From assembly GCA_016806715.1 (NCBI GenBank), contig CP060531.1:1473966-1537965 (forward strand): a stretch of DNA of 64,000 nt, in the 5' to 3' direction. This document shows positions 1 to 64,000 of this stretch, in pieces. The position numbers were made by a program, and so were the translations under genes. The DNA is from Thermoplasmatales archaeon. Lineage in GTDB: Archaea > Thermoplasmatota > Thermoplasmata > Thermoplasmatales > Thermoplasmataceae. Each line of letters begins with the position of its first letter. Position 1 is the first letter of the stretch. A model generated the notes under the pieces. It was not told the origin of the DNA. It saw only the letters and a list, made by a program, of their open reading frames with translations, and did no database searches.

Positions 1-2
1 AA

Positions 3-239
3 CACATCCTGCTTGCAGAAACCTCAAGGGATCTGCTCATGTTTGTGAAGAACCTCTTTTACAGGTATGGGGTCAAGGAAATAGACATAACATGGAAGGA
101 AAACATGACAGACATCCTCGTAGCTGTAGAGACGACTGAGATAGGAAAAGCAATAGGCAAAGAAGGCAGAAACATTAAGTTGCTGAAGGAAGCGGTCGGA
201 AGGTTCTTTCCAATACATTCCCTGAATATAAAGCAATAA
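3..239 (+). CDS. NusA-like KH-domain protein, 3' end only
   Basis: The reading frame is open from the window edge, so the start lies outside; 78 residues of the C-terminal part are visible. They contain the KH signature IGKEGRN (GxxG loop) inside a VAVETTEIGKAIGKEG stretch, followed by a short C-terminal helix and strand. Archaeal NusA homologues are short proteins made of two KH domains that bind RNA and are linked to transcription elongation or termination; the visible part corresponds to the second KH domain. In many archaea nusA precedes rps12, but here the next gene is a DUF167 gene on the other strand. The KH fold is well supported; the NusA assignment is inferred from this C-terminal piece alone. 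Confidence 0.75.
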   Translation, partial: HILLAETSRDLLMFVKNLFYRYGVKEIDITWKENMTDILVAVETTEIGKAIGKEGRNIKLLKEAVGRFFPIHSLNIKQ

Positions 240-275
240 GCCAGGACTCCGTAACTCTCTATACGGGGCTCACAT

Positions 276-488
276 CTATTTTTCAATCTCAATTATTTTT
301 CTTCTTTTGCTTGCTCCGCTTATTATCCTTACGTTTGCGCTGTTTACTCCGTACTTCCTTGCAAGCTGCCTGATTATGTCAACATTAGCGCGGTTGTTTT
401 CCATGGGTTCGGAAGTAAAAACCTCTATACCTTCTGCGACCTCTTTTATTTCCCCTTTTCCGTGCCGAACTCTGACATTAATCCGCAT
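276..488 (-). CDS. DUF167 (YggU/UPF0235) family protein
   Basis: This 70-residue protein matches the small DUF167 fold: N-terminal strands with RVRHGKG, a central NRANVDIIRQLARKYGV helix, and the ending VRIISGASKRRKIIEI, which corresponds to the family pattern A(N)..L...LA..L......V.I..G...R.K.V.I. The biochemical role of the family is not established. The gene faces the preceding KH gene tail to tail and is divergent from the metalloregulator that follows. Length is slightly below the usual 75-100 residues, so it is a compact but complete member. Confidence 0.8.
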   Translation of the reverse strand: MRINVRVRHGKGEIKEVAEGIEVFTSEPMENNRANVDIIRQLARKYGVNSANVRIISGASKRRKIIEIEK

Positions 489-583
489 GTTTCAACTTAA
501 TGCTGTATACAGAACAGCAATTTATGGCTTATGGGAATGAGGGAAGCGCTCTATTCTCACGGATTTCCGGTAATTTGGTAAAC

Positions 584-592
584 AATTATAAT
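584..592 (+). promoter_or_regulatory. TATA box of the DtxR-family gene
   Basis: AATTATAAT is centred about 26 bases before the ATG at 612. Transcription would then begin at or next to that ATG, giving a leaderless mRNA. The upstream ATG at 591 overlaps the TATA box itself and is therefore unlikely to be in the message. Confidence 0.6.
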
Positions 593-611
593 GCTCCAGC
601 GTTACACTTCC

Positions 612-1259
612 ATGGAACGCGGCTCCGTAACTGCTGAGGATTATCTCAAGATAATAGATGAACTCACGAATTACAGGGGATACGCAACTCTTAACGATAT
701 TTCAAAATTTTTCTCCGTTACCAGGCAGAGCGTGTATGACGAAATGAATATCCTCATTGAGAGAGGCCTGGTAGAGAAGACGAACAAGGGTGAATATGTC
801 CTGTCCGATAAGGGAAAACATGAAGCCAATATATTCCTGAGGAAACACAGAATAGCTGAGATTCTTCTGGAAAAAGCACTGAGGATGAGATGGGATCTCC
901 TGGATAACGAAGCCATGGGAATCGAGCACGGTATTACGGAAACCATATCCGACCTTGTCTGCGATATTTATGGTTGCGAAAAATGTCCTCATGGTAACCC
1001 GGTTCCTGACAGGTATGGGAACGTGAAGGAACCGGAAGACTATTTCCTGCGTGAAATAGCTGGAAATACACAGGTGCGCGTGTCCAGAGTCATCTTCGAA
1101 AGTGATGAGGTGCTCCGTTACCTGCAGTCAAGCTCAATATCGCCAGGAACAACGCTGACTGTCGCTGAGGACGGAACAGTCTATTTTTTCCAGGGTGACA
1201 GAAGAGAAGCTATACCTGGAGACATAGCGTCGGCAATGAAATATTTCAGGGTGAAATGA
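612..1259 (+). CDS. DtxR/MntR/IdeR-family metal-dependent repressor
   Basis: The 215-residue protein has the three-part layout of the DtxR family: a winged helix (about residues 5-65, SVTAEDYLKIIDEL, then VTRQSVYDEMN as recognition helix), a metal-binding dimerisation domain (about 70-140), and a C-terminal SH3-like/FeoA domain (150-215). Visible candidate metal ligands are H79, E83, E105 and H106, plus a CEKCPHG motif at 122-128. Compared with DtxR/IdeR, position 98 is Asp rather than His and 102 is Met rather than Cys, so metal preference cannot be read off. The protein senses Fe2+ or Mn2+ and represses uptake genes. A divergent Nramp transporter with a strong palindrome at its promoter lies directly downstream, the obvious target. 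Start 612 is chosen over 591 because the TATA box would give a leaderless transcript there. Confidence 0.9.
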   Translation: MERGSVTAEDYLKIIDELTNYRGYATLNDISKFFSVTRQSVYDEMNILIERGLVEKTNKGEYVLSDKGKHEANIFLRKHRIAEILLEKALRMRWDLLDNEAMGIEHGITETISDLVCDIYGCEKCPHGNPVPDRYGNVKEPEDYFLREIAGNTQVRVSRVIFESDEVLRYLQSSSISPGTTLTVAEDGTVYFFQGDRREAIPGDIASAMKYFRVK

Positions 1260-1302
1260 GTTATCAATACCATCCGGCGATTTGCACAGCATCAGGCTAT
1301 GA

Positions 1303-1311
1303 TTTTAAATA
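1303..1311 (+). promoter_or_regulatory. TATA box for the Nramp gene
   Basis: TTTTAAATA lies about 26 bases before position 1335, placing the transcription start inside the palindrome at 1324-1339. A repressor bound there would block initiation. Confidence 0.55.
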
Positions 1312-1323
1312 GAGATTAGCAAT

Positions 1324-1339
1324 GTAAGGACATCCTTAC
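1324..1339. promoter_or_regulatory. Palindromic operator, probable DtxR-family site
   Basis: GTAAGGA-CA-TCCTTAC has perfect 7-base arms around a 2-base centre. It lies between the metalloregulator gene and the Nramp gene and overlaps the predicted transcription start. Size and symmetry fit the operators of DtxR-family dimers. That it is bound by the product of the gene at 612-1259 is inference from position. Confidence 0.65.
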
Positions 1340-1344
1340 GTGAT

Positions 1345-1437
1345 ATGATGATCCACTTGCTATGCATGACAGAGCTTTTTGCTTTAAAACCACGCAAGAA
1401 CGTTTTGCCGGGGTGTTTGCCTGTTTTCTCTGCGTAG
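1345..1437 (+). other. Short ORF in front of the Nramp gene (possible frameshifted N-terminus)
   Basis: ATG ATG at 1345/1348 begins a 30-codon frame ending at TAG 1435. It lies just after the predicted transcription start. The Nramp frame is open from 1388 and overlaps it in the next frame. A one-base change near the T-run at 1424-1427 would join the two into one protein with a normal Nramp N-terminus. Alternatives are a leader peptide or chance. Confidence 0.35.
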
Positions 1438-1480
1438 CATCAAACATTACCTGAAGTTCTTTGGCCCTGCCTGGCTGGTC

Positions 1481-2656
1481 ATGATAGCAGACATGGATGC
1501 GAGCAGCACAATAGGTGCAGCAGAAACCGGTGCACTGTTCAGGTATGGCCTCATCTGGTTCATGATCCTTCTGATCATACCTCTCTTCCTGATACAGGAA
1601 GTCTCAGGCAGGATCGGAACTGTGACTGAGAAGGGCCTTGGGGAGGTTATCCGTGAAAATTACAGCAGGAGGACCACCCTGATCATGACAGTTCCCATGG
1701 TTGTCACAGACATGGTGACCTATGCAGTTGAGTATATCGGTATTGCAATCGGGCTGGAGCTTCTTGGTATCCCACCTCTGCTTGCCCTTCCAGTTGTGTA
1801 CATTATCCACATATTAGTTGTGACAAAGAGAAAGTACGGGACAACAGAGATAATTCTTATTGCAATTTCACTGGTTCTGATCGTATCATTTGTTGCTACG
1901 CTGTTCATCAGGGGAATAGTTGCATATAACCCCTTCTACATAGCTGCAACGCCAGATTATCTCTTTATCCTGGCTGTTAACGTAGGGGCGGTCGTAATGC
2001 CCTTCATGTTGTTTTTCCAGACCTCAGCAACTGCAGAGAAAGTAAGTGCCGTCCGGAAGAAAGAAGAAAATCTATTGACACGGACTGACGGAAATAGTAC
2101 GGGCCAGGGCTCTTTCACAAGAACCGCGCTGAGGTCCATGCGCATTGAAACCTTCGCAGGCGCGGTTGTGAGTGAGCTGCTGATGGTTGTCGTTGAGATG
2201 ACAATGAGCGGGGTCAGTACAGGGGTCAATTTTGCATCAGCCCGTCAGCTCTCCACTGCCCTGTCCGTTGTGGCGAACAGCTATTCACCATATCTTTTTG
2301 GGATAGGGCTGATAGGCGCCGCTTTTCTCGCGCTTGTGGTAATATCTATGGGCAGTGCATGGGGGTTGGTTGAGGCGCTTGGATTCAAGCGAACCCGCGC
2401 CAACTCTGTCTATATTCTTGAGAGTTTCCCTGCGTTGATAACTGCAATTGTAATACCCCAGACAATGCTGATAAACGCGGTTCTGTACCTTCTGGTATTG
2501 TTCGTGTTTATCCTTCTTGGTCCAGTAATAATGATGGGGATGATATCAAAGGATAAGCGGGTGATGAGGGAATTTGCAACCGGAAAGAAAAGGGAAATTA
2601 CTTACTGGGCAAGTGTTGCATTTGTCGTTTTATTTGGTATACTCGCTATAGCCTGA
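1481..2656 (+). CDS. Divergent Nramp (MntH-like) divalent metal transporter
   Basis: Integral membrane protein of about 11 helices in the Nramp family, which moves Mn2+, Fe2+ or related ions with protons. Helix 1 carries ADMDASS where classical Nramps have DPGN, and helix 6 carries VVMPFMLFFQTSA where they have MPH...HS; the motif resembles a clade with DTDAGS. The metal Asp and Met are thus kept but other ligands differ. ATG 1481 lies inside helix 1: the frame upstream encodes LRSIKHYLKFFGPAWLV, the expected Nramp start, but no ATG, GTG or TTG occurs in frame between 1388 and 1481. The true start is therefore either CTG (1421, 1430, 1451) or the frame-1 ATG at 1345 after a frameshift. Probably controlled by the adjacent DtxR-type regulator. 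Confidence 0.8.
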   Translation: MIADMDASSTIGAAETGALFRYGLIWFMILLIIPLFLIQEVSGRIGTVTEKGLGEVIRENYSRRTTLIMTVPMVVTDMVTYAVEYIGIAIGLELLGIPPLLALPVVYIIHILVVTKRKYGTTEIILIAISLVLIVSFVATLFIRGIVAYNPFYIAATPDYLFILAVNVGAVVMPFMLFFQTSATAEKVSAVRKKEENLLTRTDGNSTGQGSFTRTALRSMRIETFAGAVVSELLMVVVEMTMSGVSTGVNFASARQLSTALSVVANSYSPYLFGIGLIGAAFLALVVISMGSAWGLVEALGFKRTRANSVYILESFPALITAIVIPQTMLINAVLYLLVLFVFILLGPVIMMGMISKDKRVMREFATGKKREITYWASVAFVVLFGILAIA

Positions 2657-2859
2657 GTCAGATACAGGCACAGATTAGGGTTTCTGGCAATTATTAACGT
2701 GAAAGTGGTTTGGTCAGGCAGGGCTGGAAACTGGTTTTGAACAGTCAGGTTGAAACCCGCCAGTTTTAGTGTGCGTTTCAATTATATTACTCTGGCCTTT
2801 AATGTACATTCAATCTGGAACATGTTTATATTCAGCCTACCAATGCATGGAAGCTAACA

Positions 2860-3189
2860 ATGGGTTACAACAGTCAGGCCAATGAGAACGATCAACAGGT
2901 GCGTGTCATCCTCCCGAATAAGAGGAAGGGTGAAATGTTCGGGCTAGTTGAAAAACTGTCCGGCGCCTCAAGGCTGACTGTAATGTGCGAGGACGGATTC
3001 ACAAGGAATTCCAGGATTCCCGGCAAGATGAAAAAGAGGATGTGGATACGGGAGCACGATCTTGTCATAGTAAAACCCTGGGAGTTTCAGAATGAGCGAG
3101 CAGACGTAGTGTACAGATACACACAGACACAGGCTAGCTACCTTAGCAGGAACAACCTCTTGCCTGAAGTCATAAATATTTTCAAGTGA
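2860..3189 (+). CDS. Translation initiation factor aIF1A
   Basis: The 109-residue protein has the OB-fold of archaeal/eukaryotic IF1A: ANENDQQVRVILPNKRKGEMFG near the start, LTVMCEDGFTRNSRIPGKMKKRMWIREHDLVIVKPWEF in the core, and a basic/tyrosine-rich C-terminal tail. aIF1A binds the A site of the small ribosomal subunit and helps start-codon selection. A TATA-like TTTATATT about 30 bases upstream suggests a short-leader mRNA. The stop overlaps the GTG of the Rio kinase gene by four bases, so initiation factor, Rio1 and the KH protein form one ribosome-related operon. Confidence 0.93.
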   Translation: MGYNSQANENDQQVRVILPNKRKGEMFGLVEKLSGASRLTVMCEDGFTRNSRIPGKMKKRMWIREHDLVIVKPWEFQNERADVVYRYTQTQASYLSRNNLLPEVINIFK

Positions 3190-3950
3190 GCATGACGGAA
3201 GAAAGGTCGGCACTGAAGCAGCTCATAGATTCGGGGGAGTTTCTTAACAGCTTCAATCTTGACAGGAAGACCTCTGGACTCGTATTCGATAAGCGCACGC
3301 TGATGTCAATTTACGAACTCAGCAGCAGGGAGGGAATTGATTACATAGATTTTCCCATATCCAGCGGCAAGGAATCGGTTGTATTCAAGGCTTACATGAA
3401 GAAGAAACCCGTTGTCCTGAAGGTTTACAAGATGTCTACCCTTAAATTTTCAAATATAGGGATATATATTGAAGGGGATTACAGGTTCTCCAAGGAAAGA
3501 ATTAACAGGTCCAACCTGGTATTCATATGGGCTAAGAAGGAATACACCAATCTGGAGGCCACAAGAGGAGCTGGAATTGCATGCCCGAAACCAATTGCTT
3601 ATCACAAGAACCTGCTTTTGATGTCATACGTTGGCACAAAAGTTTCACCTGCCCCTTCACTGAGGGATGCTGTATTCGACCCTGATACAGTTTACGATAA
3701 GGTAAAGGTCTACATGAGAAAATTGTACCGGGATGCTGGTATTGTCCACGCAGACTTGAGTGAATATAACATCCTGTACTACCGGAAAAAACCTTACCTG
3801 ATAGACTTTGGGCAATCCGTATCTGTGAAGCATCCATCGGCAGACCTATTTCTGGAAAGGGACGTAAAAAATATAACTCATTATTTTATTAAGTTAGGTG
3901 TGCAATGCACGCCAGAAGATTTGCTTCGTTACATAAGGAGTGACAATTGA
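3186..3950 (+). CDS. rio1: RIO-type serine/threonine kinase Rio1
   Basis: This atypical protein kinase/ATPase acts in maturation of the small ribosomal subunit. Visible motifs are the RIO glycine-loop equivalent SSGKESVVFKAY, the lysine in VVLKVYK, the catalytic loop GIVHADLSEYNIL and the metal-binding LIDFGQSV. The signature LSEYN/DFGQ is typical of Rio1 rather than Rio2, and the N-terminal winged helix of Rio2 is absent. The 254 residues match archaeal Rio1. GTG 3186 overlaps aIF1A; ATG 3192 is an alternative. The 3' end overlaps the KH gene. Confidence 0.93.
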   Translation: MSMTEERSALKQLIDSGEFLNSFNLDRKTSGLVFDKRTLMSIYELSSREGIDYIDFPISSGKESVVFKAYMKKKPVVLKVYKMSTLKFSNIGIYIEGDYRFSKERINRSNLVFIWAKKEYTNLEATRGAGIACPKPIAYHKNLLLMSYVGTKVSPAPSLRDAVFDPDTVYDKVKVYMRKLYRDAGIVHADLSEYNILYYRKKPYLIDFGQSVSVKHPSADLFLERDVKNITHYFIKLGVQCTPEDLLRYIRSDN

Positions 3951-4500
3951 ATTGGAAATAGGATCTGTAAGGCTGCCAAAGGAGCGGATACCCATCATTA
4001 TAGGCAAGGAGGGACTGACTAAGAAAGGTCTGGAGCATCTTGGCGATGTCAGGATATCCGTCGACTCAGTCGATGGCAGCGTCTCCATAGACCAGAGGGG
4101 AGATGCACTGAAGGCAAATCTGGCAGTGAATGCGATACAGGCAATAGCAAGGGGGTTCAACCCTGAAATCGCCAAGACCCTTTTCGATGACTACATGCAA
4201 CTTATAATTATACCGCTCAGGGAATTTGCAAAGCCCGGTTCCAGGAGAATTGAAGAGATAAAGGGAAGAATTATAGGCAGAGATGGAAAGACAAGAAAAG
4301 TGATAGAAGACCTCACTTCTACAAAAATTTCTGTATACGGTGATACGGTCTCCATAATCGGCGATTATGTGTCGGTTCAGTATTCAAGGGAGGCTATTAG
4401 CATGATAATTGCCGGGAAAAAGCACAGATCGGTTTACCAGTACCTTGAAAAGAGAGTAAAGGAGATCAAATTCCGGAAGATCGAGGAGACTTTTGGATAG
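3940..4500 (+). CDS. KH-domain RNA-binding protein, Pno1/Dim2-like (archaeal)
   Basis: Two KH domains are visible: RLPKERIPIIIGKEGLTKK at the N-terminus and IKGRIIGRDGKTRKVIEDLTSTKISVYGDTVSIIG in the centre. This is the layout of archaeal Pno1/Dim2, which assists small-subunit rRNA processing and methylation together with Rio kinases, matching the operon. Translation start is uncertain: GTG 3940 has its ribosome site (AAGGAG at 3935-3940) directly abutting, whereas TTG 3952 has AAGGAGTGA at a normal distance and would give a protein starting LEIGSVRLP. I favour TTG 3952. The protein would be 182-186 residues, normal for the family. Confidence 0.9.
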   Translation: MTIELEIGSVRLPKERIPIIIGKEGLTKKGLEHLGDVRISVDSVDGSVSIDQRGDALKANLAVNAIQAIARGFNPEIAKTLFDDYMQLIIIPLREFAKPGSRRIEEIKGRIIGRDGKTRKVIEDLTSTKISVYGDTVSIIGDYVSVQYSREAISMIIAGKKHRSVYQYLEKRVKEIKFRKIEETFG

Positions 4501-4714
4501 GTTTATGGAAATATCCTTGCCGGAATATAGAGCAGAAACATGCTTTTCGCTGTAATTGCTTTCCGGATTCTTTACCCTAAGAATGATTAACTCTAGTAGT
4601 AATTGAATAGCTGCTTAGAGTTATAAATTTCATGTATGTGCATCTGTCAACGCCTTGGAGATCTGAAGCAACTCCGCAATAAGCCTTATATGAGTTTTTA
4701 GCATCTCCCTCTGA

Positions 4715-4789
4715 AGCGGGGTAGGGTAGTTAGGAAATCCCGACGGGCTCATAACCCGTAGATCAATGGTTCAAATCCATTCCCCGCTA
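4715..4789 (+). tRNA. Initiator tRNA-Met (CAT)
   Basis: A full cloverleaf is present: acceptor AGCGGGG/CCCCGCT, anticodon arm ACGGG-CTCATAA-CCCGT with CAT, T arm ATGG-TTCAAAT-CCAT, discriminator A. The A1-T72 pair and the three G-C pairs next to the anticodon loop mark it as the initiator rather than the elongator. CCA is not encoded and no intron is seen. CTTATATG at about 4686 is a suitable TATA box. Confidence 0.95.
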
Positions 4790-4797
4790 TCCTTTGT

Positions 4798-5526
4798 TCA
4801 GCGGCACAACCTGTCGCTTATTTTTCTCACGAGATCCTCGAAGTGTGATTCTCCGAGTGGCTCACAAACAGTGAAACCGAGATCATTCAGCTTAGTCCGC
4901 GTGGTGAGGCCGATTGCATAAATCGGTACCAGCCTGAGTTCAGGTCCGGTAAGTTTTGCAACAATCGAGGCTTCCATTGGCGACGTAAGGATGATTCCTG
5001 ATACCCCAGGTTCCTTGATAGCAGCAGTAATTTTTCTGGCATCCGTGCTTTCGGAAACCTCGTAGATTGCGTAGTCTCTCACCTTAAATCCTGCCTTGTT
5101 CAACGAATCGAAGAGGATTGAGTCGGCATTCCTGCTTCTTATTAATGCGATATTTCCTGTACCTTTAGTATTACTGATTATCAGGCTTGCCAGTCCCCGA
5201 GAATCCTTCCTCTCAGGTACCACTGCTGTAAAGCCCGTCTTTCCAATAGCTTCGGCAGTCTTATTTCCTATTGCAAAAGTGCTGCCATGGAAAGTTTCTA
5301 GGACGTCCGGATACAGCAGATGAAACTGCATTACGCCAAAGGAACTCGTGAAGACAAGAGCACTGGGCTGAAATTCCATTATATCCTCTTTCAGCGAACT
5401 GCTGTATGGATATGTTACGGTTTCCGTCACCGGTATATTTATTATTTCCAGGCAACCTGCTTCTCGGAAACCAGAATCCTTTACGCTGGGGCGCGTAGAG
5501 ATCAGGATCAGTTTCTTACCAGTCAT
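4798..5526 (-). CDS. hemD: Uroporphyrinogen-III synthase
   Basis: HemD closes and inverts ring D of hydroxymethylbilane to give uroporphyrinogen III, the branch point to heme and siroheme. The 242-residue protein has the two-lobed pattern of this weakly conserved family: ILISTRPS at the start, ALVFTSSFGVMQF (first lobe), FAIGNKTAEAIGKTGF, IALIRSRNAD, and VSGIILTSPMEASIVAKL with IYAIGLTTRTKL near the end. It is the last gene of a hemL-hemC-hemD run; its ATG overlaps the HemC stop by four bases, supporting both identity and co-translation. Confidence 0.9.
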   Translation of the reverse strand: MTGKKLILISTRPSVKDSGFREAGCLEIINIPVTETVTYPYSSSLKEDIMEFQPSALVFTSSFGVMQFHLLYPDVLETFHGSTFAIGNKTAEAIGKTGFTAVVPERKDSRGLASLIISNTKGTGNIALIRSRNADSILFDSLNKAGFKVRDYAIYEVSESTDARKITAAIKEPGVSGIILTSPMEASIVAKLTGPELRLVPIYAIGLTTRTKLNDLGFTVCEPLGESHFEDLVRKISDRLCR

Positions 5527-6419
5527 ACTCCAAGCACGCCGTAGCCAAAATTTTTGGGGATCTCATTCTTGATTGAATCCAGATACGCATCCAGATCGGC
5601 GTTACTCGTAATTACGCCCCTGAAGTCAACATGATTGATGAGATCCATTGAGTAGAATCTGGAGAGAACAAAATTATAGTCATCTACTGTCTTGCTTATT
5701 ATGCCAACGGGAGACGAGCAACCCAGGTTCAGCTTCTGCATGACAGACCTCTCTATCTCCATGTTTCTTCTTGTTTCAGCGTGATCTATCTTCGAAAGTA
5801 TCTCTGAAGCGTCTCCACCCTTTGCAGAAACCACTGCTATAATACCCTGGTTCGGTGCGGGCACAAAAATATCATCCGGAAGCGGAAAATTCTTGTCAGA
5901 TATACCCAGTCTCTTTATGGCAGCGGTAGCAACCAGGATGCCATCATATTCTCCGCTCTTATATTTTGAGATTCTAGTATCTATATTACCTCTTATGTTC
6001 TTCACGACCAGGTCAAACCTGCGGCTCCTCAGTTCTGCTGTCCTCCTTATGCTTGAGGTCCCGATCTTTGCGCCATAGGGAAGTGAGTCCAGCGACTTAT
6101 CCGCTATGAGTGAATCTCCGGGGTCCTCCCGCTGAAGAACTGCTGATATTTCCAGCCCGTCTGCGAGCTTGGCAGGGAGGTCCTTGGCACTGTGGACCGC
6201 ACAGTCCACATGTCCATCAAGAACCATCTTATTCAGTTCCCTGACGAAGACGCCGATTCCTTTCAGCCTGTATATGGCATCCTCCCTGTTCCTGTCCCCT
6301 GTTGTAAGATGCTCAACTATTTTTGGGGCATATCCCAATTCTGATAGTCGGGCTCTCACTAGGTCAGTCTGAACAAGAGCCAGTTTACTCGGTCTAGTTC
6401 CCAGCGTTATCTCTTGCAT
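5523..6419 (-). CDS. hemC: Hydroxymethylbilane synthase (porphobilinogen deaminase)
   Basis: HemC polymerises four porphobilinogens into hydroxymethylbilane using a dipyrromethane cofactor on a cysteine. Motifs: ITLGTRPSKLALVQT at the N-terminus, FVRELNKMVLDGHVDCAVHSAKDLP, IGTSSIRRTAELRSRR, NIRGNIDTRISK, PAPNQGIIAV, and the cofactor loop NLGCSSPVG with the attachment Cys. The 298 residues are complete. It overlaps the hemL 3' end by 26 bases and hemD by four, so the three genes form one operon. HemA and HemB are not in this window. Confidence 0.95.
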   Translation of the reverse strand: MQEITLGTRPSKLALVQTDLVRARLSELGYAPKIVEHLTTGDRNREDAIYRLKGIGVFVRELNKMVLDGHVDCAVHSAKDLPAKLADGLEISAVLQREDPGDSLIADKSLDSLPYGAKIGTSSIRRTAELRSRRFDLVVKNIRGNIDTRISKYKSGEYDGILVATAAIKRLGISDKNFPLPDDIFVPAPNQGIIAVVSAKGGDASEILSKIDHAETRRNMEIERSVMQKLNLGCSSPVGIISKTVDDYNFVLSRFYSMDLINHVDFRGVITSNADLDAYLDSIKNEIPKNFGYGVLGV

Positions 6420-7674
6420 GTTTCAGTGATTCCTCCATATTTGATATCGTAAACTCTATGTCATGGCTGTCGTGTGCGAAACTCATGAAATTGGTCTCGA
6501 ACATGCTGGGTGGGAGATAAATCCCGTTGTCTAGCATGTGCCTGAAATATCTCTTGAAAAATCCCCTGTCGGCAGTCATAACTTCCTTGTAGTTATCCGC
6601 ATTCCTGATTCCGAAGAAGACTTGATACATTGATCCCATAGAATTTATTGCGCCGTTTATATTTAATGTTTGCATACTTGAATCCAGTGCGTTGACAATT
6701 TTTTCTGTGTTTCTCGATAATCTCCCGTAATCGCTATTTTTCAGTATTTGCATGGTCTGCAGGCCGGAAGCCATAGAAAGCGGGTTTCCGGAAAATGTAC
6801 CGCTCTGGTAAACCGGTCCTGATGGGGATATCATATCCATGATGTCACTCCTACCTCCAAAGAGGCCAATAGGAGCACCGCCACCAATGACTTTTCCAAG
6901 CGTGGTAAGATCCGGCTCAACCCTTGCAAGATCCTGGTATGGTGAGAAGGCGAACCTGTAACCTGTAATGACCTCATCGAAGATCAGGAGTGCATCGTGC
7001 TCTGTTGCCAGTTCCCTCAGTCCTTTAAGGAAGCCGTCTGCAGGTTTTATCACTCCAACATTTCCCATTACAGGTTCCACTATGATGGCGGCAGTTTCGT
7101 TGCGGTTGCTCTCAAGGGTCTTCTTTACAGAGTCGAGATCGTTATAGTCGGCCACTATTACGGTTTTTGAGACCTCTTCTGGTATTCCTGGTGAAGACGG
7201 GACGCCGAACGTGAGAGTTCCACTGCCAGATTTGATTAGGGCATAGTCGTGTGCCCCGTGGAAGCAACCCTCCATCTTGAGAATTTTCTTCTTCTTAGTG
7301 TACGCCCTGCTTAGCCTCATGGCATGCATGGTTGCCTCTGTTCCAGAATTGGTGAACCTCATTTTCTTTATGGTGCGTGAACTTCCCTTTATGATTTTGG
7401 CAAGGTTTAACTCGTCCTCGGTGGGCGTGCCGAAAAGGTACCCGTCTCCGATTCTCTCCTGCAATCCCTTTACCACTTCCGGATTGGCATGTCCGAGGAT
7501 CATTGCTCCAAACCCCAGGCTGTAGTCAATATATTTTCTGCCTTCATAGTCCTCAAGTCTGGAACCACTTCCTCTCCTGAAAAAGACTGGAAATGGATCG
7601 TAGTACCTTACTGGAGAGTTCACCCCTCCAGGGAAAATGCTTGAAGATTCCCTGAAAAGTGTTTCGGAATTCAT
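6394..7674 (-). CDS. hemL: Glutamate-1-semialdehyde 2,1-aminomutase
   Basis: PLP enzyme that turns glutamate-1-semialdehyde into 5-aminolevulinate in the C5 pathway. Visible are FPGGVNSPVRYYDPFP, the PLP-binding region FTNSGTEATMHAMRLSRAYT, MEGCFHGAHD, LLIFDEVITGYRFA, and the Schiff-base lysine in TTLGKVIGGGAPIG. The 426 residues match the family. Archaea use the C5 route, so this is the first gene of the local heme cluster. AT-rich sequence around 7690-7703 gives a TATA box about 26 bases upstream on the minus strand. Confidence 0.95.
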   Translation of the reverse strand: MNSETLFRESSSIFPGGVNSPVRYYDPFPVFFRRGSGSRLEDYEGRKYIDYSLGFGAMILGHANPEVVKGLQERIGDGYLFGTPTEDELNLAKIIKGSSRTIKKMRFTNSGTEATMHAMRLSRAYTKKKKILKMEGCFHGAHDYALIKSGSGTLTFGVPSSPGIPEEVSKTVIVADYNDLDSVKKTLESNRNETAAIIVEPVMGNVGVIKPADGFLKGLRELATEHDALLIFDEVITGYRFAFSPYQDLARVEPDLTTLGKVIGGGAPIGLFGGRSDIMDMISPSGPVYQSGTFSGNPLSMASGLQTMQILKNSDYGRLSRNTEKIVNALDSSMQTLNINGAINSMGSMYQVFFGIRNADNYKEVMTADRGFFKRYFRHMLDNGIYLPPSMFETNFMSFAHDSHDIEFTISNMEESLKHARDNAGN

Positions 7675-7794
7675 TCTTCCTTATTCCAATTATGAATTTA
7701 TTATTTGCCAAACAGCATTGCTGTTCTTCCCGCCTCTTCATTCTACGCCTTCCAGACATTCCGTTTTAATATCTCTGATGCATTATCGGAGCCA

Positions 7795-8195
7795 ATGGAT
7801 AATAAAAAGATAGTAATTACTGGTTTTGGAGGCAGTCTTAGAAGAGAATCGCTTAACAAAACTCTGCTTCACGATGCCGTAAATTATATGCCAGAAGGTT
7901 CGCGCCTTGATATAGTTGACATTTCTGGCGTACCTCTATATAACCAGGATCTCGAAGGCACAGAAAATGAAAACGTAACCCGTATCAGGGAGGCGATCCG
8001 GAACTCTCATGGTTTTCTTGTGGTTTCACCGGAGTACAACTTTTCCATACCCGGCTACCTGAAGAACGTTATCGATGTAGTGTCGAGACCATCACATCTC
8101 AATCCATTTGTCTGAAAGGCAGGCGCAATAATGAGTGCTTCCACGGGTCTTCTGGGTGGTTCGAGGGCTCAGTACCACCTACGATAGGTTTTTAC
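7795..8195 (+). pseudogene. NADPH-dependent FMN reductase, 5' part (disrupted)
   Basis: The frame encodes a flavodoxin-like FMN reductase: GFGGSLRRESLNKTLLHDAV, ISGVPLYNQDLE, HGFLVVSPEYNFSIPGYLKNVIDVVSRP. An in-frame TGA at 8113 interrupts it, yet the same frame continues with the family-typical MSASTGLLGGSRAQYHLR, a second stop TAG at 8185 (where CAG is expected), and VF. The gene then meets the left end of the IS605-type element at about 8195. Homology resumes at 9767. Two nonsense changes plus an insertion mean this is decayed, not a programmed event. TATA-like TTTTAATATC lies 30 bases before the ATG. Confidence 0.85.
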
Positions 8196-8214
8196 GGGGA
8201 ATCTAGCAAGAAAG

Positions 8215-8231
8215 CTCCAGCCTTCATGGAG
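8215..8231 (+). repeat. Left-end hairpin of the IS605-type element
   Basis: CTCCA (8215-8219) pairs with TGGAG (8227-8231) around a 7-base loop. Such subterminal imperfect hairpins are the TnpA recognition structures of this family. Confidence 0.6.
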
Positions 8232-8289
8232 GAGATGAATTGCGGAGACAAATAATATATAATAATATGTTATATATCTAAATAGGAAT

Positions 8290-8703
8290 ATGGAGATAAG
8301 AAACAGTGAAAAAGAATATCATCACATACCACATTTGGTGTACAGTTGCCAGTATCATGTGATATTCTGCCCTAAATACAGGAGGCGTGTGCTGAAAGAC
8401 GGAATAGATACACGCTTGAGGGAGTTAATCCTGGAAAAACAGGATGAATATGAGTACAGGGTGCTTGAGATGGAGATCATGCCGGATCATGTGCATCTTC
8501 TCATTGATGTAAACCCCAAACTCGGCGTGTATTATGTTGTCAACCGGATCAAGGGCTACAGTTCTTCTGTCCTCAGGAATGAGTTTCCCTCGTTGAAACG
8601 GAAGCTCCCGACGCTGTGGACGCACTCAAAGTTCATTTCCTCTGTCGGTGCTGTAACCCTTGAAGCTGTCAGGAAGTACATAGAGGAGCAAAAACACGTA
8701 TGA
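8290..8703 (+). CDS. tnpA: IS200-type Y1 transposase TnpA
   Basis: HUH single-strand transposase that cuts and rejoins the element's ends through a tyrosine. The 137-residue protein starts MEIRNSEKEYHHI, carries the HUH motif MPDHVHLLID (H67, H69) and the catalytic tyrosine Y130 in AVRKYIEEQ. Family features YHVIFCPKYRR and LPTLWTHSKFISSVG are intact, so the enzyme looks active. AT-rich DNA (8253-8285) forms the promoter. The stop overlaps the tnpB start as ATGA. Confidence 0.95.
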   Translation: MEIRNSEKEYHHIPHLVYSCQYHVIFCPKYRRRVLKDGIDTRLRELILEKQDEYEYRVLEMEIMPDHVHLLIDVNPKLGVYYVVNRIKGYSSSVLRNEFPSLKRKLPTLWTHSKFISSVGAVTLEAVRKYIEEQKHV

Positions 8704-9716
8704 TTCTCACATATAAGATCAATCACGGCAGTGATTTCTCGAAAGAATTAGAAAGGGCTAAGCAGATTGCAGAGTTTGCCATAAAAACTAAGTCCATTTC
8801 ATCTAAGGATGTCAGGCAATTTGGCCTTAAATCAGTAATATCAAACCAGATACTCAGGAAATATTCCAGAAGCCAGAGAGCAAAGGATGTCCGTAGTGTA
8901 AAATTAACATTGCCCAATCAGGGAATACATTTTAACCATGAAGACAGGACCATAACCATACCTTCTTTGAAACTCACCTTAAGCTACCATTTCAGGAATG
9001 ATTTCGTAAAGATTAACCAGGTTGAACTCGATGGTGAATTTGCATACATATCTGTGACCGTACCTGAAAACGCATTGATCGAACCGAAGGGATATCTCGG
9101 AGTAGATAGGAATACAACGGCACACATTGCCGTTGTCGCAAATCCCCTAAACGGAAAGGTCATGAAGCTCGGGAAGAAGGCGGAACACACCCACGGGAAA
9201 TACAAGAATATCAGGAAAAATCTCCAGAAGAAGCGAAAATACGGGAAGGTGAAAGAAACAAAGGATAAAGAAAACAGGATTGTAAAGGACATAAACCACA
9301 AAGTATCGAAGAAGATAGTGCAGGAAGCGAAGAATAATGGGATGGGAATCAAGCTCGAATATCTAAAAGGAATAAGGAATGCAAAGTCGGGCAGAAATTT
9401 CAGGTACTCCCTGAATAGCTGGTCATTCTATCGTCTCGAACAGATGATAGAATACAAGGCCAGACTACTTGGAGTTCCCGTGGAACATGTTGATCCGCAC
9501 AACACTTCAAAGGAGTGTTCAAGATGCGGACTCGTAGGCCACCGTTCAGGAAAGAGTTTTAAGTGTCCCGATTGCGGGCACGTTGATCATGCCGATGCCA
9601 ATGCTTCGTTCAACATAGCATTGCGTCCGGTATTTGAGGAAGGCATGGATCGATTGCATGCAGACAGGGATGCATGCAAGGGGAGCACTGATACCCACAG
9701 AGAGGCAACGTTATGA
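8700..9716 (+). CDS. tnpB: TnpB RNA-guided nuclease of the IS605 element
   Basis: TnpB proteins are RuvC-type, RNA-guided DNA nucleases, ancestors of Cas12, that help the element persist at its donor site. The RuvC catalytic residues are visible: D136 in GYLGVDRNTT, E220 in GIKLEYLKGI, and D299 in HADANASFNIA. A four-cysteine zinc finger (C273, C276, C289, C292) sits between the last two. The 338-residue length is slightly short because the N-terminal wedge/REC region is compact, but nothing essential seems missing. Its guide RNA would come from the overlapping 3' end of the element. Confidence 0.92.
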   Translation: MILTYKINHGSDFSKELERAKQIAEFAIKTKSISSKDVRQFGLKSVISNQILRKYSRSQRAKDVRSVKLTLPNQGIHFNHEDRTITIPSLKLTLSYHFRNDFVKINQVELDGEFAYISVTVPENALIEPKGYLGVDRNTTAHIAVVANPLNGKVMKLGKKAEHTHGKYKNIRKNLQKKRKYGKVKETKDKENRIVKDINHKVSKKIVQEAKNNGMGIKLEYLKGIRNAKSGRNFRYSLNSWSFYRLEQMIEYKARLLGVPVEHVDPHNTSKECSRCGLVGHRSGKSFKCPDCGHVDHADANASFNIALRPVFEEGMDRLHADRDACKGSTDTHREATL

Positions 9717-9766
9717 GCGATAGCGACCTTAGAACCTCCGAAGCTTCAGCGAGGAGAGTATGTCAG
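9640..9766 (+). ncRNA. Predicted reRNA (omega RNA) region of TnpB
   Basis: By family rule the TnpB guide scaffold overlaps the end of tnpB and runs to the right end, with the guide copied from flanking DNA beyond about 9766. The region ends in the right-end hairpin. Boundaries are inference, since no RNA signal can be read directly. Confidence 0.4.
9736..9756 (+). repeat. Right-end hairpin of the IS605-type element
   Basis: CTCC (9736-9739) and GGAG (9753-9756) pair around a GAAGCTTCAG-containing loop, followed by AGTATGTCA at the end. It mirrors the left-end hairpin in sequence. Confidence 0.55.
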
Positions 9767-9926
9767 AGGGCTCAACTCAAGAATTATCAACAAGCCAGAA
9801 GTTTTTGTATCATTCGCACAAACAAAATTCGATCAGGAAGGCCATCTGAGCGATGAATCCACAGTAAAATTTGTGAGAGAACTCCTGAAAAACCTCGTCG
9901 ATGAAGCAAGAAAACAGACACTGTGA
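9767..9926 (+). pseudogene. NADPH-dependent FMN reductase, 3' part
   Basis: The frame reads GLNSRIINKPEVFVSFAQ and ends ARKQTL-stop at 9924. It is the C-terminal part of the reductase begun at 7795. Joining TTTTTAC at 8195 to A at 9767 restores the frame (QVF-T-GLN, allowing for the TAG-for-CAG change), which fixes the insertion point. Confidence 0.8.
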
Positions 9927-10013
9927 CTGCATGAGATCCAGCCTCAGTTGACATCTCTTCACGATATATTTTCGGCGCATGGTATAAGTATGGATGGCAG
10001 ATAATCCACCTGT

Positions 10014-10508
10014 ATGCTTCTTTGGATAATCATAGCTGTGCTGTTCGTCCATATTTTCTCCGCTATCTTCTTCATCGGCGGTTCATTTTTCATATGGTTC
10101 ATTGTTTGGCCTGTTTCGTATAAACTCACGGAGGATGAAACATACAGGACAAGGATTGTAGGGCTCATTGGAAGATTGTTCGGGTATTACACCAATGCAC
10201 TTGTGATAGTCCTCGTTGGAACCGGCATATTTCTCGGGTATGAGTATCTGCCAAGACTGTCGGATCTTGAGACCACGACCGGAGGGCAGATTTTGCTTGA
10301 AAAATCTATAATAGTGGCCATAATGCTAATACTGATGTATGCAAACAATATCTATCACGGCAAGAAGATAATGCGCCTTAGCGAGGAGAAGAAGTACGAT
10401 GAGATGGAGAGAATCAGGAGAATCACCCACGTTGCATCTTTTGTCACGATGGGGCTTATGATCGTAATAACCATCCTGGCGGTTTCTCTACAGTTCTACG
10501 TTCCATGA
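10014..10508 (+). CDS. CopD-like four-helix membrane protein
   Basis: The 164-residue protein has four membrane helices: LLWIIIAVLFVHIFSAIFFIGGSFF, ALVIVLVGTGIFLG after a GRLFGYYT link, LEKSIIVAIMLILMYANNIYHG, and ASFVTMGLMIVITILAVSL. The helix 2 pattern and histidines near helices 1 and 3 resemble the CopD domain of copper/heme-related membrane proteins. Function is unproven; HemJ-like oxidase is an alternative, but its typical HxxxR pattern is not clear. It lies between a broken flavin reductase and heme O synthase, which favours a respiratory or metal role. TATAAG at about 9982 makes the mRNA leaderless at 10014. Confidence 0.65.
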   Translation: MLLWIIIAVLFVHIFSAIFFIGGSFFIWFIVWPVSYKLTEDETYRTRIVGLIGRLFGYYTNALVIVLVGTGIFLGYEYLPRLSDLETTTGGQILLEKSIIVAIMLILMYANNIYHGKKIMRLSEEKKYDEMERIRRITHVASFVTMGLMIVITILAVSLQFYVP

Positions 10509-10531
10509 TTGGATAGTTGTATAGACGCGCT

Positions 10532-11401
10532 CTATATTGTCTTGAATAGTAGGAATAAGATGAACACAACCGCCAGGTAAGGGCTTGAATACTTGAATAA
10601 CGCGAAGGAGCTTTTCCTGCTCGGATTACCGATAAAGTCTAAGGAATAATATACTAATGGAACTGAAAAGGATAATACCGATATAAGATAGTAATTGGAT
10701 TCCACACCGAAGAAATACGGGAGAACGGCAAATAATACAAGCAGGACTGCAGAAAATGAAATGCATGTTGCAGTAGTGCTGTCGCTGAATACAACAGGAA
10801 GCATGGGAATGTTTGCACGAGCGTAATCTTCCTTATATCGGTAGGCTAGGCTCCATATATGTATGGGGATCCAGACAACAACAAGCGTGAATAGAAACCA
10901 TGGAATGGGGGAAAAGAGATCCGATACTGTGAACCATCCAACTAACACAGGAAAACCTCCAGAGAACCCACCGAGTATGACGCTCCATGGAGTCCTGCGC
11001 TTGAGAAAATAACTGTAAACAAGAACATTATCCAGGATTCCAGTAATCATGAATAAGCTTGCATAAAACCTTCCAAAAACAATGAGTAAAATTATTGATA
11101 ACGACGCAAGTATCAACCCGAAAGAGAGACCTCGAAGCCGTGGAATGGCTCCAGTGACAAGCGGCCTCTGGTTTGTCCTCTGCATTATGGAATCAATATC
11201 ATAGTCTATATAATTCGTGATACTTTCTGCGCCGGCTGAACCCAGTGCTACTGCGCCAATGGACAGAATTAAAAGGGATATGCTTCCAGAACGGGTTTCA
11301 TTTAATGCAAGGAATGCACCTATGGCTGCTACGAAAACGAGGAGTCCCCAGACCTTTGGTTTTGTATAAATAAAATAGGTTATAACTCGCCCGTGGTTCA
11401 T
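10532..11401 (-). CDS. ctaB: Protoheme IX farnesyltransferase (heme O synthase)
   Basis: UbiA-superfamily prenyltransferase that adds a farnesyl (or longer) chain to heme B, giving heme O for terminal oxidases. The first Asp motif NYIDYDIDSIMQRTNQRPL and the second region YRYKEDYARANIPMLPVV are diagnostic, with nine hydrophobic helices. Start at ATG 11401 is preferred because TTTAATTA at 11427-11434 (minus-strand TATA) lies 26-29 bases upstream and the protein then begins MNHGRVITYFIYTKPKV as usual; ATG 11437 adds 12 residues. It converges on the CopD-like gene with a 23-base gap. Confidence 0.92.
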   Translation of the reverse strand: MNHGRVITYFIYTKPKVWGLLVFVAAIGAFLALNETRSGSISLLILSIGAVALGSAGAESITNYIDYDIDSIMQRTNQRPLVTGAIPRLRGLSFGLILASLSIILLIVFGRFYASLFMITGILDNVLVYSYFLKRRTPWSVILGGFSGGFPVLVGWFTVSDLFSPIPWFLFTLVVVWIPIHIWSLAYRYKEDYARANIPMLPVVFSDSTTATCISFSAVLLVLFAVLPYFFGVESNYYLISVLSFSVPLVYYSLDFIGNPSRKSSFALFKYSSPYLAVVFILFLLFKTI

Positions 11402-11437
11402 CTTCCTCGAAGATTGCCAATCTGTAATTAAATTCAT

Positions 11438-11715
11438 CCTTTCATCACGATCGGAATCTATTTTGGGATGGAATCCCGTTCTGTTCTATTGCCTCTCTAT
11501 ATGCTAGCGCTCCAGTCTCCGAGAGTGTAAACTTTCATCCGTGCTTTTAGTCTATTCAAATTATGCGAAACTATCAAATATGAGAAATATAATATTTAAG
11601 CACTTCGGCTTTAATGTAATGGATATCAATTTAATATAGTCCCAGAATAACAATATCGGTTTAGATGAATAAAACTGAGATGTCGAATAGAAACCTATTG
11701 AATTTTCTTTTAAAC
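11438..11715. other. Gene-free interval before the IS4/IS1634-like element
   Basis: No convincing coding frame or RNA gene is seen. It should hold the original upstream region of the membrane-protein gene now starting at 13241. It ends in TTTAAAC (11709-11715), the left copy of the 7-base target duplication. Confidence 0.5.
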
Positions 11716-11796
11716 CCTTAACACCCCAAATTTTAGGGAATAGAACTTTCGATTAACCTATTTTATCCCCTACTGTCTCTATGCTGCAACAAAAAG

Positions 11797-11827
11797 CTTT
11801 ATAAGCGTATAATCCCTATAGGGATTA
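11797..11827 (+). promoter_or_regulatory. Transposase promoter with 18-bp palindrome
   Basis: TTTATAAG (from about 11798) is a TATA box placing the transcript start near GTG 11828. Between it and the start lies a perfect 18-base palindrome TAATCCCTATAGGGATTA (11810-11827). It looks like an operator or an RNA/DNA hairpin limiting transposase expression. Confidence 0.55.
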
Positions 11828-13231
11828 GTGGAAGACTGGGTCAGGGAAATAGTGGATGAGGAGAGGAAGAAAAGGAACATTCCACTGGAGGCAAAGCTGC
11901 TCAACGGGAACTATTACCTTTATCGTTCCACATCACGATATGATCGTGCCGGCAGGAAAGCAGTCAAGGTCTCTGAATACATAGGAAGGATCACCAGGGC
12001 AGGAGTATCCGAAAAGGCAAGGGAGACCAGATCAATATACGAATACGGCAATTCAGCCTTGCTATATTCTTTATCTGCAGATCTTATTGCAAGACTGCAG
12101 AAACATTTCCCTGACAGGTGGCAAGATCTGTATGCCCTATCCATGGTAAGGCTCATGGAACCGGTTCCCCTCAAATCCGTAAAGGATCGGTGGGAGAAGC
12201 TTTATGTTTCAAGGGAGATGGAAGCTCACTTATCACCGAACACTCTCACCGGCATTCTCAGGGATACCGGATCTGATGAGGGTGCACAGATGGATCTTTT
12301 CCAGTCCCTTATAACAGAATCGAAGAAGCTTGCCTTCGACCTGTCAAGCATATTCTCCAGATCAGAGAACCTCAATATGGCAGCGAAAGGGCACAATGCC
12401 GATCACATATACCTGCCGCAGATAAACATGGCACTGGCATTCGATCTCGATCAATACCGGCCTGTTTTCCTCAAGTCGCTGGAGGGATCGGTGAGGGATG
12501 TGAAGTCGCTGAGGAAGGTGCTTGAAGAGATCCAGTTCGATGGCATCCTCGTGCTTGATACAGGATTCTCGTCACAGGATCTGGCGGAGATCATGTCATC
12601 CGAAATGAAGTTCATCATGCCACTGCGCAGGAACCAGGAGATGATTGACTATACCATGGAGATGCGATCAAGCTTCGTCTACAGGGACAGGGGAATCAGG
12701 TCGGGCTTCCTGAATCGCGATAGTTACAGGATATACATGTTCCAGGACCAGATGCTCATGGCCGAAGAATCCTCAACGTTCATAAAGATGATTGCAGAGA
12801 AGAAGAGGACACAGAAGGAATTTGATTCCGAATCCATCAGGTTCGGGAAGATATCCATCCTGTCCAATGTAAGGGATGATCCGGAAACCATATACAATCT
12901 ATACAAGCAGCGTGAAGAGATCGAGCAGGCATTCGACGCCATGAAAAACGAACTTGAAAATGACAAGGCATACCTGGGTGACGATGATTCTCTCAGGGGA
13001 TATTTCTTCGTATCTTTCCTGTCACTGTATCTGTATTACAGCGTATTTATGCTGATCAGGGCTGCTGATCTCACCGGTAAATTGTCGGTAAAGGATGTCC
13101 TGCTGAAATTCTCAAAGGTATACAGGATAGTCCGGGGAAACAGGGAAACACTGAGCGAAATACCCTCAAGCGTTGAAAAGATAGACAGCAGCCTTGGGAC
13201 AAATATATTCCCTAAAAAATTGCGGAGTTAA
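11828..13231 (+). CDS. DDE transposase, IS4/IS1634-like
   Basis: The 467-residue protein starts with the N-terminal domain typical of these transposases (GNYYLYRSTSRYDRAGRKAVKVSEYIGR, a short beta-rich DNA-binding unit). The DDE core shows LAFDLDQYRP, ILVLDTGFSS and the Y-(2)-R-(3)-E type signature YKQREEIEQAFDAMKNE with the catalytic Glu. Product cuts and pastes the surrounding element. Start GTG 11828 follows the TATA box at a leaderless distance. The stop lies within the right inverted repeat. No frameshift is seen. Confidence 0.9.
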   Translation: MEDWVREIVDEERKKRNIPLEAKLLNGNYYLYRSTSRYDRAGRKAVKVSEYIGRITRAGVSEKARETRSIYEYGNSALLYSLSADLIARLQKHFPDRWQDLYALSMVRLMEPVPLKSVKDRWEKLYVSREMEAHLSPNTLTGILRDTGSDEGAQMDLFQSLITESKKLAFDLSSIFSRSENLNMAAKGHNADHIYLPQINMALAFDLDQYRPVFLKSLEGSVRDVKSLRKVLEEIQFDGILVLDTGFSSQDLAEIMSSEMKFIMPLRRNQEMIDYTMEMRSSFVYRDRGIRSGFLNRDSYRIYMFQDQMLMAEESSTFIKMIAEKKRTQKEFDSESIRFGKISILSNVRDDPETIYNLYKQREEIEQAFDAMKNELENDKAYLGDDDSLRGYFFVSFLSLYLYYSVFMLIRAADLTGKLSVKDVLLKFSKVYRIVRGNRETLSEIPSSVEKIDSSLGTNIFPKKLRS

Positions 13232-13240
13232 GGTTTAAAC

Positions 13241-14587
13241 ATGAAATACAACACCCTCGCTGTACTCTTATTCATAGCAATTTTTCTTTTGGTTGGACCG
13301 TTTTTGCCAGGTGTAAGCTGGTTCAGCTTGGGTGACTTCAGCCTTGACATGGTTAATTTCTATCATACAATCATGATCCCTTTCGCATTTCTGCTGATAC
13401 TTTATGCGTCTGATTTGCTGCAACTTCACCAGTTCGAGAGAAAGGTTGTCAACTTAAGCACCTACCCAGTTCTATTCCTGACCCTTATAGGAATGATATT
13501 CTTTTATCCAGCGAGCACACAGACAGCTGACTATATTATTCAGGCAATGAGAGACGTTTGGATGCTCATTCTGGCTATTATATTCCTGATTGCACTGTTA
13601 ATTATGCCTTTCAGCAACCGGAAAAAGTTTACAAACATTTGGGGAGCTTACACTTTGATTTTTGTAACCACAATTTCCGCTGGAATCGCCGCTGTAATAG
13701 GGATGATCTACGAGTATGGCAACCTATTTGGGTTTTCATCCATAGGCTGGTTTAATTCTGATGTTACGGCGTGGGGTGGGCTTCAAACATTTCTTGGCAA
13801 TACATTAACGTCCCATTCTCATGAAATGTTACCTGCTGTTATGGGTGGAATAGTAGGACTTGCAGCCATAAGTTTCGGTTATGAAAGGCTCCCTTCAGCC
13901 AAGAGGAACGTGGTGAATTTAGGGATGGTAATAGCACTTGTGGGAACCATCTCGATGACATACCTTTACCTGATCTCATCCTTTGGAACCTATGTTATTC
14001 CTGCAATTGCTCCATTCGGCGCTGGAGGAATGAATGGGCTTGCCCTTGATGACACACAGAGTGGTTTGATTGGATTTGGCGCGCTTGTTTCGATTATAGG
14101 ATTATACTATATTCTCTCTTCAAAGAAAGTGGATAAGCTTTTCCAATTATCTGAGTTATTCACATGGGTTGCAACCATGGCCGTAATGGTAGGCATTGGA
14201 TATGCAATAGAATTTAACGAAACGTATTATGGCTTTGGATCTGCGGGTTCCCCGCCTGATGGGGGTGCTGGTTATCTTTACGATATGGCATATAGTGATG
14301 GTCACCTGTTGTTAGCATTTTTCATGCTTCCACTGCTTGCGGGGATAATCCTTGTATTCATGCATGCTATCAAAGGTCAGGACACCCTGAAAAGTGTGAC
14401 CGCCTATTTCATGGGTGCCGGTGTGACTTTCGGTTCATTCGGGGTTGTTATCTTTGTGATGACGCTGTACTGGTATGTAGAGGCATTTGGAATTGCACTG
14501 CTTATAATTGCCATACTGCTGATGGTGATCTCGCTGGGCAGGTCTCTATTGCCAGATCTTAAGGCCCTTAAAACCGTTAAAAACTGA
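13241..14587 (+). CDS. 12-helix membrane protein, possibly heme-copper-oxidase-like
   Basis: I do not recognise a named family with certainty. The 448 residues form 12 clear membrane helices, the count of heme-copper oxidase subunit I. Histidines are few and placed suggestively: H42 in FYHTIMIPFAFLLILYASDLL (like the low-spin heme His of helix 2), H63, H192/H194 in TSHSHEMLPAVMGG at helix 6, H355 in SDGHLLLAFF at helix 10, and H375. The double His of a CuB site in helix 7 is missing, so normal oxygen reduction is unlikely. Neighbours are heme O synthase and a CopD-like protein. The IS element at 11716-13233 is inserted immediately before the ATG. A poly-T run follows the gene. Confidence 0.6.
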   Translation: MKYNTLAVLLFIAIFLLVGPFLPGVSWFSLGDFSLDMVNFYHTIMIPFAFLLILYASDLLQLHQFERKVVNLSTYPVLFLTLIGMIFFYPASTQTADYIIQAMRDVWMLILAIIFLIALLIMPFSNRKKFTNIWGAYTLIFVTTISAGIAAVIGMIYEYGNLFGFSSIGWFNSDVTAWGGLQTFLGNTLTSHSHEMLPAVMGGIVGLAAISFGYERLPSAKRNVVNLGMVIALVGTISMTYLYLISSFGTYVIPAIAPFGAGGMNGLALDDTQSGLIGFGALVSIIGLYYILSSKKVDKLFQLSELFTWVATMAVMVGIGYAIEFNETYYGFGSAGSPPDGGAGYLYDMAYSDGHLLLAFFMLPLLAGIILVFMHAIKGQDTLKSVTAYFMGAGVTFGSFGVVIFVMTLYWYVEAFGIALLIIAILLMVISLGRSLLPDLKALKTVKN

Positions 14588-14602
14588 TATTAATTTCCCA
14601 CC

Positions 14603-14611
14603 TTTTTTTTT
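14603..14611 (+). terminator. Poly-T terminator
   Basis: Nine consecutive T residues 16 bases after the stop of the 12-helix gene match the T-run terminators used by archaeal RNA polymerase. Confidence 0.5.
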
Positions 14612-14822
14612 CTACGGATTAATAACCACAATACAAAACAAACAGAACCGGTATTTTCTTGCTTTTCGAGACATTTCCTCAAGCATTGAAGATTCTTTTC
14701 CACCGCTGAAGTTATGGGACTCTGGGCAGAGTTTCCCGAATCATAAGTTCCGCATTTGAGGCACGGTTTACCCTGAATTTCATCGTTAATTAAAAGAATC
14801 CGGGAAGAATTAATGTCTGTAC

Positions 14823-15836
14823 ATGGTTGATTATATACTAGTGGATACTGAGCAGGCAGATCAGGCAATCCGATCTCTGCGCAAGCGTAATCTGCTGAGG
14901 ACCGATTCTAAAATCATCAGTAGAGGAAGTAGGGTTGGCATACCAGTCAAGGAGATTCCGCTTGAGATGAAGGATAAAGCTTTCAGGTCCGAAATTATCC
15001 CACGGCATATCAGCAGGTCTCCATATGAAATTGTAATGGATTACGCAACTGCCAATGGAATTCCAGAGGAAATTGTGCCCGATAAATGGATCCGGTATGG
15101 GGATTCCATAGTGTTAAACTTGACCGGCGAAGAATCTACACAGAGAAAAATAGCAGAATCATACGCAAGATCCGTTGGAGTCTCCTCTGTATATAGGGTA
15201 GATGGAAAGATAAAGGGAATTATCCGCGAACCAACACTCACCTTAGTTTTTGGTCCAGGTGGACCCATAGCGCACCTGGAAAACGGCATAAAGTTTGTGT
15301 TTGATCCATCAATGATAATGTTTTCTCCCGGCAACGTAAATGAGAGGGTTTCAATGAAAGGGTTCAATGCTGCCGGCAAGAGGGTGCTGGATATGTTTGC
15401 TGGCATTGGCTATTTCTCTCTTCCTCTGGCTAAATACCAGAATCCGTCTGTCATAAAATGCTGTGAGATAAACCCGGTATCGGCGGATTACCTACGCAAA
15501 AGTGCTGTAGCAAACAAACTTTTGGAAAAAATAAGCATTTTTAACGGCGATTCACGCCTGCTAAAATCAGATTCACTTTACGATATCATACTCATGGGCA
15601 ATTTTTCTTCTACTGCCTTCATCGTAAAAGCACTCAGCCTGATAAATAATGGCGGCCTGATTGTGATGCATCATCTGGTCTCCAAAGAGCGATTAAAAAC
15701 AGTGCACGCTGACATGATCAGGCGAATCTCAAGGCTTTCTTTTTCAGCAAAATTGGTAGATACTCACATCGTTAAATCAGTGGGACCAAATTATTACCAT
15801 GTCAGCACAACTTTCAGTATAGATAGGCTTCAGTAA
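14823..15836 (+). CDS. Trm5/Taw2-family tRNA position-37 modification enzyme
   Basis: Class I SAM-dependent enzyme acting on the base next to the anticodon. The 337-residue protein has the N-terminal D1 domain (YILVDTEQADQAIRSLRKRNLL), a D2 region ending FVFDPSMIMFSPGNVNER, motif I VLDMFAGIGYFSLPLA, and motif IV-like IILMGNFSSTAFIVKALSLINNGGLIVMHH. Trm5 makes m1G37 and usually shows an NLP motif; here GNF and the following GGLIVMHH resemble the aminocarboxypropyl transferase TYW2/Taw2 of wyosine synthesis. I lean to Taw2-like, with Trm5 as the alternative. It follows the terminator of the preceding gene and starts its own unit. Confidence 0.8.
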   Translation: MVDYILVDTEQADQAIRSLRKRNLLRTDSKIISRGSRVGIPVKEIPLEMKDKAFRSEIIPRHISRSPYEIVMDYATANGIPEEIVPDKWIRYGDSIVLNLTGEESTQRKIAESYARSVGVSSVYRVDGKIKGIIREPTLTLVFGPGGPIAHLENGIKFVFDPSMIMFSPGNVNERVSMKGFNAAGKRVLDMFAGIGYFSLPLAKYQNPSVIKCCEINPVSADYLRKSAVANKLLEKISIFNGDSRLLKSDSLYDIILMGNFSSTAFIVKALSLINNGGLIVMHHLVSKERLKTVHADMIRRISRLSFSAKLVDTHIVKSVGPNYYHVSTTFSIDRLQ

Positions 15837-15907
15837 TCGCCTTCCAAGTATTGCACCATTAATTAGTCGCGTAAGTATAAATATAATAAAGGGTTATTAC
15901 GAGGCAG

Positions 15908-16240
15908 ATGTTTAGGAACAGGAATAGTTACAATAAAAAAAATAGTATAAAGAACCGAAATTATAGGGATGACACCTCCGGCAAAGCAAGACCGAAGAGA
16001 GTGAAGAAACTAGACATGAGGAAGACGGATGAATTCAATTTCATGCTTGGAAAGATAGTAGAGGATCTTCCTGACAGCATACGCGGGGCAATAAGAGGGA
16101 GCATTTATTCCATTGCATCCAAGACAGGTTCAAAGGAAGCAAAGGAATTCATAATGAAAAAGCGAGAGGAAGGCATTATCGAGGACAAGATGGAACAGAA
16201 GCTAATAGATCTGGTTTTTGATTATAGCAAATTCAGATGA
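15908..16240 (+). CDS. Conserved-looking basic hypothetical protein
   Basis: Not recognised. The 110 residues have a very basic, Asn/Arg-rich disordered N-terminus (RNRNSYNKKNSIKNRNYRDD) and an ordered helical C-terminal part with FNFMLGKIVEDLPDSIRGAIRGSIYSIAS. The charge suggests nucleic-acid or ribosome contact. The stop overlaps the start of the DUF357 gene as ATGA, so they are co-translated. AAATATAATAAAG at about 15878 is a TATA box about 26-30 bases upstream, giving a leaderless transcript. Confidence 0.7.
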   Translation: MFRNRNSYNKKNSIKNRNYRDDTSGKARPKRVKKLDMRKTDEFNFMLGKIVEDLPDSIRGAIRGSIYSIASKTGSKEAKEFIMKKREEGIIEDKMEQKLIDLVFDYSKFR

Positions 16241-16536
16241 GCTCAGATATAGAAGAAATTAAGGTCAGGGTGGAAAAGTACATCAGGATCGAAGAGGAGG
16301 CACTTTCTAAATTACGTACAGCATCCCCCGGTAACTCATTCGGAGGCCGGATTGCGGCAAATTTCCTGGAAATGATAAACAGCTATTTTTCTGATGCAAA
16401 ACACTTCTATGATCAAGGAGACTACTTAAATGCCTTTGCGGCATTGAACTACTCATACGGCTGGATAGACAGCGGAATTAGAATCGGTATATTTGACGGC
16501 GGGGAAGACCATCGTCTATTCACCCTTCTGGAATGA
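16237..16536 (+). CDS. DUF357 family protein
   Basis: The 99-residue all-helical protein shows the DUF357 pattern: an N-terminal helix EIKVRVEKYIRIEEEAL, then FLEMINSYFSDAKHFYDQGDYLNAFAALNYSYGWIDSGIRIGIF, where YF.DA..F...GD...A....Y..GW.D.G..LG is the family signature. Function is unknown but the family is widespread in Euryarchaeota. It overlaps the preceding basic gene by four bases. The ribosomal-protein operon begins just downstream from its own promoter. Confidence 0.85.
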   Translation: MSSDIEEIKVRVEKYIRIEEEALSKLRTASPGNSFGGRIAANFLEMINSYFSDAKHFYDQGDYLNAFAALNYSYGWIDSGIRIGIFDGGEDHRLFTLLE

Positions 16537-16576
16537 ATATACGAAAACCCGGCCTTAGAAATGTTTAATAATATTA

Positions 16577-16583
16577 TTTAAAT
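16577..16583 (+). promoter_or_regulatory. TATA box of the uS13 operon
   Basis: TTTAAAT inside an AT-rich stretch lies about 23-26 bases before ATG 16600, so the message would begin at or close to that ATG rather than at uS13. Confidence 0.5.
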
Positions 16584-16599
16584 CAGCTGTACACACCGA

Positions 16600-16680
16600 A
16601 TGCTGAACAGACAAATTCTTCAGGCTTGGAACAAGCTTGGTTTGTATGGTAAGCAGTTGAAAACCATATTAAGAAAGTGA
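16600..16680 (+). CDS. Leaderless 26-residue ORF ahead of uS13
   Basis: ATG 16600 opens a 26-codon frame, MLNRQILQAWNKLGLYGKQL then KTILRK, ending TGA at 16678. It begins where the operon's transcript should start and stops 11 bases before the uS13 ATG. The peptide would be basic and amphipathic. It could be a real small protein, a leader peptide controlling the ribosomal operon, or simply an entry point for leaderless translation. No family is recognised. Confidence 0.4.
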   Translation: MLNRQILQAWNKLGLYGKQLKTILRK

Positions 16681-16691
16681 AGGCTGGTTAA

Positions 16692-17174
16692 ATGAGTGAT
16701 ACTGAAAAAACGAATCAGGATAGTTTCCTGTACATAGTTAGGATAGCTAACCGTGATCTAGACGGCGAGAGGTCGGTTTACCTTGCTCTCTCGGACCTTA
16801 AGGGAATCGGTCACAGGCTCGCTAGCATTATAGTAAATACATTGGATCTTCCAAAGGATAAGCGTATAGGGGATCTTTCCGAGGAACAGATTGAAAAGTT
16901 GAGGGAGTATGTCGAGGAGAAAGAATACGATGACATTCCCGACTGGGCGCTGAACCACAGACGAGAGATAGTTTCAGGTAAGAACCTGAACCTGGTTTCA
17001 AATGATCTCGAGATCCAGGTGCAGGATGACACAAACGCGATGAAGAAGATGCGTTCCTACAAAGGCGTAAGACATGAGAAGGGTCATAAAGTTAGAGGTC
17101 AGAGAACCAGGTCCAATGGAAGAAGAGGACTTGCCATTGGGGTTGTAAAGAGCAAAGAAGGTCCGCAACAGTAA
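16692..17174 (+). CDS. rps13: Ribosomal protein uS13
   Basis: Small-subunit head protein contacting the P-site tRNA and forming bridges to the large subunit. Diagnostic stretches are FLYIVRIANRDLDGERSVYLALSDLKGIGHRLA (helix-hairpin-helix start), IGDLSEEQIEKLREYV, and the basic C-terminus YKGVRHEKGHKVRGQRTRSNGRRG. The 160 residues are normal for the archaeal form, slightly extended at both ends. First large gene of the uS13-uS4-uS11-RpoD operon. Confidence 0.97.
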   Translation: MSDTEKTNQDSFLYIVRIANRDLDGERSVYLALSDLKGIGHRLASIIVNTLDLPKDKRIGDLSEEQIEKLREYVEEKEYDDIPDWALNHRREIVSGKNLNLVSNDLEIQVQDDTNAMKKMRSYKGVRHEKGHKVRGQRTRSNGRRGLAIGVVKSKEGPQQ

Positions 17175-17185
17175 GGTGATTATGA

Positions 17186-17797
17186 ATGGGTGATCCTAAA
17201 TTTCCGCATAAGAAGTATTCCGCCCCCAGACATCCATGGGAAAAGACAAGGATAGACGAGGAGAAGGAAGTCGTAAACAAGTATGGGTTAAAGAACAAGA
17301 GGGAGCTCTGGAGAACGCAGTCGATCCTTGAATCATTCAGGGCCCAGGCACGATATCTTCAGGCTAAAATAAGGTATAATGATGAAAAGGCGCTGAACCA
17401 GTTCCAACTGATGATAAGGAGACTTAACAGATTCAGTATACTGGGCAACAACGCTTCTCTTGACGATGTACTTTCACTTAACGTCGAAAGCATTCTTGAA
17501 CGCAGATTCCAGACGCTTGTGGTCAAGAAGAACCTTGCCAGAAGCCCTAAACAGGCAAGGCAACTCATTACGCATGGTCACATTTTCCTGAACGGAAGGC
17601 GCGTCACGATTCCAGGAATCCTTGTCGAGGGAACAGAGGAAGAATCCATCGGGTATTCAGTAGGTTCACCCCTTCTTGATGAACTGCACCCCATAAGGCA
17701 GAGCATACTGGGTAATGAGGTGCATGAAGAACAGCCTGAACAGGAAGCTCCTCCTGCAGAGAAGGAAGCTGAAGTAGAGGAAAGTGAAAAACAATGA
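17186..17797 (+). CDS. rps4: Ribosomal protein uS4
   Basis: Primary 16S rRNA-binding protein. It shows the archaeal start [25 protein letters not shown], a helical domain [18 protein letters not shown], and the S4 RNA-binding domain [37 protein letters not shown]. The C-terminal 25 residues form an acidic Glu/Pro/Ala tail ([19 protein letters not shown]), a lineage extension. Its stop overlaps the uS11 ATG by four bases. Confidence 0.97.
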
Positions 17798-18177
17798 ATA
17801 AAACAGGAGTAGCCCATATATTTGCCTCACAGAATAATACTATAATTCTTGTCACGGACACAACTGGTGCTGAAACTCTGGCAAAGGCAACTGGCGGCAT
17901 GGTTGTAAAGAACGACAGGGATGAATCCAGTCCTTACGCTGCAATGAAGGCAGCGGATCTTGTTGCCGAAAAGCTGCGTGAGAAAGAGGTTACTGAACTC
18001 ATAATCAAGGTCAGAGCCCCGGGGGGGAATAAGTCAAAGATTCCAGGTCCAGGAGCACAATCAGCCATAAGAGCTCTATCCAGGGCAGGATTCAGGATAC
18101 TCAGAATTGAAGAAGTTACCCCGGTTCCGCATGATGGGACAAAGAAGAAGGGAGGAAAAAGAGGCAGGAGAGTCTGA
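17794..18177 (+). CDS. rps11: Ribosomal protein uS11
   Basis: Platform protein of the small subunit near the mRNA exit. It carries [76 protein letters not shown] and the basic end [17 protein letters not shown], all typical. The 127 residues are complete. ATGA overlap with uS4 and a 5-base gap to rpoD show tight coupling. Confidence 0.97.
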
Positions 18178-18182
18178 TTTTC

Positions 18183-19004
18183 ATGCCGCTTAAAATTATT
18201 GAGTTAAAAGACAACTTTGCAAGATTCTCTATCACGGATATTACGCCCTCAATAGCTAATTCTCTCAGGCGAACACTGATAAATGACATACCGAAACTTG
18301 CGATAGATAAGGTTACATTTCACCATGGGCAGATCAGGGACGTGGATGGAAACGTTTACGATTCCTCGCTCCCACTTTTTGACGAGATCGTCGCTCACAG
18401 GCTTTCACTCGTGCCGCTAGTTTCTGACCTCACAATGAATTTCAGGGATGAATGTTCCTGTGGAGGCAAGGGATGCTCTCTTTGCACCATGACATACTCC
18501 ATAAACAAGAACGGACCGGCCACAGTTATATCAGGCGACATTCAGCCCATAGGAAATCCCGACCTCAAACCCGCAGATCCGGATATACCAATAGTCAAGC
18601 TCGGAAAGAGCCAGGCCATGATCGTAAGTGCGGAAGCAATACTGGGGAGGGCAAAGGATCATGCCAAATGGCAGGCCACATCAGGTGTCTCTTACAAGTA
18701 CCACCGGGAATTCAACATTAAAAAGGCAGATTTTGAGAGGTGGGAAGAATTCAAGATAGCCTGCCCGGAGTCGGTTCTTAAGGAAAATGACGAGAATATA
18801 ACGTTCACAGATGATTTTCCCTGCAGAAAACTTTCTGACCTTTTTGAGCAGAATACAGTTAGAATAGTCGAGGACGACACCAGGTTCATCTTCAAGTTTG
18901 AAACAGACGGATCGCTGAAGGCCATAGACGTACTGAATTATGCCCTTAAGAGAATCCCACAGAGACTGAACGTTCTGCTTGACAGCATGGCTGCTGCTGA
19001 TTAG
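18183..19004 (+). CDS. rpoD: RNA polymerase subunit D (Rpo3)
   Basis: Homologue of bacterial alpha and eukaryotic RPB3; with RpoL it seeds RNA polymerase assembly. Markers: [30 protein letters not shown] (dimerisation part), [13 protein letters not shown], and a cysteine cluster C91, C93, C98, C101 ([14 protein letters not shown]) in the inserted domain that in many archaea holds an iron-sulfur cluster. The 273 residues match. In other archaea eL18, uL13 and uS9 follow; here the operon ends with a T-run (19028-19034) and IMPase starts its own unit. Confidence 0.97.
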
Positions 19005-19082
19005 TTTACCTGGGATTTTATCCATTATTTTTTTCGATTTAGACATTATTATATACGATTCTACGCTGATTGGTTCAAGTAT

Positions 19083-19853
19083 ATGGACACCATTTTCGAG
19101 TTATTCGTAAGCGTGGGAATCGAGATCATGGAGAAGATAGAGGAAACCGAATCTCCACCTTCATGGATGCAGATCACCGGAATGGGTGCCGACGGAACTC
19201 CAACAAGATATATAGACAAGCTGAGTGAGGATATATTCCTGAAGGCAGTTGACGAAAACGATCTCCCATATAATATAGTCAGCGAAGAGGCGGGTTTTAT
19301 AGACAGGCATTACGAAAAAAACCTGGTTGTGGATCCGCTTGACGGAACCTTCAATGCTCAGGCTGGCATTCCATTTTATTCCATCTCAATTGCAATCACA
19401 GGTAGCACTATTACGGATAGCGAGAAGGGTTTTGTTATGAACTTGTCAAACGGTGAATATTTTTACTCAGATAAGGGAAAAGGAGCATACAAATTGAGCA
19501 GGAAAATCAGGACCTCAGGTGAGTCCAGGGGACATTTCTCATTCAGTTCCGGCTACGCATCAGATCCACTCGGTAAAAAACTGCTTAAGCACGCAACAAA
19601 AATCAGGACACTTGGCTGCGCATCACTTGAGCTTGCAACTCTGGCATCTGGCGGGATTGACCTGGTAGCTTATATCGGCAAGAACAATCTGCTGAGAAAT
19701 ATCGACGTCGCGGCCGGGATCGCAATAGTGAGGGAAGCGGGCGGCATTGTCACGGAAAAAGATGGAAGTCCGTTTGACATGGACATGAATGTAAGTACCA
19801 GGAAGAATATGCTGGCATTTTCCAACGAGGAACTGCTGAAGGTGACTTTTTGA
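19083..19853 (+). CDS. Inositol monophosphatase family phosphatase (IMPase/FBPase type)
   Basis: Mg2+-dependent sugar-phosphate phosphatase; archaeal members often hydrolyse both inositol-1-phosphate and fructose-1,6-bisphosphate, and some NADP. Motifs: VSEEAG (67-71), VVDPLDGTFNAQAGIPFYSIS (metal site, 82-101) and LRNIDVAAGIAIVREAGG. The 256 residues are complete. TTATATAC at 19048 lies about 28-30 bases before the ATG. It overlaps the NAD kinase gene by four bases; in Methanocaldococcus these two activities are fused in one protein (MJ0917), so a shared role in NADP(H) balance is plausible. Confidence 0.9.
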   Translation: MDTIFELFVSVGIEIMEKIEETESPPSWMQITGMGADGTPTRYIDKLSEDIFLKAVDENDLPYNIVSEEAGFIDRHYEKNLVVDPLDGTFNAQAGIPFYSISIAITGSTITDSEKGFVMNLSNGEYFYSDKGKGAYKLSRKIRTSGESRGHFSFSSGYASDPLGKKLLKHATKIRTLGCASLELATLASGGIDLVAYIGKNNLLRNIDVAAGIAIVREAGGIVTEKDGSPFDMDMNVSTRKNMLAFSNEELLKVTF

Positions 19854-20668
19854 AGATAGCGTTTGTGATCAGGAGAGACTGCATCAGGTGCGCAAACATA
19901 GTGAAGAGGATAATAGAGATCTTTCCCCCGGAATGGGAGGTGGAATTCGACACTGATACAGCAGAGCTGGTCGGAAAGCCGGGAAAGGAAATAAGCGAGA
20001 TTTCTGCTGACATTATAATAACAATAGGCGGTGACGGGACTGCCCTGAGGGCTTTACAGATGACCAATGGGCCGATACTGGGGATAAACATGGGCGGACT
20101 TGGATTCCTGACGGAAATTGAAATTGGTGAAATTGAGAGATCAATTTACCAGATAATACGGGGAGAGTACAAGATTACAGATAGCATGAAGATTGACGTC
20201 ATGCTCAATGGAATCAAGCAGGCCGAATGCACAAATGAAGCTGTGATTTATACGGGCAAGGTTGCAAAATTAAGAAAATTCAATGTTTATGTTGGCAAGA
20301 ACTTCATTGAAGGTACCGGAGCCGATGGAGTTATAGTGGCTACTCCGATGGGTTCAACATCATATTCGTTCAGCGCAGGGGGCCCAATACTCCTTCCAGC
20401 ATTAAATGCAATGGTGATATCATATCTGGCACCATTTGGTTCAAGGACCCGGCCACTGATTGTTCCTTCAGGTGAAACCATCGCCGTTAAGCAGATCGGC
20501 AAGGAGCAGGATGGGATCCTCATTCTTGATGGGCAGATCCAGGTTCCTCTTAAGCACGGTGACATTGTGGAAATTTCTGTCTCCAAGAATCGGGCAAGAT
20601 TCATATCACTGAAGGGGACATTCTATGAGAAACTCCGGGAGAAACTGATAAAGCTTGTGGTCAATTAG
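19850..20668 (+). CDS. nadK: NAD kinase
   Basis: Phosphorylates NAD+ to NADP+. Signature GGDGTALRA in IIITIGGDGT, then NMGGLGFLTEI, TNEAVI, GADGVIVATPMGSTSYSFSAGGP and RPLIVPSGETI are all present. The 272 residues match archaeal/bacterial NAD kinases. Translation starts at TTG 19850, inside the IMPase stop (TTGA), giving coupling. The 3' end overlaps the JAMM gene by 14 bases. Confidence 0.95.
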   Translation: MKIAFVIRRDCIRCANIVKRIIEIFPPEWEVEFDTDTAELVGKPGKEISEISADIIITIGGDGTALRALQMTNGPILGINMGGLGFLTEIEIGEIERSIYQIIRGEYKITDSMKIDVMLNGIKQAECTNEAVIYTGKVAKLRKFNVYVGKNFIEGTGADGVIVATPMGSTSYSFSAGGPILLPALNAMVISYLAPFGSRTRPLIVPSGETIAVKQIGKEQDGILILDGQIQVPLKHGDIVEISVSKNRARFISLKGTFYEKLREKLIKLVVN

Positions 20669-21017
20669 AAGAAGAACCCTGAGAATGATCATGGAAGCAT
20701 CCAAGGATTCAATGCCAAAAGAATTCGGGGCGTATTTGCGTGCCGAGAATCATATAATTTATGAAATTTCTATTCTTCCCGGCACAATACAGGGAGACAG
20801 GCATACAATATTCCAGACTTACAACAAGCCCATAGACTTCTCTATTGTTGGCAGCGTGCATTCCCACCCCTCCGGTGTTACAAGGCCATCTGATGCAGAT
20901 GTGCGCATGTTCCAGAACAGCGGTCCGATTCACATTATAGTAGGATATCCATTCGGGATTGAAGATTTTTCAGCATACAACCAGAGTGCGCAGAAAGTAA
21001 AAATCGATGTGATATAG
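20655..21017 (+). CDS. JAMM/MPN+ metalloprotease-like protein
   Basis: Zn-dependent isopeptidase fold. Visible are the upstream glutamate in MPKEFGAYLR and the JAMM core VGSVHSHPSGVTRPSDAD (HxHx7Sx2D), so all zinc ligands are present. Archaeal members remove ubiquitin-like modifiers or process small sulfur carriers. The 120-residue form is minimal. GTG 20655 is preferred to ATG 20685 because the extra IRRRTLRMIMEAS helix belongs to the fold. It forms the third gene of the IMPase-NAD kinase operon. Confidence 0.88.
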   Translation: MWSIRRRTLRMIMEASKDSMPKEFGAYLRAENHIIYEISILPGTIQGDRHTIFQTYNKPIDFSIVGSVHSHPSGVTRPSDADVRMFQNSGPIHIIVGYPFGIEDFSAYNQSAQKVKIDVI

Positions 21018-21074
21018 GGAGCGGATCTATTGCACAGTAACCTGCCAGTCAAGGTGCGCGAATGATAAATTTCA

Positions 21075-21974
21075 TCACTGGGAAGATCTTTTCCTGCCAG
21101 CAAGTTCTTTGTCTTCCCTCTCGTAGTCATCGTATCCGATAAGGTCGTAGAAGGACTCACGGGACATTATCTTATCCATGAAATCGCGCTGGGTGCCATG
21201 TTTGTATAGATCGTCATAAACTGTCTGTGCAGTCTTCATGAATGCCCTGAATGCTGTTAGTGGGAAAATCACCATCCTGTATCCTGCTTCCTTCAACTCA
21301 GCTGCTGAAAAAAGGGGGCTCCTTCCAAATTCTGTCATGTTAGCCATAAGAGGTCCTCTTGCTTTCCTTGCAAAAGTTTTGAATTCATCCATTGTTTCAA
21401 GCGCCTCCGTGAAAACGACATCCGATCCGGCCTCAAAGTATGCATTAGCCCTTTCAATGGCGTCATCAAGCCCGTTGACTGATCTGGCATCTGTCCTCGC
21501 TATAATGACAAAGTCTGGATTTTTCCTTGCATCAACCGCTGCCCTGATCTTGCTTATCATGTCCCCCGTCTCAATCAGCCTCTTTCCCTGAAGGTGTCCA
21601 CACTTCTTGGGTAGCACCTGATCCTCAATATGTATAGCCGAGGCACCTGCCCTCTCCATGATTCTCACCGTGCGGGTGACATTTAAGGTCTCCCCGAATC
21701 CCGTATCCACATCAACTATTAACGGGGCAGTTGTCACGCTGGTGATCCTGTCAACTTCATCGGCAACTTCTTTCAGTGTGGTGACAGAGAGATCAGGAAG
21801 GCCCATGGAACCAGCAACTCCCGAGCCCGATAGGTAAGTTGACCTGAAACCGCTTCTCTGCGCTATGATGGCAGACATTCCGTTAAATACGCCAGCAGAA
21901 AAAACAAAACCCTTTTCAATCTGCTTCCGGAGGTCTCCTGGACCAAGGTTAATATTATCTCTCATTATGGACAT
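21075..21974 (-). CDS. prpB: Methylisocitrate lyase / isocitrate lyase-family enzyme
   Basis: Member of the ICL/PEP-mutase superfamily; PrpB cleaves 2-methylisocitrate to pyruvate and succinate. Seen: YLSGSGVAGSMGLPDLSVTT, LIVDVDTGFGE (Mg2+ site), SAIHIEDQVLPKKCGHLQGK with the catalytic Cys motif KKCGH, IIARTDARSVNGLDDAIERA and MVIFPLTAFRAF. Length 299 is right. Paired with a PrpD gene (20-base overlap), which supports 2-methylcitrate use; PrpC is not in this window. Confidence 0.9.
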   Translation of the reverse strand: MSIMRDNINLGPGDLRKQIEKGFVFSAGVFNGMSAIIAQRSGFRSTYLSGSGVAGSMGLPDLSVTTLKEVADEVDRITSVTTAPLIVDVDTGFGETLNVTRTVRIMERAGASAIHIEDQVLPKKCGHLQGKRLIETGDMISKIRAAVDARKNPDFVIIARTDARSVNGLDDAIERANAYFEAGSDVVFTEALETMDEFKTFARKARGPLMANMTEFGRSPLFSAAELKEAGYRMVIFPLTAFRAFMKTAQTVYDDLYKHGTQRDFMDKIMSRESFYDLIGYDDYEREDKELAGRKRSSQ

Positions 21975-23289
21975 TTTTCATGACCTCCAGCAATTCAGTT
22001 ACATCGCTCCTGTCAAAGCGTTTCGCTATGTTAACAATCTCGGCAGCGCTTCTTTCGCTCATGACCCTGTTTCCCTTCAGCAGGAGGTCGTCCCAGCTGT
22101 AAGGCTTCCTGTGATGTCCTTTGGGCACCTCCAGTTCCTCGGTCAGTGTCTGCTTGTCAGTTTCAACAATGATCTTCACTGGCAGGAATTCAGGGTACAT
22201 CTTGTTAAATCTGTCAGTAACAGTGAAGGTCATCTTGTCTATGGCTGCCAGTATTTTTGGGTCTTCAAGATAATGACTGCCGTATGAATCAGGCGTGGGA
22301 TCTCCATATAACAGGGAATATGCAATGAGGTACGGCATGCTGTGATCCGCTGTTTCCTTTGTCTTCGGTCTCAGTTTCTCAGGATCCTTGATTATTATCT
22401 TGTTTGCTACATCGAAGGTTTCAACCGAAATCTTCCGGATTCCTCCGCTGAGCTTCCCACGTATCCTGAGTGCAGCTTCCACTGCGCTCATGGCGTGATA
22501 TTCCACGGGATAGTTCTTTATCATTGTTTTCATTACACGTTTCTTTCCCAGTGTCAGGTTAAGGGTACCAGAGACCTGCTTGACGAAGCCCATTTCGCCA
22601 ACGAATATCGGGGACGGTCCTGTGAAGCCGTTCAGAGTGAGGCTTGCAGCAAATACGCTGTTTCTTGTGGCATCCGCAGCTGTGCAGCCTTTCCACATGC
22701 TCAGTTCCCCGGCCCTTGTCTGCCTCATGCTTATGTTATTGTTCAATCCAAGGCTCATCAGGTTCTCGAAGCGCTCTTCGTTCATATCAAGCAGGTGACC
22801 CAATCCGGCTGAGGATGATAGGGATATATAAGTCACGTGATCCCAGCCTCTATCCCTAATTGATACTGCATCGGAAAGTGCCCCAACCACCTCGTATGCC
22901 ACGTCAATAGCGCGGATGATGTCATTCCCTGAGGATTCAAAAGGCTCAGCCATGGCCAGAATCGGTGGAATATTGTCAGATGGATGTAAAGCCTCCCTGG
23001 ATAGGTATGTATCACTGTAATCAAGGTATCTCGTCATGGAGCCGTTTATGAAAGTTGCAGTTTCCGAAGAGGCCCTGTCTCCGGTAAAGAAAATGGTAGA
23101 GTTGTATTTGCCCTTGGACGGGAGAAGAGCTTTTCTTTCAATGGAAATCGGTTCGGAACCAGATGCAGCATACGCGACGAAGATGGAATCAGCAATCCTC
23201 TTCTTTATCTCGTCCATTCTCTGGGAGTCCAGCCCACTGCTTCTTAAATCTGACGAATAATTGTATATGTCACTTACTACCGGATCCAT
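21955..23289 (-). CDS. prpD: MmgE/PrpD-family 2-methylcitrate dehydratase
   Basis: PrpD dehydrates 2-methylcitrate in propionyl-CoA oxidation. Seen in order: NSTIFFTGDRASSETATFINGSMTRYLDYSDTYL, HPSDNIPPILAMAE, DVAYEVVGALSDAVSIRDRGWDHVTYISLSSSAGLGHLL, KGCTAADATRNSVFAASL, KNYPVEYHAMSAVEAAL, and DHSMPYLIAYSLLYG. The 444 residues are complete. CTATAAATAG at about 23309-23318 is a minus-strand TATA box giving a leaderless start at 23289. Confidence 0.92.
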   Translation of the reverse strand: MDPVVSDIYNYSSDLRSSGLDSQRMDEIKKRIADSIFVAYAASGSEPISIERKALLPSKGKYNSTIFFTGDRASSETATFINGSMTRYLDYSDTYLSREALHPSDNIPPILAMAEPFESSGNDIIRAIDVAYEVVGALSDAVSIRDRGWDHVTYISLSSSAGLGHLLDMNEERFENLMSLGLNNNISMRQTRAGELSMWKGCTAADATRNSVFAASLTLNGFTGPSPIFVGEMGFVKQVSGTLNLTLGKKRVMKTMIKNYPVEYHAMSAVEAALRIRGKLSGGIRKISVETFDVANKIIIKDPEKLRPKTKETADHSMPYLIAYSLLYGDPTPDSYGSHYLEDPKILAAIDKMTFTVTDRFNKMYPEFLPVKIIVETDKQTLTEELEVPKGHHRKPYSWDDLLLKGNRVMSERSAAEIVNIAKRFDRSDVTELLEVMKNVHNER

Positions 23290-23423
23290 AATATGGGAAT
23301 ACCCAGATTCTATAAATAGGAAAGCACATTCGTTTGATCCGGCTGGTTTAACAATCCAGTAAAATAATAGTCCAGCCGGGTTTCCGAGAAAATTTTATAT
23401 TTACTTAAAATGTTGTCGAACAT

Positions 23424-24602
23424 GTGCGAGTGTCAAAATCCGTGCTGACAAGGAATGTCCTTCTGATCTCTTTCTCCGCCTTTTTTGCGGACCTGGGGTA
23501 TCAGGCCGTCATAGTCGGCCTTCCACTCTTTCTGGTCGTGGTGCTCGGTGCCCCTGTTTACATTTACGGCATGGCAGAAGCCCTGAATTATGGAGTAGGA
23601 TCAGTATTTGCATTCATTGGCGGCAGGCTGAGTGCCAGGTTTGGAAGTAAAAAAATAGCCATACTTGGGAACTCGCTAATACCAGTGCTTTCGTTTACAG
23701 GATTCGCAGCCACTGTACCGGAAGCAATCGGAACATTCGCAGGTGGGTGGTGGTCCAGGAATTTCAGGTCTCCGGCAAGGAGAGCCATGATGAGTGAAAC
23801 AGTAGAGGATGAAAACAGATCCAGGTCATATGGCCTCCTTCACGGGCTTGATGTTGGAGGAGGGCTGGTTGCAACCCTGCTGTTCATTGCAATGATCTCT
23901 CTTGGCTACAGGTTCAGATTAATTTTTCTTCTAACGGCAGTCCCTCTTATCATATCCACCCTGCTTCTAGTAGCGGTAAGAACAGGACCCGGGCGGGCCA
24001 GTAAACTCGATGACGGTCAGGGGAACAACAACTCTACATTCAGGGGAGTAATAATCGCTTCCGCACTCTTTGGGTTCAGCTATTATAGCATGGGCTTTCC
24101 AATACTCACAGTGGCAACCGCAACTGGCAGTTTTGAGCTGGGAGCATTAACATACACGGTATTTCTTGCAGTTTCCGCAGCTACAGGATTCGTGATGTCA
24201 AGGTTCAGGTTCAGGCTCGAAATCCTCCCGCTGGGGTTGCTTGGGTATATACTTGCGGGGATCGGTGCACTTTTTTTTGCACTTACCATCATTTACGGTC
24301 TCGGACTGCCTATCTATTACGTTTCAATAGTGATAATAGGAATTGGAAGCGGCTTCACGGAAATATTTGAGCCAACAATAATCTCAAAGGTTTCATCAAG
24401 CGTTGGGAGAGGAATGGGCTGGCTTTCAGCTTCACGTAGTGCAGGCTTGTTTGTGGCAAATCTGGTCATGGGCGCTTTATATTTTGTCAACCCTGCGTAC
24501 GCATATATCTACGCCTTCGCAGTTTCAGTCACCGCCGGGATATTAGTTATTATTTCAGGCGCGGGTTACGACAAAGGAATCAGATCCAGTGATCTCCCAT
24601 GA
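23424..24602 (+). CDS. MFS transporter
   Basis: The 392-residue protein has 12 hydrophobic helices. The signature between helices 2 and 3 reads GGRLSARFGSKKIAILGN, the MFS loop GxLaDrxGrk equivalent, and helix 4 carries WWSRNFRSPARRAMMSETV, typical of drug/sugar efflux MFS members. Substrate unknown. The start GTG 23424 is the first in-frame start after the TTTTATATTTAC promoter. The last 23 bases overlap the TenA gene on the other strand, tail to tail. Confidence 0.85.
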   Translation: MRVSKSVLTRNVLLISFSAFFADLGYQAVIVGLPLFLVVVLGAPVYIYGMAEALNYGVGSVFAFIGGRLSARFGSKKIAILGNSLIPVLSFTGFAATVPEAIGTFAGGWWSRNFRSPARRAMMSETVEDENRSRSYGLLHGLDVGGGLVATLLFIAMISLGYRFRLIFLLTAVPLIISTLLLVAVRTGPGRASKLDDGQGNNNSTFRGVIIASALFGFSYYSMGFPILTVATATGSFELGALTYTVFLAVSAATGFVMSRFRFRLEILPLGLLGYILAGIGALFFALTIIYGLGLPIYYVSIVIIGIGSGFTEIFEPTIISKVSSSVGRGMGWLSASRSAGLFVANLVMGALYFVNPAYAYIYAFAVSVTAGILVIISGAGYDKGIRSSDLP

Positions 24603-25224
24603 GTGCCATTTCCCAGAATTTAAGTTCGAAATTAGCCGCCATCCTGAAAATTTTTTCATCCCTGGGATCATGAGAGGCCAGTCCGTCATATACGGCGATA
24701 AGATCCTCTATGGACTCTTTCTGTTCTGTTGATCCATAATAGCTGAACCATGGCTTGTATTTGCTGTGTGCCGTCTTATTGTACCTGGTTCCGATCTGGT
24801 AGTATGTGACTGAGCATGGGAGTATGGCTGCCAGAGCATTGCTTGGGATGTACTGGCTGCAGGCTTTGTAGAGGAAGGAAACATAAGAAATGTTGGTCAT
24901 AGTGGGTGCTTCGTATACATCAGGTCCTGTATTATTTATTTCTCCGAGGCTGCTGAGAAGCTGGTGATGAAACATGTATTCATCAAACATGCTCTTCGAG
25001 AGGGAAAGAAGGGTTTGCGAAGCTTCCGCGGTATCCATGCGCGAGGAAAGGACAGCTAAGCTACCTGAATGTTCCTTGAGAAAGAGACGATCCTGAACAA
25101 GAAACCGCATAAATTCGCTGCTCTTGAGCGACCCGTCATTCATGGAAGATACAAATTCGTTTTTCACAATCATGTCTATGATATCGCGGTTTTTTCCAAT
25201 TATTTCATTAAAAGTGTCAATCAA
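24580..25224 (-). CDS. tenA: TenA/thiaminase II family protein
   Basis: TenA salvages thiamin pyrimidine by hydrolysing aminopyrimidines. The 214-residue all-helical protein has FMRFLVQDRLFLKEHSGSLAVLSSRM near the start, the catalytic cysteine in AAILPCSVTYYQIG, and the closing KFWEMALMGD helix. Conserved family features YIxP and F.E..FW.MA are visible. The start is TTG 25222-25224 (read on the minus strand), following an AT-rich promoter. Between two MFS genes, so a role with vitamin precursor uptake is possible but not shown. Confidence 0.85.
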   Translation of the reverse strand: MIDTFNEIIGKNRDIIDMIVKNEFVSSMNDGSLKSSEFMRFLVQDRLFLKEHSGSLAVLSSRMDTAEASQTLLSLSKSMFDEYMFHHQLLSSLGEINNTGPDVYEAPTMTNISYVSFLYKACSQYIPSNALAAILPCSVTYYQIGTRYNKTAHSKYKPWFSYYGSTEQKESIEDLIAVYDGLASHDPRDEKIFRMAANFELKFWEMALMGDHWI

Positions 25225-25283
25225 GCTATTGATTATATCTCTTTATTATTAAATCTGATTGTAGTGCATCCAAGTTCCATGAA

Positions 25284-26429
25284 TTATAATGCCGACTTCC
25301 TGTATTTACCAAAGAACAACAGATCGTAAACGATCTTTGATCCCCCTGCAACGATAAACAGGAGCGGAGGATAGAATTCCAGGATGGCGCCTCCTATTGC
25401 CGGCCCCGGGATCTGGAAAAAATTTCTCACCATCACAAATCTTGCGTTGCTTTGGATTCTCTGTTCCTGCGGTATCAGGGTATTAGTGAAACTGTCTCTT
25501 GCAGGAACATCCATCTGACTCGTGGTCTGGCGAAGATACAGGAATATCTGGCCAAGGATGAATGAGTGTATGATCGGAATCATGACAAGGAAGACGTTGC
25601 TTATGAGATGCGTATAAACCATTGTCCTGACCAGCCCCATGCGATTTGATATGACTGAGGACAGTATGATGGAAATTGCCGTAACAATGTTTACGAGGAT
25701 GAAGATGAAACCTATCTGTGAAAGTGTTGCAGCATATACTATCTTGAACCAGAGCGTGATCATGGATGTAACAACGAGCCCGCCTCCAAGTGAGTCGATG
25801 GAAAAGAGCCATGTGAGTACGGAAACATCCTGGTTCTTCACTTTTCGCTCCTGTCCAGAAACTTTCCTCTTGATATTGAGTGGAATCAGTACTAATCCAT
25901 AAGAAACAAATTGCAGGAGGGAGAGGAAGAAGCATAATTCATAGAATACCGGTATGTTTGCATCATAGAAGAAGAAAATGGAAGCGGATGCAATGGCTGC
26001 GGATGCATAAGAGCCAAAGTTGTAGATTGAGAATGCAAAATTCTTGCTTCTCCTTTCACCCTCGTTCATGCTGATTGAATACTGCTCCACTGCCTGGTTG
26101 TGAGTAAAATCCCTGCCAGATAGCGGGATTCCCCCTAACACTATGGCAGCAATGTAGAAGGTTATGCCATGGAACATGAAGAGAAGGAAGAGAGCAGAGG
26201 AGAAGAGGGCGCTGAGAACAAGGAGCTTCGGTTTTTCTCCGATTCTCAGGCGGGAGAATCCGTAAACGAAGATCGTGGACGAGATCCCGCTTACCATGAT
26301 TATCAGGGCAATGTAGATGGCCGAAATCCCAATGCCAGACAGATAGTACGGCGCCGTTAATGCGAGTATGGAGAAGACGAATGTTCTTGTTGTGCGGTTA
26401 AGGGATAGCATTGCCGTGGAAAGACGCAT
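25284..26429 (-). CDS. MFS transporter
   Basis: About 381 residues and 11-12 helices. The segment GGIPLSGRDFTHNQAVEQYSI after helix 4 and LRQTTSQMDVPARDSFTNTLIP after helix 10 match a family of archaeal MFS proteins with the DVPxRxS loop. Substrate unknown. ATG 26429 is preferred over 26447 because TTTTAATATC (26450-26459, minus-strand TATA) lies 26 bases upstream of it. It shares a 125-base divergent promoter region with the XPB gene. Confidence 0.82.
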   Translation of the reverse strand: MRLSTAMLSLNRTTRTFVFSILALTAPYYLSGIGISAIYIALIIMVSGISSTIFVYGFSRLRIGEKPKLLVLSALFSSALFLLFMFHGITFYIAAIVLGGIPLSGRDFTHNQAVEQYSISMNEGERRSKNFAFSIYNFGSYASAAIASASIFFFYDANIPVFYELCFFLSLLQFVSYGLVLIPLNIKRKVSGQERKVKNQDVSVLTWLFSIDSLGGGLVVTSMITLWFKIVYAATLSQIGFIFILVNIVTAISIILSSVISNRMGLVRTMVYTHLISNVFLVMIPIIHSFILGQIFLYLRQTTSQMDVPARDSFTNTLIPQEQRIQSNARFVMVRNFFQIPGPAIGGAILEFYPPLLFIVAGGSKIVYDLLFFGKYRKSAL

Positions 26430-26554
26430 CGTATCCCTAACGCGCAATGATATTAAAACTGTACTCGTTCTATGATTAGTCTCCTGTGGTGCAGTTACCC
26501 CACAATTCCCATATAGTTTTATTAATCAATTTTGAATATGTTTGAAGGCCGTAA

Positions 26555-27889
26555 ATGATCCTGAATTTTTCTAAAGGGAAGATCGTTGTATCAGGAGCGG
26601 ATTCAGCACAAACCAATGCCCAACATGCTGATGTGCAGTCAGCTGTTCCAGGATACATGTATACTGAAATAAAGTCACGATATCCTGAAGCCACCGATAG
26701 GGTGTTTCCTGAAGATTCCGCTCTCAGACTGAAGATGAGGGATAAACTCCGCCCTTATCAGCTGGAATCAATCGACCAGTGGGAGAAGAACGGTTGCAGG
26801 GGCATTATAGTCCTTCCTACTGCGGCCGGCAAGACCCACATAGGAATGGAGGCAATCTCAAGGCTCTCCACCACAACGATAATAATCGCTCCGACATTAG
26901 AATTGATCGCGCAGTGGCGGGAAAAACTTGCTGAGGTATTTGATACAGAGATAGGCCAGATCGGTGGCGGTATAAAAGAGATAAAGGATATCACGGTATG
27001 CACGTATGACTCGGCCTACCTGATGGCAGATACCATAGGGAACAGGTTCAAGTTCCTCCTTATTGATGAGGTTCACCATCTCGCATCTGAGCAGTTCAGG
27101 CAGATTGCCGTAAAGTTCGCTTCGCCGTTCAGGATGGGTCTTACCGCTACGTATGAAAGAAGTGACAAGCTTCATGAAACCTTGCAAGACGTCATGGGAG
27201 GGAAGATATTTGAACTGGGTTATGAAGAACTGAGCGAATACATTGCTGACTACAAGATCGTCAGGATTCCAGTCAGCCTGACCCCTGAGGAAATAGAGGA
27301 GTATGAAAGGAACAGGGAAATATTTGTTAATTACCTGAGAAGCCATAGCGTGAAACTTGCAGGCCCATGGGATTTTGAGAAATTTATCATGCGTTCATGG
27401 TCAAGGGAAGGTCGAGATGCACTGAATGCGTGGAGGAAGGCTCGTGACATAGCATTCAATTCCCGCGTCAAGATCGACGTTGTGCGCTACGTCATGGGGA
27501 AGCATCCTGGTGAGAAGATGCTTATTTTCTCTGAAGATACAAATACCGCATATTTGATGTCAAGGGAATTCCTCATACCTGCACTGACCTATCTTACTCC
27601 CGCCAGGGAAAGGAAGAGGTACCTGGAAATGTTCCGGAACGGCGAGATAAACGCGATGGCAGCTTCAAGAATACTTGACGAGGGAGTTGATGTTCCTGAC
27701 GCTTCAGTGGCAATCGTCCTCAGCGGGTCTGGAAGCACGAGGCAGTTCAGGCAGCGCCTGGGCAGAATACTCCGTCCCGGGGATTCAAAGAAAAGTACAA
27801 TGTACGAAGTTGTTGCCAGGGGAACGTCGGAATTTGGCACATCCAAAAGGAGGCGAAAAGGTGTTCCCGACAGATCTGATGTTGGTTAG
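26555..27889 (+). CDS. XPB-family SF2 DNA helicase
   Basis: Archaeal XPB, a 3'-5' helicase of nucleotide-excision-type repair that works with the Bax1 nuclease. Motifs: RPYQLESIDQW (Q-like), Walker A VLPTAAGKTHIG, FLLIDEVHHLAS (DEVH), GLTATYERSD (motif III), and motifs V/VI ILDEGVDVPDASVAIVLSGSGSTRQFRQRLGRILRPG. A thumb-like insertion with EEIEEYERNREIFVNYL is present. The 444 residues match. Bax1 starts within its last 29 bases. Confidence 0.93.
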   Translation: MILNFSKGKIVVSGADSAQTNAQHADVQSAVPGYMYTEIKSRYPEATDRVFPEDSALRLKMRDKLRPYQLESIDQWEKNGCRGIIVLPTAAGKTHIGMEAISRLSTTTIIIAPTLELIAQWREKLAEVFDTEIGQIGGGIKEIKDITVCTYDSAYLMADTIGNRFKFLLIDEVHHLASEQFRQIAVKFASPFRMGLTATYERSDKLHETLQDVMGGKIFELGYEELSEYIADYKIVRIPVSLTPEEIEEYERNREIFVNYLRSHSVKLAGPWDFEKFIMRSWSREGRDALNAWRKARDIAFNSRVKIDVVRYVMGKHPGEKMLIFSEDTNTAYLMSREFLIPALTYLTPARERKRYLEMFRNGEINAMAASRILDEGVDVPDASVAIVLSGSGSTRQFRQRLGRILRPGDSKKSTMYEVVARGTSEFGTSKRRRKGVPDRSDVG

Positions 27890-29198
27890 GCGAAAAAAGA
27901 ACGGACTCGTCTTCCCCGTCTTCCTGACAAAGGACCAGATGCAATACTGTACCGATGTCAATTCGGTCTTCCAATCATGTGTGGGAAAGAGGTCAGGGGA
28001 TATAGATCGGGAAATAAAAGACCTCGAATCCAGGGCAGAAAACCATAAAATAGTCAGGGCGCTGGCCACGATTGTATTACGGAAATCATTATTTGTTCCC
28101 CCATCCCGGATCCCTGCGACAGAGATCAGGGATTACCTGTTCACGAAGGCAAAGTTTCCGGCATATCGTCCGGAGGACAGAGATTCTATTCTCAGGGAAG
28201 CAGCATCACATTTTGGGGTATCCACTGAAGAGGTAATTGCTGGAATGTATGGAGACAAGGATACTGAGCAGGTAATGGAGACCTGTTACACGATACCGGA
28301 TGAGGAACTGGCTAGGGAATTCAACATGGAAATGCTGGAAACTGTGCTTTCCAAATCTATCAGCCTTATTGTCAGAAACATAATCGACTGGCAGGAACTG
28401 TCAACTCGTGCAAGAATGGCCGGGATGGCTCCGAAACCCATCTTGGAGGGTGGCAAGGTACGCGGAATGCTGATCAACACTCAGACCTCAAGACATGCAA
28501 GGGGAAGCGGGAGCTCAAGTACCATATCTGATATCATCAGATTTGTGCTGTCCAGACCAACCTGGACCATTGAAGCTCAGGTTTCCATAGAAAACAAGAC
28601 ATGGGGGAGAAAGGACCAGCTCATGTTGACGCTTAATGAAAGTGCATCTTATTACCTGCAGGAAAGGATTGTTGCACCAGCCATTGAAATACCGCCGTGG
28701 TTAACACTTTCCAGGACAACGTTGAGCCTTGGGGAAACCGTCTATATGCCCTGTTTCGAGGCAAATATCTCGGGGAAATCCGTTTACGTATTCATATCTG
28801 GGGATACTTCAGAAGCAGACGACATCGAAATGTCCCATAAACTGGAAATGGCGGGAATAGATTTTGTCGTTGCATGCCCGAATGCATCTACCCGTCAGCA
28901 GAGAAAGGGCTGGTACTATTTCAAAGGTTCAATAAACTGGGATCAACTCAAGGAATCTATAACGGGTACAGAAAAGAGAAAGAAAATTGTATCAGGGACA
29001 GCAAAATCCGTGAAACTTGAGGACGAGATCGACGAATCAACGATTAAAGAGCTGAAGGTGAATATCGATCGCCTGTATCCAGACTCAGTCAAGATAATAG
29101 ACTACATAGAGTCAAGGGGACTGGTTGCAGGTCGCGTCCTAAACGCCCTGGGCTACAAGGTCAAATGGAAAGGGCTCGACATGATAGTGTCCAGATGA
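27861..29198 (+). CDS. Bax1 (DUF790) XPB-associated nuclease
   Basis: Bax1 is a structure-specific endonuclease that binds XPB in archaea; the Thermoplasma acidophilum protein has been studied. The 445-residue product begins FPTDLMLVRRKKNGLVFPVFL, with a central region YRPEDRDSILREAASHFG and a C-terminal nuclease-like part KSVYVFISGDTSEADDIEMSHKLEMAGIDFVVACPN and EDEIDESTIKELK. GTG 27861 is chosen because AGGAGG at 27848-27853 sits seven bases upstream; ATG 27879 is the alternative. Translation is coupled to XPB by overlap. Confidence 0.9.
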   Translation: MFPTDLMLVRRKKNGLVFPVFLTKDQMQYCTDVNSVFQSCVGKRSGDIDREIKDLESRAENHKIVRALATIVLRKSLFVPPSRIPATEIRDYLFTKAKFPAYRPEDRDSILREAASHFGVSTEEVIAGMYGDKDTEQVMETCYTIPDEELAREFNMEMLETVLSKSISLIVRNIIDWQELSTRARMAGMAPKPILEGGKVRGMLINTQTSRHARGSGSSSTISDIIRFVLSRPTWTIEAQVSIENKTWGRKDQLMLTLNESASYYLQERIVAPAIEIPPWLTLSRTTLSLGETVYMPCFEANISGKSVYVFISGDTSEADDIEMSHKLEMAGIDFVVACPNASTRQQRKGWYYFKGSINWDQLKESITGTEKRKKIVSGTAKSVKLEDEIDESTIKELKVNIDRLYPDSVKIIDYIESRGLVAGRVLNALGYKVKWKGLDMIVSR

Positions 29199-29261
29199 AC
29201 TCATTTCTCACGTTAATGGGCGGCAGTAAACATTTATTAGGCACTAAATATACTATACGGT

Positions 29262-29960
29262 GTGGTCGATAAAATCCCGGATATTAATTCACCGGATCGG
29301 ATAAGGGTATTCGTTTCAAACTCATACCTTGACCGTTCCATGGCGATGAAAATCAGAAATCGCCTGGGTGAATACGGGATAAATGTGTATATCGCGCATA
29401 ACGAACGCGATGTATCACCGATTTTATTGGAAAAGATACTTGAGAACATATCCACAACTACTGTATTTATTCCACTGCTCACCAGGAACTTCTTCTCATC
29501 CGAATGGACCATGCAGGAATGCGGAGCAGCTGTAGCCCTGGCAAAGTTAATAGTATCCGTTTCAGTCGAAGCAGAACCGGTTGGATATCTCGGGAAGTTC
29601 ACCAGCATCAAGCCGTTGAGGGACCCTGATGGGTCAATAAACACTGAATCACTGTGCAATGAATTACTCAAGTTCCTTTATACTAAGGGAATAATAACAA
29701 ACGACCATGTAATAAAAGGTTTCACGAACGCAATGACATTCACCGAAGCCAATTATGCGGCGGAGTTCCTGAAAGAGGTCGACGAAACAGACAGCATATC
29801 AATCGAGGAAGCTACAAGACTTTTCACAGGCTCTATGGATAACCTCATCCTCAAGGGTAGCTTCAAAGCTTCAAAGATTCTTACGGAAATACTGGAAAAG
29901 TATAAAGGAAGCCTTTCGCGTGAGACAATTGAGCAACTTTCCCAGAAGAAGATCCTCTGA
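29262..29960 (+). CDS. TIR-domain protein
   Basis: Residues 12-115 form a TIR domain: DRIRVFVSNSYLDRSMAMKI, GINVYIAHNERDVSPILLEKI, TTTVFIPLLTRNFFSSEWT. The glutamate E86 in SSEWTMQECGAAVAL aligns with the catalytic Glu of TIR NADases. The remaining 110 residues are helical and unrecognised. TIR enzymes cleave NAD+ and often act as effectors of antiviral defence; a signalling role is also possible. It sits 63 bases after Bax1 but has its own TATA-like TTTATTAG (29233-29240), which gives a leaderless GTG start at 29262. Confidence 0.82.
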   Translation: MVDKIPDINSPDRIRVFVSNSYLDRSMAMKIRNRLGEYGINVYIAHNERDVSPILLEKILENISTTTVFIPLLTRNFFSSEWTMQECGAAVALAKLIVSVSVEAEPVGYLGKFTSIKPLRDPDGSINTESLCNELLKFLYTKGIITNDHVIKGFTNAMTFTEANYAAEFLKEVDETDSISIEEATRLFTGSMDNLILKGSFKASKILTEILEKYKGSLSRETIEQLSQKKIL

Positions 29961-30049
29961 TTGTATGCGCAGCTATATCCGTCAGAATGTACGCAAATGC
30001 CGGACAGAAAAGTTAAATAACCGGATTGTGAATAGTATTATCGGTCATA

Positions 30050-30190
30050 ATGGGCAAGAGAAGATTTGGCAAAGATGACCTGGAAGAAGTGGCCAGCTAC
30101 GACGAACTCGAAAGAACAATTTTTGGAGACGATGAAAATAAAAGGAAGAGAGGTTCAGGGAACAATTCTCGTCCTGTCCCTAGGAAATAG
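30050..30190 (+). CDS. Small charged hypothetical protein (46 aa)
   Basis: ATG 30050 opens a 46-codon frame beginning MGKRRFGKDDLEEVASYDEL and ending in a basic [16 protein letters not shown] tail. GTTAAATAAC at about 30011-30020 is a TATA box 30 bases upstream. The charge distribution looks protein-like rather than random. It overlaps the aspS 3' end by 36 bases, tail to tail. No family recognised. Confidence 0.5.
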   Translation: MGKRRFGKDDLEEVASYDELERTIFGDDENKRKRGSGNNSRPVPRK

Positions 30191-31447
30191 GGTTGCTTCC
30201 CTGATGTTCTGAAGGTTGCAAAGTATCATTACCAGCCTTTCAAGACCAAGACCGAATCCGGCATGTGGAGGCATTCCATACCGGAAAGCCCTTATATAGA
30301 AGTCGAAGTCTTCGGGCTTTAATCCTTTGCTTAAAAATCTTTCAGTCAGGAGTTGGGGATCATGAACTCTCTGCGCTCCCGACGTTATCTCTTTTTCATT
30401 AAACTGCAGATCAAACGAATTTGATATATCGGGGTCTTCCGGGGATGGCATGGTGTAAAATGCCCTCAGCGACGATGGCCACTCCGTTATGAAATAGAAT
30501 CCAGGGTACTGTGTTCCAATTTCCCGAAGTTGATCTGGCGAGAAGTCCTCCCCGAATTTCACTTCAATTCCCTTGTTTTTTAGGAATGAAATGCACTCCC
30601 TGTAACTTATTCTTGGAAACGGGACTTCCGGAATTTCCATCTTTATTCCTGCAGCCTCTATCTCAGCACCCAGCTCGGAAACTGTTTCCTGTATTCCAGC
30701 CCTCACGGCATTTTCGAGCATGTGCATGGCATCGTTGTGGTCTGCAAAACTCATCTCTATATCCACGGACGTGAATTCATTCAGGTGTCTCACAGTATTA
30801 TGCTGCTCTGCCCTGAATGCCGGTCCTACCTCAAAAACTCTGTCAAGTCCAGCAGACATCATTATTTCCTTATAGAGTTGCGGTGATTGGTTAAGATATG
30901 CGCTCTTCTCAAAGTACTTGACAGCAAAAAGGTCGGCTCCGCCTTCTGTGGCAGCCGCGACTATCTTTGGAGTGTGAATCTCTACAAAATTCTTCGAGTG
31001 GAAAAAAGTCCTGATGCCCCAGAGCATGACGCTTTCTATCCTGAAAACAAGTGCATTTTCCTTTTTCCTGAGATCAAGGAACCTGTTATTCAGCCGTGTT
31101 TCGAAATCTGCAGATACAGGATCAGTAATCCCGAGGGGAAGAGGCTTCTCCGCCCTGTTCATAACAGTAACGCTTTTCGCCAGTATCTCCCTGTTGCTCG
31201 TGCTCTTGCTGTTCTCAGGTATAATCCCTGTGACGCAGATCACAGATTCTCTCTCAAGCTGCCTCACTTCACTGAGGTTTAGTATGTTGTTTTCCGGCTT
31301 TAGTGTTACTTGTACAGTACCTGTGTTATCTCTCAATATTATGAAAGCGATATTTTTCAATCCTCTTATTTCCTGGATCCAGCCGCAGACCTTCACTGTA
31401 GAATTTGAAGGAGCATCCTGCACTCTTCCGATATAGGTCCTGTCCAT
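30155..31447 (-). CDS. aspS: Aspartyl-tRNA synthetase
   Basis: Class IIb synthetase. N-terminal OB anticodon-binding domain with [26 protein letters not shown]; motif 2 [22 protein letters not shown]; flipping-loop QSPQLYKE; and motif 3 [16 protein letters not shown]. The 430-residue length, without the bacterial insertion domain, is the archaeal form. Whether it also charges tRNA-Asn (non-discriminating) cannot be read from the sequence with confidence. CATATAAAAAAT at about 31468 is the minus-strand TATA box for a leaderless start. Confidence 0.95.
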
Positions 31448-31566
31448 GACACCGTAAAGTCATTTCCACATATAAAAAATAGCTAAATGAGCCTGTGATC
31501 GTCAAAGTGTACCGGACTAAGCTGTAAAGTTAAATCCTTATAATCTAATTTGGATTGTGGAATATA

Positions 31567-32862
31567 ATGAAAATTGGTCGCGTAGTCCTTTCTATGTTGA
31601 TCCTTGCATTCATGGTCTTTCTCATAGTACCGTTGCATTCCGGTGCGCAGCCACAGGTGGCCTCAAAAAACCTGATGATAATAAATCTTGATGAGGCGAT
31701 AGATCCGGGATCAGCCAGCATGATCACTCAGGCACTGTCGCCTTCCAACACGGTTAACACAGCCGCAGTTGTCATAAGCATGAATACGCCCGGTGGGATA
31801 CTTAACAACATGATCCAGATGGTCGATGCTATAAATGCAACGGAGGAAAGAGGCATCCCTGTGTATACTTACATTATTCCTGATGGCATGGGGGCCTCTG
31901 CTGGATCGTACGTTGCTATGGCATCTACCGGCATTTACATGGGCCCAGGCTCATTCATAGGTCCTTCAACTCCCATAGTTGTCGGAGGGACAGCTCTGGA
32001 GCAGAACCACACTGAGGCTGCAATGTTCTCGCTGATGCAGTCCATGGCATCTGCACACGGCAGGAATGCAACTGCGGCCGGAATAATGGTAACCCAGAAT
32101 TATGCCTATAATTACACCAGTGCTATATCTGTGCACCTGGTGGATGGAAGCGCGACAAACCTCACGGTATTTCTCAAAGATGCGGGACTTTCATCGTACC
32201 CGCAGACAATCGTGAATCCATCTGTTTATGACAATTTCCTCAGCTTCCTGAGCAACACATATGTGGACGGAATACTGATCCTGGTTGGTGTCATAGCAAT
32301 CCTGCTCGATCTTTACCATGGCACTATCCTTCTTTCTGTAGCTGGAGTGGTGATGATCGCTCTCGGGTTGATTGGAGCTGAAATCGTTGGCGCATCGCCG
32401 GTTGGCCTGGTATTCCTGCTGCTTGGTGCGGTGCTGATTATCCTGGAATTCAAGACGGGTCACGGCATTGCACTCATGGCAGGGGTGATAGTGGGCATAC
32501 TTGGAGTATTCTTGCTAGCCTCACCATATCTTGCCGCAAATCAGTATGGCTATTCCCCAAGCCCAGTAAACAATTCCAGCATAATAGCCGCACTGATCAT
32601 AGTATTTCTTGCTCTCGTGCTCGCTCTATACCTAAGAAAGCTGGTAAGATCGATGAAATCCAGGAAGTTCACGGGATCAGAAGCCCTGATCGGGTCTACG
32701 GGAATAACCAAGGATACCGTTGGAACGGAGGGGACCATCGCAGTTGATGGTGTCATGTGGAGAGCTGAGAGTGTAAACGGGGAGGAGATCCCTCCGGGCA
32801 TCGAGGTGACGGTTATAAGAAGAGATGGACTGAAAGTGTACGTTGAAAGGGTGAAAAAGTAG
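31567..32862 (+). CDS. NfeD-type membrane serine protease-like protein
   Basis: Full-length NfeD: a signal/TM segment (KIGRVVLSMLILAFMVFLIVPL), a ClpP-like domain with AAVVISMNTPGGIL and the nucleophile serine in MGASAGSYVAMAS, four membrane helices, and a C-terminal OB domain EALIGSTGITKDTVGTEGTIAVDGVMWRAESV. The lysine expected in the region after GRNATAAGIMVTQN is not evident: an Ile appears where relatives have Lys. A stomatin gene normally follows; none is here. ATG 31567 gives a leaderless mRNA (CTTATAAT at about 31537); TTG 31555 is the longer alternative. Confidence 0.88.
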   Translation: MKIGRVVLSMLILAFMVFLIVPLHSGAQPQVASKNLMIINLDEAIDPGSASMITQALSPSNTVNTAAVVISMNTPGGILNNMIQMVDAINATEERGIPVYTYIIPDGMGASAGSYVAMASTGIYMGPGSFIGPSTPIVVGGTALEQNHTEAAMFSLMQSMASAHGRNATAAGIMVTQNYAYNYTSAISVHLVDGSATNLTVFLKDAGLSSYPQTIVNPSVYDNFLSFLSNTYVDGILILVGVIAILLDLYHGTILLSVAGVVMIALGLIGAEIVGASPVGLVFLLLGAVLIILEFKTGHGIALMAGVIVGILGVFLLASPYLAANQYGYSPSPVNNSSIIAALIIVFLALVLALYLRKLVRSMKSRKFTGSEALIGSTGITKDTVGTEGTIAVDGVMWRAESVNGEEIPPGIEVTVIRRDGLKVYVERVKK

Positions 32863-32903
32863 ACTCTAAATCAGATTTATAAGGAATAAGCCGATTAGAG
32901 CCT

Positions 32904-33848
32904 GTGTCACAATCCATACTTGGTTTTGACGTAGGTGGATCGAAGATCTCGGCGGTTTTAGGCGATGATTCAGGCAACATCCTCGCAAATGTCAGACGCC
33001 CAACAATAAAGCATCTCGGAAAGAAGAGGCTTGTCGAACAGCTGGTTGAGATGGGTAATGAGGTGATAAAGGATGCAGGGGTCAGCAGGATTGACAGCAT
33101 CGGCATCCTTTTCGCCGGACTCGTCGACAGGGAGAATGGCGTGGTTCTATCATCTCCAAATATTTTAGGACTCAACAATTTCAACATTACCCATGAGATC
33201 GGGGCACGTTTCAACGTTCCTGTATACCTCGAGAACGATGCAACCGGGGCAACGATATCCGAGAGAATTTTTGGGGCTGGGAAAGGCGTAGACAATTTTG
33301 TATATATAACACTCAGCACGGGCATAGGGGGTGGGGCCTTCATCGACGGCAAGCTCTATAGAGGTTCCCACGGCCTTGCTGGTGAGATAGGGCACATGGT
33401 AATAATGTCCAATGGCCCAACCTGTGGATGCGGCAGGCGTGGCTGCCTGGAAGCGATAGCGGGCGGAAAAGGCATAGCAAGGAGGGTATCTGAAAACATA
33501 AGTGCGGTAAGGGATTCGCAGCTCTTTTCCGTAATGAAGCCCCAGGATATTGATGCACACGCTGTTTTCGATGCAAAGAAGCGCGGAGACATGTTCGCAC
33601 AGCTTATAATTGAAGAAACTGTCTATTACCTTGCTGTGGGAATAGTCAACGTGATAAACATTCTGGATCCCGAAGTGATAATAATTGGAGGTGGAATTTC
33701 CCGTGCAGGAAACGATCTATTTGGTCCTCTGCGGGCTGCGGTTAAAGAAGAGATGAGGACTATGTACCGTCCTGTCAAGATCCTGAAAGCACTGGATAAT
33801 GGATCGGATCTTGCAGCTATAGCCGTACCGATATACCGGGACCAGTGA
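32904..33848 (+). CDS. ROK-family sugar kinase (glucokinase-like)
   Basis: ATP-dependent hexose kinase of the ROK family. Seen: N-terminal phosphate loop ILGFDVGGSKISAVLGD, LENDATGATISERIFGAGKG with the catalytic Asp, YITLSTGIGGGAFIDGKLYRG, GLAGEIGHMVIM and the zinc motif CGCGRRGCLEAIAGG. The 314 residues fit glucokinase or N-acylsugar kinase; the exact sugar cannot be set. GTG 32904 is 25 bases after TTTATAAG (32876), a leaderless start. Confidence 0.92.
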   Translation: MSQSILGFDVGGSKISAVLGDDSGNILANVRRPTIKHLGKKRLVEQLVEMGNEVIKDAGVSRIDSIGILFAGLVDRENGVVLSSPNILGLNNFNITHEIGARFNVPVYLENDATGATISERIFGAGKGVDNFVYITLSTGIGGGAFIDGKLYRGSHGLAGEIGHMVIMSNGPTCGCGRRGCLEAIAGGKGIARRVSENISAVRDSQLFSVMKPQDIDAHAVFDAKKRGDMFAQLIIEETVYYLAVGIVNVINILDPEVIIIGGGISRAGNDLFGPLRAAVKEEMRTMYRPVKILKALDNGSDLAAIAVPIYRDQ

Positions 33849-33862
33849 CTAAAGTCAAAAAT

Positions 33863-34903
33863 TCAAAGCCCGCCGAAGACTTTCTTCTTTATAGATTTAG
33901 GCATTATCTTTGCAAGGGACATGTAACGTCCCACGGACCTGACACCATTTTTGTGAAGTTTTTTGTGAAGCAAATGGTGTTTCATCAGCCATGGCCTGAT
34001 ATCTGAGTCCCATTTTTGCTGATAGAGCAATGGATTGTTCGCGGCAGCTGCAATACCTGCCATCCTTCCGGACCAGAATGCTCCCTGAAGTCCTCCGGCG
34101 GTGGTGTTCAGTACGGCATTCACCATGTCACCCACATACATTGTGTTCCCGTCTATGACTTTCTGCACCGGTTCCGTTAATGGTATCTGGTGCGCCATGG
34201 TCTCTAGCAATTCTCCTTCAAGCTCCGGAAATTCTGTAGTAAATTCTGCAAGGACATCCTTAGGTGCTCTTCCGTTGTAAGGGTAGTAGCATACTCCTAT
34301 CTTCCTTCTGTTCTCTCCATCGGCAAAATCCCAAAAATAACCACCGGGAGCCTTGTCGCTGAACCAGAGTATCATTTCGTAGTCGCCCCGCTTTGGCAAC
34401 TTTCGAATCTCCTCATAAGCAACAAGCACTTTGTCTCTTGGAAGTATCATTCCCATGTTTGATTGCGGTCCGGCAGCCATGATAATAAATTTAGCGCTGA
34501 GCTTTTCATTATCGGTAATGACCACATCATCTTTCACTGAATTTACCCTGGTTTTCATCCTTATATTCAGCTTCCCGGAGAACTTTTCGGCAAGGTATCT
34601 CTCATAATCAGTAAAGTTGTATACCAGTCCCACAGTCTTGTCGAAGCTCATTGAAATGCTCTTTCCAGTATCGGTCCTGAAACTCATTGCGTGGATTTCG
34701 GACGCAATTATGCTTTTATCAGTTGGCATCCCGATTCGGTTTACCCATTCAAGCGATACCGCTCCGGTGGACCTTACAGGGAGTCCAATATCACTCTTCT
34801 TGTCAAGGATCACGTAGTTCTTTCCAGCTTTCTGAAGTTCTGCACCGGCAGCCATTCCAGAAGTGCCCGCACCAATTATAATCGCGTCATAGTCGTAACT
34901 CAT
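33863..34903 (-). CDS. Geranylgeranyl reductase-family FAD-dependent oxidoreductase
   Basis: Flavoprotein that saturates isoprenoid chains, as in archaeal membrane lipids. N-terminal Rossmann motif AIIIGAGTSGMAAGAEL, the family motif GLPVRSTGAVS (P-V-R-x-T/S-G), GGYFWDFADGENRRKIGV (the YxWxF part near the lipid cavity) and MYVGDMVNAVLNTTAGGLQGAFWSG near the FAD site. The 346 residues are somewhat short of the 390-450 usual, lacking part of the C-terminal domain, so it may be a paralogue with another substrate. Confidence 0.85.
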   Translation of the reverse strand: MSYDYDAIIIGAGTSGMAAGAELQKAGKNYVILDKKSDIGLPVRSTGAVSLEWVNRIGMPTDKSIIASEIHAMSFRTDTGKSISMSFDKTVGLVYNFTDYERYLAEKFSGKLNIRMKTRVNSVKDDVVITDNEKLSAKFIIMAAGPQSNMGMILPRDKVLVAYEEIRKLPKRGDYEMILWFSDKAPGGYFWDFADGENRRKIGVCYYPYNGRAPKDVLAEFTTEFPELEGELLETMAHQIPLTEPVQKVIDGNTMYVGDMVNAVLNTTAGGLQGAFWSGRMAGIAAAANNPLLYQQKWDSDIRPWLMKHHLLHKKLHKNGVRSVGRYMSLAKIMPKSIKKKVFGGL

Positions 34904-35281
34904 ACTTGCAGTCCACAGATTATGGAATAAGGATTATTAATACTGTTCTTCATCCAAAAAAGGTTAATCCTACGGGGCTTAATCTTTCCGGAGCCATTGT
35001 TTCTGGCATCCAGAAGATAACGACAAAGTGATAAATCTAAACGTGTGCCTGGAAAGCATAATCAAAAGACGTCGTGTTGAAAGAGGCTATTAGGGGCTGA
35101 GCTCAGATGAGGACAGGCCACTGTGCATGGCTCAATGCACGCATCACCTTGGACATGATTGCAGTTGTGAAGTACAGGGAAATCAATGGAAGCATAAGCT
35201 GAACAAGCCAGGGCAATAACCCGATTTTAGGTGCGTCTCTGCTTAAATTTTAACGGAAAAAATAAAAATGGTCTACCGGTT
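34904..35281. other. Gene-free interval
   Basis: The only frame of note is a 31-codon ORF from ATG 35107, with no promoter or family support. TTATTAATACTG near 34932 is the minus-strand TATA box of the preceding reductase gene. No RNA gene is seen. Confidence 0.4.
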
Positions 35282-37666
35282 TCATTTCCCGATAGATTTA
35301 ACAAGTGCGGAATATGCTTCGAGATACTCCAGTCCTTTCTTTGTGCCAAGTTCTATGTCAGCACTGCTGAGTTTTTTCAGGAGACTCTGCGTTTCCTCTT
35401 CCCTGCCGATGCCAATGTATGGAACGATTGCTTCCACCATCCTTGACGTGTATGCAGTTCCCGCGTATACCTTCCTCAACTCTTCAACAGCCATAGGTAG
35501 TGTATCAAACATGAATTTCCTGTTTGCCGGGTTCATTGCAGCTGCGACAAAAAATCTCATTATGTCCTGTTTCTTGATGTCACCGCTTGTTACCAACTGC
35601 ATGACCCTTCCGGTGTTCTTTTCACCTGACAGGAAACCCATGGCAGAAATCAATTTCATCCTGTCCTCATCACTTTCCATTTTCCTGAAAACAGTTTCAA
35701 TATCCGATATGCTGTTTAGGGTCAAAGCTGCCGAAAAAGCCACGCCAGTTCTGATATCAGGGTCGACTTTCAGGAAACCCTTGAACCTTGCTGAAGTCTC
35801 CTTAGCCCACTTTCCGTCCACTAGCGCGAGCCTCTGCCAGAGTTGTCCCCTGAGCACAGATGTATTCTCATCCTCACCAGTTTTCTTCTCACCGAGCCGG
35901 TTGACCTGTGCGCGGGTATATTCCTCTGCTATAGCTCTTATCTTTTCATTTTCAGGCATTATGAGGTGCAACTGGTTCAGGTCTCCGCTAATCTCATCGA
36001 CAATGAGGTGGTTAGTGTCATTGAAGAATCCCCTGATGCGAGTTATGTAATCATCCAGCTTGATGATGCCTGACATGAGAAGTGCGTACTGGTCGTTGAG
36101 GATTCCCCATCGATCCAGATTTGAAAGCTTTCCTGATTTTGACATCACGTCCTTGAACAATTCATTACTGTAGTTGACTCTGTAAAAGCCGGTCTGGTTG
36201 GAGTTCAGCTTGACGAATCCACTGTATGGTAACTCCATTTTCCTTGACTCGAATAGTACGGAATCTGTCTTTCCATCCCTGACAACTGTCAGCGGAACGG
36301 GCCAGATTGTTTCGGATTTTGCTCCGTTGAGGAAGAACTGCCCCTGCTCGAGGGTCATCACATTTCCGCTCTTTGAAGCATGAATGGCGGGGTAACCCAT
36401 CTTCTTTATCCATGCCTCCATTATCTTGGTTACTGGCAGTCTGGATATCTTCTCTATTGACTGCCAGAGATCATGTCCCTCAGCATTTCCATAGGATTTT
36501 TCCTTGAGATATGCCCTTATTCCGTCTCTGAAATTATCAGGTCCAGCATACGATTCGATCATCCTCAGAATACTCCCGCCCTTTCCATAACTGATCTCAT
36601 CAAAAATCATTGCAACAGAAGTCGGATCCTTCACATCCACATCTATGGGATGGGAATTATGCAGTGAGTCACCAGTAAGAGCGCCCTCTGTCTCTGATAT
36701 TAGGAAATCACCGAACATTTCCCATTTCGGGAAGAGGTTGTCTATAGTCTTGAACGACATGAACGTGGCAAAACTCTCGTTTAACCAGAGATCATTCCAC
36801 CACCTCATTGTAACAAGGTCTCCAAACCACTGGTGTGCTATCTCGTGTGCTATAACCTCTGCGACCCTCTTCTTAACTGCGGTGCTTGTCGACTCATTCA
36901 CGAGAAGCACGGATTCCCTGTATGTTATTGCTCCCCAGTTCTCCATGGCTCCAGCTGCGAATTCAGGAACCGCTATGAGGTGCATTTTCGGCAGAGCATA
37001 CTTGATGTTGAAATACTTCTGGTAAAAATCAACAACCTTTATTGCTACCTCAAGTGGAAACTCTGTCGTGTTGAGATGGCCCTTCGGCGCAGTCAGTATG
37101 AAATCGACATTTCCGCTCTTCTTTATCATGCTGTCGAATTTTCCGACCCCGAGATAAAGGAGGTATGTCGACATTCTCGGGGTTTTGGCGAATCTGACAG
37201 CCTTTCTGCTGCCGTTCCTGGTCTCTGATTCTACCGGCATGTTTGAGATCGCTTCAAGATCCCCGTCTATGATCACAGTCAGGGAGAATTCTGCTTTGAA
37301 GCCGGGGTTATCAAGGCATGGAAACATCCTTCTCGCCCCGGTGGACTCGAACTGGGTTGTCAACATTGTTCCGGATTTTGCTTTTGCCTTGTAGAGTCCC
37401 ACAAGAGCATCGTTTACCTTTCCCGTGAAATCTATATCTATTTCATTCTTTCCCCTTGAAGTCCCCTCTATCTTCAGTTCCTCATGTGAGTTATCATGGG
37501 AAAAACTTACAGCTTTTCCCTGTACTCTGACCTGAGATACCTGCAGGTCAAGGGCATTTATGATCAACTGTTCGCCATCAAGTGTAAGCCTGATCTTTTC
37601 CTTTCCCCTGTAAGTCATGTTTTTGTAGTCAATGTCCAGTTCCAGGTCGTAGCTATTGATTTCCAT
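35282..37666 (-). CDS. Tricorn protease-interacting factor F2/F3 (M1 aminopeptidase)
   Basis: Zinc aminopeptidase that trims peptides released by proteasome and tricorn protease, a hallmark of Thermoplasmatales. Domain I is beta-rich (YDLELDIDYKNMTYRGKEKI). The exopeptidase motif GAMENWGA is at 241-247 and the zinc site HEIAHQWFGDLVT with H276, H280 and E299 (NESFA). Domains III-IV (after about 460) are the beta and helical tail. The 794 residues equal F2/F3. ATG 37666 is preferred to GTG 37672 because a minus-strand TATA (GATTATAATAAG, 37684-37695) is 24 bases upstream. Confidence 0.95.
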   Translation of the reverse strand: MEINSYDLELDIDYKNMTYRGKEKIRLTLDGEQLIINALDLQVSQVRVQGKAVSFSHDNSHEELKIEGTSRGKNEIDIDFTGKVNDALVGLYKAKAKSGTMLTTQFESTGARRMFPCLDNPGFKAEFSLTVIIDGDLEAISNMPVESETRNGSRKAVRFAKTPRMSTYLLYLGVGKFDSMIKKSGNVDFILTAPKGHLNTTEFPLEVAIKVVDFYQKYFNIKYALPKMHLIAVPEFAAGAMENWGAITYRESVLLVNESTSTAVKKRVAEVIAHEIAHQWFGDLVTMRWWNDLWLNESFATFMSFKTIDNLFPKWEMFGDFLISETEGALTGDSLHNSHPIDVDVKDPTSVAMIFDEISYGKGGSILRMIESYAGPDNFRDGIRAYLKEKSYGNAEGHDLWQSIEKISRLPVTKIMEAWIKKMGYPAIHASKSGNVMTLEQGQFFLNGAKSETIWPVPLTVVRDGKTDSVLFESRKMELPYSGFVKLNSNQTGFYRVNYSNELFKDVMSKSGKLSNLDRWGILNDQYALLMSGIIKLDDYITRIRGFFNDTNHLIVDEISGDLNQLHLIMPENEKIRAIAEEYTRAQVNRLGEKKTGEDENTSVLRGQLWQRLALVDGKWAKETSARFKGFLKVDPDIRTGVAFSAALTLNSISDIETVFRKMESDEDRMKLISAMGFLSGEKNTGRVMQLVTSGDIKKQDIMRFFVAAAMNPANRKFMFDTLPMAVEELRKVYAGTAYTSRMVEAIVPYIGIGREEETQSLLKKLSSADIELGTKKGLEYLEAYSALVKSIGK

Positions 37667-37736
37667 AAACACATAATGCTAAAGATTATAATAAGATTAG
37701 TCAGGTTAGTCCTTGCCGCTGGACTGTTATGGAACT

Positions 37737-37743
37737 TTTATAT
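37737..37743 (+). promoter_or_regulatory. TATA box of the ABC transporter operon
   Basis: TTTATAT is centred 26 bases before ATG 37766, giving a leaderless transcript. It shares a 99-base divergent spacer with the tricorn-factor gene. Confidence 0.5.
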
Positions 37744-37765
37744 CAGCCGATTCAGTAACAGTCGC

Positions 37766-38485
37766 ATGGTTGCAATTTCTGTCTCGAACGTTTCAAAGAG
37801 CTTTGCAGATTTTCAGGCTCTGAGAAACGTCTCCTTCTCCATAGAGCCCGGTGAAAGAGTAACGATACTTGGACCGAACGGAGCAGGAAAAACAACGATA
37901 ATGAAACTGCTGATAGGTTTGCTAAGCCCGGATAGTGGAGAAATACTCATAGACGGGCACGAACCTACTTCAATAGAAGCCAGGTCTGTAGTTGGTTACC
38001 TGCCCGAGGATGCGCAGCCTTACAGGGTTCTTACCGTAAGAGAAAACCTGGAATATATTGCCGCCCTGAGAGGGGTTGAGAACGTTAAGGACAGGGCCGA
38101 CCTGATCATTGGCTACCTGAACCTATCCGAAATCGCAAAGACAAAAATTTCCGCTCTTTCGAGAGGAAACGTTCAGAGGGTGTCCATAGGGATAGCCATG
38201 ATGCATTCGCCAAAGATACTGTTAATGGATGAGCCATTGAATTATCTAGACATCCCAACGCAGGAAAATGTTATCAGGCTCCTGGACTCTTTTCATGCCA
38301 CGTACTTCGTATCCACGCATATACTTTCAATTGCGCAGAGGATGACTCAGCGGGTAATCATGATCTCAAGGGGAGCGATAACCTGGCAGGGAACAATTGG
38401 TGAGCTTAACAAGCTTTCCACCGGGGGTGAGACACTGGAATCAACAGTGTCGAGGATGATGCAGGATGAATGGCAGTCTCATTAG
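37766..38485 (+). CDS. ABC transporter ATP-binding protein
   Basis: The 239-residue ATPase shows Walker A LGPNGAGKTTIMKLL, Q-loop region VVGYLPEDAQPYRVLTVREN, signature-like LSRGNVQRVSIGIAMM, Walker B ILLMDEPLNYLDIP and the switch His in STHIL. It belongs to the CcmA/NatA-like exporter class. The signature LSRGN replaces LSGGQ, a mild divergence. The 3' end overlaps the permease gene by 20 bases, so the two form one exporter. Substrate unknown. Confidence 0.92.
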   Translation: MVAISVSNVSKSFADFQALRNVSFSIEPGERVTILGPNGAGKTTIMKLLIGLLSPDSGEILIDGHEPTSIEARSVVGYLPEDAQPYRVLTVRENLEYIAALRGVENVKDRADLIIGYLNLSEIAKTKISALSRGNVQRVSIGIAMMHSPKILLMDEPLNYLDIPTQENVIRLLDSFHATYFVSTHILSIAQRMTQRVIMISRGAITWQGTIGELNKLSTGGETLESTVSRMMQDEWQSH

Positions 38486-39884
38486 GTTCTACTTTCGCAC
38501 CAGGCTGCCGAAACGGACCCTGATTTTCTCAGCTATATTCTATGCTGTACTTCTTTTACCCGGTGTAATCTATTTTGAAACGGTGTCACCCGGATCACCC
38601 CCTTCGGTTTTTTTCTATGAAATCTTCGTATTCCTGCTGATATCCCTATTTCTTTCGGTTTCGACAGGCAGCGCATCTTCAATGAAATCCGACAAGGATT
38701 TCTATTTTGTGCTTCCGGTTAAGAAGAGCGAACTGGTGACGCCGCTGGTGGCATTCAAGTTTTACACAACAGGCACCATACTTTTTATCCTTGTCTTTGA
38801 TCTTTCGGGGGCATTCCATGGGGCCGGCTCATCAATCCCTCTTTCCCTCTTCGCGGCCCTTGCAATATCGGTTGGCAGCACATCCATCGGTATAACAATG
38901 ATGGCTGTCAACCGGGCCATTAGGGTGGCGGTATCGATTCTCATTACGGTGTGGGCTGCAGTCGAGATACTGGGGTCACCCTACGCTCTTATAACTATTG
39001 CCACATCAAGCTTCACTTACGGATTGCCAATATCTGCAGCTTACCTGGCAATACCACTGATACTTTCATCTTTCGTCACAGCGGATCTCGGTATAGAGAA
39101 ATTTTCAGTTGAGAGGGGATATTCGAGAAGGGAGGCCAAGAGGATATCAAGTTTCAACGGACTGTCGGGATGGCGCGCCATATTGAAGTTTCAGACGACG
39201 TTTGTTTCAACGTCGCTGAGAAGAAGAGGTTCTTCCAATTATACTCCATCCTTCAGGCTGAGGACCAGAACTTCCATGGGCATTACCAGTGTGATGGCAG
39301 GCATCTATTTCTATGTCCTCTATTATTATTCCTCGGTTCAGTCCATAACTTCCTTATTCGTTGTTCCGTACGTGACTTTCTATATAGTTCTTATAGTGAT
39401 AACGAACATGCCTAACCTGCTTAACGGAGAGCGGGTCTGGATGGCTTTTACGGCCATGAAAGGAAGTACATACTTCATAGATTCAATACTGGCAAAATGT
39501 GTCTCCGCCGAGATGCTCCTTTCTCCATTTGTTGTTGCGGATATTGTGCTCTATTTTTTCGGGATCGATTATGTACTCAGTTCAGCCATAGTCCTGATGC
39601 TGATGGTACCAGCAAGCATGATCATAACTTTTTACTATTTTTCTGAAAGAGTCGCATCGCAGGACCTCCAGGGGGGGGCAATATCGGGGAGCACAGTAGG
39701 GCGAAACTTTATCCTTCTCATCCCGTCAGCATTGTTCTTTGTTATCGCAATCGTGTCAATTTTCTCCTATTATTTCCTCACAGTCGCCCTGATATCATTG
39801 AATCTGCTTGCCCTGGTTCTCGTTACAAGGGGAAAAAGGTGGAACCGGATAACGAATTACCTTTCAGAGCATGGATTTGTCTGA
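38466..39884 (+). CDS. ABC transporter permease
   Basis: The 472-residue protein has about 10-12 membrane helices in two groups separated by a hydrophilic stretch (EKFSVERGYSRREAKRISSFNGL). The layout resembles ABC-2-type permeases with an N-terminal cytosolic helix FYFRTRLPKRTLIF. It has no recognisable substrate motif. Partner of the ATPase whose gene overlaps its start; together they would export a lipid, drug or peptide. Gene end is followed by an AT-poor spacer before the PDO gene. Confidence 0.8.
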   Translation: MNGSLIRFYFRTRLPKRTLIFSAIFYAVLLLPGVIYFETVSPGSPPSVFFYEIFVFLLISLFLSVSTGSASSMKSDKDFYFVLPVKKSELVTPLVAFKFYTTGTILFILVFDLSGAFHGAGSSIPLSLFAALAISVGSTSIGITMMAVNRAIRVAVSILITVWAAVEILGSPYALITIATSSFTYGLPISAAYLAIPLILSSFVTADLGIEKFSVERGYSRREAKRISSFNGLSGWRAILKFQTTFVSTSLRRRGSSNYTPSFRLRTRTSMGITSVMAGIYFYVLYYYSSVQSITSLFVVPYVTFYIVLIVITNMPNLLNGERVWMAFTAMKGSTYFIDSILAKCVSAEMLLSPFVVADIVLYFFGIDYVLSSAIVLMLMVPASMIITFYYFSERVASQDLQGGAISGSTVGRNFILLIPSALFFVIAIVSIFSYYFLTVALISLNLLALVLVTRGKRWNRITNYLSEHGFV

Positions 39885-40010
39885 GAACGGAAGATTTGCC
39901 GTCTTTCCGTGACATTCATTCGCGTGGAATTTACTTCAACCCCGAGGCTACTAATCAATGTTGAGTAGAAAACTTTAAATACTGTACGTAAATATTGAAC
40001 CGGTGACCAA

Positions 40011-40670
40011 ATGTCATTGATTAAAAAAGAAGATCAGGAATATCTTAAATCGGAGTTCGAGAAACATCTAAAGGAAGATGTGGACATAGTAGTCTTCACT
40101 TCCGATGATTCAGAGTGCAAGTATTGCAAGGAAACTTTGGAACTTGCAACAGAGGTTTCCTCATTAGATAGCAGGATACATCTTGTTGTTTATAATTTTG
40201 ATAAGGACAAGGAGAAAGCAAGTAAGTTTGGCATTGAAAAATATCCGGCAACAGTTGTGGAGAAACACGGCGATGAGACTGGCAGGGTCAGGTATTACGG
40301 TATCCCCTCAGGATATGAGTTCGGGTCACTCATAGAAGACCTGAAGATAGTTTCAAGTGGTGAGGCTGATGTTTCTTCAAAGGCAATGGAACTGATTTCT
40401 AAAATCGACAAACCTATTAAAATACAGGTCTTTGTCACTCCAACATGCCCATACTGTCCCAAGGCGGTTACCACTGCACACAAGTTTGCTGTGAGGAACA
40501 AGAACATAACCGGTGAAATGGTCGAATCCATGGAATTTGAGAAGGAAGCCGAGGAAGCTGGTGTCTCAAGCGTACCGCACATTGTCATTAACAACGATGT
40601 ACAGTTTGTAGGTGCATATCCAGACGACCAGTTTGCAGAGTATGTGATGGAAGCCTACAAGCACGCATAA
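40011..40670 (+). CDS. Protein disulfide oxidoreductase (PDO, two thioredoxin folds)
   Basis: Cytosolic thiol-disulfide enzyme typical of thermophilic archaea. Two thioredoxin-like units are present: the first with redox pair C36-C39 (SECKYCKE), the second with C146-C149 (TPTCPYCPK), followed by the cis-proline segment SSVPHIV. The 219 residues match PDO, which helps form and reshuffle intracellular disulfides. TTTAAATA at 39974 is a TATA box 34 bases upstream. Confidence 0.93.
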   Translation: MSLIKKEDQEYLKSEFEKHLKEDVDIVVFTSDDSECKYCKETLELATEVSSLDSRIHLVVYNFDKDKEKASKFGIEKYPATVVEKHGDETGRVRYYGIPSGYEFGSLIEDLKIVSSGEADVSSKAMELISKIDKPIKIQVFVTPTCPYCPKAVTTAHKFAVRNKNITGEMVESMEFEKEAEEAGVSSVPHIVINNDVQFVGAYPDDQFAEYVMEAYKHA

Positions 40671-40732
40671 TTTTTTCTACCCTCTTTTTCTTTAACAACA
40701 AAAAATATAAAGCCAGTCTTTCTAAAGTATTC

Positions 40733-41068
40733 ATGAGTTCTAAAGACATACTCAGTGTAATAGTGGACGGCGTGAATGCAAACCCGAATGTGAGCAAGGA
40801 AATAGCTTCATGGGATAAGATCATACAGTTCAAGCTGTCTGATTCACCCTCGTATTATGTGCACGTTTCTCAGGGAAAATTCTCTCTTGCCGAGGGTGAG
40901 AAAACTCCTGCCGCAGCCACAATATCTGCTGCCGATTCTGTTCTTACCGAGATATTCACTGGTGCCACAGACCCGGTGAAGGCATTCCTTCAGGGCAAAG
41001 TCAAGATTTCGGGAGACATATTCGGTGCACAGAAACTCACAGGAATAATCAGCAAAGCCCGGAAGTGA
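40733..41068 (+). CDS. SCP2 sterol/lipid-binding domain protein
   Basis: The 111 residues form one SCP2 domain: YYVHVSQGKFSLAEGEKTPAAATISAADSVLTEIFTGATDPVKAFLQGKVKISGDIFGAQKL; the (G)..K..GD motif KVKISGD is diagnostic. Such proteins bind fatty acyl chains. It lies four bases before the hydroxyacyl-CoA dehydrogenase/hydratase gene, which fits a role as acyl-CoA carrier in beta-oxidation. AAATATAAA at 40703 gives a leaderless start. Confidence 0.9.
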   Translation: MSSKDILSVIVDGVNANPNVSKEIASWDKIIQFKLSDSPSYYVHVSQGKFSLAEGEKTPAAATISAADSVLTEIFTGATDPVKAFLQGKVKISGDIFGAQKLTGIISKARK

Positions 41069-41072
41069 TCCC

Positions 41073-43061
41073 TTGGAAATCAGGAAAGTTGCCGTGATCG
41101 GATCCGGCATTATGGGCCATGGTATAGCGGAAGTTTTCGCACTTGCAGGATACAATGTTTCGCTTGAGGACAGTTTTCCAGAGGCTCTGGATAAGGCGAG
41201 GAAGTCAATATCCGGCAGCCTGGAGAAACTCGTGAAGTCTGGAAAGATAAAATCAGAAGATGTGGAATCAATAAGCAAAAGGCTGGTTTATACCGGGGAC
41301 CTGAAATCTGCAGTGTCCGACGCTGACATTGTTGTCGAGGCGGTTCCCGAAGTCCTGGAAATAAAGAAAAAGCTGTTCGGTGACCTTGAGAAGTTTTGCA
41401 GGAACGATGCAATAATAGCATCAAATACATCAAATATAAGGATATCCACATTATCCGAAGGCACTTCACTCGGATCGAGGACGGTTGGTATGCACTTCTT
41501 CAATCCCCCGGTCGTGATGAAGCTGGTGGAAGTAATAAAGGGAGACCTGACTGACGATGCGGTTTTTGATGCAACGTTTGACCTGGCAAAAAAGATAGGG
41601 AAGGTCCCAATAAGAGTGTACCGGGACAGCGCGGGTTTTGTTGTGAACAGAATAAGTGCTCCGGAAAGCCTGTTTTTTTGCATGCTTCTGGACAGGAACA
41701 TAGCTAAACCTGAAGAGATAGATACCTTCGCAAGAGGACAGGGTCTTCCCATGGGGCCATACGAGCTGATGGATTATGTGGGAATAGACACGGTGGTACA
41801 TTCACTGGACTATTACGAGAAAGAGCTGTCTCCCGAATACGGAAAGTGTAAGGCGTTCAAGGAAAAGGCAGGGAATGGCACTCTTGGATTGAAGACCGGC
41901 CAGGGATTTTACAGGTGGAACAACGGAAAGGCAGAGATCCCTAAATCCAATCCGACCGACAGAGTTGAACTTATGGACATTCTCGCAATAGAGGTCAATG
42001 AGGCAGTGAAGGTTATAGAGGAAGGGGTATCAGTTCCCGATGACATAGAGACCGGAGTCAGGCTGGGGATGAACCGACCGTTTGGCCCCATATCTGTTGC
42101 GCAGGGCCTGACCAATGCCGAGATAAAGAAGAAGCTCGAGGACATACAGAAACTCACCGGGTCTGAGATATTCCGCCCCGCAAGATCTATTATGGAGGGA
42201 AAACTCAAGGAGACCATATCGGTTAAGGCACCTCTTTCCTCAGTAAAGAAAACAGAAACTGCAACTAGCGCACCAGAATCAATGGAGGGAAAATACATAA
42301 CGGTTGACTTCCCAGCCGAGAAGGTTGCAAGATTCCTGATCTCAAACACCAGGAACAACCTGATCAACGTAGACGTGATAAACGAACTCGAAAGGTCACT
42401 CAAAGAGATTTGGAACAATCACGATATCAACGTTTTAATAATATCCGGGAAGGGAAACGTTTTCTCAGCAGGTGCAGAACTCACACAATTCTTTGCCAGC
42501 GGAGCAGATTTCATGGAAAATTCCAGGCTCGGAGAAAGGGTGTTCAAGCTGCTTTCCGAAGTGCCGAAGATAACAATAGCAGAGATGAAGGGCTATGCAC
42601 TAGGGGGAGGCTTTGAACTTTCACTGGCGTGCGACATCAGGGTTGCAGCCGAGGGTACCTCAATCGGATTTCCCGAAACTGGCCTTGGGCTACTTCCAGG
42701 ATGGGGCGGGTCACAGAGACTGGCAAAACTTATCGGGGTCTCCCGTGCAATGTATTATATCCTCTCTGCAGAGAGATTTTCTGAAGAAGTTGCGCACGAT
42801 ATTGGGCTTGTTTCCAAGGTATACGACAAAGCCTCAATAGACCAGGAAACCGTGAAACTGGCGTCAGATCTGGCAACCAGGATCTCCCCGATTTCTGCAG
42901 TGCTGAGCAAGCGACTGATAAACAAGGGAAGTGAAACGTCCATAGACGACGGACTTGAGATGGAAGCGATATCCATGGGTCTCCTATATGGTACAGAAGA
43001 CCTTAAGGAAGGGATATCTGCCTTCATACAGAAGAGGAAGCCGGAATTCAAGGGAAGGTAA
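41073..43061 (+). CDS. 3-hydroxyacyl-CoA dehydrogenase / enoyl-CoA hydratase fusion
   Basis: Bifunctional beta-oxidation enzyme in the order dehydrogenase then hydratase, common in archaea. Residues 1-380: NAD site VAVIGSGIMGHGIAE, ASNTSNIRIS, and catalytic MHFFNPPVVMKLVE, then the two HCDH helical domains (FVVNRI..., GPYELMDYVGID). Residues about 410-662: crotonase fold with FSAGAELTQFF, oxyanion loop YALGGGFELSLACD and both catalytic glutamates (GGGFE; FPETGLGLLPGWGGSQRL). The linker is rich in Ser/Thr/Ala. TTG 41073 is the start. In crenarchaea and thaumarchaea related fusions serve the 4-hydroxybutyrate cycle; here fatty acid oxidation is more likely. Confidence 0.93.
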   Translation: MEIRKVAVIGSGIMGHGIAEVFALAGYNVSLEDSFPEALDKARKSISGSLEKLVKSGKIKSEDVESISKRLVYTGDLKSAVSDADIVVEAVPEVLEIKKKLFGDLEKFCRNDAIIASNTSNIRISTLSEGTSLGSRTVGMHFFNPPVVMKLVEVIKGDLTDDAVFDATFDLAKKIGKVPIRVYRDSAGFVVNRISAPESLFFCMLLDRNIAKPEEIDTFARGQGLPMGPYELMDYVGIDTVVHSLDYYEKELSPEYGKCKAFKEKAGNGTLGLKTGQGFYRWNNGKAEIPKSNPTDRVELMDILAIEVNEAVKVIEEGVSVPDDIETGVRLGMNRPFGPISVAQGLTNAEIKKKLEDIQKLTGSEIFRPARSIMEGKLKETISVKAPLSSVKKTETATSAPESMEGKYITVDFPAEKVARFLISNTRNNLINVDVINELERSLKEIWNNHDINVLIISGKGNVFSAGAELTQFFASGADFMENSRLGERVFKLLSEVPKITIAEMKGYALGGGFELSLACDIRVAAEGTSIGFPETGLGLLPGWGGSQRLAKLIGVSRAMYYILSAERFSEEVAHDIGLVSKVYDKASIDQETVKLASDLATRISPISAVLSKRLINKGSETSIDDGLEMEAISMGLLYGTEDLKEGISAFIQKRKPEFKGR

Positions 43062-43107
43062 GCAGGAGAGACAGGATAACGGAACTTGTGAATTCATTAA
43101 TCAGCTA

Positions 43108-43116
43108 TTTTTTTTT
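43108..43116 (+). terminator. Poly-T terminator
   Basis: Nine T residues (43108-43116) about 45 bases after the HCDH-ECH stop fit an archaeal intrinsic terminator. Confidence 0.45.
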
Positions 43117-43308
43117 GCAAGGACTTAATTCCTGTTTCTCATCGTTTTTGGTAGTTTCTGGCATCTTTAGCAGATTCAGTCATCAGCCTGATAGTGCTGC
43201 TATTCAGGTTTCTGCCAAAATCCTTGTGCTGATTACATCTGATAGTTAATTTCTTGGCAGGGGTTCGTTAAGAAAATTTTATCTTAAACATAGCAATAGA
43301 CTGCAATC

Positions 43309-43381
43309 GCCACTGTAGCTCAGTTGGTAGAGCAGCTGACTTGTAATCAGCAGGTCGGGGGATCGATACCCTCCAGTGGCT
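43309..43381 (+). tRNA. tRNA-Thr (TGT)
   Basis: Cloverleaf with acceptor GCCACTG/CAGTGGC, D arm GCTC-AGTTGGTA-GAGC, anticodon arm GCTGA-CTTGTAA-TCAGC giving TGT, T arm GGGGG-ATCGATA-CCCTC (one mismatch) and discriminator T, as expected for archaeal tRNA-Thr. No intron, CCA not encoded. Confidence 0.95.
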
Positions 43382-43656
43382 TCCTATGTGGAAATACTAT
43401 TTCTAGCGTATCTTAAATTGTTAGTCTGGCCTTATGACGAATTTGCTTACCTGTGAGTTTGCAAGGTCAATATTTTAAATTCTCCGCTGTTCAACTTGTT
43501 CATGTTGAATATACAACCAGGGAACCCATAGGCAAGAACCATCTGGCATCCCCCCATGTTCTGCATTCTCACTTCGGGAGCGTAGAGAAGTTTCAGTTAA
43601 ATATGCTTGAGGGTTTCAGGTCAAGTTTTCCAGTGAACAGGTGAAAATGTCTTCAT

Positions 43657-44364
43657 CTAGGGGGTAGGCGTGAGTTCTGGAAAGCCAGGCTCAGGGTTTG
43701 TTACGTATTCATCCCTGTTGATTCTCCTGAAAATCCTGATGAGCAGGTATATCACAGGGATTGCAGGGATCCAGAGAAGCAGGGGGTAGATAATATTGTT
43801 CGGCGAGGGAAGGGTCTGCTCCATTACTATCTCGGCAGACTCGAATACACCTGCAGTGAAGAGCTCTAGAATCACGAAGAAGTACAGGTACAGAACTTTC
43901 CTGATCTTTTCCCTCAGAAGTGTTCTTCTTCGTGCAATGATGTAGATCAGGTAGATACTGGCACTGGTCGCAATAGCGTAGGATGGCAACTCCAGCCAGG
44001 TATGCGGGAAAAGAGCTAATGTTATGAACACAAAGATTCCAGATGTATGCACGCTGGTGCCCTCTATTGCTATCACAACGGATGTCTCAACTGTTGAGAA
44101 AATAAAGAAGAACTGCCCTATGAAAGGAATAATCTCCAGGGTAGCTATGAGAAGGTTATGCGGGAATATTGAGAATAGTACAGGCATAAAGGGCTGTGAG
44201 TCGATCGCTTTTTGCTGGCCCTGTATCACTGCCAGCAATGCAGGATAAGAAAGGGGAAGCGCAGATATGACGAGATAGATGATCATCTCGACTATGAATG
44301 TTGCAAGGAACAGCCGCCTGGCCATGAGTATGCCGTTCCTGAAGAAGAAAGAGTCCTGTTTCAT
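43657..44364 (-). CDS. SpoIIM/DUF95-like membrane protein
   Basis: The 235-residue protein has five to six membrane helices. Marker segments are FSIFPHNLLIATLEIIPFIGQFFFIFST and LALFPHTWLELPSYAIATSASI, matching the (L)PHGxxElPa pattern of SpoIIM-like (DUF95) proteins. In archaea these membrane proteins have no settled function. The tail is Pro-rich (NPEPGFPELTPTP). ATG 44364 follows a minus-strand TATA (TTTTATAATATC, about 44383-44394) at leaderless distance. Confidence 0.8.
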   Translation of the reverse strand: MKQDSFFFRNGILMARRLFLATFIVEMIIYLVISALPLSYPALLAVIQGQQKAIDSQPFMPVLFSIFPHNLLIATLEIIPFIGQFFFIFSTVETSVVIAIEGTSVHTSGIFVFITLALFPHTWLELPSYAIATSASIYLIYIIARRRTLLREKIRKVLYLYFFVILELFTAGVFESAEIVMEQTLPSPNNIIYPLLLWIPAIPVIYLLIRIFRRINRDEYVTNPEPGFPELTPTP

Positions 44365-44451
44365 CAATGCTTCCTATGCCTTCATTTTATAATATCTTTC
44401 CATGCCTGGAAAGATATGTCATGCTGTTGAATGCAATATCTCTTTGGTATT

Positions 44452-44904
44452 TTAGTTGACAAGGCCAAGTTCATGCATCTTCGAAAGCACTTCAGTTGCG
44501 TGATCCTTTGGCGTGACCTTGGGATATACGTGAGCAATCTTTCCATCCTTTCCTATTATGAAAGTCACACGCCTGGCGGTTGAGCCTCCAAGAACACCGT
44601 ACTTTTCAGATATCTCTTTTGAATTATCAGCAACCAGTGTAAAGTTCAGGCCGTACTTTTCCTGGAATTTTTTGTGCGACTGAGTGGAGTCAACACTGAC
44701 TCCCAGGACCTTTATACCCCTCTTCTCGAATTCCGTGTTGTTGTCCCTGAAATTGCAGGCTTCAGTTGTGCAGCCGGGGGTGTCATCCTTGGGGTAGAAA
44801 TACACGACTACTGGATGGCCCTTGTACTGGCTTAAACTTACCTGCTTTCCCATCTGATCCACTGAGGTGAAATCCGGCGCTTGCATGCCTTCTTTTAGTT
44901 CCAT
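44452..44904 (-). CDS. bcp: Peroxiredoxin, BCP type
   Basis: Thiol peroxidase that reduces hydrogen peroxide and organic peroxides. From ATG 44904 the 150-residue protein begins MELKEGMQAPDF and has VVVYFYPKDDTPGCTTEACNFRD with peroxidatic C45 and resolving C50, then VLGVSVDS and TFIIGKDGKI. ATG 44904 is chosen because TTATAA (44926-44931 on the minus strand) lies 25 bases upstream; GTG 44925 would overlap the TATA box. It has its own promoter although it follows the secE-spt5 run. Confidence 0.95.
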   Translation of the reverse strand: MELKEGMQAPDFTSVDQMGKQVSLSQYKGHPVVVYFYPKDDTPGCTTEACNFRDNNTEFEKRGIKVLGVSVDSTQSHKKFQEKYGLNFTLVADNSKEISEKYGVLGGSTARRVTFIIGKDGKIAHVYPKVTPKDHATEVLSKMHELGLVN

Positions 44905-44946
44905 ATATGAAAATGTGTTCCTCACTTATAATGTTTATTACTTAGA

Positions 44947-45414
44947 CTACTTTTCATGGTAGGCCTGGAAGATTTTGTCTCCCGGGTAGTGAATTGTTTT
45001 AATGGCCTCCCCTTTCCTGTTCTTCATAATCTCCTCGCCTGAAAGTTGAGAGATGCCCACAGCTATGAAAATACCATCCAGGTTCTTTATGAAAACCATG
45101 TCATCTTTCTGAACGTTTCTGTCCATGTCGCTGATACCCTGTGCGAATACGTTAGCTCCGTTCGTGATGTGTGGTACTGCACCATTGTCCACAGTAACCC
45201 ACTTCATTCCCGGCTTTGTGCTATTTATGAAGAAGAGCGTTGGAACCAGGAAGTTCTTGTAATAAATGACCGGTTTACCGGAGACGTAGTATATCTTTTC
45301 ATCCCGGTTTTCCTCCACTTCCATTCCTTCAAGAGAGATTGTACCTATTCCCAGGGCATCAACCTGCCTCTGGATATCTTTCAGTTCCCTCTTTGATACA
45401 ATATGTCTGGACAT
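44947..45414 (-). CDS. PUA-domain RNA-binding protein
   Basis: The C-terminal half carries a PUA domain: WVTVDNGAVPHITNGANVFAQGISDMDRNVQKDDMVFIKNLDGIFIAVGISQLSGEEI, with the typical VD.GA.....GA.v..pGI and G.A.G pattern. The N-terminal ~70 residues (SKRELKDIQRQVDALGIGTI) resemble the pre-PUA domain of MCT-1-like and archaeal ribosome-associated proteins. From ATG 45414 it is 155 residues, starting four bases after the upstream gene's stop, so translation is coupled; TTG 45429 is less likely. Confidence 0.85.
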   Translation of the reverse strand: MSRHIVSKRELKDIQRQVDALGIGTISLEGMEVEENRDEKIYYVSGKPVIYYKNFLVPTLFFINSTKPGMKWVTVDNGAVPHITNGANVFAQGISDMDRNVQKDDMVFIKNLDGIFIAVGISQLSGEEIMKNRKGEAIKTIHYPGDKIFQAYHEK

Positions 45415-45418
45415 GAGA

Positions 45419-46834
45419 TCACGGCACAAAGGGCTTGATTCTGTCTATGTTCGAATTCACCGCACTATAATCGTTTCCAAGTATTTTTTTCATCTCGTCG
45501 AGCATTTTAGACCCCAGTTCACGGTCCTGCTCATTGAAGAGCCATTCCCTGTTTGCTTCCTCTCCGACAGCCACGACGAATGCATAAAATATTGCCTTGT
45601 TAAGCGGGTCTGCCTGCAGATTCTTCTCTCCATTCCTGATAGCAACAAACTTTCCAGACTTGAAAAAATCTTTCACCAGTGAGATAAGGTATTCTGAAGG
45701 CTTGGACCATGGAGTTATGGTGAACGCCGAGTCTATGTCCTCAATCTTGTATATCTTTCTAGCCCGCTCGATCTGGTCGAGCGGGTTTCCCTTGAGGCTT
45801 CGAAGCTTGTTTTCATCAAGGTCGGGAAAAGTGGCTTTAAGGATCTCATTGCCATGGGACGGCCAGAGCACTTCCAGGAGTTTCCTGAGGCTTGGATAAT
45901 CAACGTACAGCCCATGACCCATGGATTTCAGGTACGGAACAAGAAGTGAAGTGTTCACCACATCATTCGGGAATTCCCCAAGGAATTCTCCCGGGTCCGA
46001 ATAACATCTGTCCGCAATTATGTAAAGTGACTTCCCTACCGCCTCCCTTATCCTTGCATCGGCAATGTTCCTGATGAATGTCTTGTCATCTATCTGCCCG
46101 CCAAAGTATCGGTTAATGTCGTCAGGAGGGATTATTGTTACACGATCTTCTATGAATGGACAACTTACCTTGAAATCGCTGAAAAGGTCCTTTGTAAGGA
46201 AGTGCCTGACTATTGTGTACATGGTTGAGTACTCTGAATCCTCGTAAATCTTCAGCTTTATACCTGAAAAATGGCTGATTACCATGTACTTTCCCAGGGT
46301 ACCAATCACTATGCTGTCTTCTTCCTCACGGTACTTTATCCCATGCTCCTCAAGCACGTCCTTGAAAAACTCTATGCCCGGCCCATGTCCCTTACATGAT
46401 CCAATGTAAAAATTCCGGGACGAATATACTCTGGCCCCCTTGCTTTTTGTCAGCGAGGAAAAAGCGAGCATTTTCCAGATTTCATCATCAAAGTGCTGCA
46501 CCCCAGCAAGTACAGTTTCGTCTGTATTTCCCCTCTTTGCATATTCAACATTTCCGTAAGGAGTGGTTATGAACCCTACAACGGGAGCAGAATCAGAATC
46601 TGAGACCTTGTGTGTTTCGCTAATAGCGCTGAGGAACTGATCTGATGATCGCAAATATTTATCGAATTTTTCACTGCCCTTGAGGGCTTCCAGTTTCTTC
46701 CTGTATGACTCGAATGGACAAAGGAACCCCTTGTCAATACAGTCAGGAACAATGGCTGCCGGGTTTTCGAACAGCGTTGTTATATGGCCAAGAAATTCTT
46801 TCTCTTTCCTCTTAGATCTGAATTTTAGTTTCAT
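45419..46834 (-). CDS. Unknown 471-residue protein in the secE-spt5 operon
   Basis: Not recognised. The N-terminus is basic (KLKFRSKRKEKEFLGHITTLFENP), followed by a Cys-containing segment PDCIDKGFLCPFESYRKKLEAL. The middle has a beta-rich part (FNNFYIGSCKGHGPG-like region, SIVIGTLGKYMVISH), and the C-terminal half is helical with LNKAIFYAFVVAVGEEANREWLF. No membrane helices or signal peptide are seen, so it is probably cytosolic. It begins five bases after spt5 and is coupled to the PUA gene, pointing to a translation- or transcription-related role. Confidence 0.75.
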   Translation of the reverse strand: MKLKFRSKRKEKEFLGHITTLFENPAAIVPDCIDKGFLCPFESYRKKLEALKGSEKFDKYLRSSDQFLSAISETHKVSDSDSAPVVGFITTPYGNVEYAKRGNTDETVLAGVQHFDDEIWKMLAFSSLTKSKGARVYSSRNFYIGSCKGHGPGIEFFKDVLEEHGIKYREEEDSIVIGTLGKYMVISHFSGIKLKIYEDSEYSTMYTIVRHFLTKDLFSDFKVSCPFIEDRVTIIPPDDINRYFGGQIDDKTFIRNIADARIREAVGKSLYIIADRCYSDPGEFLGEFPNDVVNTSLLVPYLKSMGHGLYVDYPSLRKLLEVLWPSHGNEILKATFPDLDENKLRSLKGNPLDQIERARKIYKIEDIDSAFTITPWSKPSEYLISLVKDFFKSGKFVAIRNGEKNLQADPLNKAIFYAFVVAVGEEANREWLFNEQDRELGSKMLDEMKKILGNDYSAVNSNIDRIKPFVP

Positions 46835-46839
46835 GATAC

Positions 46840-47718
46840 CTATTTCTTGTCAAGCATCCTTATTGCTTCAGCTCTGACCGTTACTGGTATTGGGACCATT
46901 GATTCTACGAGCTGGACTGTGACTTCCTCTTTCCCGGCGTCTATGGACATTATCTTCGCCTTTTCACCCTTAAAGGGCCCGTCGATAAGCTCAACGAATG
47001 CGCCGAGTTCCAGTCCTGTTACGGCGGGTTTTGGTGTTAGATAATGCTCTATCTCGCCTATCTTGATGTCACCCTCTACTATGCCCTTGAATCCCCTTAT
47101 TCCCTTTGCTATCACGGCAAGGCGATCCGGATGCATAGTCTCCACAAAAACGTACCCTCTTACTTCATGCGGGGCCATTATAGAGAAAACCTCGCTCAGT
47201 GATTCAGGGTTTATCTGCTTCCTTTCACCAAGATCCACATCCGACTTGTTCGCGAGATCTATGGAGACGGGAATTTCATTTCCTACCGTCGTTTTCATGG
47301 CAACAATGACCGGGGTCAGTTCCACAGTAAATGCTTTCTCAAAATTGTTGATTCCGTCGGCAGAGATGATTGACACATAAAAGGTAACGGAATCTCCCAT
47401 GTATCCACCTTTGGGGGTCGAGACAACCAGTGAGAACTTCCTTGCCTGTTTTCCGTCGATATCAATGTCTTCCTCGATAGGTTCCTTGTCAGACTTTGAA
47501 ATAGTGTACTCCTTCTGCTTCGGGTAGTCGAGTGTCACAAACCACTCCACCAGTTCATCTTTAGACCGGAATTCACTCCTGACCCGCAGCGTGAATTTTC
47601 TCTTTGAACTCTGAATATTTTTTATGGAGATGGGAACAGGGACTTCTTTCCCGCATCCAACCTTCATGTCTGCAACATCCACTGTTGCCCATACCTGCAA
47701 TTCTTCTTTGCTTTCCAT
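46840..47718 (-). CDS. spt5: Transcription elongation factor Spt5 with N-terminal extension
   Basis: Residues about 150-292 form archaeal Spt5: NGN domain (VVAMKTTVGNEIPVSIDLANKSD..., SIMAPHEVRGYVFVETMHPDRLAVIAKGIRGFKG) and a KOW domain (LGAFVELIDGPFKGEKAKIMSIDAGKEEVTVQLVES). Spt5 with Spt4 keeps RNA polymerase processive. The first ~145 residues are extra compared with the usual 145-150-residue archaeal Spt5; they look like a beta-sandwich (VPVPISIKNIQSSKRKFTLRVRSEF..., ARKFSLVVSTPKGGYMGDSVTFYVSI). ATG 47718 with AGGTG ahead is preferred to 47751. Confidence 0.92.
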   Translation of the reverse strand: MESKEELQVWATVDVADMKVGCGKEVPVPISIKNIQSSKRKFTLRVRSEFRSKDELVEWFVTLDYPKQKEYTISKSDKEPIEEDIDIDGKQARKFSLVVSTPKGGYMGDSVTFYVSIISADGINNFEKAFTVELTPVIVAMKTTVGNEIPVSIDLANKSDVDLGERKQINPESLSEVFSIMAPHEVRGYVFVETMHPDRLAVIAKGIRGFKGIVEGDIKIGEIEHYLTPKPAVTGLELGAFVELIDGPFKGEKAKIMSIDAGKEEVTVQLVESMVPIPVTVRAEAIRMLDKK

Positions 47719-47728
47719 TTTATAACAC

Positions 47729-47950
47729 CTAAGGGACCTTGAAATAGACACCCATGATAAGGTAAATTATGAATCCAATGAGACCAATGAGAACAATTCC
47801 AAAACCGGTAATAAGCAAAACTTTCAGGTATTCATCCCTATCCGGCTTCTTTGCCATCCTGATTATCCTGGCATACTTTCCCTTGCCTATACCACTGAAT
47901 TTTCTCTCTATCCTTTCCTGAACTTCAACGGCCTTGTCCTCAACTGACAT
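47729..47950 (-). CDS. secE: Preprotein translocase subunit SecE (Sec61 gamma)
   Basis: The 73-residue protein has an amphipathic N-terminal helix (VQERIERKFSGIGKGKYARIIRMAKKPDRDEY) and one membrane helix (LLITGFGIVLIGLIGFIIYLIMG), exactly the SecE/Sec61-gamma layout; K(K)P..DE is the conserved hinge. It clamps SecY in the translocon. The order secE-spt5 is the classical archaeal/bacterial one and supports both calls. Confidence 0.93.
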   Translation of the reverse strand: MSVEDKAVEVQERIERKFSGIGKGKYARIIRMAKKPDRDEYLKVLLITGFGIVLIGLIGFIIYLIMGVYFKVP

Positions 47951-48018
47951 CAGAATGTCTCCTTCTACAATAGGGAATATACTAATAAAATCCTTTGCAA
48001 ATGAAACCGTGAAAGATT

Positions 48019-48036
48019 GTGCCTGTGACTCGCCAA
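48019..48036 (-). other. 16S precursor processing stem, 3' strand
   Basis: On the RNA this reads TTGGCGAGTCACAGGCAC and pairs with the leader segment at 49548-49568: 14 pairs (one G-U), then an AAA bulge on the leader side, then GTGC/GCAC. Such stems bring the ends together for cutting. Confidence 0.65.
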
Positions 48037-48042
48037 ATACAT

Positions 48043-49512
<1,470 letters not shown>

Positions 49513-49762
49513 TAATTCCTGTCAAAGCGATTATTTTAAATTTGAAATTGGCGAGCCACAGTTTGCACCTTTTCACGTGTCAGAAGTGAGCTTTTATCCT
49601 CACAACTCCATATTTCCCAACCTTGGAATGTTCTGGATCATTTAGGTCATTCGACCGTGGTCACCAGAGTGCCTTGTTAGTTGGTCTTATTTCATTTTGC
49701 AACGCACGATTAGTGCGTAATTTCCTTTATAGCGGGTCGATATATAACTCTTTCGTACTCAA
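49513..49762 (-). promoter_or_regulatory. 16S rRNA promoter and leader
   Basis: On the minus strand GAAAGAG (BRE-like, 49748-49754) precedes TATA box TTATATAT (about 49739-49747). Transcription would start near 49718, at a perfect hairpin ACGCAC/GTGCGT (49702-49718), leaving a leader of about 205 bases. The mobile island begins at 49763, only about 10 bases beyond the BRE. Confidence 0.65.
49548..49568 (-). other. 16S precursor processing stem, 5' strand
   Basis: Leader RNA GTGC-AAA-CTGTGGCTCGCCAA is complementary to the trailer at 48019-48036. It shows the 16S gene has its own complete processing unit. Confidence 0.65.
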
Positions 49763-50723
49763 CTATGGCGGACATTGAGCGTTGGGAGTTCGTGTCTTCT
49801 GACATTCATTATTTTTTGTATCAATATTACGTTTTATGCAGCTTTACGAATTCGAACATTTTATCTATATACGGATCTTTTGCAAGATTATTCTTAAACA
49901 ACATGTCTTTTCGCTTCTCAGCGAGTTCGACCTTATCTTTTCTTTGTTCTTTTCATGTAATCCCATGAGTGCATCTAGGGCCATATTCCTGATCCCTCTC
50001 ACATGCCTTCCTGATATACCGATGCCCATAGATGATACTATCTCCGACGAGAATCACCCATCAATAAACCTCTGCATGGTGGATCTCAATGTAACCTCAT
50101 CTGCATAGGTGCGGTGGGGTCGGATATAACCTTTTAGTATCTCGAAACTGAATACATTCCGATCCTTCATGCATATCTTCAGTCTGTGCACTTCTACAAA
50201 CTGGCCAGAACATGATTTTACCATCCCCCTGTCGGTTCTGTAAGCCTTCAGCCCTGTGCCACAGGAAGGGTACACGGAAACGGAGGGTGTGAACACAACC
50301 TCTTTCATTTCAATTTCAGCAACAGCTTATTCAGGTTGAGATCGGATTCTATTATGATCTTCGTTATGGGCCATGCATCGTATTCAATCCCGATCTTCTT
50401 CAGTATCTCATTGATCTCCTCCTGTCCTATCCCTTTTTTGATAAGCCTGACTACATAGGGGAGTATGTCCTCAGGATCAACCACATTCTTCGCCTTGGGA
50501 TTCTTTCCGAGATATCCTATGTACTTCCTCTTGGGTTTCCCGTCCACCCATGTTTCATCCATAAGAGTACAGTAGGCATGCCCGTTCTTCATCCTTTTAT
50601 TTATTGTCTTTGTCATCCTACACCGTAATCACGGTGTGGTCTACGAATTTTTCGGCACCCTGTACAATAGCCAAGAAATTCATCATCAAGTAGGAATCTT
50701 CTAACACTCAATGTCCGCCATAG
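49763..50723 (-). mobile_element. Degenerate IS copy 1 (left arm)
   Basis: 961 bp with 17-base perfect terminal inverted repeats (CTATGGCGGACATTGAG at 49763; its complement ending at 50723), extended with mismatches to about 26. The inside holds a broken transposase on the minus strand. A hairpin ACACCGT-AATC-ACGGTGT lies at 50621-50638, just before the transposase start. Confidence 0.85.
49850..50616 (-). pseudogene. Broken transposase of IS copy 1
   Basis: Three pieces are seen on the minus strand. 50616-50305 begins MTKTINKRMKNGHAYCTLMD and has DETWVDGKPKRKYIGYLGK, the N-terminal unit of many DDE transposases. 50308-50054 carries a zinc-ribbon-like YPSCGTGLKAYRTDRG and RTYADEVTLRS, stopping at a TGA. 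The same frame then continues with a helix-turn-helix-like FSSEIVSSMGIGISGRHVRG until about 49850. No catalytic DDE core remains. Confidence 0.7.
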
Positions 50724-50766
50724 TACACACGCAAAAAAATAAGTACCCAAAAAGGTAACTGTTGGT

Positions 50767-52323
50767 ATGGGCAAAAGTGCAGGGCTAACTCTCGACAGAT
50801 TATTTTATCAGACCTTGATGAGAAAGACAGGTAAAGTCTTAACTGAGGGCCAGAGAAAGATCACTTACCGGGAACTTTTTGAAAACTCTGTTCGCCTTGG
50901 AAATAGCTTGAATTATGAAGGTCTTTCTGGTAAAAGAATTGCCGTTTTAGACTGGAATTCAATTGAATATGCGACAGCTATGTTTGGAATACCGTTTGCA
51001 GGGTCATCAATTCACCCAATTAACGTGCGTCTTCCTTTGGAACATATGCTAAGGACCATCAAAGTCGCAGGTGACGAAGCAATAATTGTGTCAAGAGATT
51101 TTCTGCCATTAGCTGAAAAGCTTGCTGAAGCACGGGTGTTCAGCAAAGAAAGAATATTCACAATGGACGGAACAAGTGATACTTTTCCCCGATTTAAGGA
51201 TCTCATAAGTAATGGTGAGAACACGTTCAATCCAACGTTCGACGAAAACACAGAGATGTCAATTCTTTTTACTTCTGGAACCACCGGAATTCCCAAGGGT
51301 GTAAGTTATTCTCATAGAAACACGGTTATTGCCATATGGGCTATCCTTACCTCTCTTTCTGCCTATCAAGGTATGTCAAGGTTAAATTCGGGTGATATTG
51401 TTTTTCCCCTCATACCATTCTATCACCTGTGGTCATGGGGGTCATTGTTTTCATCAACGATGATTGGGACACCATACGTTCTTGGAGGAAAATTCGATCC
51501 CGTAACCACATTGAAATTAATCCAATCAGAGGGGGTAACTTGGATGAATATGGTTCCAACGATGCTCTATGCACTTCTTGCAAACGATGGTGATTCTGTA
51601 CTTTCTGGCATGAAAATTCTCATTGGAGGCTCTCCGATACCAAATGGACTTGTGGAAGAAGCAAGAAAGAAGAATATCGAATTGACTTCGATTTATGGCT
51701 TTACGGATGGCCTTGTTGCATCCATAGGCACGCTCAATGAGGCTTATGGTAATATTGAAGATGAAAAAAAGTATTGGGTTTCCACAAAATTCTCCACACC
51801 ATCACCTCTGACAGAATTCAGGATAGAGAAAACCGAAAATACGCCTCCTGAGATATTTTTCAGGTCACCGTGGTTACCTGAGGGCTATGTTTCTGACGAG
51901 ATAGAAACAAAAAAAGCCTACGTGGACGGGTGGTTTAGGCCTGGTGATTCTGGTCATATCGATGAAATGGGTAATCTGAGCATTGACGATCGTGTCAAGG
52001 ATTTGATAAAAAGCGGAGGTGAATTCATCTCCAGTTCTGTACTTGAAAGTCACATATCCGAAGTGCCGGGAGTTGAACTGGTGGCAGTGGTTCCTCGTGA
52101 AGACAGTAAATGGGTGGAAAGGCCGGTGGCATTTATAAAGACCAGTAAAGATTTTGAAAGTCTCGTTCGGCAGATTAGGAACTCACTAGATGCTCTGGTA
52201 AAGGGTGGAAAACTCTCCAGTTGGTGGTTACCTGAGCAGTTTTACAGGATCGATGATATGCCGTTAACCGGTACGGGCAAAATTGACAAGAAGGAACTTA
52301 GGAAATCATTAAGAGGTGAATAA
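50767..52323 (+). CDS. Acyl-CoA synthetase / AMP-dependent ligase
   Basis: ANL-superfamily enzyme joining a carboxylic acid, probably a fatty acid, to CoA via an acyl-AMP. P-loop ILFTSGTTGIPKGVSYSH, A4-A5 region FYHLWSWGSLFSS and IYGFTDG, hinge GWFRPGDSGHIDEMGNLSIDDRVKDLIKSGGEFIS and the C-terminal lysine region LTGTGKIDKKELR are intact over 518 residues. AAAAAATAAG shortly after the IS end serves as promoter. The last eight bases overlap the dehydrogenase gene. The pair sits between two IS copies. Confidence 0.93.
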   Translation: MGKSAGLTLDRLFYQTLMRKTGKVLTEGQRKITYRELFENSVRLGNSLNYEGLSGKRIAVLDWNSIEYATAMFGIPFAGSSIHPINVRLPLEHMLRTIKVAGDEAIIVSRDFLPLAEKLAEARVFSKERIFTMDGTSDTFPRFKDLISNGENTFNPTFDENTEMSILFTSGTTGIPKGVSYSHRNTVIAIWAILTSLSAYQGMSRLNSGDIVFPLIPFYHLWSWGSLFSSTMIGTPYVLGGKFDPVTTLKLIQSEGVTWMNMVPTMLYALLANDGDSVLSGMKILIGGSPIPNGLVEEARKKNIELTSIYGFTDGLVASIGTLNEAYGNIEDEKKYWVSTKFSTPSPLTEFRIEKTENTPPEIFFRSPWLPEGYVSDEIETKKAYVDGWFRPGDSGHIDEMGNLSIDDRVKDLIKSGGEFISSSVLESHISEVPGVELVAVVPREDSKWVERPVAFIKTSKDFESLVRQIRNSLDALVKGGKLSSWWLPEQFYRIDDMPLTGTGKIDKKELRKSLRGE

Positions 52324-53587
52324 GTTGGAAGACATGCTATTGAATGAAGAAGAGAAGGAGATAAAGGCACTGGCCAGACGGATCGTGAAGGAATTACCTT
52401 CTGATCTGATCCGGAAAATTGAACGAGAGGAAGTAACCTTTCCAAGGGAGTTCATAGATTCGGTAACAAAAAACGGAGCTGTCGGACTCAGATTTCCAAG
52501 GGAATATGGTGGAAAGGGGGGAAGTTGGGTTGGTGAGGCATCCGCTGTTGAGGAAATGGGTTACCTCGGATTCACACTCAGTTGCATGTATTCTTTGGGT
52601 ACAATCGTAGGTGAGCCCATATTCCGCTATGGTACGAAGGATCAGAAAGAGAAATACCTAAAGGGAATCACATCGGGAAAGCGGTATGGTGCTGAAGCAA
52701 TCACTGAACCCTCAGGAGGTTCAGATCTCTTCGGGATGATGAAAACAAACGCAGTAAAGAGGGGAAACAAGTTTATCCTGAACGGACAAAAAAGGTTCAT
52801 TGTGGGGGGTAAAGATGCCGATTTCTTTGTAACCTACGCCATAACAGACCCTGATGCAAAATCCAGAACAAGAGGTGTCAGTGCATTCATCGTGGACAGG
52901 GATACTCCCGGTCTCAAAGTCGAGACCCTATACGGCCTTATGGGAAACAAGGGGGGAGGAACTGCCAGGATTGTATATAAGGATGCCCAGATACCTGAGG
53001 AGAACCTTATAGGAGAGCTTAATGGCGGTTACGAGGTCTTCAACAGAATGATGGTTCCTGAAAGACTTACAACTTCCGCGGGTTCCCTAGGTGTCAGTAC
53101 TGCTGCACTGAAAGTAGCTACAGATTATGCACTAAGGAGGGAGGCATTTGGCTCTAAACTCATCGAACATGAAGGGATAAACTTCAAGTTGGCCGAGAGC
53201 CTTACACTTCTTCAATCCGCCTCATCCCTCGTTTTTACAGCAGCAAAGGCAGCTGATCTCTTTGAAAAAGGGCAGACAACCCAATCCTATGTCAGAAAAC
53301 TTGTTTCAATGGCCAAACTGCACTCGACGGAAGCAATGTGGAAGATAGTTAATGACGCTATGCAAATGATGGGCGGCATTGGTTATACTACGGTATATCC
53401 TGTAGAGCGCCTGCTGAGAGATTCTAGGCTTGGTCTCATATGGACAGGAAGCAGTGAGGTTATGAAGATGATCATCCAGCATGAGCATCTTAGAGAATTT
53501 ACAAAACCAGAATACTGGGATTCACGCAGAAACATTGAAAAGGATGCCTTGGACTTCAGGTTAGAAGAGGAAAAAGTTTTCAGATAG
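52316..53587 (+). CDS. Acyl-CoA dehydrogenase
   Basis: FAD enzyme introducing the 2,3 double bond in acyl-CoA. FAD/substrate motifs: YGAEAITEPSGGSDLFGM (129-141), FILNGQKRFIVGG, RREAFGSKLIEHEGINFKLAE, and MQMMGGIGYTTVYPVERLLRDSR. The usual catalytic Glu of short/medium-chain enzymes (in YEGTS) is replaced: the sequence is IWTGSSE. Glu249 in VPERLTTSAGSLG occupies the place of the base in isovaleryl- and long-chain acyl-CoA dehydrogenases. So the enzyme looks active with that arrangement. Start GTG 52316 overlaps the ligase stop. 423 residues. Confidence 0.93.
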   Translation: MNKLEDMLLNEEEKEIKALARRIVKELPSDLIRKIEREEVTFPREFIDSVTKNGAVGLRFPREYGGKGGSWVGEASAVEEMGYLGFTLSCMYSLGTIVGEPIFRYGTKDQKEKYLKGITSGKRYGAEAITEPSGGSDLFGMMKTNAVKRGNKFILNGQKRFIVGGKDADFFVTYAITDPDAKSRTRGVSAFIVDRDTPGLKVETLYGLMGNKGGGTARIVYKDAQIPEENLIGELNGGYEVFNRMMVPERLTTSAGSLGVSTAALKVATDYALRREAFGSKLIEHEGINFKLAESLTLLQSASSLVFTAAKAADLFEKGQTTQSYVRKLVSMAKLHSTEAMWKIVNDAMQMMGGIGYTTVYPVERLLRDSRLGLIWTGSSEVMKMIIQHEHLREFTKPEYWDSRRNIEKDALDFRLEEEKVFR

Positions 53588-53632
53588 TTTAGAATTTTAC
53601 CTACAGTAAAGACCAATTACAAATGGTATTCA

Positions 53633-53640
53633 TTTTTTTT
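53633..53640 (+). terminator. Poly-T terminator next to IS copy 2
   Basis: Eight T residues directly before the left end of IS copy 2, 46 bases after the dehydrogenase stop. Confidence 0.4.
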
Positions 53641-54179
53641 CTATGGCAATGTTTTCATCCAAAGCGCAAGGAAGTTCACATCCTTTGGCTGTGGGAGGGA
53701 ATTGCCTATGGCGGACCTCAATGTAATGTCGTTGGCATATGTGCAGTGGAGGCGGATATAACCTTCGAGCATCTCCGACTGGAATATCTTCCTGTTCGTT
53801 CTGTATGCTTTCAGCCTTGAACCGCAGGAAGAGCATAAGGAAATGGAGGGTGGGAACACAGCCCCCCAATCATTTCAGCTTCAGGAATGTCTTATTCAGT
53901 TTTAGATCATTCTCTATCATGATCTTTGTTATGGGCCATGTATTGTATTCTATGCCAATCTTTTTCAGCATCTCGTTTGTCTCTTCCCGGCAAATCCCCC
54001 TCCCGAAAAGCCCTGCTACATATGGAAGTACATCCTCAGGTTCGATCTTATTCTTTGCCTTTGGGTCTTCCCTAAATATTCTACATACTTCCTAACAGGT
54101 TTCCCGTTAACCCATGTTTCGTCAACAACGGCATTGTACATACATCTATTCTTTGTCTTCTTGTTTATTGTCTTTGTCA
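53641..54179 (-). pseudogene. Broken transposase of IS copy 2
   Basis: Minus-strand remains: MTKTINKKTKNRCMYNAVVD then DETWVNGKPVRKYVEYLGK, a frameshift, then DPKAKNKIEPEDVLPYVAG...WPITKIMIENDLKLNK in another frame, and a last piece with CSSCGSRLKAYRTNR and CTYANDITLRSAI. Each part aligns with copy 1, showing the same gene with frameshifts and a deletion. Confidence 0.7.
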
Positions 54180-54287
54180 TCCTACACCGTAGATAAGGTG
54201 TAGTATACAAATCTTTGACACACTGTAAAATGTCGAGTAAATTCGATGTTGAAAACGAAATTAACCAACGCTTATTGACCTCCATAG
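53641..54287 (-). mobile_element. Degenerate IS copy 2 (right arm)
   Basis: 647 bp, homologous to copy 1 and in the same orientation. It begins CTATGGC at 53641 and ends with the complement of CTATGGAGGTCAATAAGCG at 54287. Compared with copy 1 it lacks about 300 bases of the interior, including the zinc-ribbon second half. The pre-transposase hairpin (ACACCGT-AGAT-AAGGTGT) is decayed. Confidence 0.8.
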
Positions 54288-54295
54288 GTACTCAA

Positions 54296-54725
54296 GGGGG
54301 GGGGTTGGAGCTTTTCCAGATCTTCCTTGCCTTATTCTGTGATTATTACCTACGCTCTTCTTCCCAAATATCCTCATGGTAAATCTCCCATTGCTGAACT
54401 CCCTGTTATACGAAGGCCATATCTGATATGCTCCAAATCTCATTTTAAATTATCACGAACCTCTTGATGATGGCAAATACTTTTCCTCTTGCACAAGTCT
54501 GACACATGTTTGTTTTCACCACTGTCCTGCTATAACAGCATGGGTAGGGGCGTTAGAGAAAGCTTCCAGGGCTAGTTTGTGGAGAACAATTGTATTTCGG
54601 GAAAGAATTATGTCAGGAAACACCGCAGAAAGGAGAGGAGAATCATTAGACCATCTGATAATCAGATTTTTTGGATAGTTGTGACAAAATGCCAAATTTT
54701 TTATTTGAAATAGACTACATTTCGT
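54296..54725. other. Gene-poor interval right of the composite element
   Basis: Begins with a run of G residues (54296-54304). It has short frames on both strands (for example minus 54443-54264 and plus 54633-54680) without family resemblance. These may be scraps of older insertions. No RNA gene is seen. Confidence 0.4.
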
Positions 54726-54893
54726 GTGGTAGTAGAAAAAATTTGTGGGATCTGCAACGAAACATTCCTATGCAACTCTAATGGTCCATGCTGGTGTTCA
54801 GCCTTCCGAGTAAGTAGGGAGAAGCTGGAGTTTCTGTCTATTATGGCACCGGATTGTGTGTGCAGCTCGTGTTTAGGGGAATATACCTCATAA
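54726..54893 (+). CDS. Cysteine-rich CWC-like small protein (55 aa)
   Basis: GTG 54726 opens a 55-codon frame: KICGICNETFLCNSNGPCWC followed by a helix REKLEFLSIMAPDCVCSSCLGEY and a stop at 54891. The pattern C..C...F.C.....CWC, then C.C..CL matches the cysteine-rich CWC family of small, probably zinc-binding proteins of unknown role. Seven of the cysteines lie in CxxC-like pairs. TATTTGAAATAGAC lies about 22 bases upstream. It is isolated between two mobile elements. Confidence 0.72.
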   Translation: MVVEKICGICNETFLCNSNGPCWCSAFRVSREKLEFLSIMAPDCVCSSCLGEYTS

Positions 54894-54907
54894 AGTGTTA
54901 CAATTCC

Positions 54908-55889
54908 TGAACTGTGTTGCATAACCCATGCAATAATTCTTCTTGAAAATATGATGGGTGTTGTCTGTGCAAAACAACAACCCAATTGTTAATGGAAAGA
55001 GAGATAATAAAAGGATATGGTCCCTCTACAACGAATCGCTTGTCAGACGCATGAAGGATATCCTTGATCTCAGGGATATAAGGAATTACAGGCATGATCT
55101 CGGGAAACAGAACAGGAAGAAGAACGGAAGGCCGTATATTATTCCGGATAAGATCATTGAGATCCTGGCACGAATAAGGGCAGTGTTCAACGCTTCCTTC
55201 AGGTCACTGGAATCTTACATGAGGATATTCCAGGAGATTCTCGGAATACCGGGAATCTCTTACTCATCCATATTTCGAAGAATAAGAAAGATCAAAGTGC
55301 CTGAGATTATGAATCCATCCTCCTCCGTTGCAGTAGATTCAACAGGCTTCAAGACAACAATTAGGGGAGACTGGCTGTCCAACAAATGGGCAAAGAAGAG
55401 GAAGGGGTGGATCAAGCTTCATGTCTCTGCAGACACAGAAAGGATCATGGCATCGCGCATCTCCATCACAATGGAGCACAGCCATGATGCCACTCAATTC
55501 ACCAGGCTCATAACTGGATCAGAACAGAGGGTATTTGCAGACAAGGCATATGATTCCAGGAAGATATTCAATATTTTGAGGAATAATGGCAGCGAGGCCA
55601 TTATTCCCCTGAGAAAGAACTTCAGCACATTATCAAGAACATCTCCCCTGAGAGGAAAGACAGCAAGGGAGATCAGGAAGCTGGGAGAGGATCAGTGGAA
55701 AAATATCCATGAATATGGAAGGAGATGGACTGTGGAGATATATTTCTCGGGTCTCAAGAGAGTAATGGGCGAGATAATAAGGGCAAGAAGAACGGATTAC
55801 ATGATCCAGGAAGTGGGACTGAAGGTGCTCTATTACAACATGATGAGGGAAAATACAAGGACATATGGGTAGTTATGCAACACAGTTCA
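54908..55889 (+). mobile_element. Complete IS5-family element
   Basis: 982 bp with perfect 18-base terminal inverted repeats TGAACTGTGTTGCATAAC (54908-54925; complement at 55872-55889). A 5-base direct repeat ATTCC lies on both sides (54903-54907 and 55890-55894). One intact transposase fills the element, whose stop touches the right repeat. Confidence 0.92.
54958..55872 (+). CDS. IS5-family DDE transposase
   Basis: The 304-residue enzyme has a basic helix-rich N-terminus (RKKNGRPYIIPDKIIEILARIR; RSLESYMRIFQEILGIPGISYSSIFRR) and the DDE core: first Asp in SSVAVDSTGFKTTIRGDW, second in RVFADKAYDSRKIF, and the Glu in RRWTVEIYFSGLKRVMGEIIRARR. All three catalytic residues are present and the frame is intact, so it may be active. 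The start is GTG 54958. Confidence 0.92.
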   Translation: MLSVQNNNPIVNGKRDNKRIWSLYNESLVRRMKDILDLRDIRNYRHDLGKQNRKKNGRPYIIPDKIIEILARIRAVFNASFRSLESYMRIFQEILGIPGISYSSIFRRIRKIKVPEIMNPSSSVAVDSTGFKTTIRGDWLSNKWAKKRKGWIKLHVSADTERIMASRISITMEHSHDATQFTRLITGSEQRVFADKAYDSRKIFNILRNNGSEAIIPLRKNFSTLSRTSPLRGKTAREIRKLGEDQWKNIHEYGRRWTVEIYFSGLKRVMGEIIRARRTDYMIQEVGLKVLYYNMMRENTRTYG

Positions 55890-56259
55890 ATTCCTGGCCA
55901 TTTTTTCATAGGCTATATAGTTGAATTGTACCAAAAACTGCTTATGCAAAGTTCTTTTTTTCTGTAATGAATCTATCTGGAACCGAATTTGGAAAGATTA
56001 TATTGAGTTGTGCCGGAACAGTTACCGCGGGCAGCACATTAGAAATTGCAACCAGCATTGCAAATTAAATTACTCCGGCACTACTGAAAGTACCTTGATG
56101 AACCTACGCATATGCTGTAATCAAATGTATAGTTACGGAAAACCCAGACCGCAGATACCTAAGTAACAGGCTCTGGGGAATGGATAAACAGGTCCTTGCT
56201 GAGGAAGGTTGCCAAGGAAAAAGATTTTCTATGATAAAAAATAACGGAGGTAAGGAAAA
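55890..56259. other. Upstream region of the thermopsin gene
   Basis: Contains an eroded 33-codon ORF at 55967-56068 (MNLSGTEFGKII...) without family support and a T-run at 55955-55961. ACGGAGGT at 56245-56252 is a strong ribosome-binding site for the ATG at 56260, unusual in this window of mostly leaderless genes. Confidence 0.45.
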
Positions 56260-59200
56260 ATGAAGTTGCGAAAGTTAGCTGTTCTGTTTCTGGTCATACT
56301 AATATCAGTTTCCTATGTGAGTATAGCCGCTGCTCAGTCAGCTTCATCTGTGGCACCAACTAGGCCTGCAGTGGAAAAGAACCCTTTTCCATATTTTGTG
56401 GACACCTCTGCCATAAACCATGCTCCCAACTCTTCCACATTAACCACCCAATCCAGTGTGAACACTTCACGGCTTTATTCCAGTGAGCCTGCTCCCATGG
56501 GAATCGCTGACTATGGCCTTGGCCCTGGAGGAGTTCCCTATGAGTACACCAGCACGTCGTTTGAGGGCATAATACATATTGCCAATCTCAGCACTTACAA
56601 TTCCAACTTGACTTCTTCATATTACGGTTATCGTTATGGATTGTCATTCCAGCTGAACACGGTGCTCTCCTTTTCGTATAACAGCAATACTTTTGTTTAC
56701 TGGACACAGGACGTGGCATTTTTGAATACATCGAACCACAGCCTGTACATAATTGACAACGTTTGGAATTTCACGGCACCAAATTCCAAAATTCTCCATT
56801 CAACAATAAAAGGAAGCGGCCAGGTAAATACTACAAAGGGATTTTATTTTTATATTGGTGGAAGTCCCAGCGGAAGTCAATCCAGCCCCATATATCCTAC
56901 AACTCTAGAGCTGAGGATTAACGCAACTAGCTCATCAGGTGTTCCCGGAATATCATTCCAGTATAATACAGGGTCTGGTTGGATTACATTTGACAGTCCA
57001 ACGTTTACCTTTGCGAAAGGAGCTACAAAACCGTATTTTGTGGTAAATGGAAACTCATATACGCCTATTGGTAACTTCTATGACTCGGAACTGATCCTAG
57101 GGGGACCTGCAGGTAGTTCACAGACACGAGCAAATGTTTCGAACGTTGACCTTTCGCTGCTTTACTGGAACGACCACAACTACCAGTCCGTAGAGAATGC
57201 CTACAATCACGGCAGTGATACAGCTGAGGGAATTAGTAATGTAAAGGTGTCAGAAAGTTCCCTTAACAATAACGGGTCAATTTATGCAAACGTTGGTACC
57301 GGAAATGGAGTGCTCCAAATGTTGTATAGCCGTTCCAATGTAGCCATCCTGAATGTTTCCGTACCTCTTGCAACACATGGAACTCTTTTCGTTAATGGTA
57401 CTCCACACTATTTTACAGGGTCAGATGTGAACGTGACACTGATACCGGGTACTTACTCAATTACCGTGGAATCTACGACAGGCAATTACAACCTTGGCGA
57501 CTTGTCCCTGACCGCTGGTGAATATAGCAGCCTGTCAACGGAAAATGTTTATTCTGTGACTTTCACGGAGAGTATACTTCCCCCTGGTACCCAATGGTTC
57601 GTAAACGTTTCCGGAGTTGGGAGTTACTCATCGTATTCGTCCAGTATACTGGCAGTTTTGCCAAACGGAACCTATGAATATACCGTTAGCACAATGGATA
57701 AGGATTACTTCAATCATACATATTCATCCATAAAAATTGAAGGATCCAATCAGTCGATCAATGTTGTATTCGAGCCATACCTATATGATGTAAAATTCAT
57801 TGAGTCCGGTCTTCCATCATCCACATCCTGGACGGTGTTCTTTGATAACTACGCCCTCAATACTTCCCAGAGTGACCAGATAGGTTTCAGGGCAATTAAT
57901 GGAACTTACGATTTTGGAATCCAGATAGTCATCGGATACGCCTCCAACGTGATCACCGGAACCGTAACGATAGATGGTGCCAGTTCTACTAGCATGATTT
58001 CATTTTCCCCAGCAAAGTATTACAATGTCACCTTCATTGAGAAAGGCCTGAAGAGCGGCATGAAATGGTACCTGAACCTTACAAACGGGCAATCTGAAAA
58101 TAGCACATCCACAAGTATAACCTATGAAATGCCCAATGGTACCTACAGCTATTACGATTCAGCAGGTATAGAATACTCCACCAGTTACGGGCAGGTCGAG
58201 GTCGCTGGAAAAGACATGAATAAGACCCTTAACTTCATCGAACTAGGCTTGCTGAAAATCAATGTAGTTCAGAATCAAACCAGGCTCAGCCTGAACGGAA
58301 ATAACCTTGGCCTGATCGGTTTGGAATTCTCTAAATATATCCTGCCAGGAAATTATACGCTTTCTGATGCACTTAGTGGTTACCAACCCTTCACAGATTA
58401 CTTCACAGTTGTCTCAGGAAAGAATACGTCAATATCCATTGACCTGAAACCTATTACCTTCTATGGATACCTTGCGGGTACGATCTCACCGGGTAACGCT
58501 ACTATAGAGGCGAATGGATACTTAATTCCGGTTGTAAACGGTTCATTCAATGCAATCCTGCAACCTGGAACCTATTATGTCACGGTATTCGAGAAGGGAT
58601 ACAGGAGCGTTGAATTTTCAGTCTCTATTTCCTTACTGCAGACAAGTGTGCATAATGTATCACTTACCCCGTCCTCGTCGGTAGAAGTATATGGTTTTGT
58701 GAACCCGGCGCAGGCTTCGGTTGTGGTCCAGAACATGACTGCATATGTTAATTCCAGCGGATATTACTTCCTGTGGGTAGAGCCAGGTATTTACAACATT
58801 TCAGTATATTCTCCTGGCTACCTTCCCTATTCAAAGCTGGTAAACATAACGTCGGAATATGAAGAGAATTTCACTTTGAAAGCAGAGCCTGGAGTAACGT
58901 CGGAGGAAAATTCAAGCGGCATGACCGCCATTGGATTTGGTCTTAAGGTAGGAAACCTCAGCATATCAAACGGAATTATAAGCGTGACTTATTACGGCTT
59001 ATCAGGAAACGGATCCCTGATAATCACAGTTCCCTATAGTTCGCTTGAAGGGGTTAACATTTCTGAACTTTTACATAGTAGGGTTTATATTGGAAGCCAG
59101 CCATATTCGAATTTCTCTGTTCTCGTATCATCTAATCACACCATAATCCTTTATGTATGGGGACTCGACGGTGATCCACAAATATCATGGCTTTACTCCC

Positions 59201-59307
59201 CGGGGGCAAGCCTCAATGACAGGAATCCAGTTCTTGACTACGTTGTGGTTGCAGTCCTACTGATCGCAATAGTGGGAATAGGTATTGTCTTACGGCGCAG
59301 GAAGTAG
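56260..59307 (+). CDS. Giant thermopsin-family (A5) acid protease, surface-anchored
   Basis: Signal peptide KLAVLFLVILISVSYVSIAAAQS, then a thermopsin domain (about residues 75-400): PAPMGIADYGLGPGGVPYEYTSTSFEG, YGLSFQLNTVLSF, FVYWTQDVAFLNTS, LYIIDNVWNFTAP, SQTRANVSNVDLSLLYWN. Thermopsins cut proteins at acid pH outside the cell. The C-terminal 600 residues are repeats: about four of the YxVTFxExGLPxGTxW type and PEGA-like beta units (YGYLAGTISPGNATIEANG, GSFNAILQPGTYYVTVFEKGY). Dozens of N-glycosylation sites occur. The end is a membrane helix VVVAVLLIAIVGIGIVL followed by RRRK, anchoring it to the cell. Confidence 0.9.
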   Translation: MKLRKLAVLFLVILISVSYVSIAAAQSASSVAPTRPAVEKNPFPYFVDTSAINHAPNSSTLTTQSSVNTSRLYSSEPAPMGIADYGLGPGGVPYEYTSTSFEGIIHIANLSTYNSNLTSSYYGYRYGLSFQLNTVLSFSYNSNTFVYWTQDVAFLNTSNHSLYIIDNVWNFTAPNSKILHSTIKGSGQVNTTKGFYFYIGGSPSGSQSSPIYPTTLELRINATSSSGVPGISFQYNTGSGWITFDSPTFTFAKGATKPYFVVNGNSYTPIGNFYDSELILGGPAGSSQTRANVSNVDLSLLYWNDHNYQSVENAYNHGSDTAEGISNVKVSESSLNNNGSIYANVGTGNGVLQMLYSRSNVAILNVSVPLATHGTLFVNGTPHYFTGSDVNVTLIPGTYSITVESTTGNYNLGDLSLTAGEYSSLSTENVYSVTFTESILPPGTQWFVNVSGVGSYSSYSSSILAVLPNGTYEYTVSTMDKDYFNHTYSSIKIEGSNQSINVVFEPYLYDVKFIESGLPSSTSWTVFFDNYALNTSQSDQIGFRAINGTYDFGIQIVIGYASNVITGTVTIDGASSTSMISFSPAKYYNVTFIEKGLKSGMKWYLNLTNGQSENSTSTSITYEMPNGTYSYYDSAGIEYSTSYGQVEVAGKDMNKTLNFIELGLLKINVVQNQTRLSLNGNNLGLIGLEFSKYILPGNYTLSDALSGYQPFTDYFTVVSGKNTSISIDLKPITFYGYLAGTISPGNATIEANGYLIPVVNGSFNAILQPGTYYVTVFEKGYRSVEFSVSISLLQTSVHNVSLTPSSSVEVYGFVNPAQASVVVQNMTAYVNSSGYYFLWVEPGIYNISVYSPGYLPYSKLVNITSEYEENFTLKAEPGVTSEENSSGMTAIGFGLKVGNLSISNGIISVTYYGLSGNGSLIITVPYSSLEGVNISELLHSRVYIGSQPYSNFSVLVSSNHTIILYVWGLDGDPQISWLYSPGASLNDRNPVLDYVVVAVLLIAIVGIGIVLRRRK

Positions 59308-59320
59308 TCTCAGGAATTGA

Positions 59321-61006
59321 TCAGTTGGAGGTTATAGTCCTCCTGATCCTCTCGAATAGGTAATATGAAAAAATCATCATTGAAAATGCACTAAAACCGT
59401 GTTTCCTTGACCAGTCTATTTCCTTTACCAGGTAGGTAAGGTGCTTGCTTTTGTCACTCTGTGGGGTATATTTTTCACCATTCATGTAATTCAGTATATT
59501 GTTTATGATTCTCTTTCCGTTTGCAGAATCGATGTAACCCATCTTGCTTCCGGATTCAACCATCCTGATCCCCGACTTGTAGGTAGCTTCAACCATGTCA
59601 CTCCTGCTCATCCACTTGGTTTCATAATTCAGAAAATCTTCCCATGATTTGCCGCGATCCAGAAGGTTGTAGTAATCCATTATCCCATGGGCGTTTATTT
59701 TGAATCCATATCTTTCAGGCATCTCGTAAAATAACGATCCCGGGTCGAGAAATGGTGTGAGAGGGGATATGAAGCCGTAGACTGGCATTCTTTCTGACGA
59801 ATATTTCCCTATAACCGACTCAAGATAATCCGTATCGGCCATCACGCTTTCCTTGGTTTGCAAGGGCAACCCTATCGAGAAATATATGTCAAATTTTCTC
59901 GCTCCATGTTTGGCTGCATTGGATATTGATCTTTCCAGGTCCTGGTTTGTGTAGTACCTTCCCGTCTCATTCCTGATATTCTGGTCAGACGAGTCAGGCG
60001 ATATTTCACAGGCATAGTCAGGAACATATTTGGCTAAACTTGAGAAATACTCTTCCGGCGGCGGGACAAAATATTCAGTCAACAGGGGGAGATCAATACC
60101 TCTATCCTTGAATGCTTCAAAAAGCGAGGTATAATACTTCTCACCGGTTGCGTTGATGTCGCCGGCAAGAAACACGGGTGAATTTATGGTGTCCTGTACC
60201 CCTTCCAGTTCTAGGGCTATTGTTTCCGGGGACCTCTTGGCGGGCGAAATACCATAATAGTTGTTTCTATAGGCAAAATTGGAACCTCCGCAGAAACCGC
60301 AGTTGAATTGGCAACCATGTTGTATGATCGTCATACCGACAGGATTTGTTATCCATGAGTAATAGGGAAGGTGTCCTTTTATGTCGTGGTAGATAATTGA
60401 ATTCCTGACAAGTGTCTTGTAGTCAATGAAGACCCTGGAAATCGCTTCAGGATCTACCGACCTGGGATTTTTCCTTATTGAGGAATTTTCCCTGTATACA
60501 AGGTTCGGAATGTTGTCCAGTCGTTTTCCGTTTTCAACGGCATCCGCAAGTTTCATCACCTGGTCTTCCACAAAGTCACCAGCAAGAACAAAATCTACAT
60601 TCTGGTTGTTTTTCAGGATGTCCTCCGCAAAATAGGTAGATGAAAAACCGCCAAAAAGAATCTTGGATTCCGGGTGAATCTTCCTTATGAGCTTTGAAAC
60701 CTCAAATGCACCATGAACGTGGGGCAGCCAGTGAAGGTCAATACCGAATATGTCTGCCTCTATTTTTTTCAGGTAAACCTCCGCATCAAATTTCTTGCTG
60801 GAGAGCATGAGAACTGCAAGGTTGGATATTCTTGCCGAATACCCGTTCCTAGTCAGGTATGACAGCATGCTTATGAATCCCGCAGGATACATTTCAAAAA
60901 CTGGAGTGGACGGGACCACATCACTGATAGGTCCCTCCTTCAGGTTACGTTTCCTGAAGTCATATATGCTTGGTGCATGGACAAAACAAACATTAACAGA
61001 CCTCAT
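59321..61006 (-). CDS. B12-binding-domain radical SAM protein (Ta0216-like)
   Basis: Residues 1-160 form a cobalamin-binding-like Rossmann domain (PAGFISMLSYLTRNGYSARI, DIFGIDLHWLPHVHGA, KILFGGFSSTYFAEDIL, VDFVLAGDFVED). Residues 225-450 are the radical SAM core with the 4Fe-4S ligands C232, C236 and C239 (QHGCQFNCGFCGGS). The full C-terminus is family specific. The arrangement matches a subfamily I remember from Thermoplasma acidophilum (Ta0216). Reaction unknown; enzymes of this architecture do methylations and carbon-carbon bond formation, including archaeal lipid ring formation. It faces the thermopsin gene tail to tail. Confidence 0.85.
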   Translation of the reverse strand: MRSVNVCFVHAPSIYDFRKRNLKEGPISDVVPSTPVFEMYPAGFISMLSYLTRNGYSARISNLAVLMLSSKKFDAEVYLKKIEADIFGIDLHWLPHVHGAFEVSKLIRKIHPESKILFGGFSSTYFAEDILKNNQNVDFVLAGDFVEDQVMKLADAVENGKRLDNIPNLVYRENSSIRKNPRSVDPEAISRVFIDYKTLVRNSIIYHDIKGHLPYYSWITNPVGMTIIQHGCQFNCGFCGGSNFAYRNNYYGISPAKRSPETIALELEGVQDTINSPVFLAGDINATGEKYYTSLFEAFKDRGIDLPLLTEYFVPPPEEYFSSLAKYVPDYACEISPDSSDQNIRNETGRYYTNQDLERSISNAAKHGARKFDIYFSIGLPLQTKESVMADTDYLESVIGKYSSERMPVYGFISPLTPFLDPGSLFYEMPERYGFKINAHGIMDYYNLLDRGKSWEDFLNYETKWMSRSDMVEATYKSGIRMVESGSKMGYIDSANGKRIINNILNYMNGEKYTPQSDKSKHLTYLVKEIDWSRKHGFSAFSMMIFSYYLFERIRRTITSN

Positions 61007-61214
61007 TTATTCCAATACTCTATTCCTGTTAATAACTTAAATTTTGATCCCAATATGTTTACACATTCATCATGCACCTTTTAAACAGATTAAGCGACCC
61101 GAAATAGACAGATTTTCCGTGAATATACGCTATTTGTTGATAATCATGGTAGACGTATTTTCGGAAAGATTTATTTATTATGTATTTATGAAGAAAAGCA
61201 ATAGTTGGATTATA

Positions 61215-62024
61215 ATGGATTCCAAAAAAGATGAAAAGGTAGACAATGACAAAAGGAAGCTGCTGAAACTTTTTGGGCTGTCTGCTGGCGCCTTAGCGAT
61301 AGGATCACTCTCCGCAGAGAGATTCTTTGTTCCGCAATCCCGTAACCAGCCGGTTTTGTCATCTTATCCACGGGCTATACTTGTAGATCCGGAGGATAAT
61401 CCAATACTCGCCAGCCAGATCCCGTACGCAAACGAGAGTACGAGTTCATACCCAATCATGGTCTTCAACTACCCGCTTCAGGACGAACCAAACATACTGG
61501 TCCGCCTGAGAGGTATTACCATTCCTGGTGGGGTTGGACCCAACAGTGATATCACGGCATACAGTGGGATATGCCAGCATCTCGGATGCATAGCTCCACT
61601 GATGAGATACAACCCCGCAAAGAATATACCGTTCGAGGCGAAACTTATAGGGTATACGCCAGAGAACTGGCCCTCCTATGGACTTATTTACTGCAAGTGC
61701 CACGGCAGCCAGTATGATCCCACGAAGGGTCACGATAACCTCTACAACAATGGACCCGCGCCAAGCCCTGCAAATCATTCCTTGCCCCAGGTTACCCTTG
61801 AATATGAACCTTCCACAGATTACATATATGCCACTGGAATGAATTCCTTAAATGCTGTAATAAGAACGCACCTTTGGCAACCCAATGGTGAAACGTATGG
61901 ATCCGAGGTTCAGGAGGAAAATCTATCCGGTGGAACAGCGCTCACATTATACCAGGGAAGCACGTCATTGTACAAAGCGACAGTTGTCTCAAGCTCAAAT
62001 GGACCGTGGCCTGGAAACTACTAA
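61215..62024 (+). CDS. Rieske iron-sulfur protein
   Basis: Electron carrier of a quinol-oxidising bc-type complex. From ATG 61215: basic N-terminus DKRKLLKLFGLSAGALAIGS (membrane anchor, Tat-like), and a Rieske domain with C120-x-H122..C125 (ICQHLGC) and C160-x-C162-H163 (YCKCHGSQYDP), which gives the 2Fe-2S ligands and the disulfide. Between and after the two loops are insertions found in archaeal Rieske proteins (PAPSPANHSLPQ). 269 residues; ATG 61188 is an alternative. First gene of a cytochrome b operon. Confidence 0.95.
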   Translation: MDSKKDEKVDNDKRKLLKLFGLSAGALAIGSLSAERFFVPQSRNQPVLSSYPRAILVDPEDNPILASQIPYANESTSSYPIMVFNYPLQDEPNILVRLRGITIPGGVGPNSDITAYSGICQHLGCIAPLMRYNPAKNIPFEAKLIGYTPENWPSYGLIYCKCHGSQYDPTKGHDNLYNNGPAPSPANHSLPQVTLEYEPSTDYIYATGMNSLNAVIRTHLWQPNGETYGSEVQEENLSGGTALTLYQGSTSLYKATVVSSSNGPWPGNY

Positions 62025-62036
62025 TGAGGAATACTG

Positions 62037-63230
62037 ATGGATGAAAAAAACGACTATAACCTGATAAATGCGCTGGAGGAGGATGAATCACCACCCGGCT
62101 CATACAAGATTTCTCTGCGTTCGGTAACTAAAAAGGAATTCAGGATAGATTACTGGACTGGGTCGTTCCTGATGACCTGCCTGATCTATCTCGCTGTTTC
62201 GGGTATCCTACTGTTCTATTATTTTCAACAGGGTAACCCATATGGATCAACACAGGAAATAATCAATGGCGTATATTTTGGGCGGCTCCTCCTGACATCG
62301 CACCTGTTCATGGCTTACGCCATGGTGATTATAGTATACGTGCACATGTTCAGGAATTACTTCGTTGGAGCTTATAAGGGAAGATTCAGGTGGCTTCAGT
62401 GGATGCTTGGAGTACTGCTGTTCATACTTGTATATGTAGAGGCAGTGCTGGGATACCTTCTTTCTGAAACTTACATAGGAGTTTCTGCCTTGCACGTTAT
62501 GGAGCTTCTTGTGGAGGAGAGTGTTATAGGCAGGCTAATGCCGGCACTTTCCAACTGGCTCATTGCCCTGCTCATCGGGAATGCCTCCACTGCATCTACC
62601 GTCGGGCATCTTCTTGCACTGCATGTTGCAATCATCGGCGGTCTGATATTGCTTATAGCTTTCCTGCATTTCTTCCTCTTCGAGAAGTCTGGTCCGTTCA
62701 ACCTTTCCGATAAGAAGGAAAAGAAAGTGGAGAAGAAATACTATCCATGGTACCCGGTCAACCTCATCTATACTGTTTTCACATCACTGATATTCATTGC
62801 AATAATCCTAATGTTTTCAGCATTTTTCATGCAGGTTCTTCCACCGGCATACGGTTCTCTTTTATACGGTCTTACCCCTTTTCCTGATTGGTACATAATG
62901 CCGGTTTACAAGCTCATGGATCTTGCAGGATATGGCCTGACAACGGGAGGTGTTCCTCTTGTGACCTTTTTCTTCATTTCTCTTCTTTTCATACCATTTA
63001 TCGATCGCTACAAATCTAAGGGGGCATTGGAGAGGCCAATGATAACTGTATTCGGTGTTTTCTATATTATAGCTCTATTCGTAATGGGTCTATGGGGTTA
63101 TTCCCAGCCCGGTCTTACACAGACCCGCCTTCTAACCATGGCGATGTGGTGGGGCATAACAATGGTATCTGTCTTAACGGTATATGCCATGAGATTTGCT
63201 AAAAGGGATCTGGTGAAACATGAAAATTAA
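62037..63230 (+). CDS. Cytochrome b (bc-complex type)
   Basis: Membrane diheme subunit that oxidises quinol with the Rieske partner. The heme ligands pair as H89-x13-H103 (TSHLFMAYAMVIIVYVHMF) and H196-x14-H211 (LHVAIIGGLILLIAFLHFF), with H191 nearby; x14 in the second pair is like cytochrome b6. The Qo motif PEWY appears as PDWY (283-286) in FPDWYIMPVYKLM. About nine helices over 397 residues, N- and C-terminal parts fused. It begins 12 bases after the Rieske gene. Confidence 0.93.
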   Translation: MDEKNDYNLINALEEDESPPGSYKISLRSVTKKEFRIDYWTGSFLMTCLIYLAVSGILLFYYFQQGNPYGSTQEIINGVYFGRLLLTSHLFMAYAMVIIVYVHMFRNYFVGAYKGRFRWLQWMLGVLLFILVYVEAVLGYLLSETYIGVSALHVMELLVEESVIGRLMPALSNWLIALLIGNASTASTVGHLLALHVAIIGGLILLIAFLHFFLFEKSGPFNLSDKKEKKVEKKYYPWYPVNLIYTVFTSLIFIAIILMFSAFFMQVLPPAYGSLLYGLTPFPDWYIMPVYKLMDLAGYGLTTGGVPLVTFFFISLLFIPFIDRYKSKGALERPMITVFGVFYIIALFVMGLWGYSQPGLTQTRLLTMAMWWGITMVSVLTVYAMRFAKRDLVKHEN

Positions 63231-63414
63231 TTTTATCCTTTACCTGATTGTGGCGATACAGTTCGTTATTGCCATAGCAATGTGGTACGTTTCCATTACT
63301 GCTATGAATAATTACGAAACTATATGGACGGTGCTTCTCTCACTCAATCTTATTCTCATGTCCCTGTTGTTTCTTGTTTTCCTAAGGCATGAGGGGGTGT
63401 TCTCACGAGATTAA
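63220..63414 (+). CDS. Small membrane protein of the bc operon (64 aa)
   Basis: Two membrane helices: INFILYLIVAIQFVIAIAMWYVSITAM and TIWTVLLSLNLILMSLLFLVFLRHEG. No family recognised. It overlaps the cytochrome b 3' end by 11 bases and is followed at once by another membrane protein, so it is probably an accessory subunit of the complex. Confidence 0.75.
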   Translation: MKINFILYLIVAIQFVIAIAMWYVSITAMNNYETIWTVLLSLNLILMSLLFLVFLRHEGVFSRD

Positions 63415-63416
63415 AA

Positions 63417-63752
63417 ATGAGTTCTCTGTCATCGTACTACACATCAATGATAGTATACATGGTGGCCGCAGTTCCACTTATACTGTACGGGCTTGTGGTC
63501 AAGCCAATAGCAAATCTGTATAATGAGCCGATATCAACCATGGTTTCCCCGGTTTTCGGAAATTATGCAAATTACCTTAACGGACTCTTCTTCATCTCGG
63601 TAGCACTGGTGTCGCTTTCACTGTTTTTCTTCATCGTATCATGGTATGGTGCGAGCAGGGCTGGAAAGAGTTTTTCCACTGCCACCAAGGCACTGCCGAT
63701 CATTCTGTTTGCTTTCGCATACATACTTCTGGGGGTGTCTGGACTTGCCTGA
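63417..63752 (+). CDS. Membrane protein of the bc operon (111 aa)
   Basis: Three membrane helices: IVYMVAAVPLILYGLVV, LNGLFFISVALVSLSLFFFIVSWYG and ALPIILFAFAYILLGVSGLA. The middle loop contains PVFGNYANYLNG. Not recognised, but operon position suggests a subunit of the quinol-oxidising complex. It starts two bases after the previous stop. Confidence 0.75.
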   Translation: MSSLSSYYTSMIVYMVAAVPLILYGLVVKPIANLYNEPISTMVSPVFGNYANYLNGLFFISVALVSLSLFFFIVSWYGASRAGKSFSTATKALPIILFAFAYILLGVSGLA

Positions 63753-63996
63753 GAATAAAGTCGACATGGTATCCAGGGTAAAATCGGTGTATAGGGAAAA
63801 CAGGAGAGATGTAATCATCATCATAATCGGCCTTGTATTCCTGATTGTGTCCGTCCCGACTTTCCTGTTTTACAATATTTTTCCGACAATAAGCAGCGAA
63901 ATCGGGCCGCACCAGATCAGCAGCTGGCTTTCTGTAACTTTCTCGTTCATCGGGTTCGGGATGATCCTTTTCGGTATGGGAAAATTGGATATCTGA
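63745..63996 (+). CDS. Membrane protein of the bc operon (83 aa)
   Basis: TTG 63745 has GGGGGTG (63730-63737) at proper distance and overlaps the previous stop, giving LPENKVDMVSRVKSVYREN first; ATG 63766 is the alternative. Two helices follow: DVIIIIIGLVFLIVSVPTFLFYNIF and WLSVTFSFIGFGMILFGMG. Not recognised. The stop is just before the window edge, and the operon may continue. Confidence 0.7.
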   Translation: MPENKVDMVSRVKSVYRENRRDVIIIIIGLVFLIVSVPTFLFYNIFPTISSEIGPHQISSWLSVTFSFIGFGMILFGMGKLDI

Positions 63997-64000
63997 AACT

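Follow-up and report, generated by a model that had tools for sequence, protein, structure and literature searches.

The block described here lies in the complete 1.96-Mb genome of a Thermoplasmatales archaeon (G000), within a stretch of 64,000 nucleotides that was analysed as a whole and is referred to below as the window. It comprises two IS copies, two protein-coding genes between them, and a short repeat outside both copies, and it is positioned directly upstream of the promoter of the 16S rRNA gene. The features are as follows.

48043-49512, minus strand: 16S rRNA gene, targeted at its promoter (Rfam RF01959, 1513 bits)
49740-49754, minus strand: intact 16S core promoter, GAAA (BRE, 49751-49754) plus TTATATAT (TATA, 49740-49747), sequence conserved in congeners G001 and G003
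49755-49762: left target duplication GTACTCAA; first five bases, GTACT, conserved here in IS-free G001
49763-50723, minus strand: IS copy 1, internally deleted, with both terminal inverted repeats (TIRs; 3' end left, 5' end right), aligned with full-length elements
49928-50308, minus strand: remnant of ORFB (DDE transposase) of copy 1, catalytic part deleted (profile A1, E=2.7e-34, one stop)
50305-50616, minus strand: ORFA of copy 1, 103 aa, intact (relatives in 33 genomes and 16 genera, best 73% identity)
50724-50731: TACACACG, probable half of the original (donor) target duplication of copy 1, exactly filling the gap from the IS end to the ligase promoter
50732-50747, plus strand: predicted ligase promoter CAAAAAAATAAGTACC (best of 42 offsets, p=0.0034)
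50767-52323, plus strand: AMP-binding acyl-CoA ligase, 518 aa, intact, cargo (Pfam PF00501, E=1.4e-51; 78% identity to G101)
52316-53587, plus strand: acyl-CoA dehydrogenase (ACAD) family protein, 423 aa, cargo (Pfam PF00441, PF02770 and PF02771; 90% identity to G101)
53641-54287, minus strand: IS copy 2, with an internal deletion and a frameshift in ORFA; its right (5') TIR is certain and its left end probable
54288-54295: right target duplication GTACTCAA
54908-55889, plus strand: neighbouring IS5-like element with a 9-bp duplication (NCBIfam transpos_IS5_2, 195 bits; ends and duplication)

IS copies, outer repeat and cargo

Alignment bears out the view of the initial annotation that two related IS copies surround the ligase/ACAD pair, with about 72% identity between them over 504 bp. 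The ORFA sequences of the two copies differ with a dN/dS of about 0.2, and they are therefore taken as separate members of one family that diverged under selection before they decayed. Full-length relatives measure 2.1-2.3 kb and encode two proteins, an ORFA product of about 106 aa and an ORFB product of 530-570 aa, so that both copies in the window are internally deleted; compared with these, copy 1 retains ORFA and a stub of ORFB. Both transposases are broken, as had been proposed: ORFB of copy 1 lacks its catalytic part and carries a stop, and ORFA of copy 2 is frameshifted. The CTATGG outer ends described earlier are present as inverted ends, but the TIR extends over approximately 22-26 bp rather than six. 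The two TIRs of copy 1 match each other at 23 of 26 positions, and the right end of copy 2 matches the left end of copy 1 at 19 of 26. The inner end of copy 2 is probably at 53641, judged from about 10 bp that resemble the 3' ends of other members (CTATGGCAAT). No further copy of the family was found in the rest of the genome.

Directly outside the two copies stands the identical 8-base repeat GTACTCAA, which occurs on the plus strand of the window only at these two places; exact 8-mer agreement of two chosen edges is expected by chance at a rate of about 1.7e-5 per pair. The inner flanks of the IS copies (TACACACG and TTTTTTTT) do not match it, again as first reported. The arrangement is thus that of a composite transposon: two related ISs around cargo unrelated to transposition, with a target duplication of the length typical of the family outside the pair and absent from its inner edges.

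The cargo genes overlap by 8 bp, and the ligase ATG is preceded at 21 nt by AATAAGTA, which recurs at the same spacing upstream of the ligase gene of G101. We take G101 to be T. volcanium, G097 to be T. acidophilum, and G059 and G060 to be Ferroplasma. The high identity to T. volcanium listed above compares with 71% (ACAD) and 49% (ligase) to congeners of the window's organism, and in trees both cargo proteins group with T. volcanium (support 100/99 and 100/100), apart from the versions of the congeners. Congeners G001 and G002 carry an orthologous ligase/ACAD pair between genes read from their sequences as agmatinase and ribosomal protein L10e, and G003 has an ACAD gene at this site, which in G000 consists of about 270 bp of intergenic DNA without the pair. 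The proposal that the pair was imported is upheld by the trees, the identities and the empty native site, and on these comparative data the cargo is foreign, with an affinity to T. volcanium and not to the congeners. No congener was found that keeps the pair at the 16S locus without IS copies; the congeners have their different, orthologous pair at the other locus. Cargo and T. volcanium genes differ with a dN/dS below 0.1, indicating that the cargo is under selection.

Canonical acyl-CoA dehydrogenases carry a catalytic Glu at a position where the cargo ACAD has Thr (IWTGSSE), in place of the Glu of its own paralogs in G000 (YEGT/WEGT). All examined relatives of the cargo ACAD have this Thr, in WTGSSE, and none has the canonical Glu. 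The role in fatty-acid oxidation originally assigned to the pair is not supported, given this replacement and the best NCBIfam models for the cargo ACAD, which score far below cut-off; the enzyme may catalyse a reaction other than ordinary dehydrogenation.

A two-ORF IS family at archaeal promoters

Of the 117 genomes of the order, 33 have relatives of the ORFA of copy 1; a search of plasmids for relatives of the IS returned none. The CTATGG ends of the family span 22-26 bp. ORFB matches Pfam MULE below the model cut-off (E=4.6e-5) and Transposase_mut marginally above it (21.7 against 21). Among NCBIfam models it falls well short of IS256 (E=7.6e-10, 38 bits against a cut-off of 150 bits) and ISH6 (24 bits against 240 bits), and no ISKra4 or ISLre2 model matched. 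Its profile matches mark ORFB as a predicted Mutator-like DDE transposase, below the cut-offs of the named IS families. A duplication length other than eight bases, offered by the initial annotation as a ground for refutation, was not found: exact 8-bp duplications recur at eight other loci (L043, L045, L046, L050, L052, L061, L067, and L075; 0.4 matches per offset in a shifted-offset control). The duplicated 8-mers share no common consensus. At L067 (1744-2987) the ORFB of a family member is interrupted by a 347-aa surface-protein-like gene with a 35-bp imperfect direct repeat (89%) on both sides.

What the insertions do share lies next to the duplication. In nine of nine independent full insertions the 8-bp duplication abuts a BRE/TATA element (GAAAnnnTTATATA) on one side, and the promoter motif read from the first base after the duplication gives a leave-one-out combined p of 3.7e-12 for the nine; L045 and L061 match it weakly, and the best fit in L075 is shifted outward by one base. 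Among 48 held-out ends, 23 reach p<.05 (about 2.4 expected) and 16 reach p<.01, with binomial probabilities of 1e-17 and 1e-20 that are approximate because a few of these ends are near-duplicates or doubtful. An untrained TATA consensus has its sole peak 14 bp away from the IS end, and the adjoining genes have start codons concentrated at a distance of 43-46 bp, as expected for leaderless archaeal genes. The distance to the promoter is thus fixed across independent insertions, and by this evidence the Mutator-like family is one that inserts base-exactly upstream of predicted archaeal promoters. A preference for rRNA or tRNA genes was considered and dropped: Rfam scans gave only two 16S cases (2 of 26 promoter-side ends examined), and the preference is therefore for promoters in general. 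L045 (737-5049 and beyond) and L061 are tandem arrays of different family members at one promoter with the same 8-mer between them, as expected if each newcomer inserts between the promoter and the older element.

The locus in the window conforms to this pattern. The block entered at the 8 bp that directly precede the BRE/TATA of the 16S promoter, the normal target of the family, and the habit of inserting immediately upstream of promoters accounts for the base-exact position of the block before an rRNA promoter. The 16S promoter is the top-scoring offset for the promoter motif (p<0.001), and the site read toward the 16S gene is TTGAGTAC followed by GAAAGAGTTATATATC, the duplication touching BRE and TATA. 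In G090, from another genus, the family member of L067 occupies the identical base position at the 16S promoter (CCTACCAC followed by GAAATCGTTAAATACG), with a duplication, GTGGTAGG, unrelated to GTACTCAA.

The empty site proposed as a check was recovered in part. The region upstream of the 16S gene is IS-free in G001, where it reads CTCTTTCGTACTTTTGG; agreement with the window covers the 16S gene and the adjacent upstream DNA up to base five of the duplication (CTCTTTCGTACT), past which the G001 sequence runs on with no IS. On the right side the strict test fails because the sequence of the congeners there is unrelated: a search of the congeners for the right flank found no homologous sequence beyond the end of the IS5-like element, and synteny breaks at this point. 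Gene order upstream of the 16S gene (window 49755-54908) differs in every congener checked, making this a recurrent rearrangement point, with a 707-aa metG-like gene in G001 and an aldo/keto reductase-like gene in G003.

Origin of the block

The 4.5-kb block is probably a composite transposon of this promoter-targeted, two-ORF, Mutator-like archaeal IS family. The outer duplication carries less weight here than it otherwise might, because a promoter that is hit repeatedly yields the same 8-mer each time, and the case for transposition as a unit therefore rests also on the inner edge of copy 1. There, TACACACG separates the IS end from the ligase's own promoter, CAAAAAAATAAGTACC, by 8 bp and differs from GTACTCAA. 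A single insertion event cannot have left two 8-mers that differ and that each precede a promoter. On the simplest reading, the inner edge of copy 1 would date back to an insertion in the donor, and the outer edge would stem from the composite's own transposition. A second composite-like block, at L075 (1041-5802) in a draft genome, has the outer duplication TCAGGCAG and 429 bp of identical IS 5' parts on both sides of two surface-protein-like genes, and its inner IS end likewise adjoins the promoter of the cargo, though more weakly (p=0.028).

The donor would have been a relative of the T. volcanium lineage, only approximated by G101; in it a family member would have inserted 8 bp upstream of the promoter of the ligase-ACAD operon, becoming copy 1 with TACACACG as its duplication, while a different and already diverged member downstream of the operon would have supplied copy 2. 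Transposase acting on the two outer ends would then have moved everything between them into G000 and duplicated GTACTCAA, an event well supported by the outer-only duplication, the family TIRs, the inner edge of copy 1 and the foreign cargo, in line with the single transposition of the whole block first suggested. Under such a one-step insertion the allele without the block should read CTCTTTCGTACTCAAGGGGGGG. Afterwards both ISs would have decayed and the native pair would have been lost at its own site. Since the inner copy lies before the promoter that belongs to the cargo, what moves is an entire transcription unit, and the promoter at the target stays undamaged.

The recurrence of one 8-mer in tandem arrays at a single promoter (L045, L061) and the divergence of copies 1 and 2 would also fit two independent insertions at the 16S promoter, copy 2 followed by copy 1, each with GTACTCAA as its duplication, and the cargo arriving between them separately. 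Such a history is unlikely, as it predicts GTACTCAA at the right flank of copy 1, where TACACACG is found with the ligase promoter at the exact offset after it, and the cargo has no transposon ends of its own. Reading this flank as a decayed GTACTCAA was rejected as weak, a one-base shift yielding a match of only 6 of 8, and the ligase promoter explains it better. That the inner end of copy 1 obeys the promoter rule with a different 8-mer favours unit transposition over independent insertions. Somewhat more doubtful still is homologous recombination between an IS resident at the 16S promoter and an IS on a cargo-bearing circle, which would generate direct repeats with the resident's duplication outside; the direct orientation of the copies, the outer-only duplication and the different neighbours at the two ends of copy 1 agree with it, but about 74% identity is poor for recombination, the two TIRs of copy 1 match each other best, and a simple circle requires TACACACG at the left flank of copy 2, where it is absent. 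The least probable alternative concerns the promoter position itself, which might reflect survival rather than targeting if other insertions were lethal or removed and AT-rich DNA were generally preferred; on general grounds an insertion upstream of a promoter is likely to be harmless, and these genomes are compact, but selection cannot give single-base precision, the promoter signal falling away within 1-3 bp of offset 0, and a third IS family, present in G060 and making 7-bp duplications, has no promoter signal (5 insertions).

Composite transposition remains the preferred account. The IS5-like family of the neighbouring element (54958-55872) was chosen as a negative control and turned out positive for the same geometry: the motif of the Mutator-like family peaks exactly at offset 9, with p<.05 at 13 of 20 insertions (binomial 7e-13). 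Other IS5-like copies, including L249 and L263, have a 9-bp duplication flush upstream of BRE/TATA. That two unrelated transposases share the position points to a mark supplied by the host, such as the TFB/TBP complex, beside which the transposase would dock; alternatively, both families may recognise the BRE/TATA DNA sequence itself. We lean slightly toward the view that at least two unrelated IS families use the TFB/TBP-bound promoter of the Thermoplasmatales as a common mark, each with its duplication flush against BRE. Pairs would then bracket whole transcription units, and composites would carry genes ready for expression to other promoters, which stay unbroken.

Relation to known systems

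Bacterial Mutator-like elements of the TnGBS/ISLre2 (p-MULT 3) and ISKra4 (p-MULT 4) groups insert upstream of promoters (Guerillot et al., 2014; PMC3942029), and they share with the window's family a fixed distance to the promoter; their Mutator-like DDE transposase has a predicted counterpart in its ORFB. Their target sites lie 15-17 bp before the -35 box of sigma-A promoters, whereas the family described here is archaeal, has two ORFs, and places its 8-bp duplication flush against BRE/TATA. For the archaeal Mutator-like ISH6 family (p-MULT 2) it has been speculated that an AT-rich target favours promoters (PMC3942029); in ISH6 the duplication itself is AT-rich (AANATNTT, PMC3942029), whereas in the window's family the motif lies outside the duplicated 8-mers. 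Promoter-bound initiation factors as a landing mark are cited in the same paper for the yeast retrotransposon Ty3. TBP and TFB are archaeal counterparts of such factors, although Ty3 uses a retroelement integrase and factor contact in the archaeal case is putative.

In classical composite transposons two directly oriented ISs bracket the cargo and the duplication stands only outside. The block in the window has the same direct pair and outer-only duplication; it differs in that its arms are defective and diverged (72-74% identity, against near-identical arms in young composites) and in that the inner copy lies exactly upstream of the cargo's promoter. Within the open literature no report of archaeal promoter-targeted transposition was found, and no paper linking 'composite transposon' with Thermoplasmatales.

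Promoter-directed transposition has so far been known from bacterial sigma-A promoters and yeast Ty3 and was a guess for archaea (PMC3942029). With base-exact insertion now seen in archaea for two transposase families that are unrelated, the host initiation complex becomes a common target open to testing. Such insertion would also offer archaeal composites a simple route for collecting intact operons. The present block in addition documents how a metabolic gene pair gained by horizontal transfer has taken the place of the native pair.
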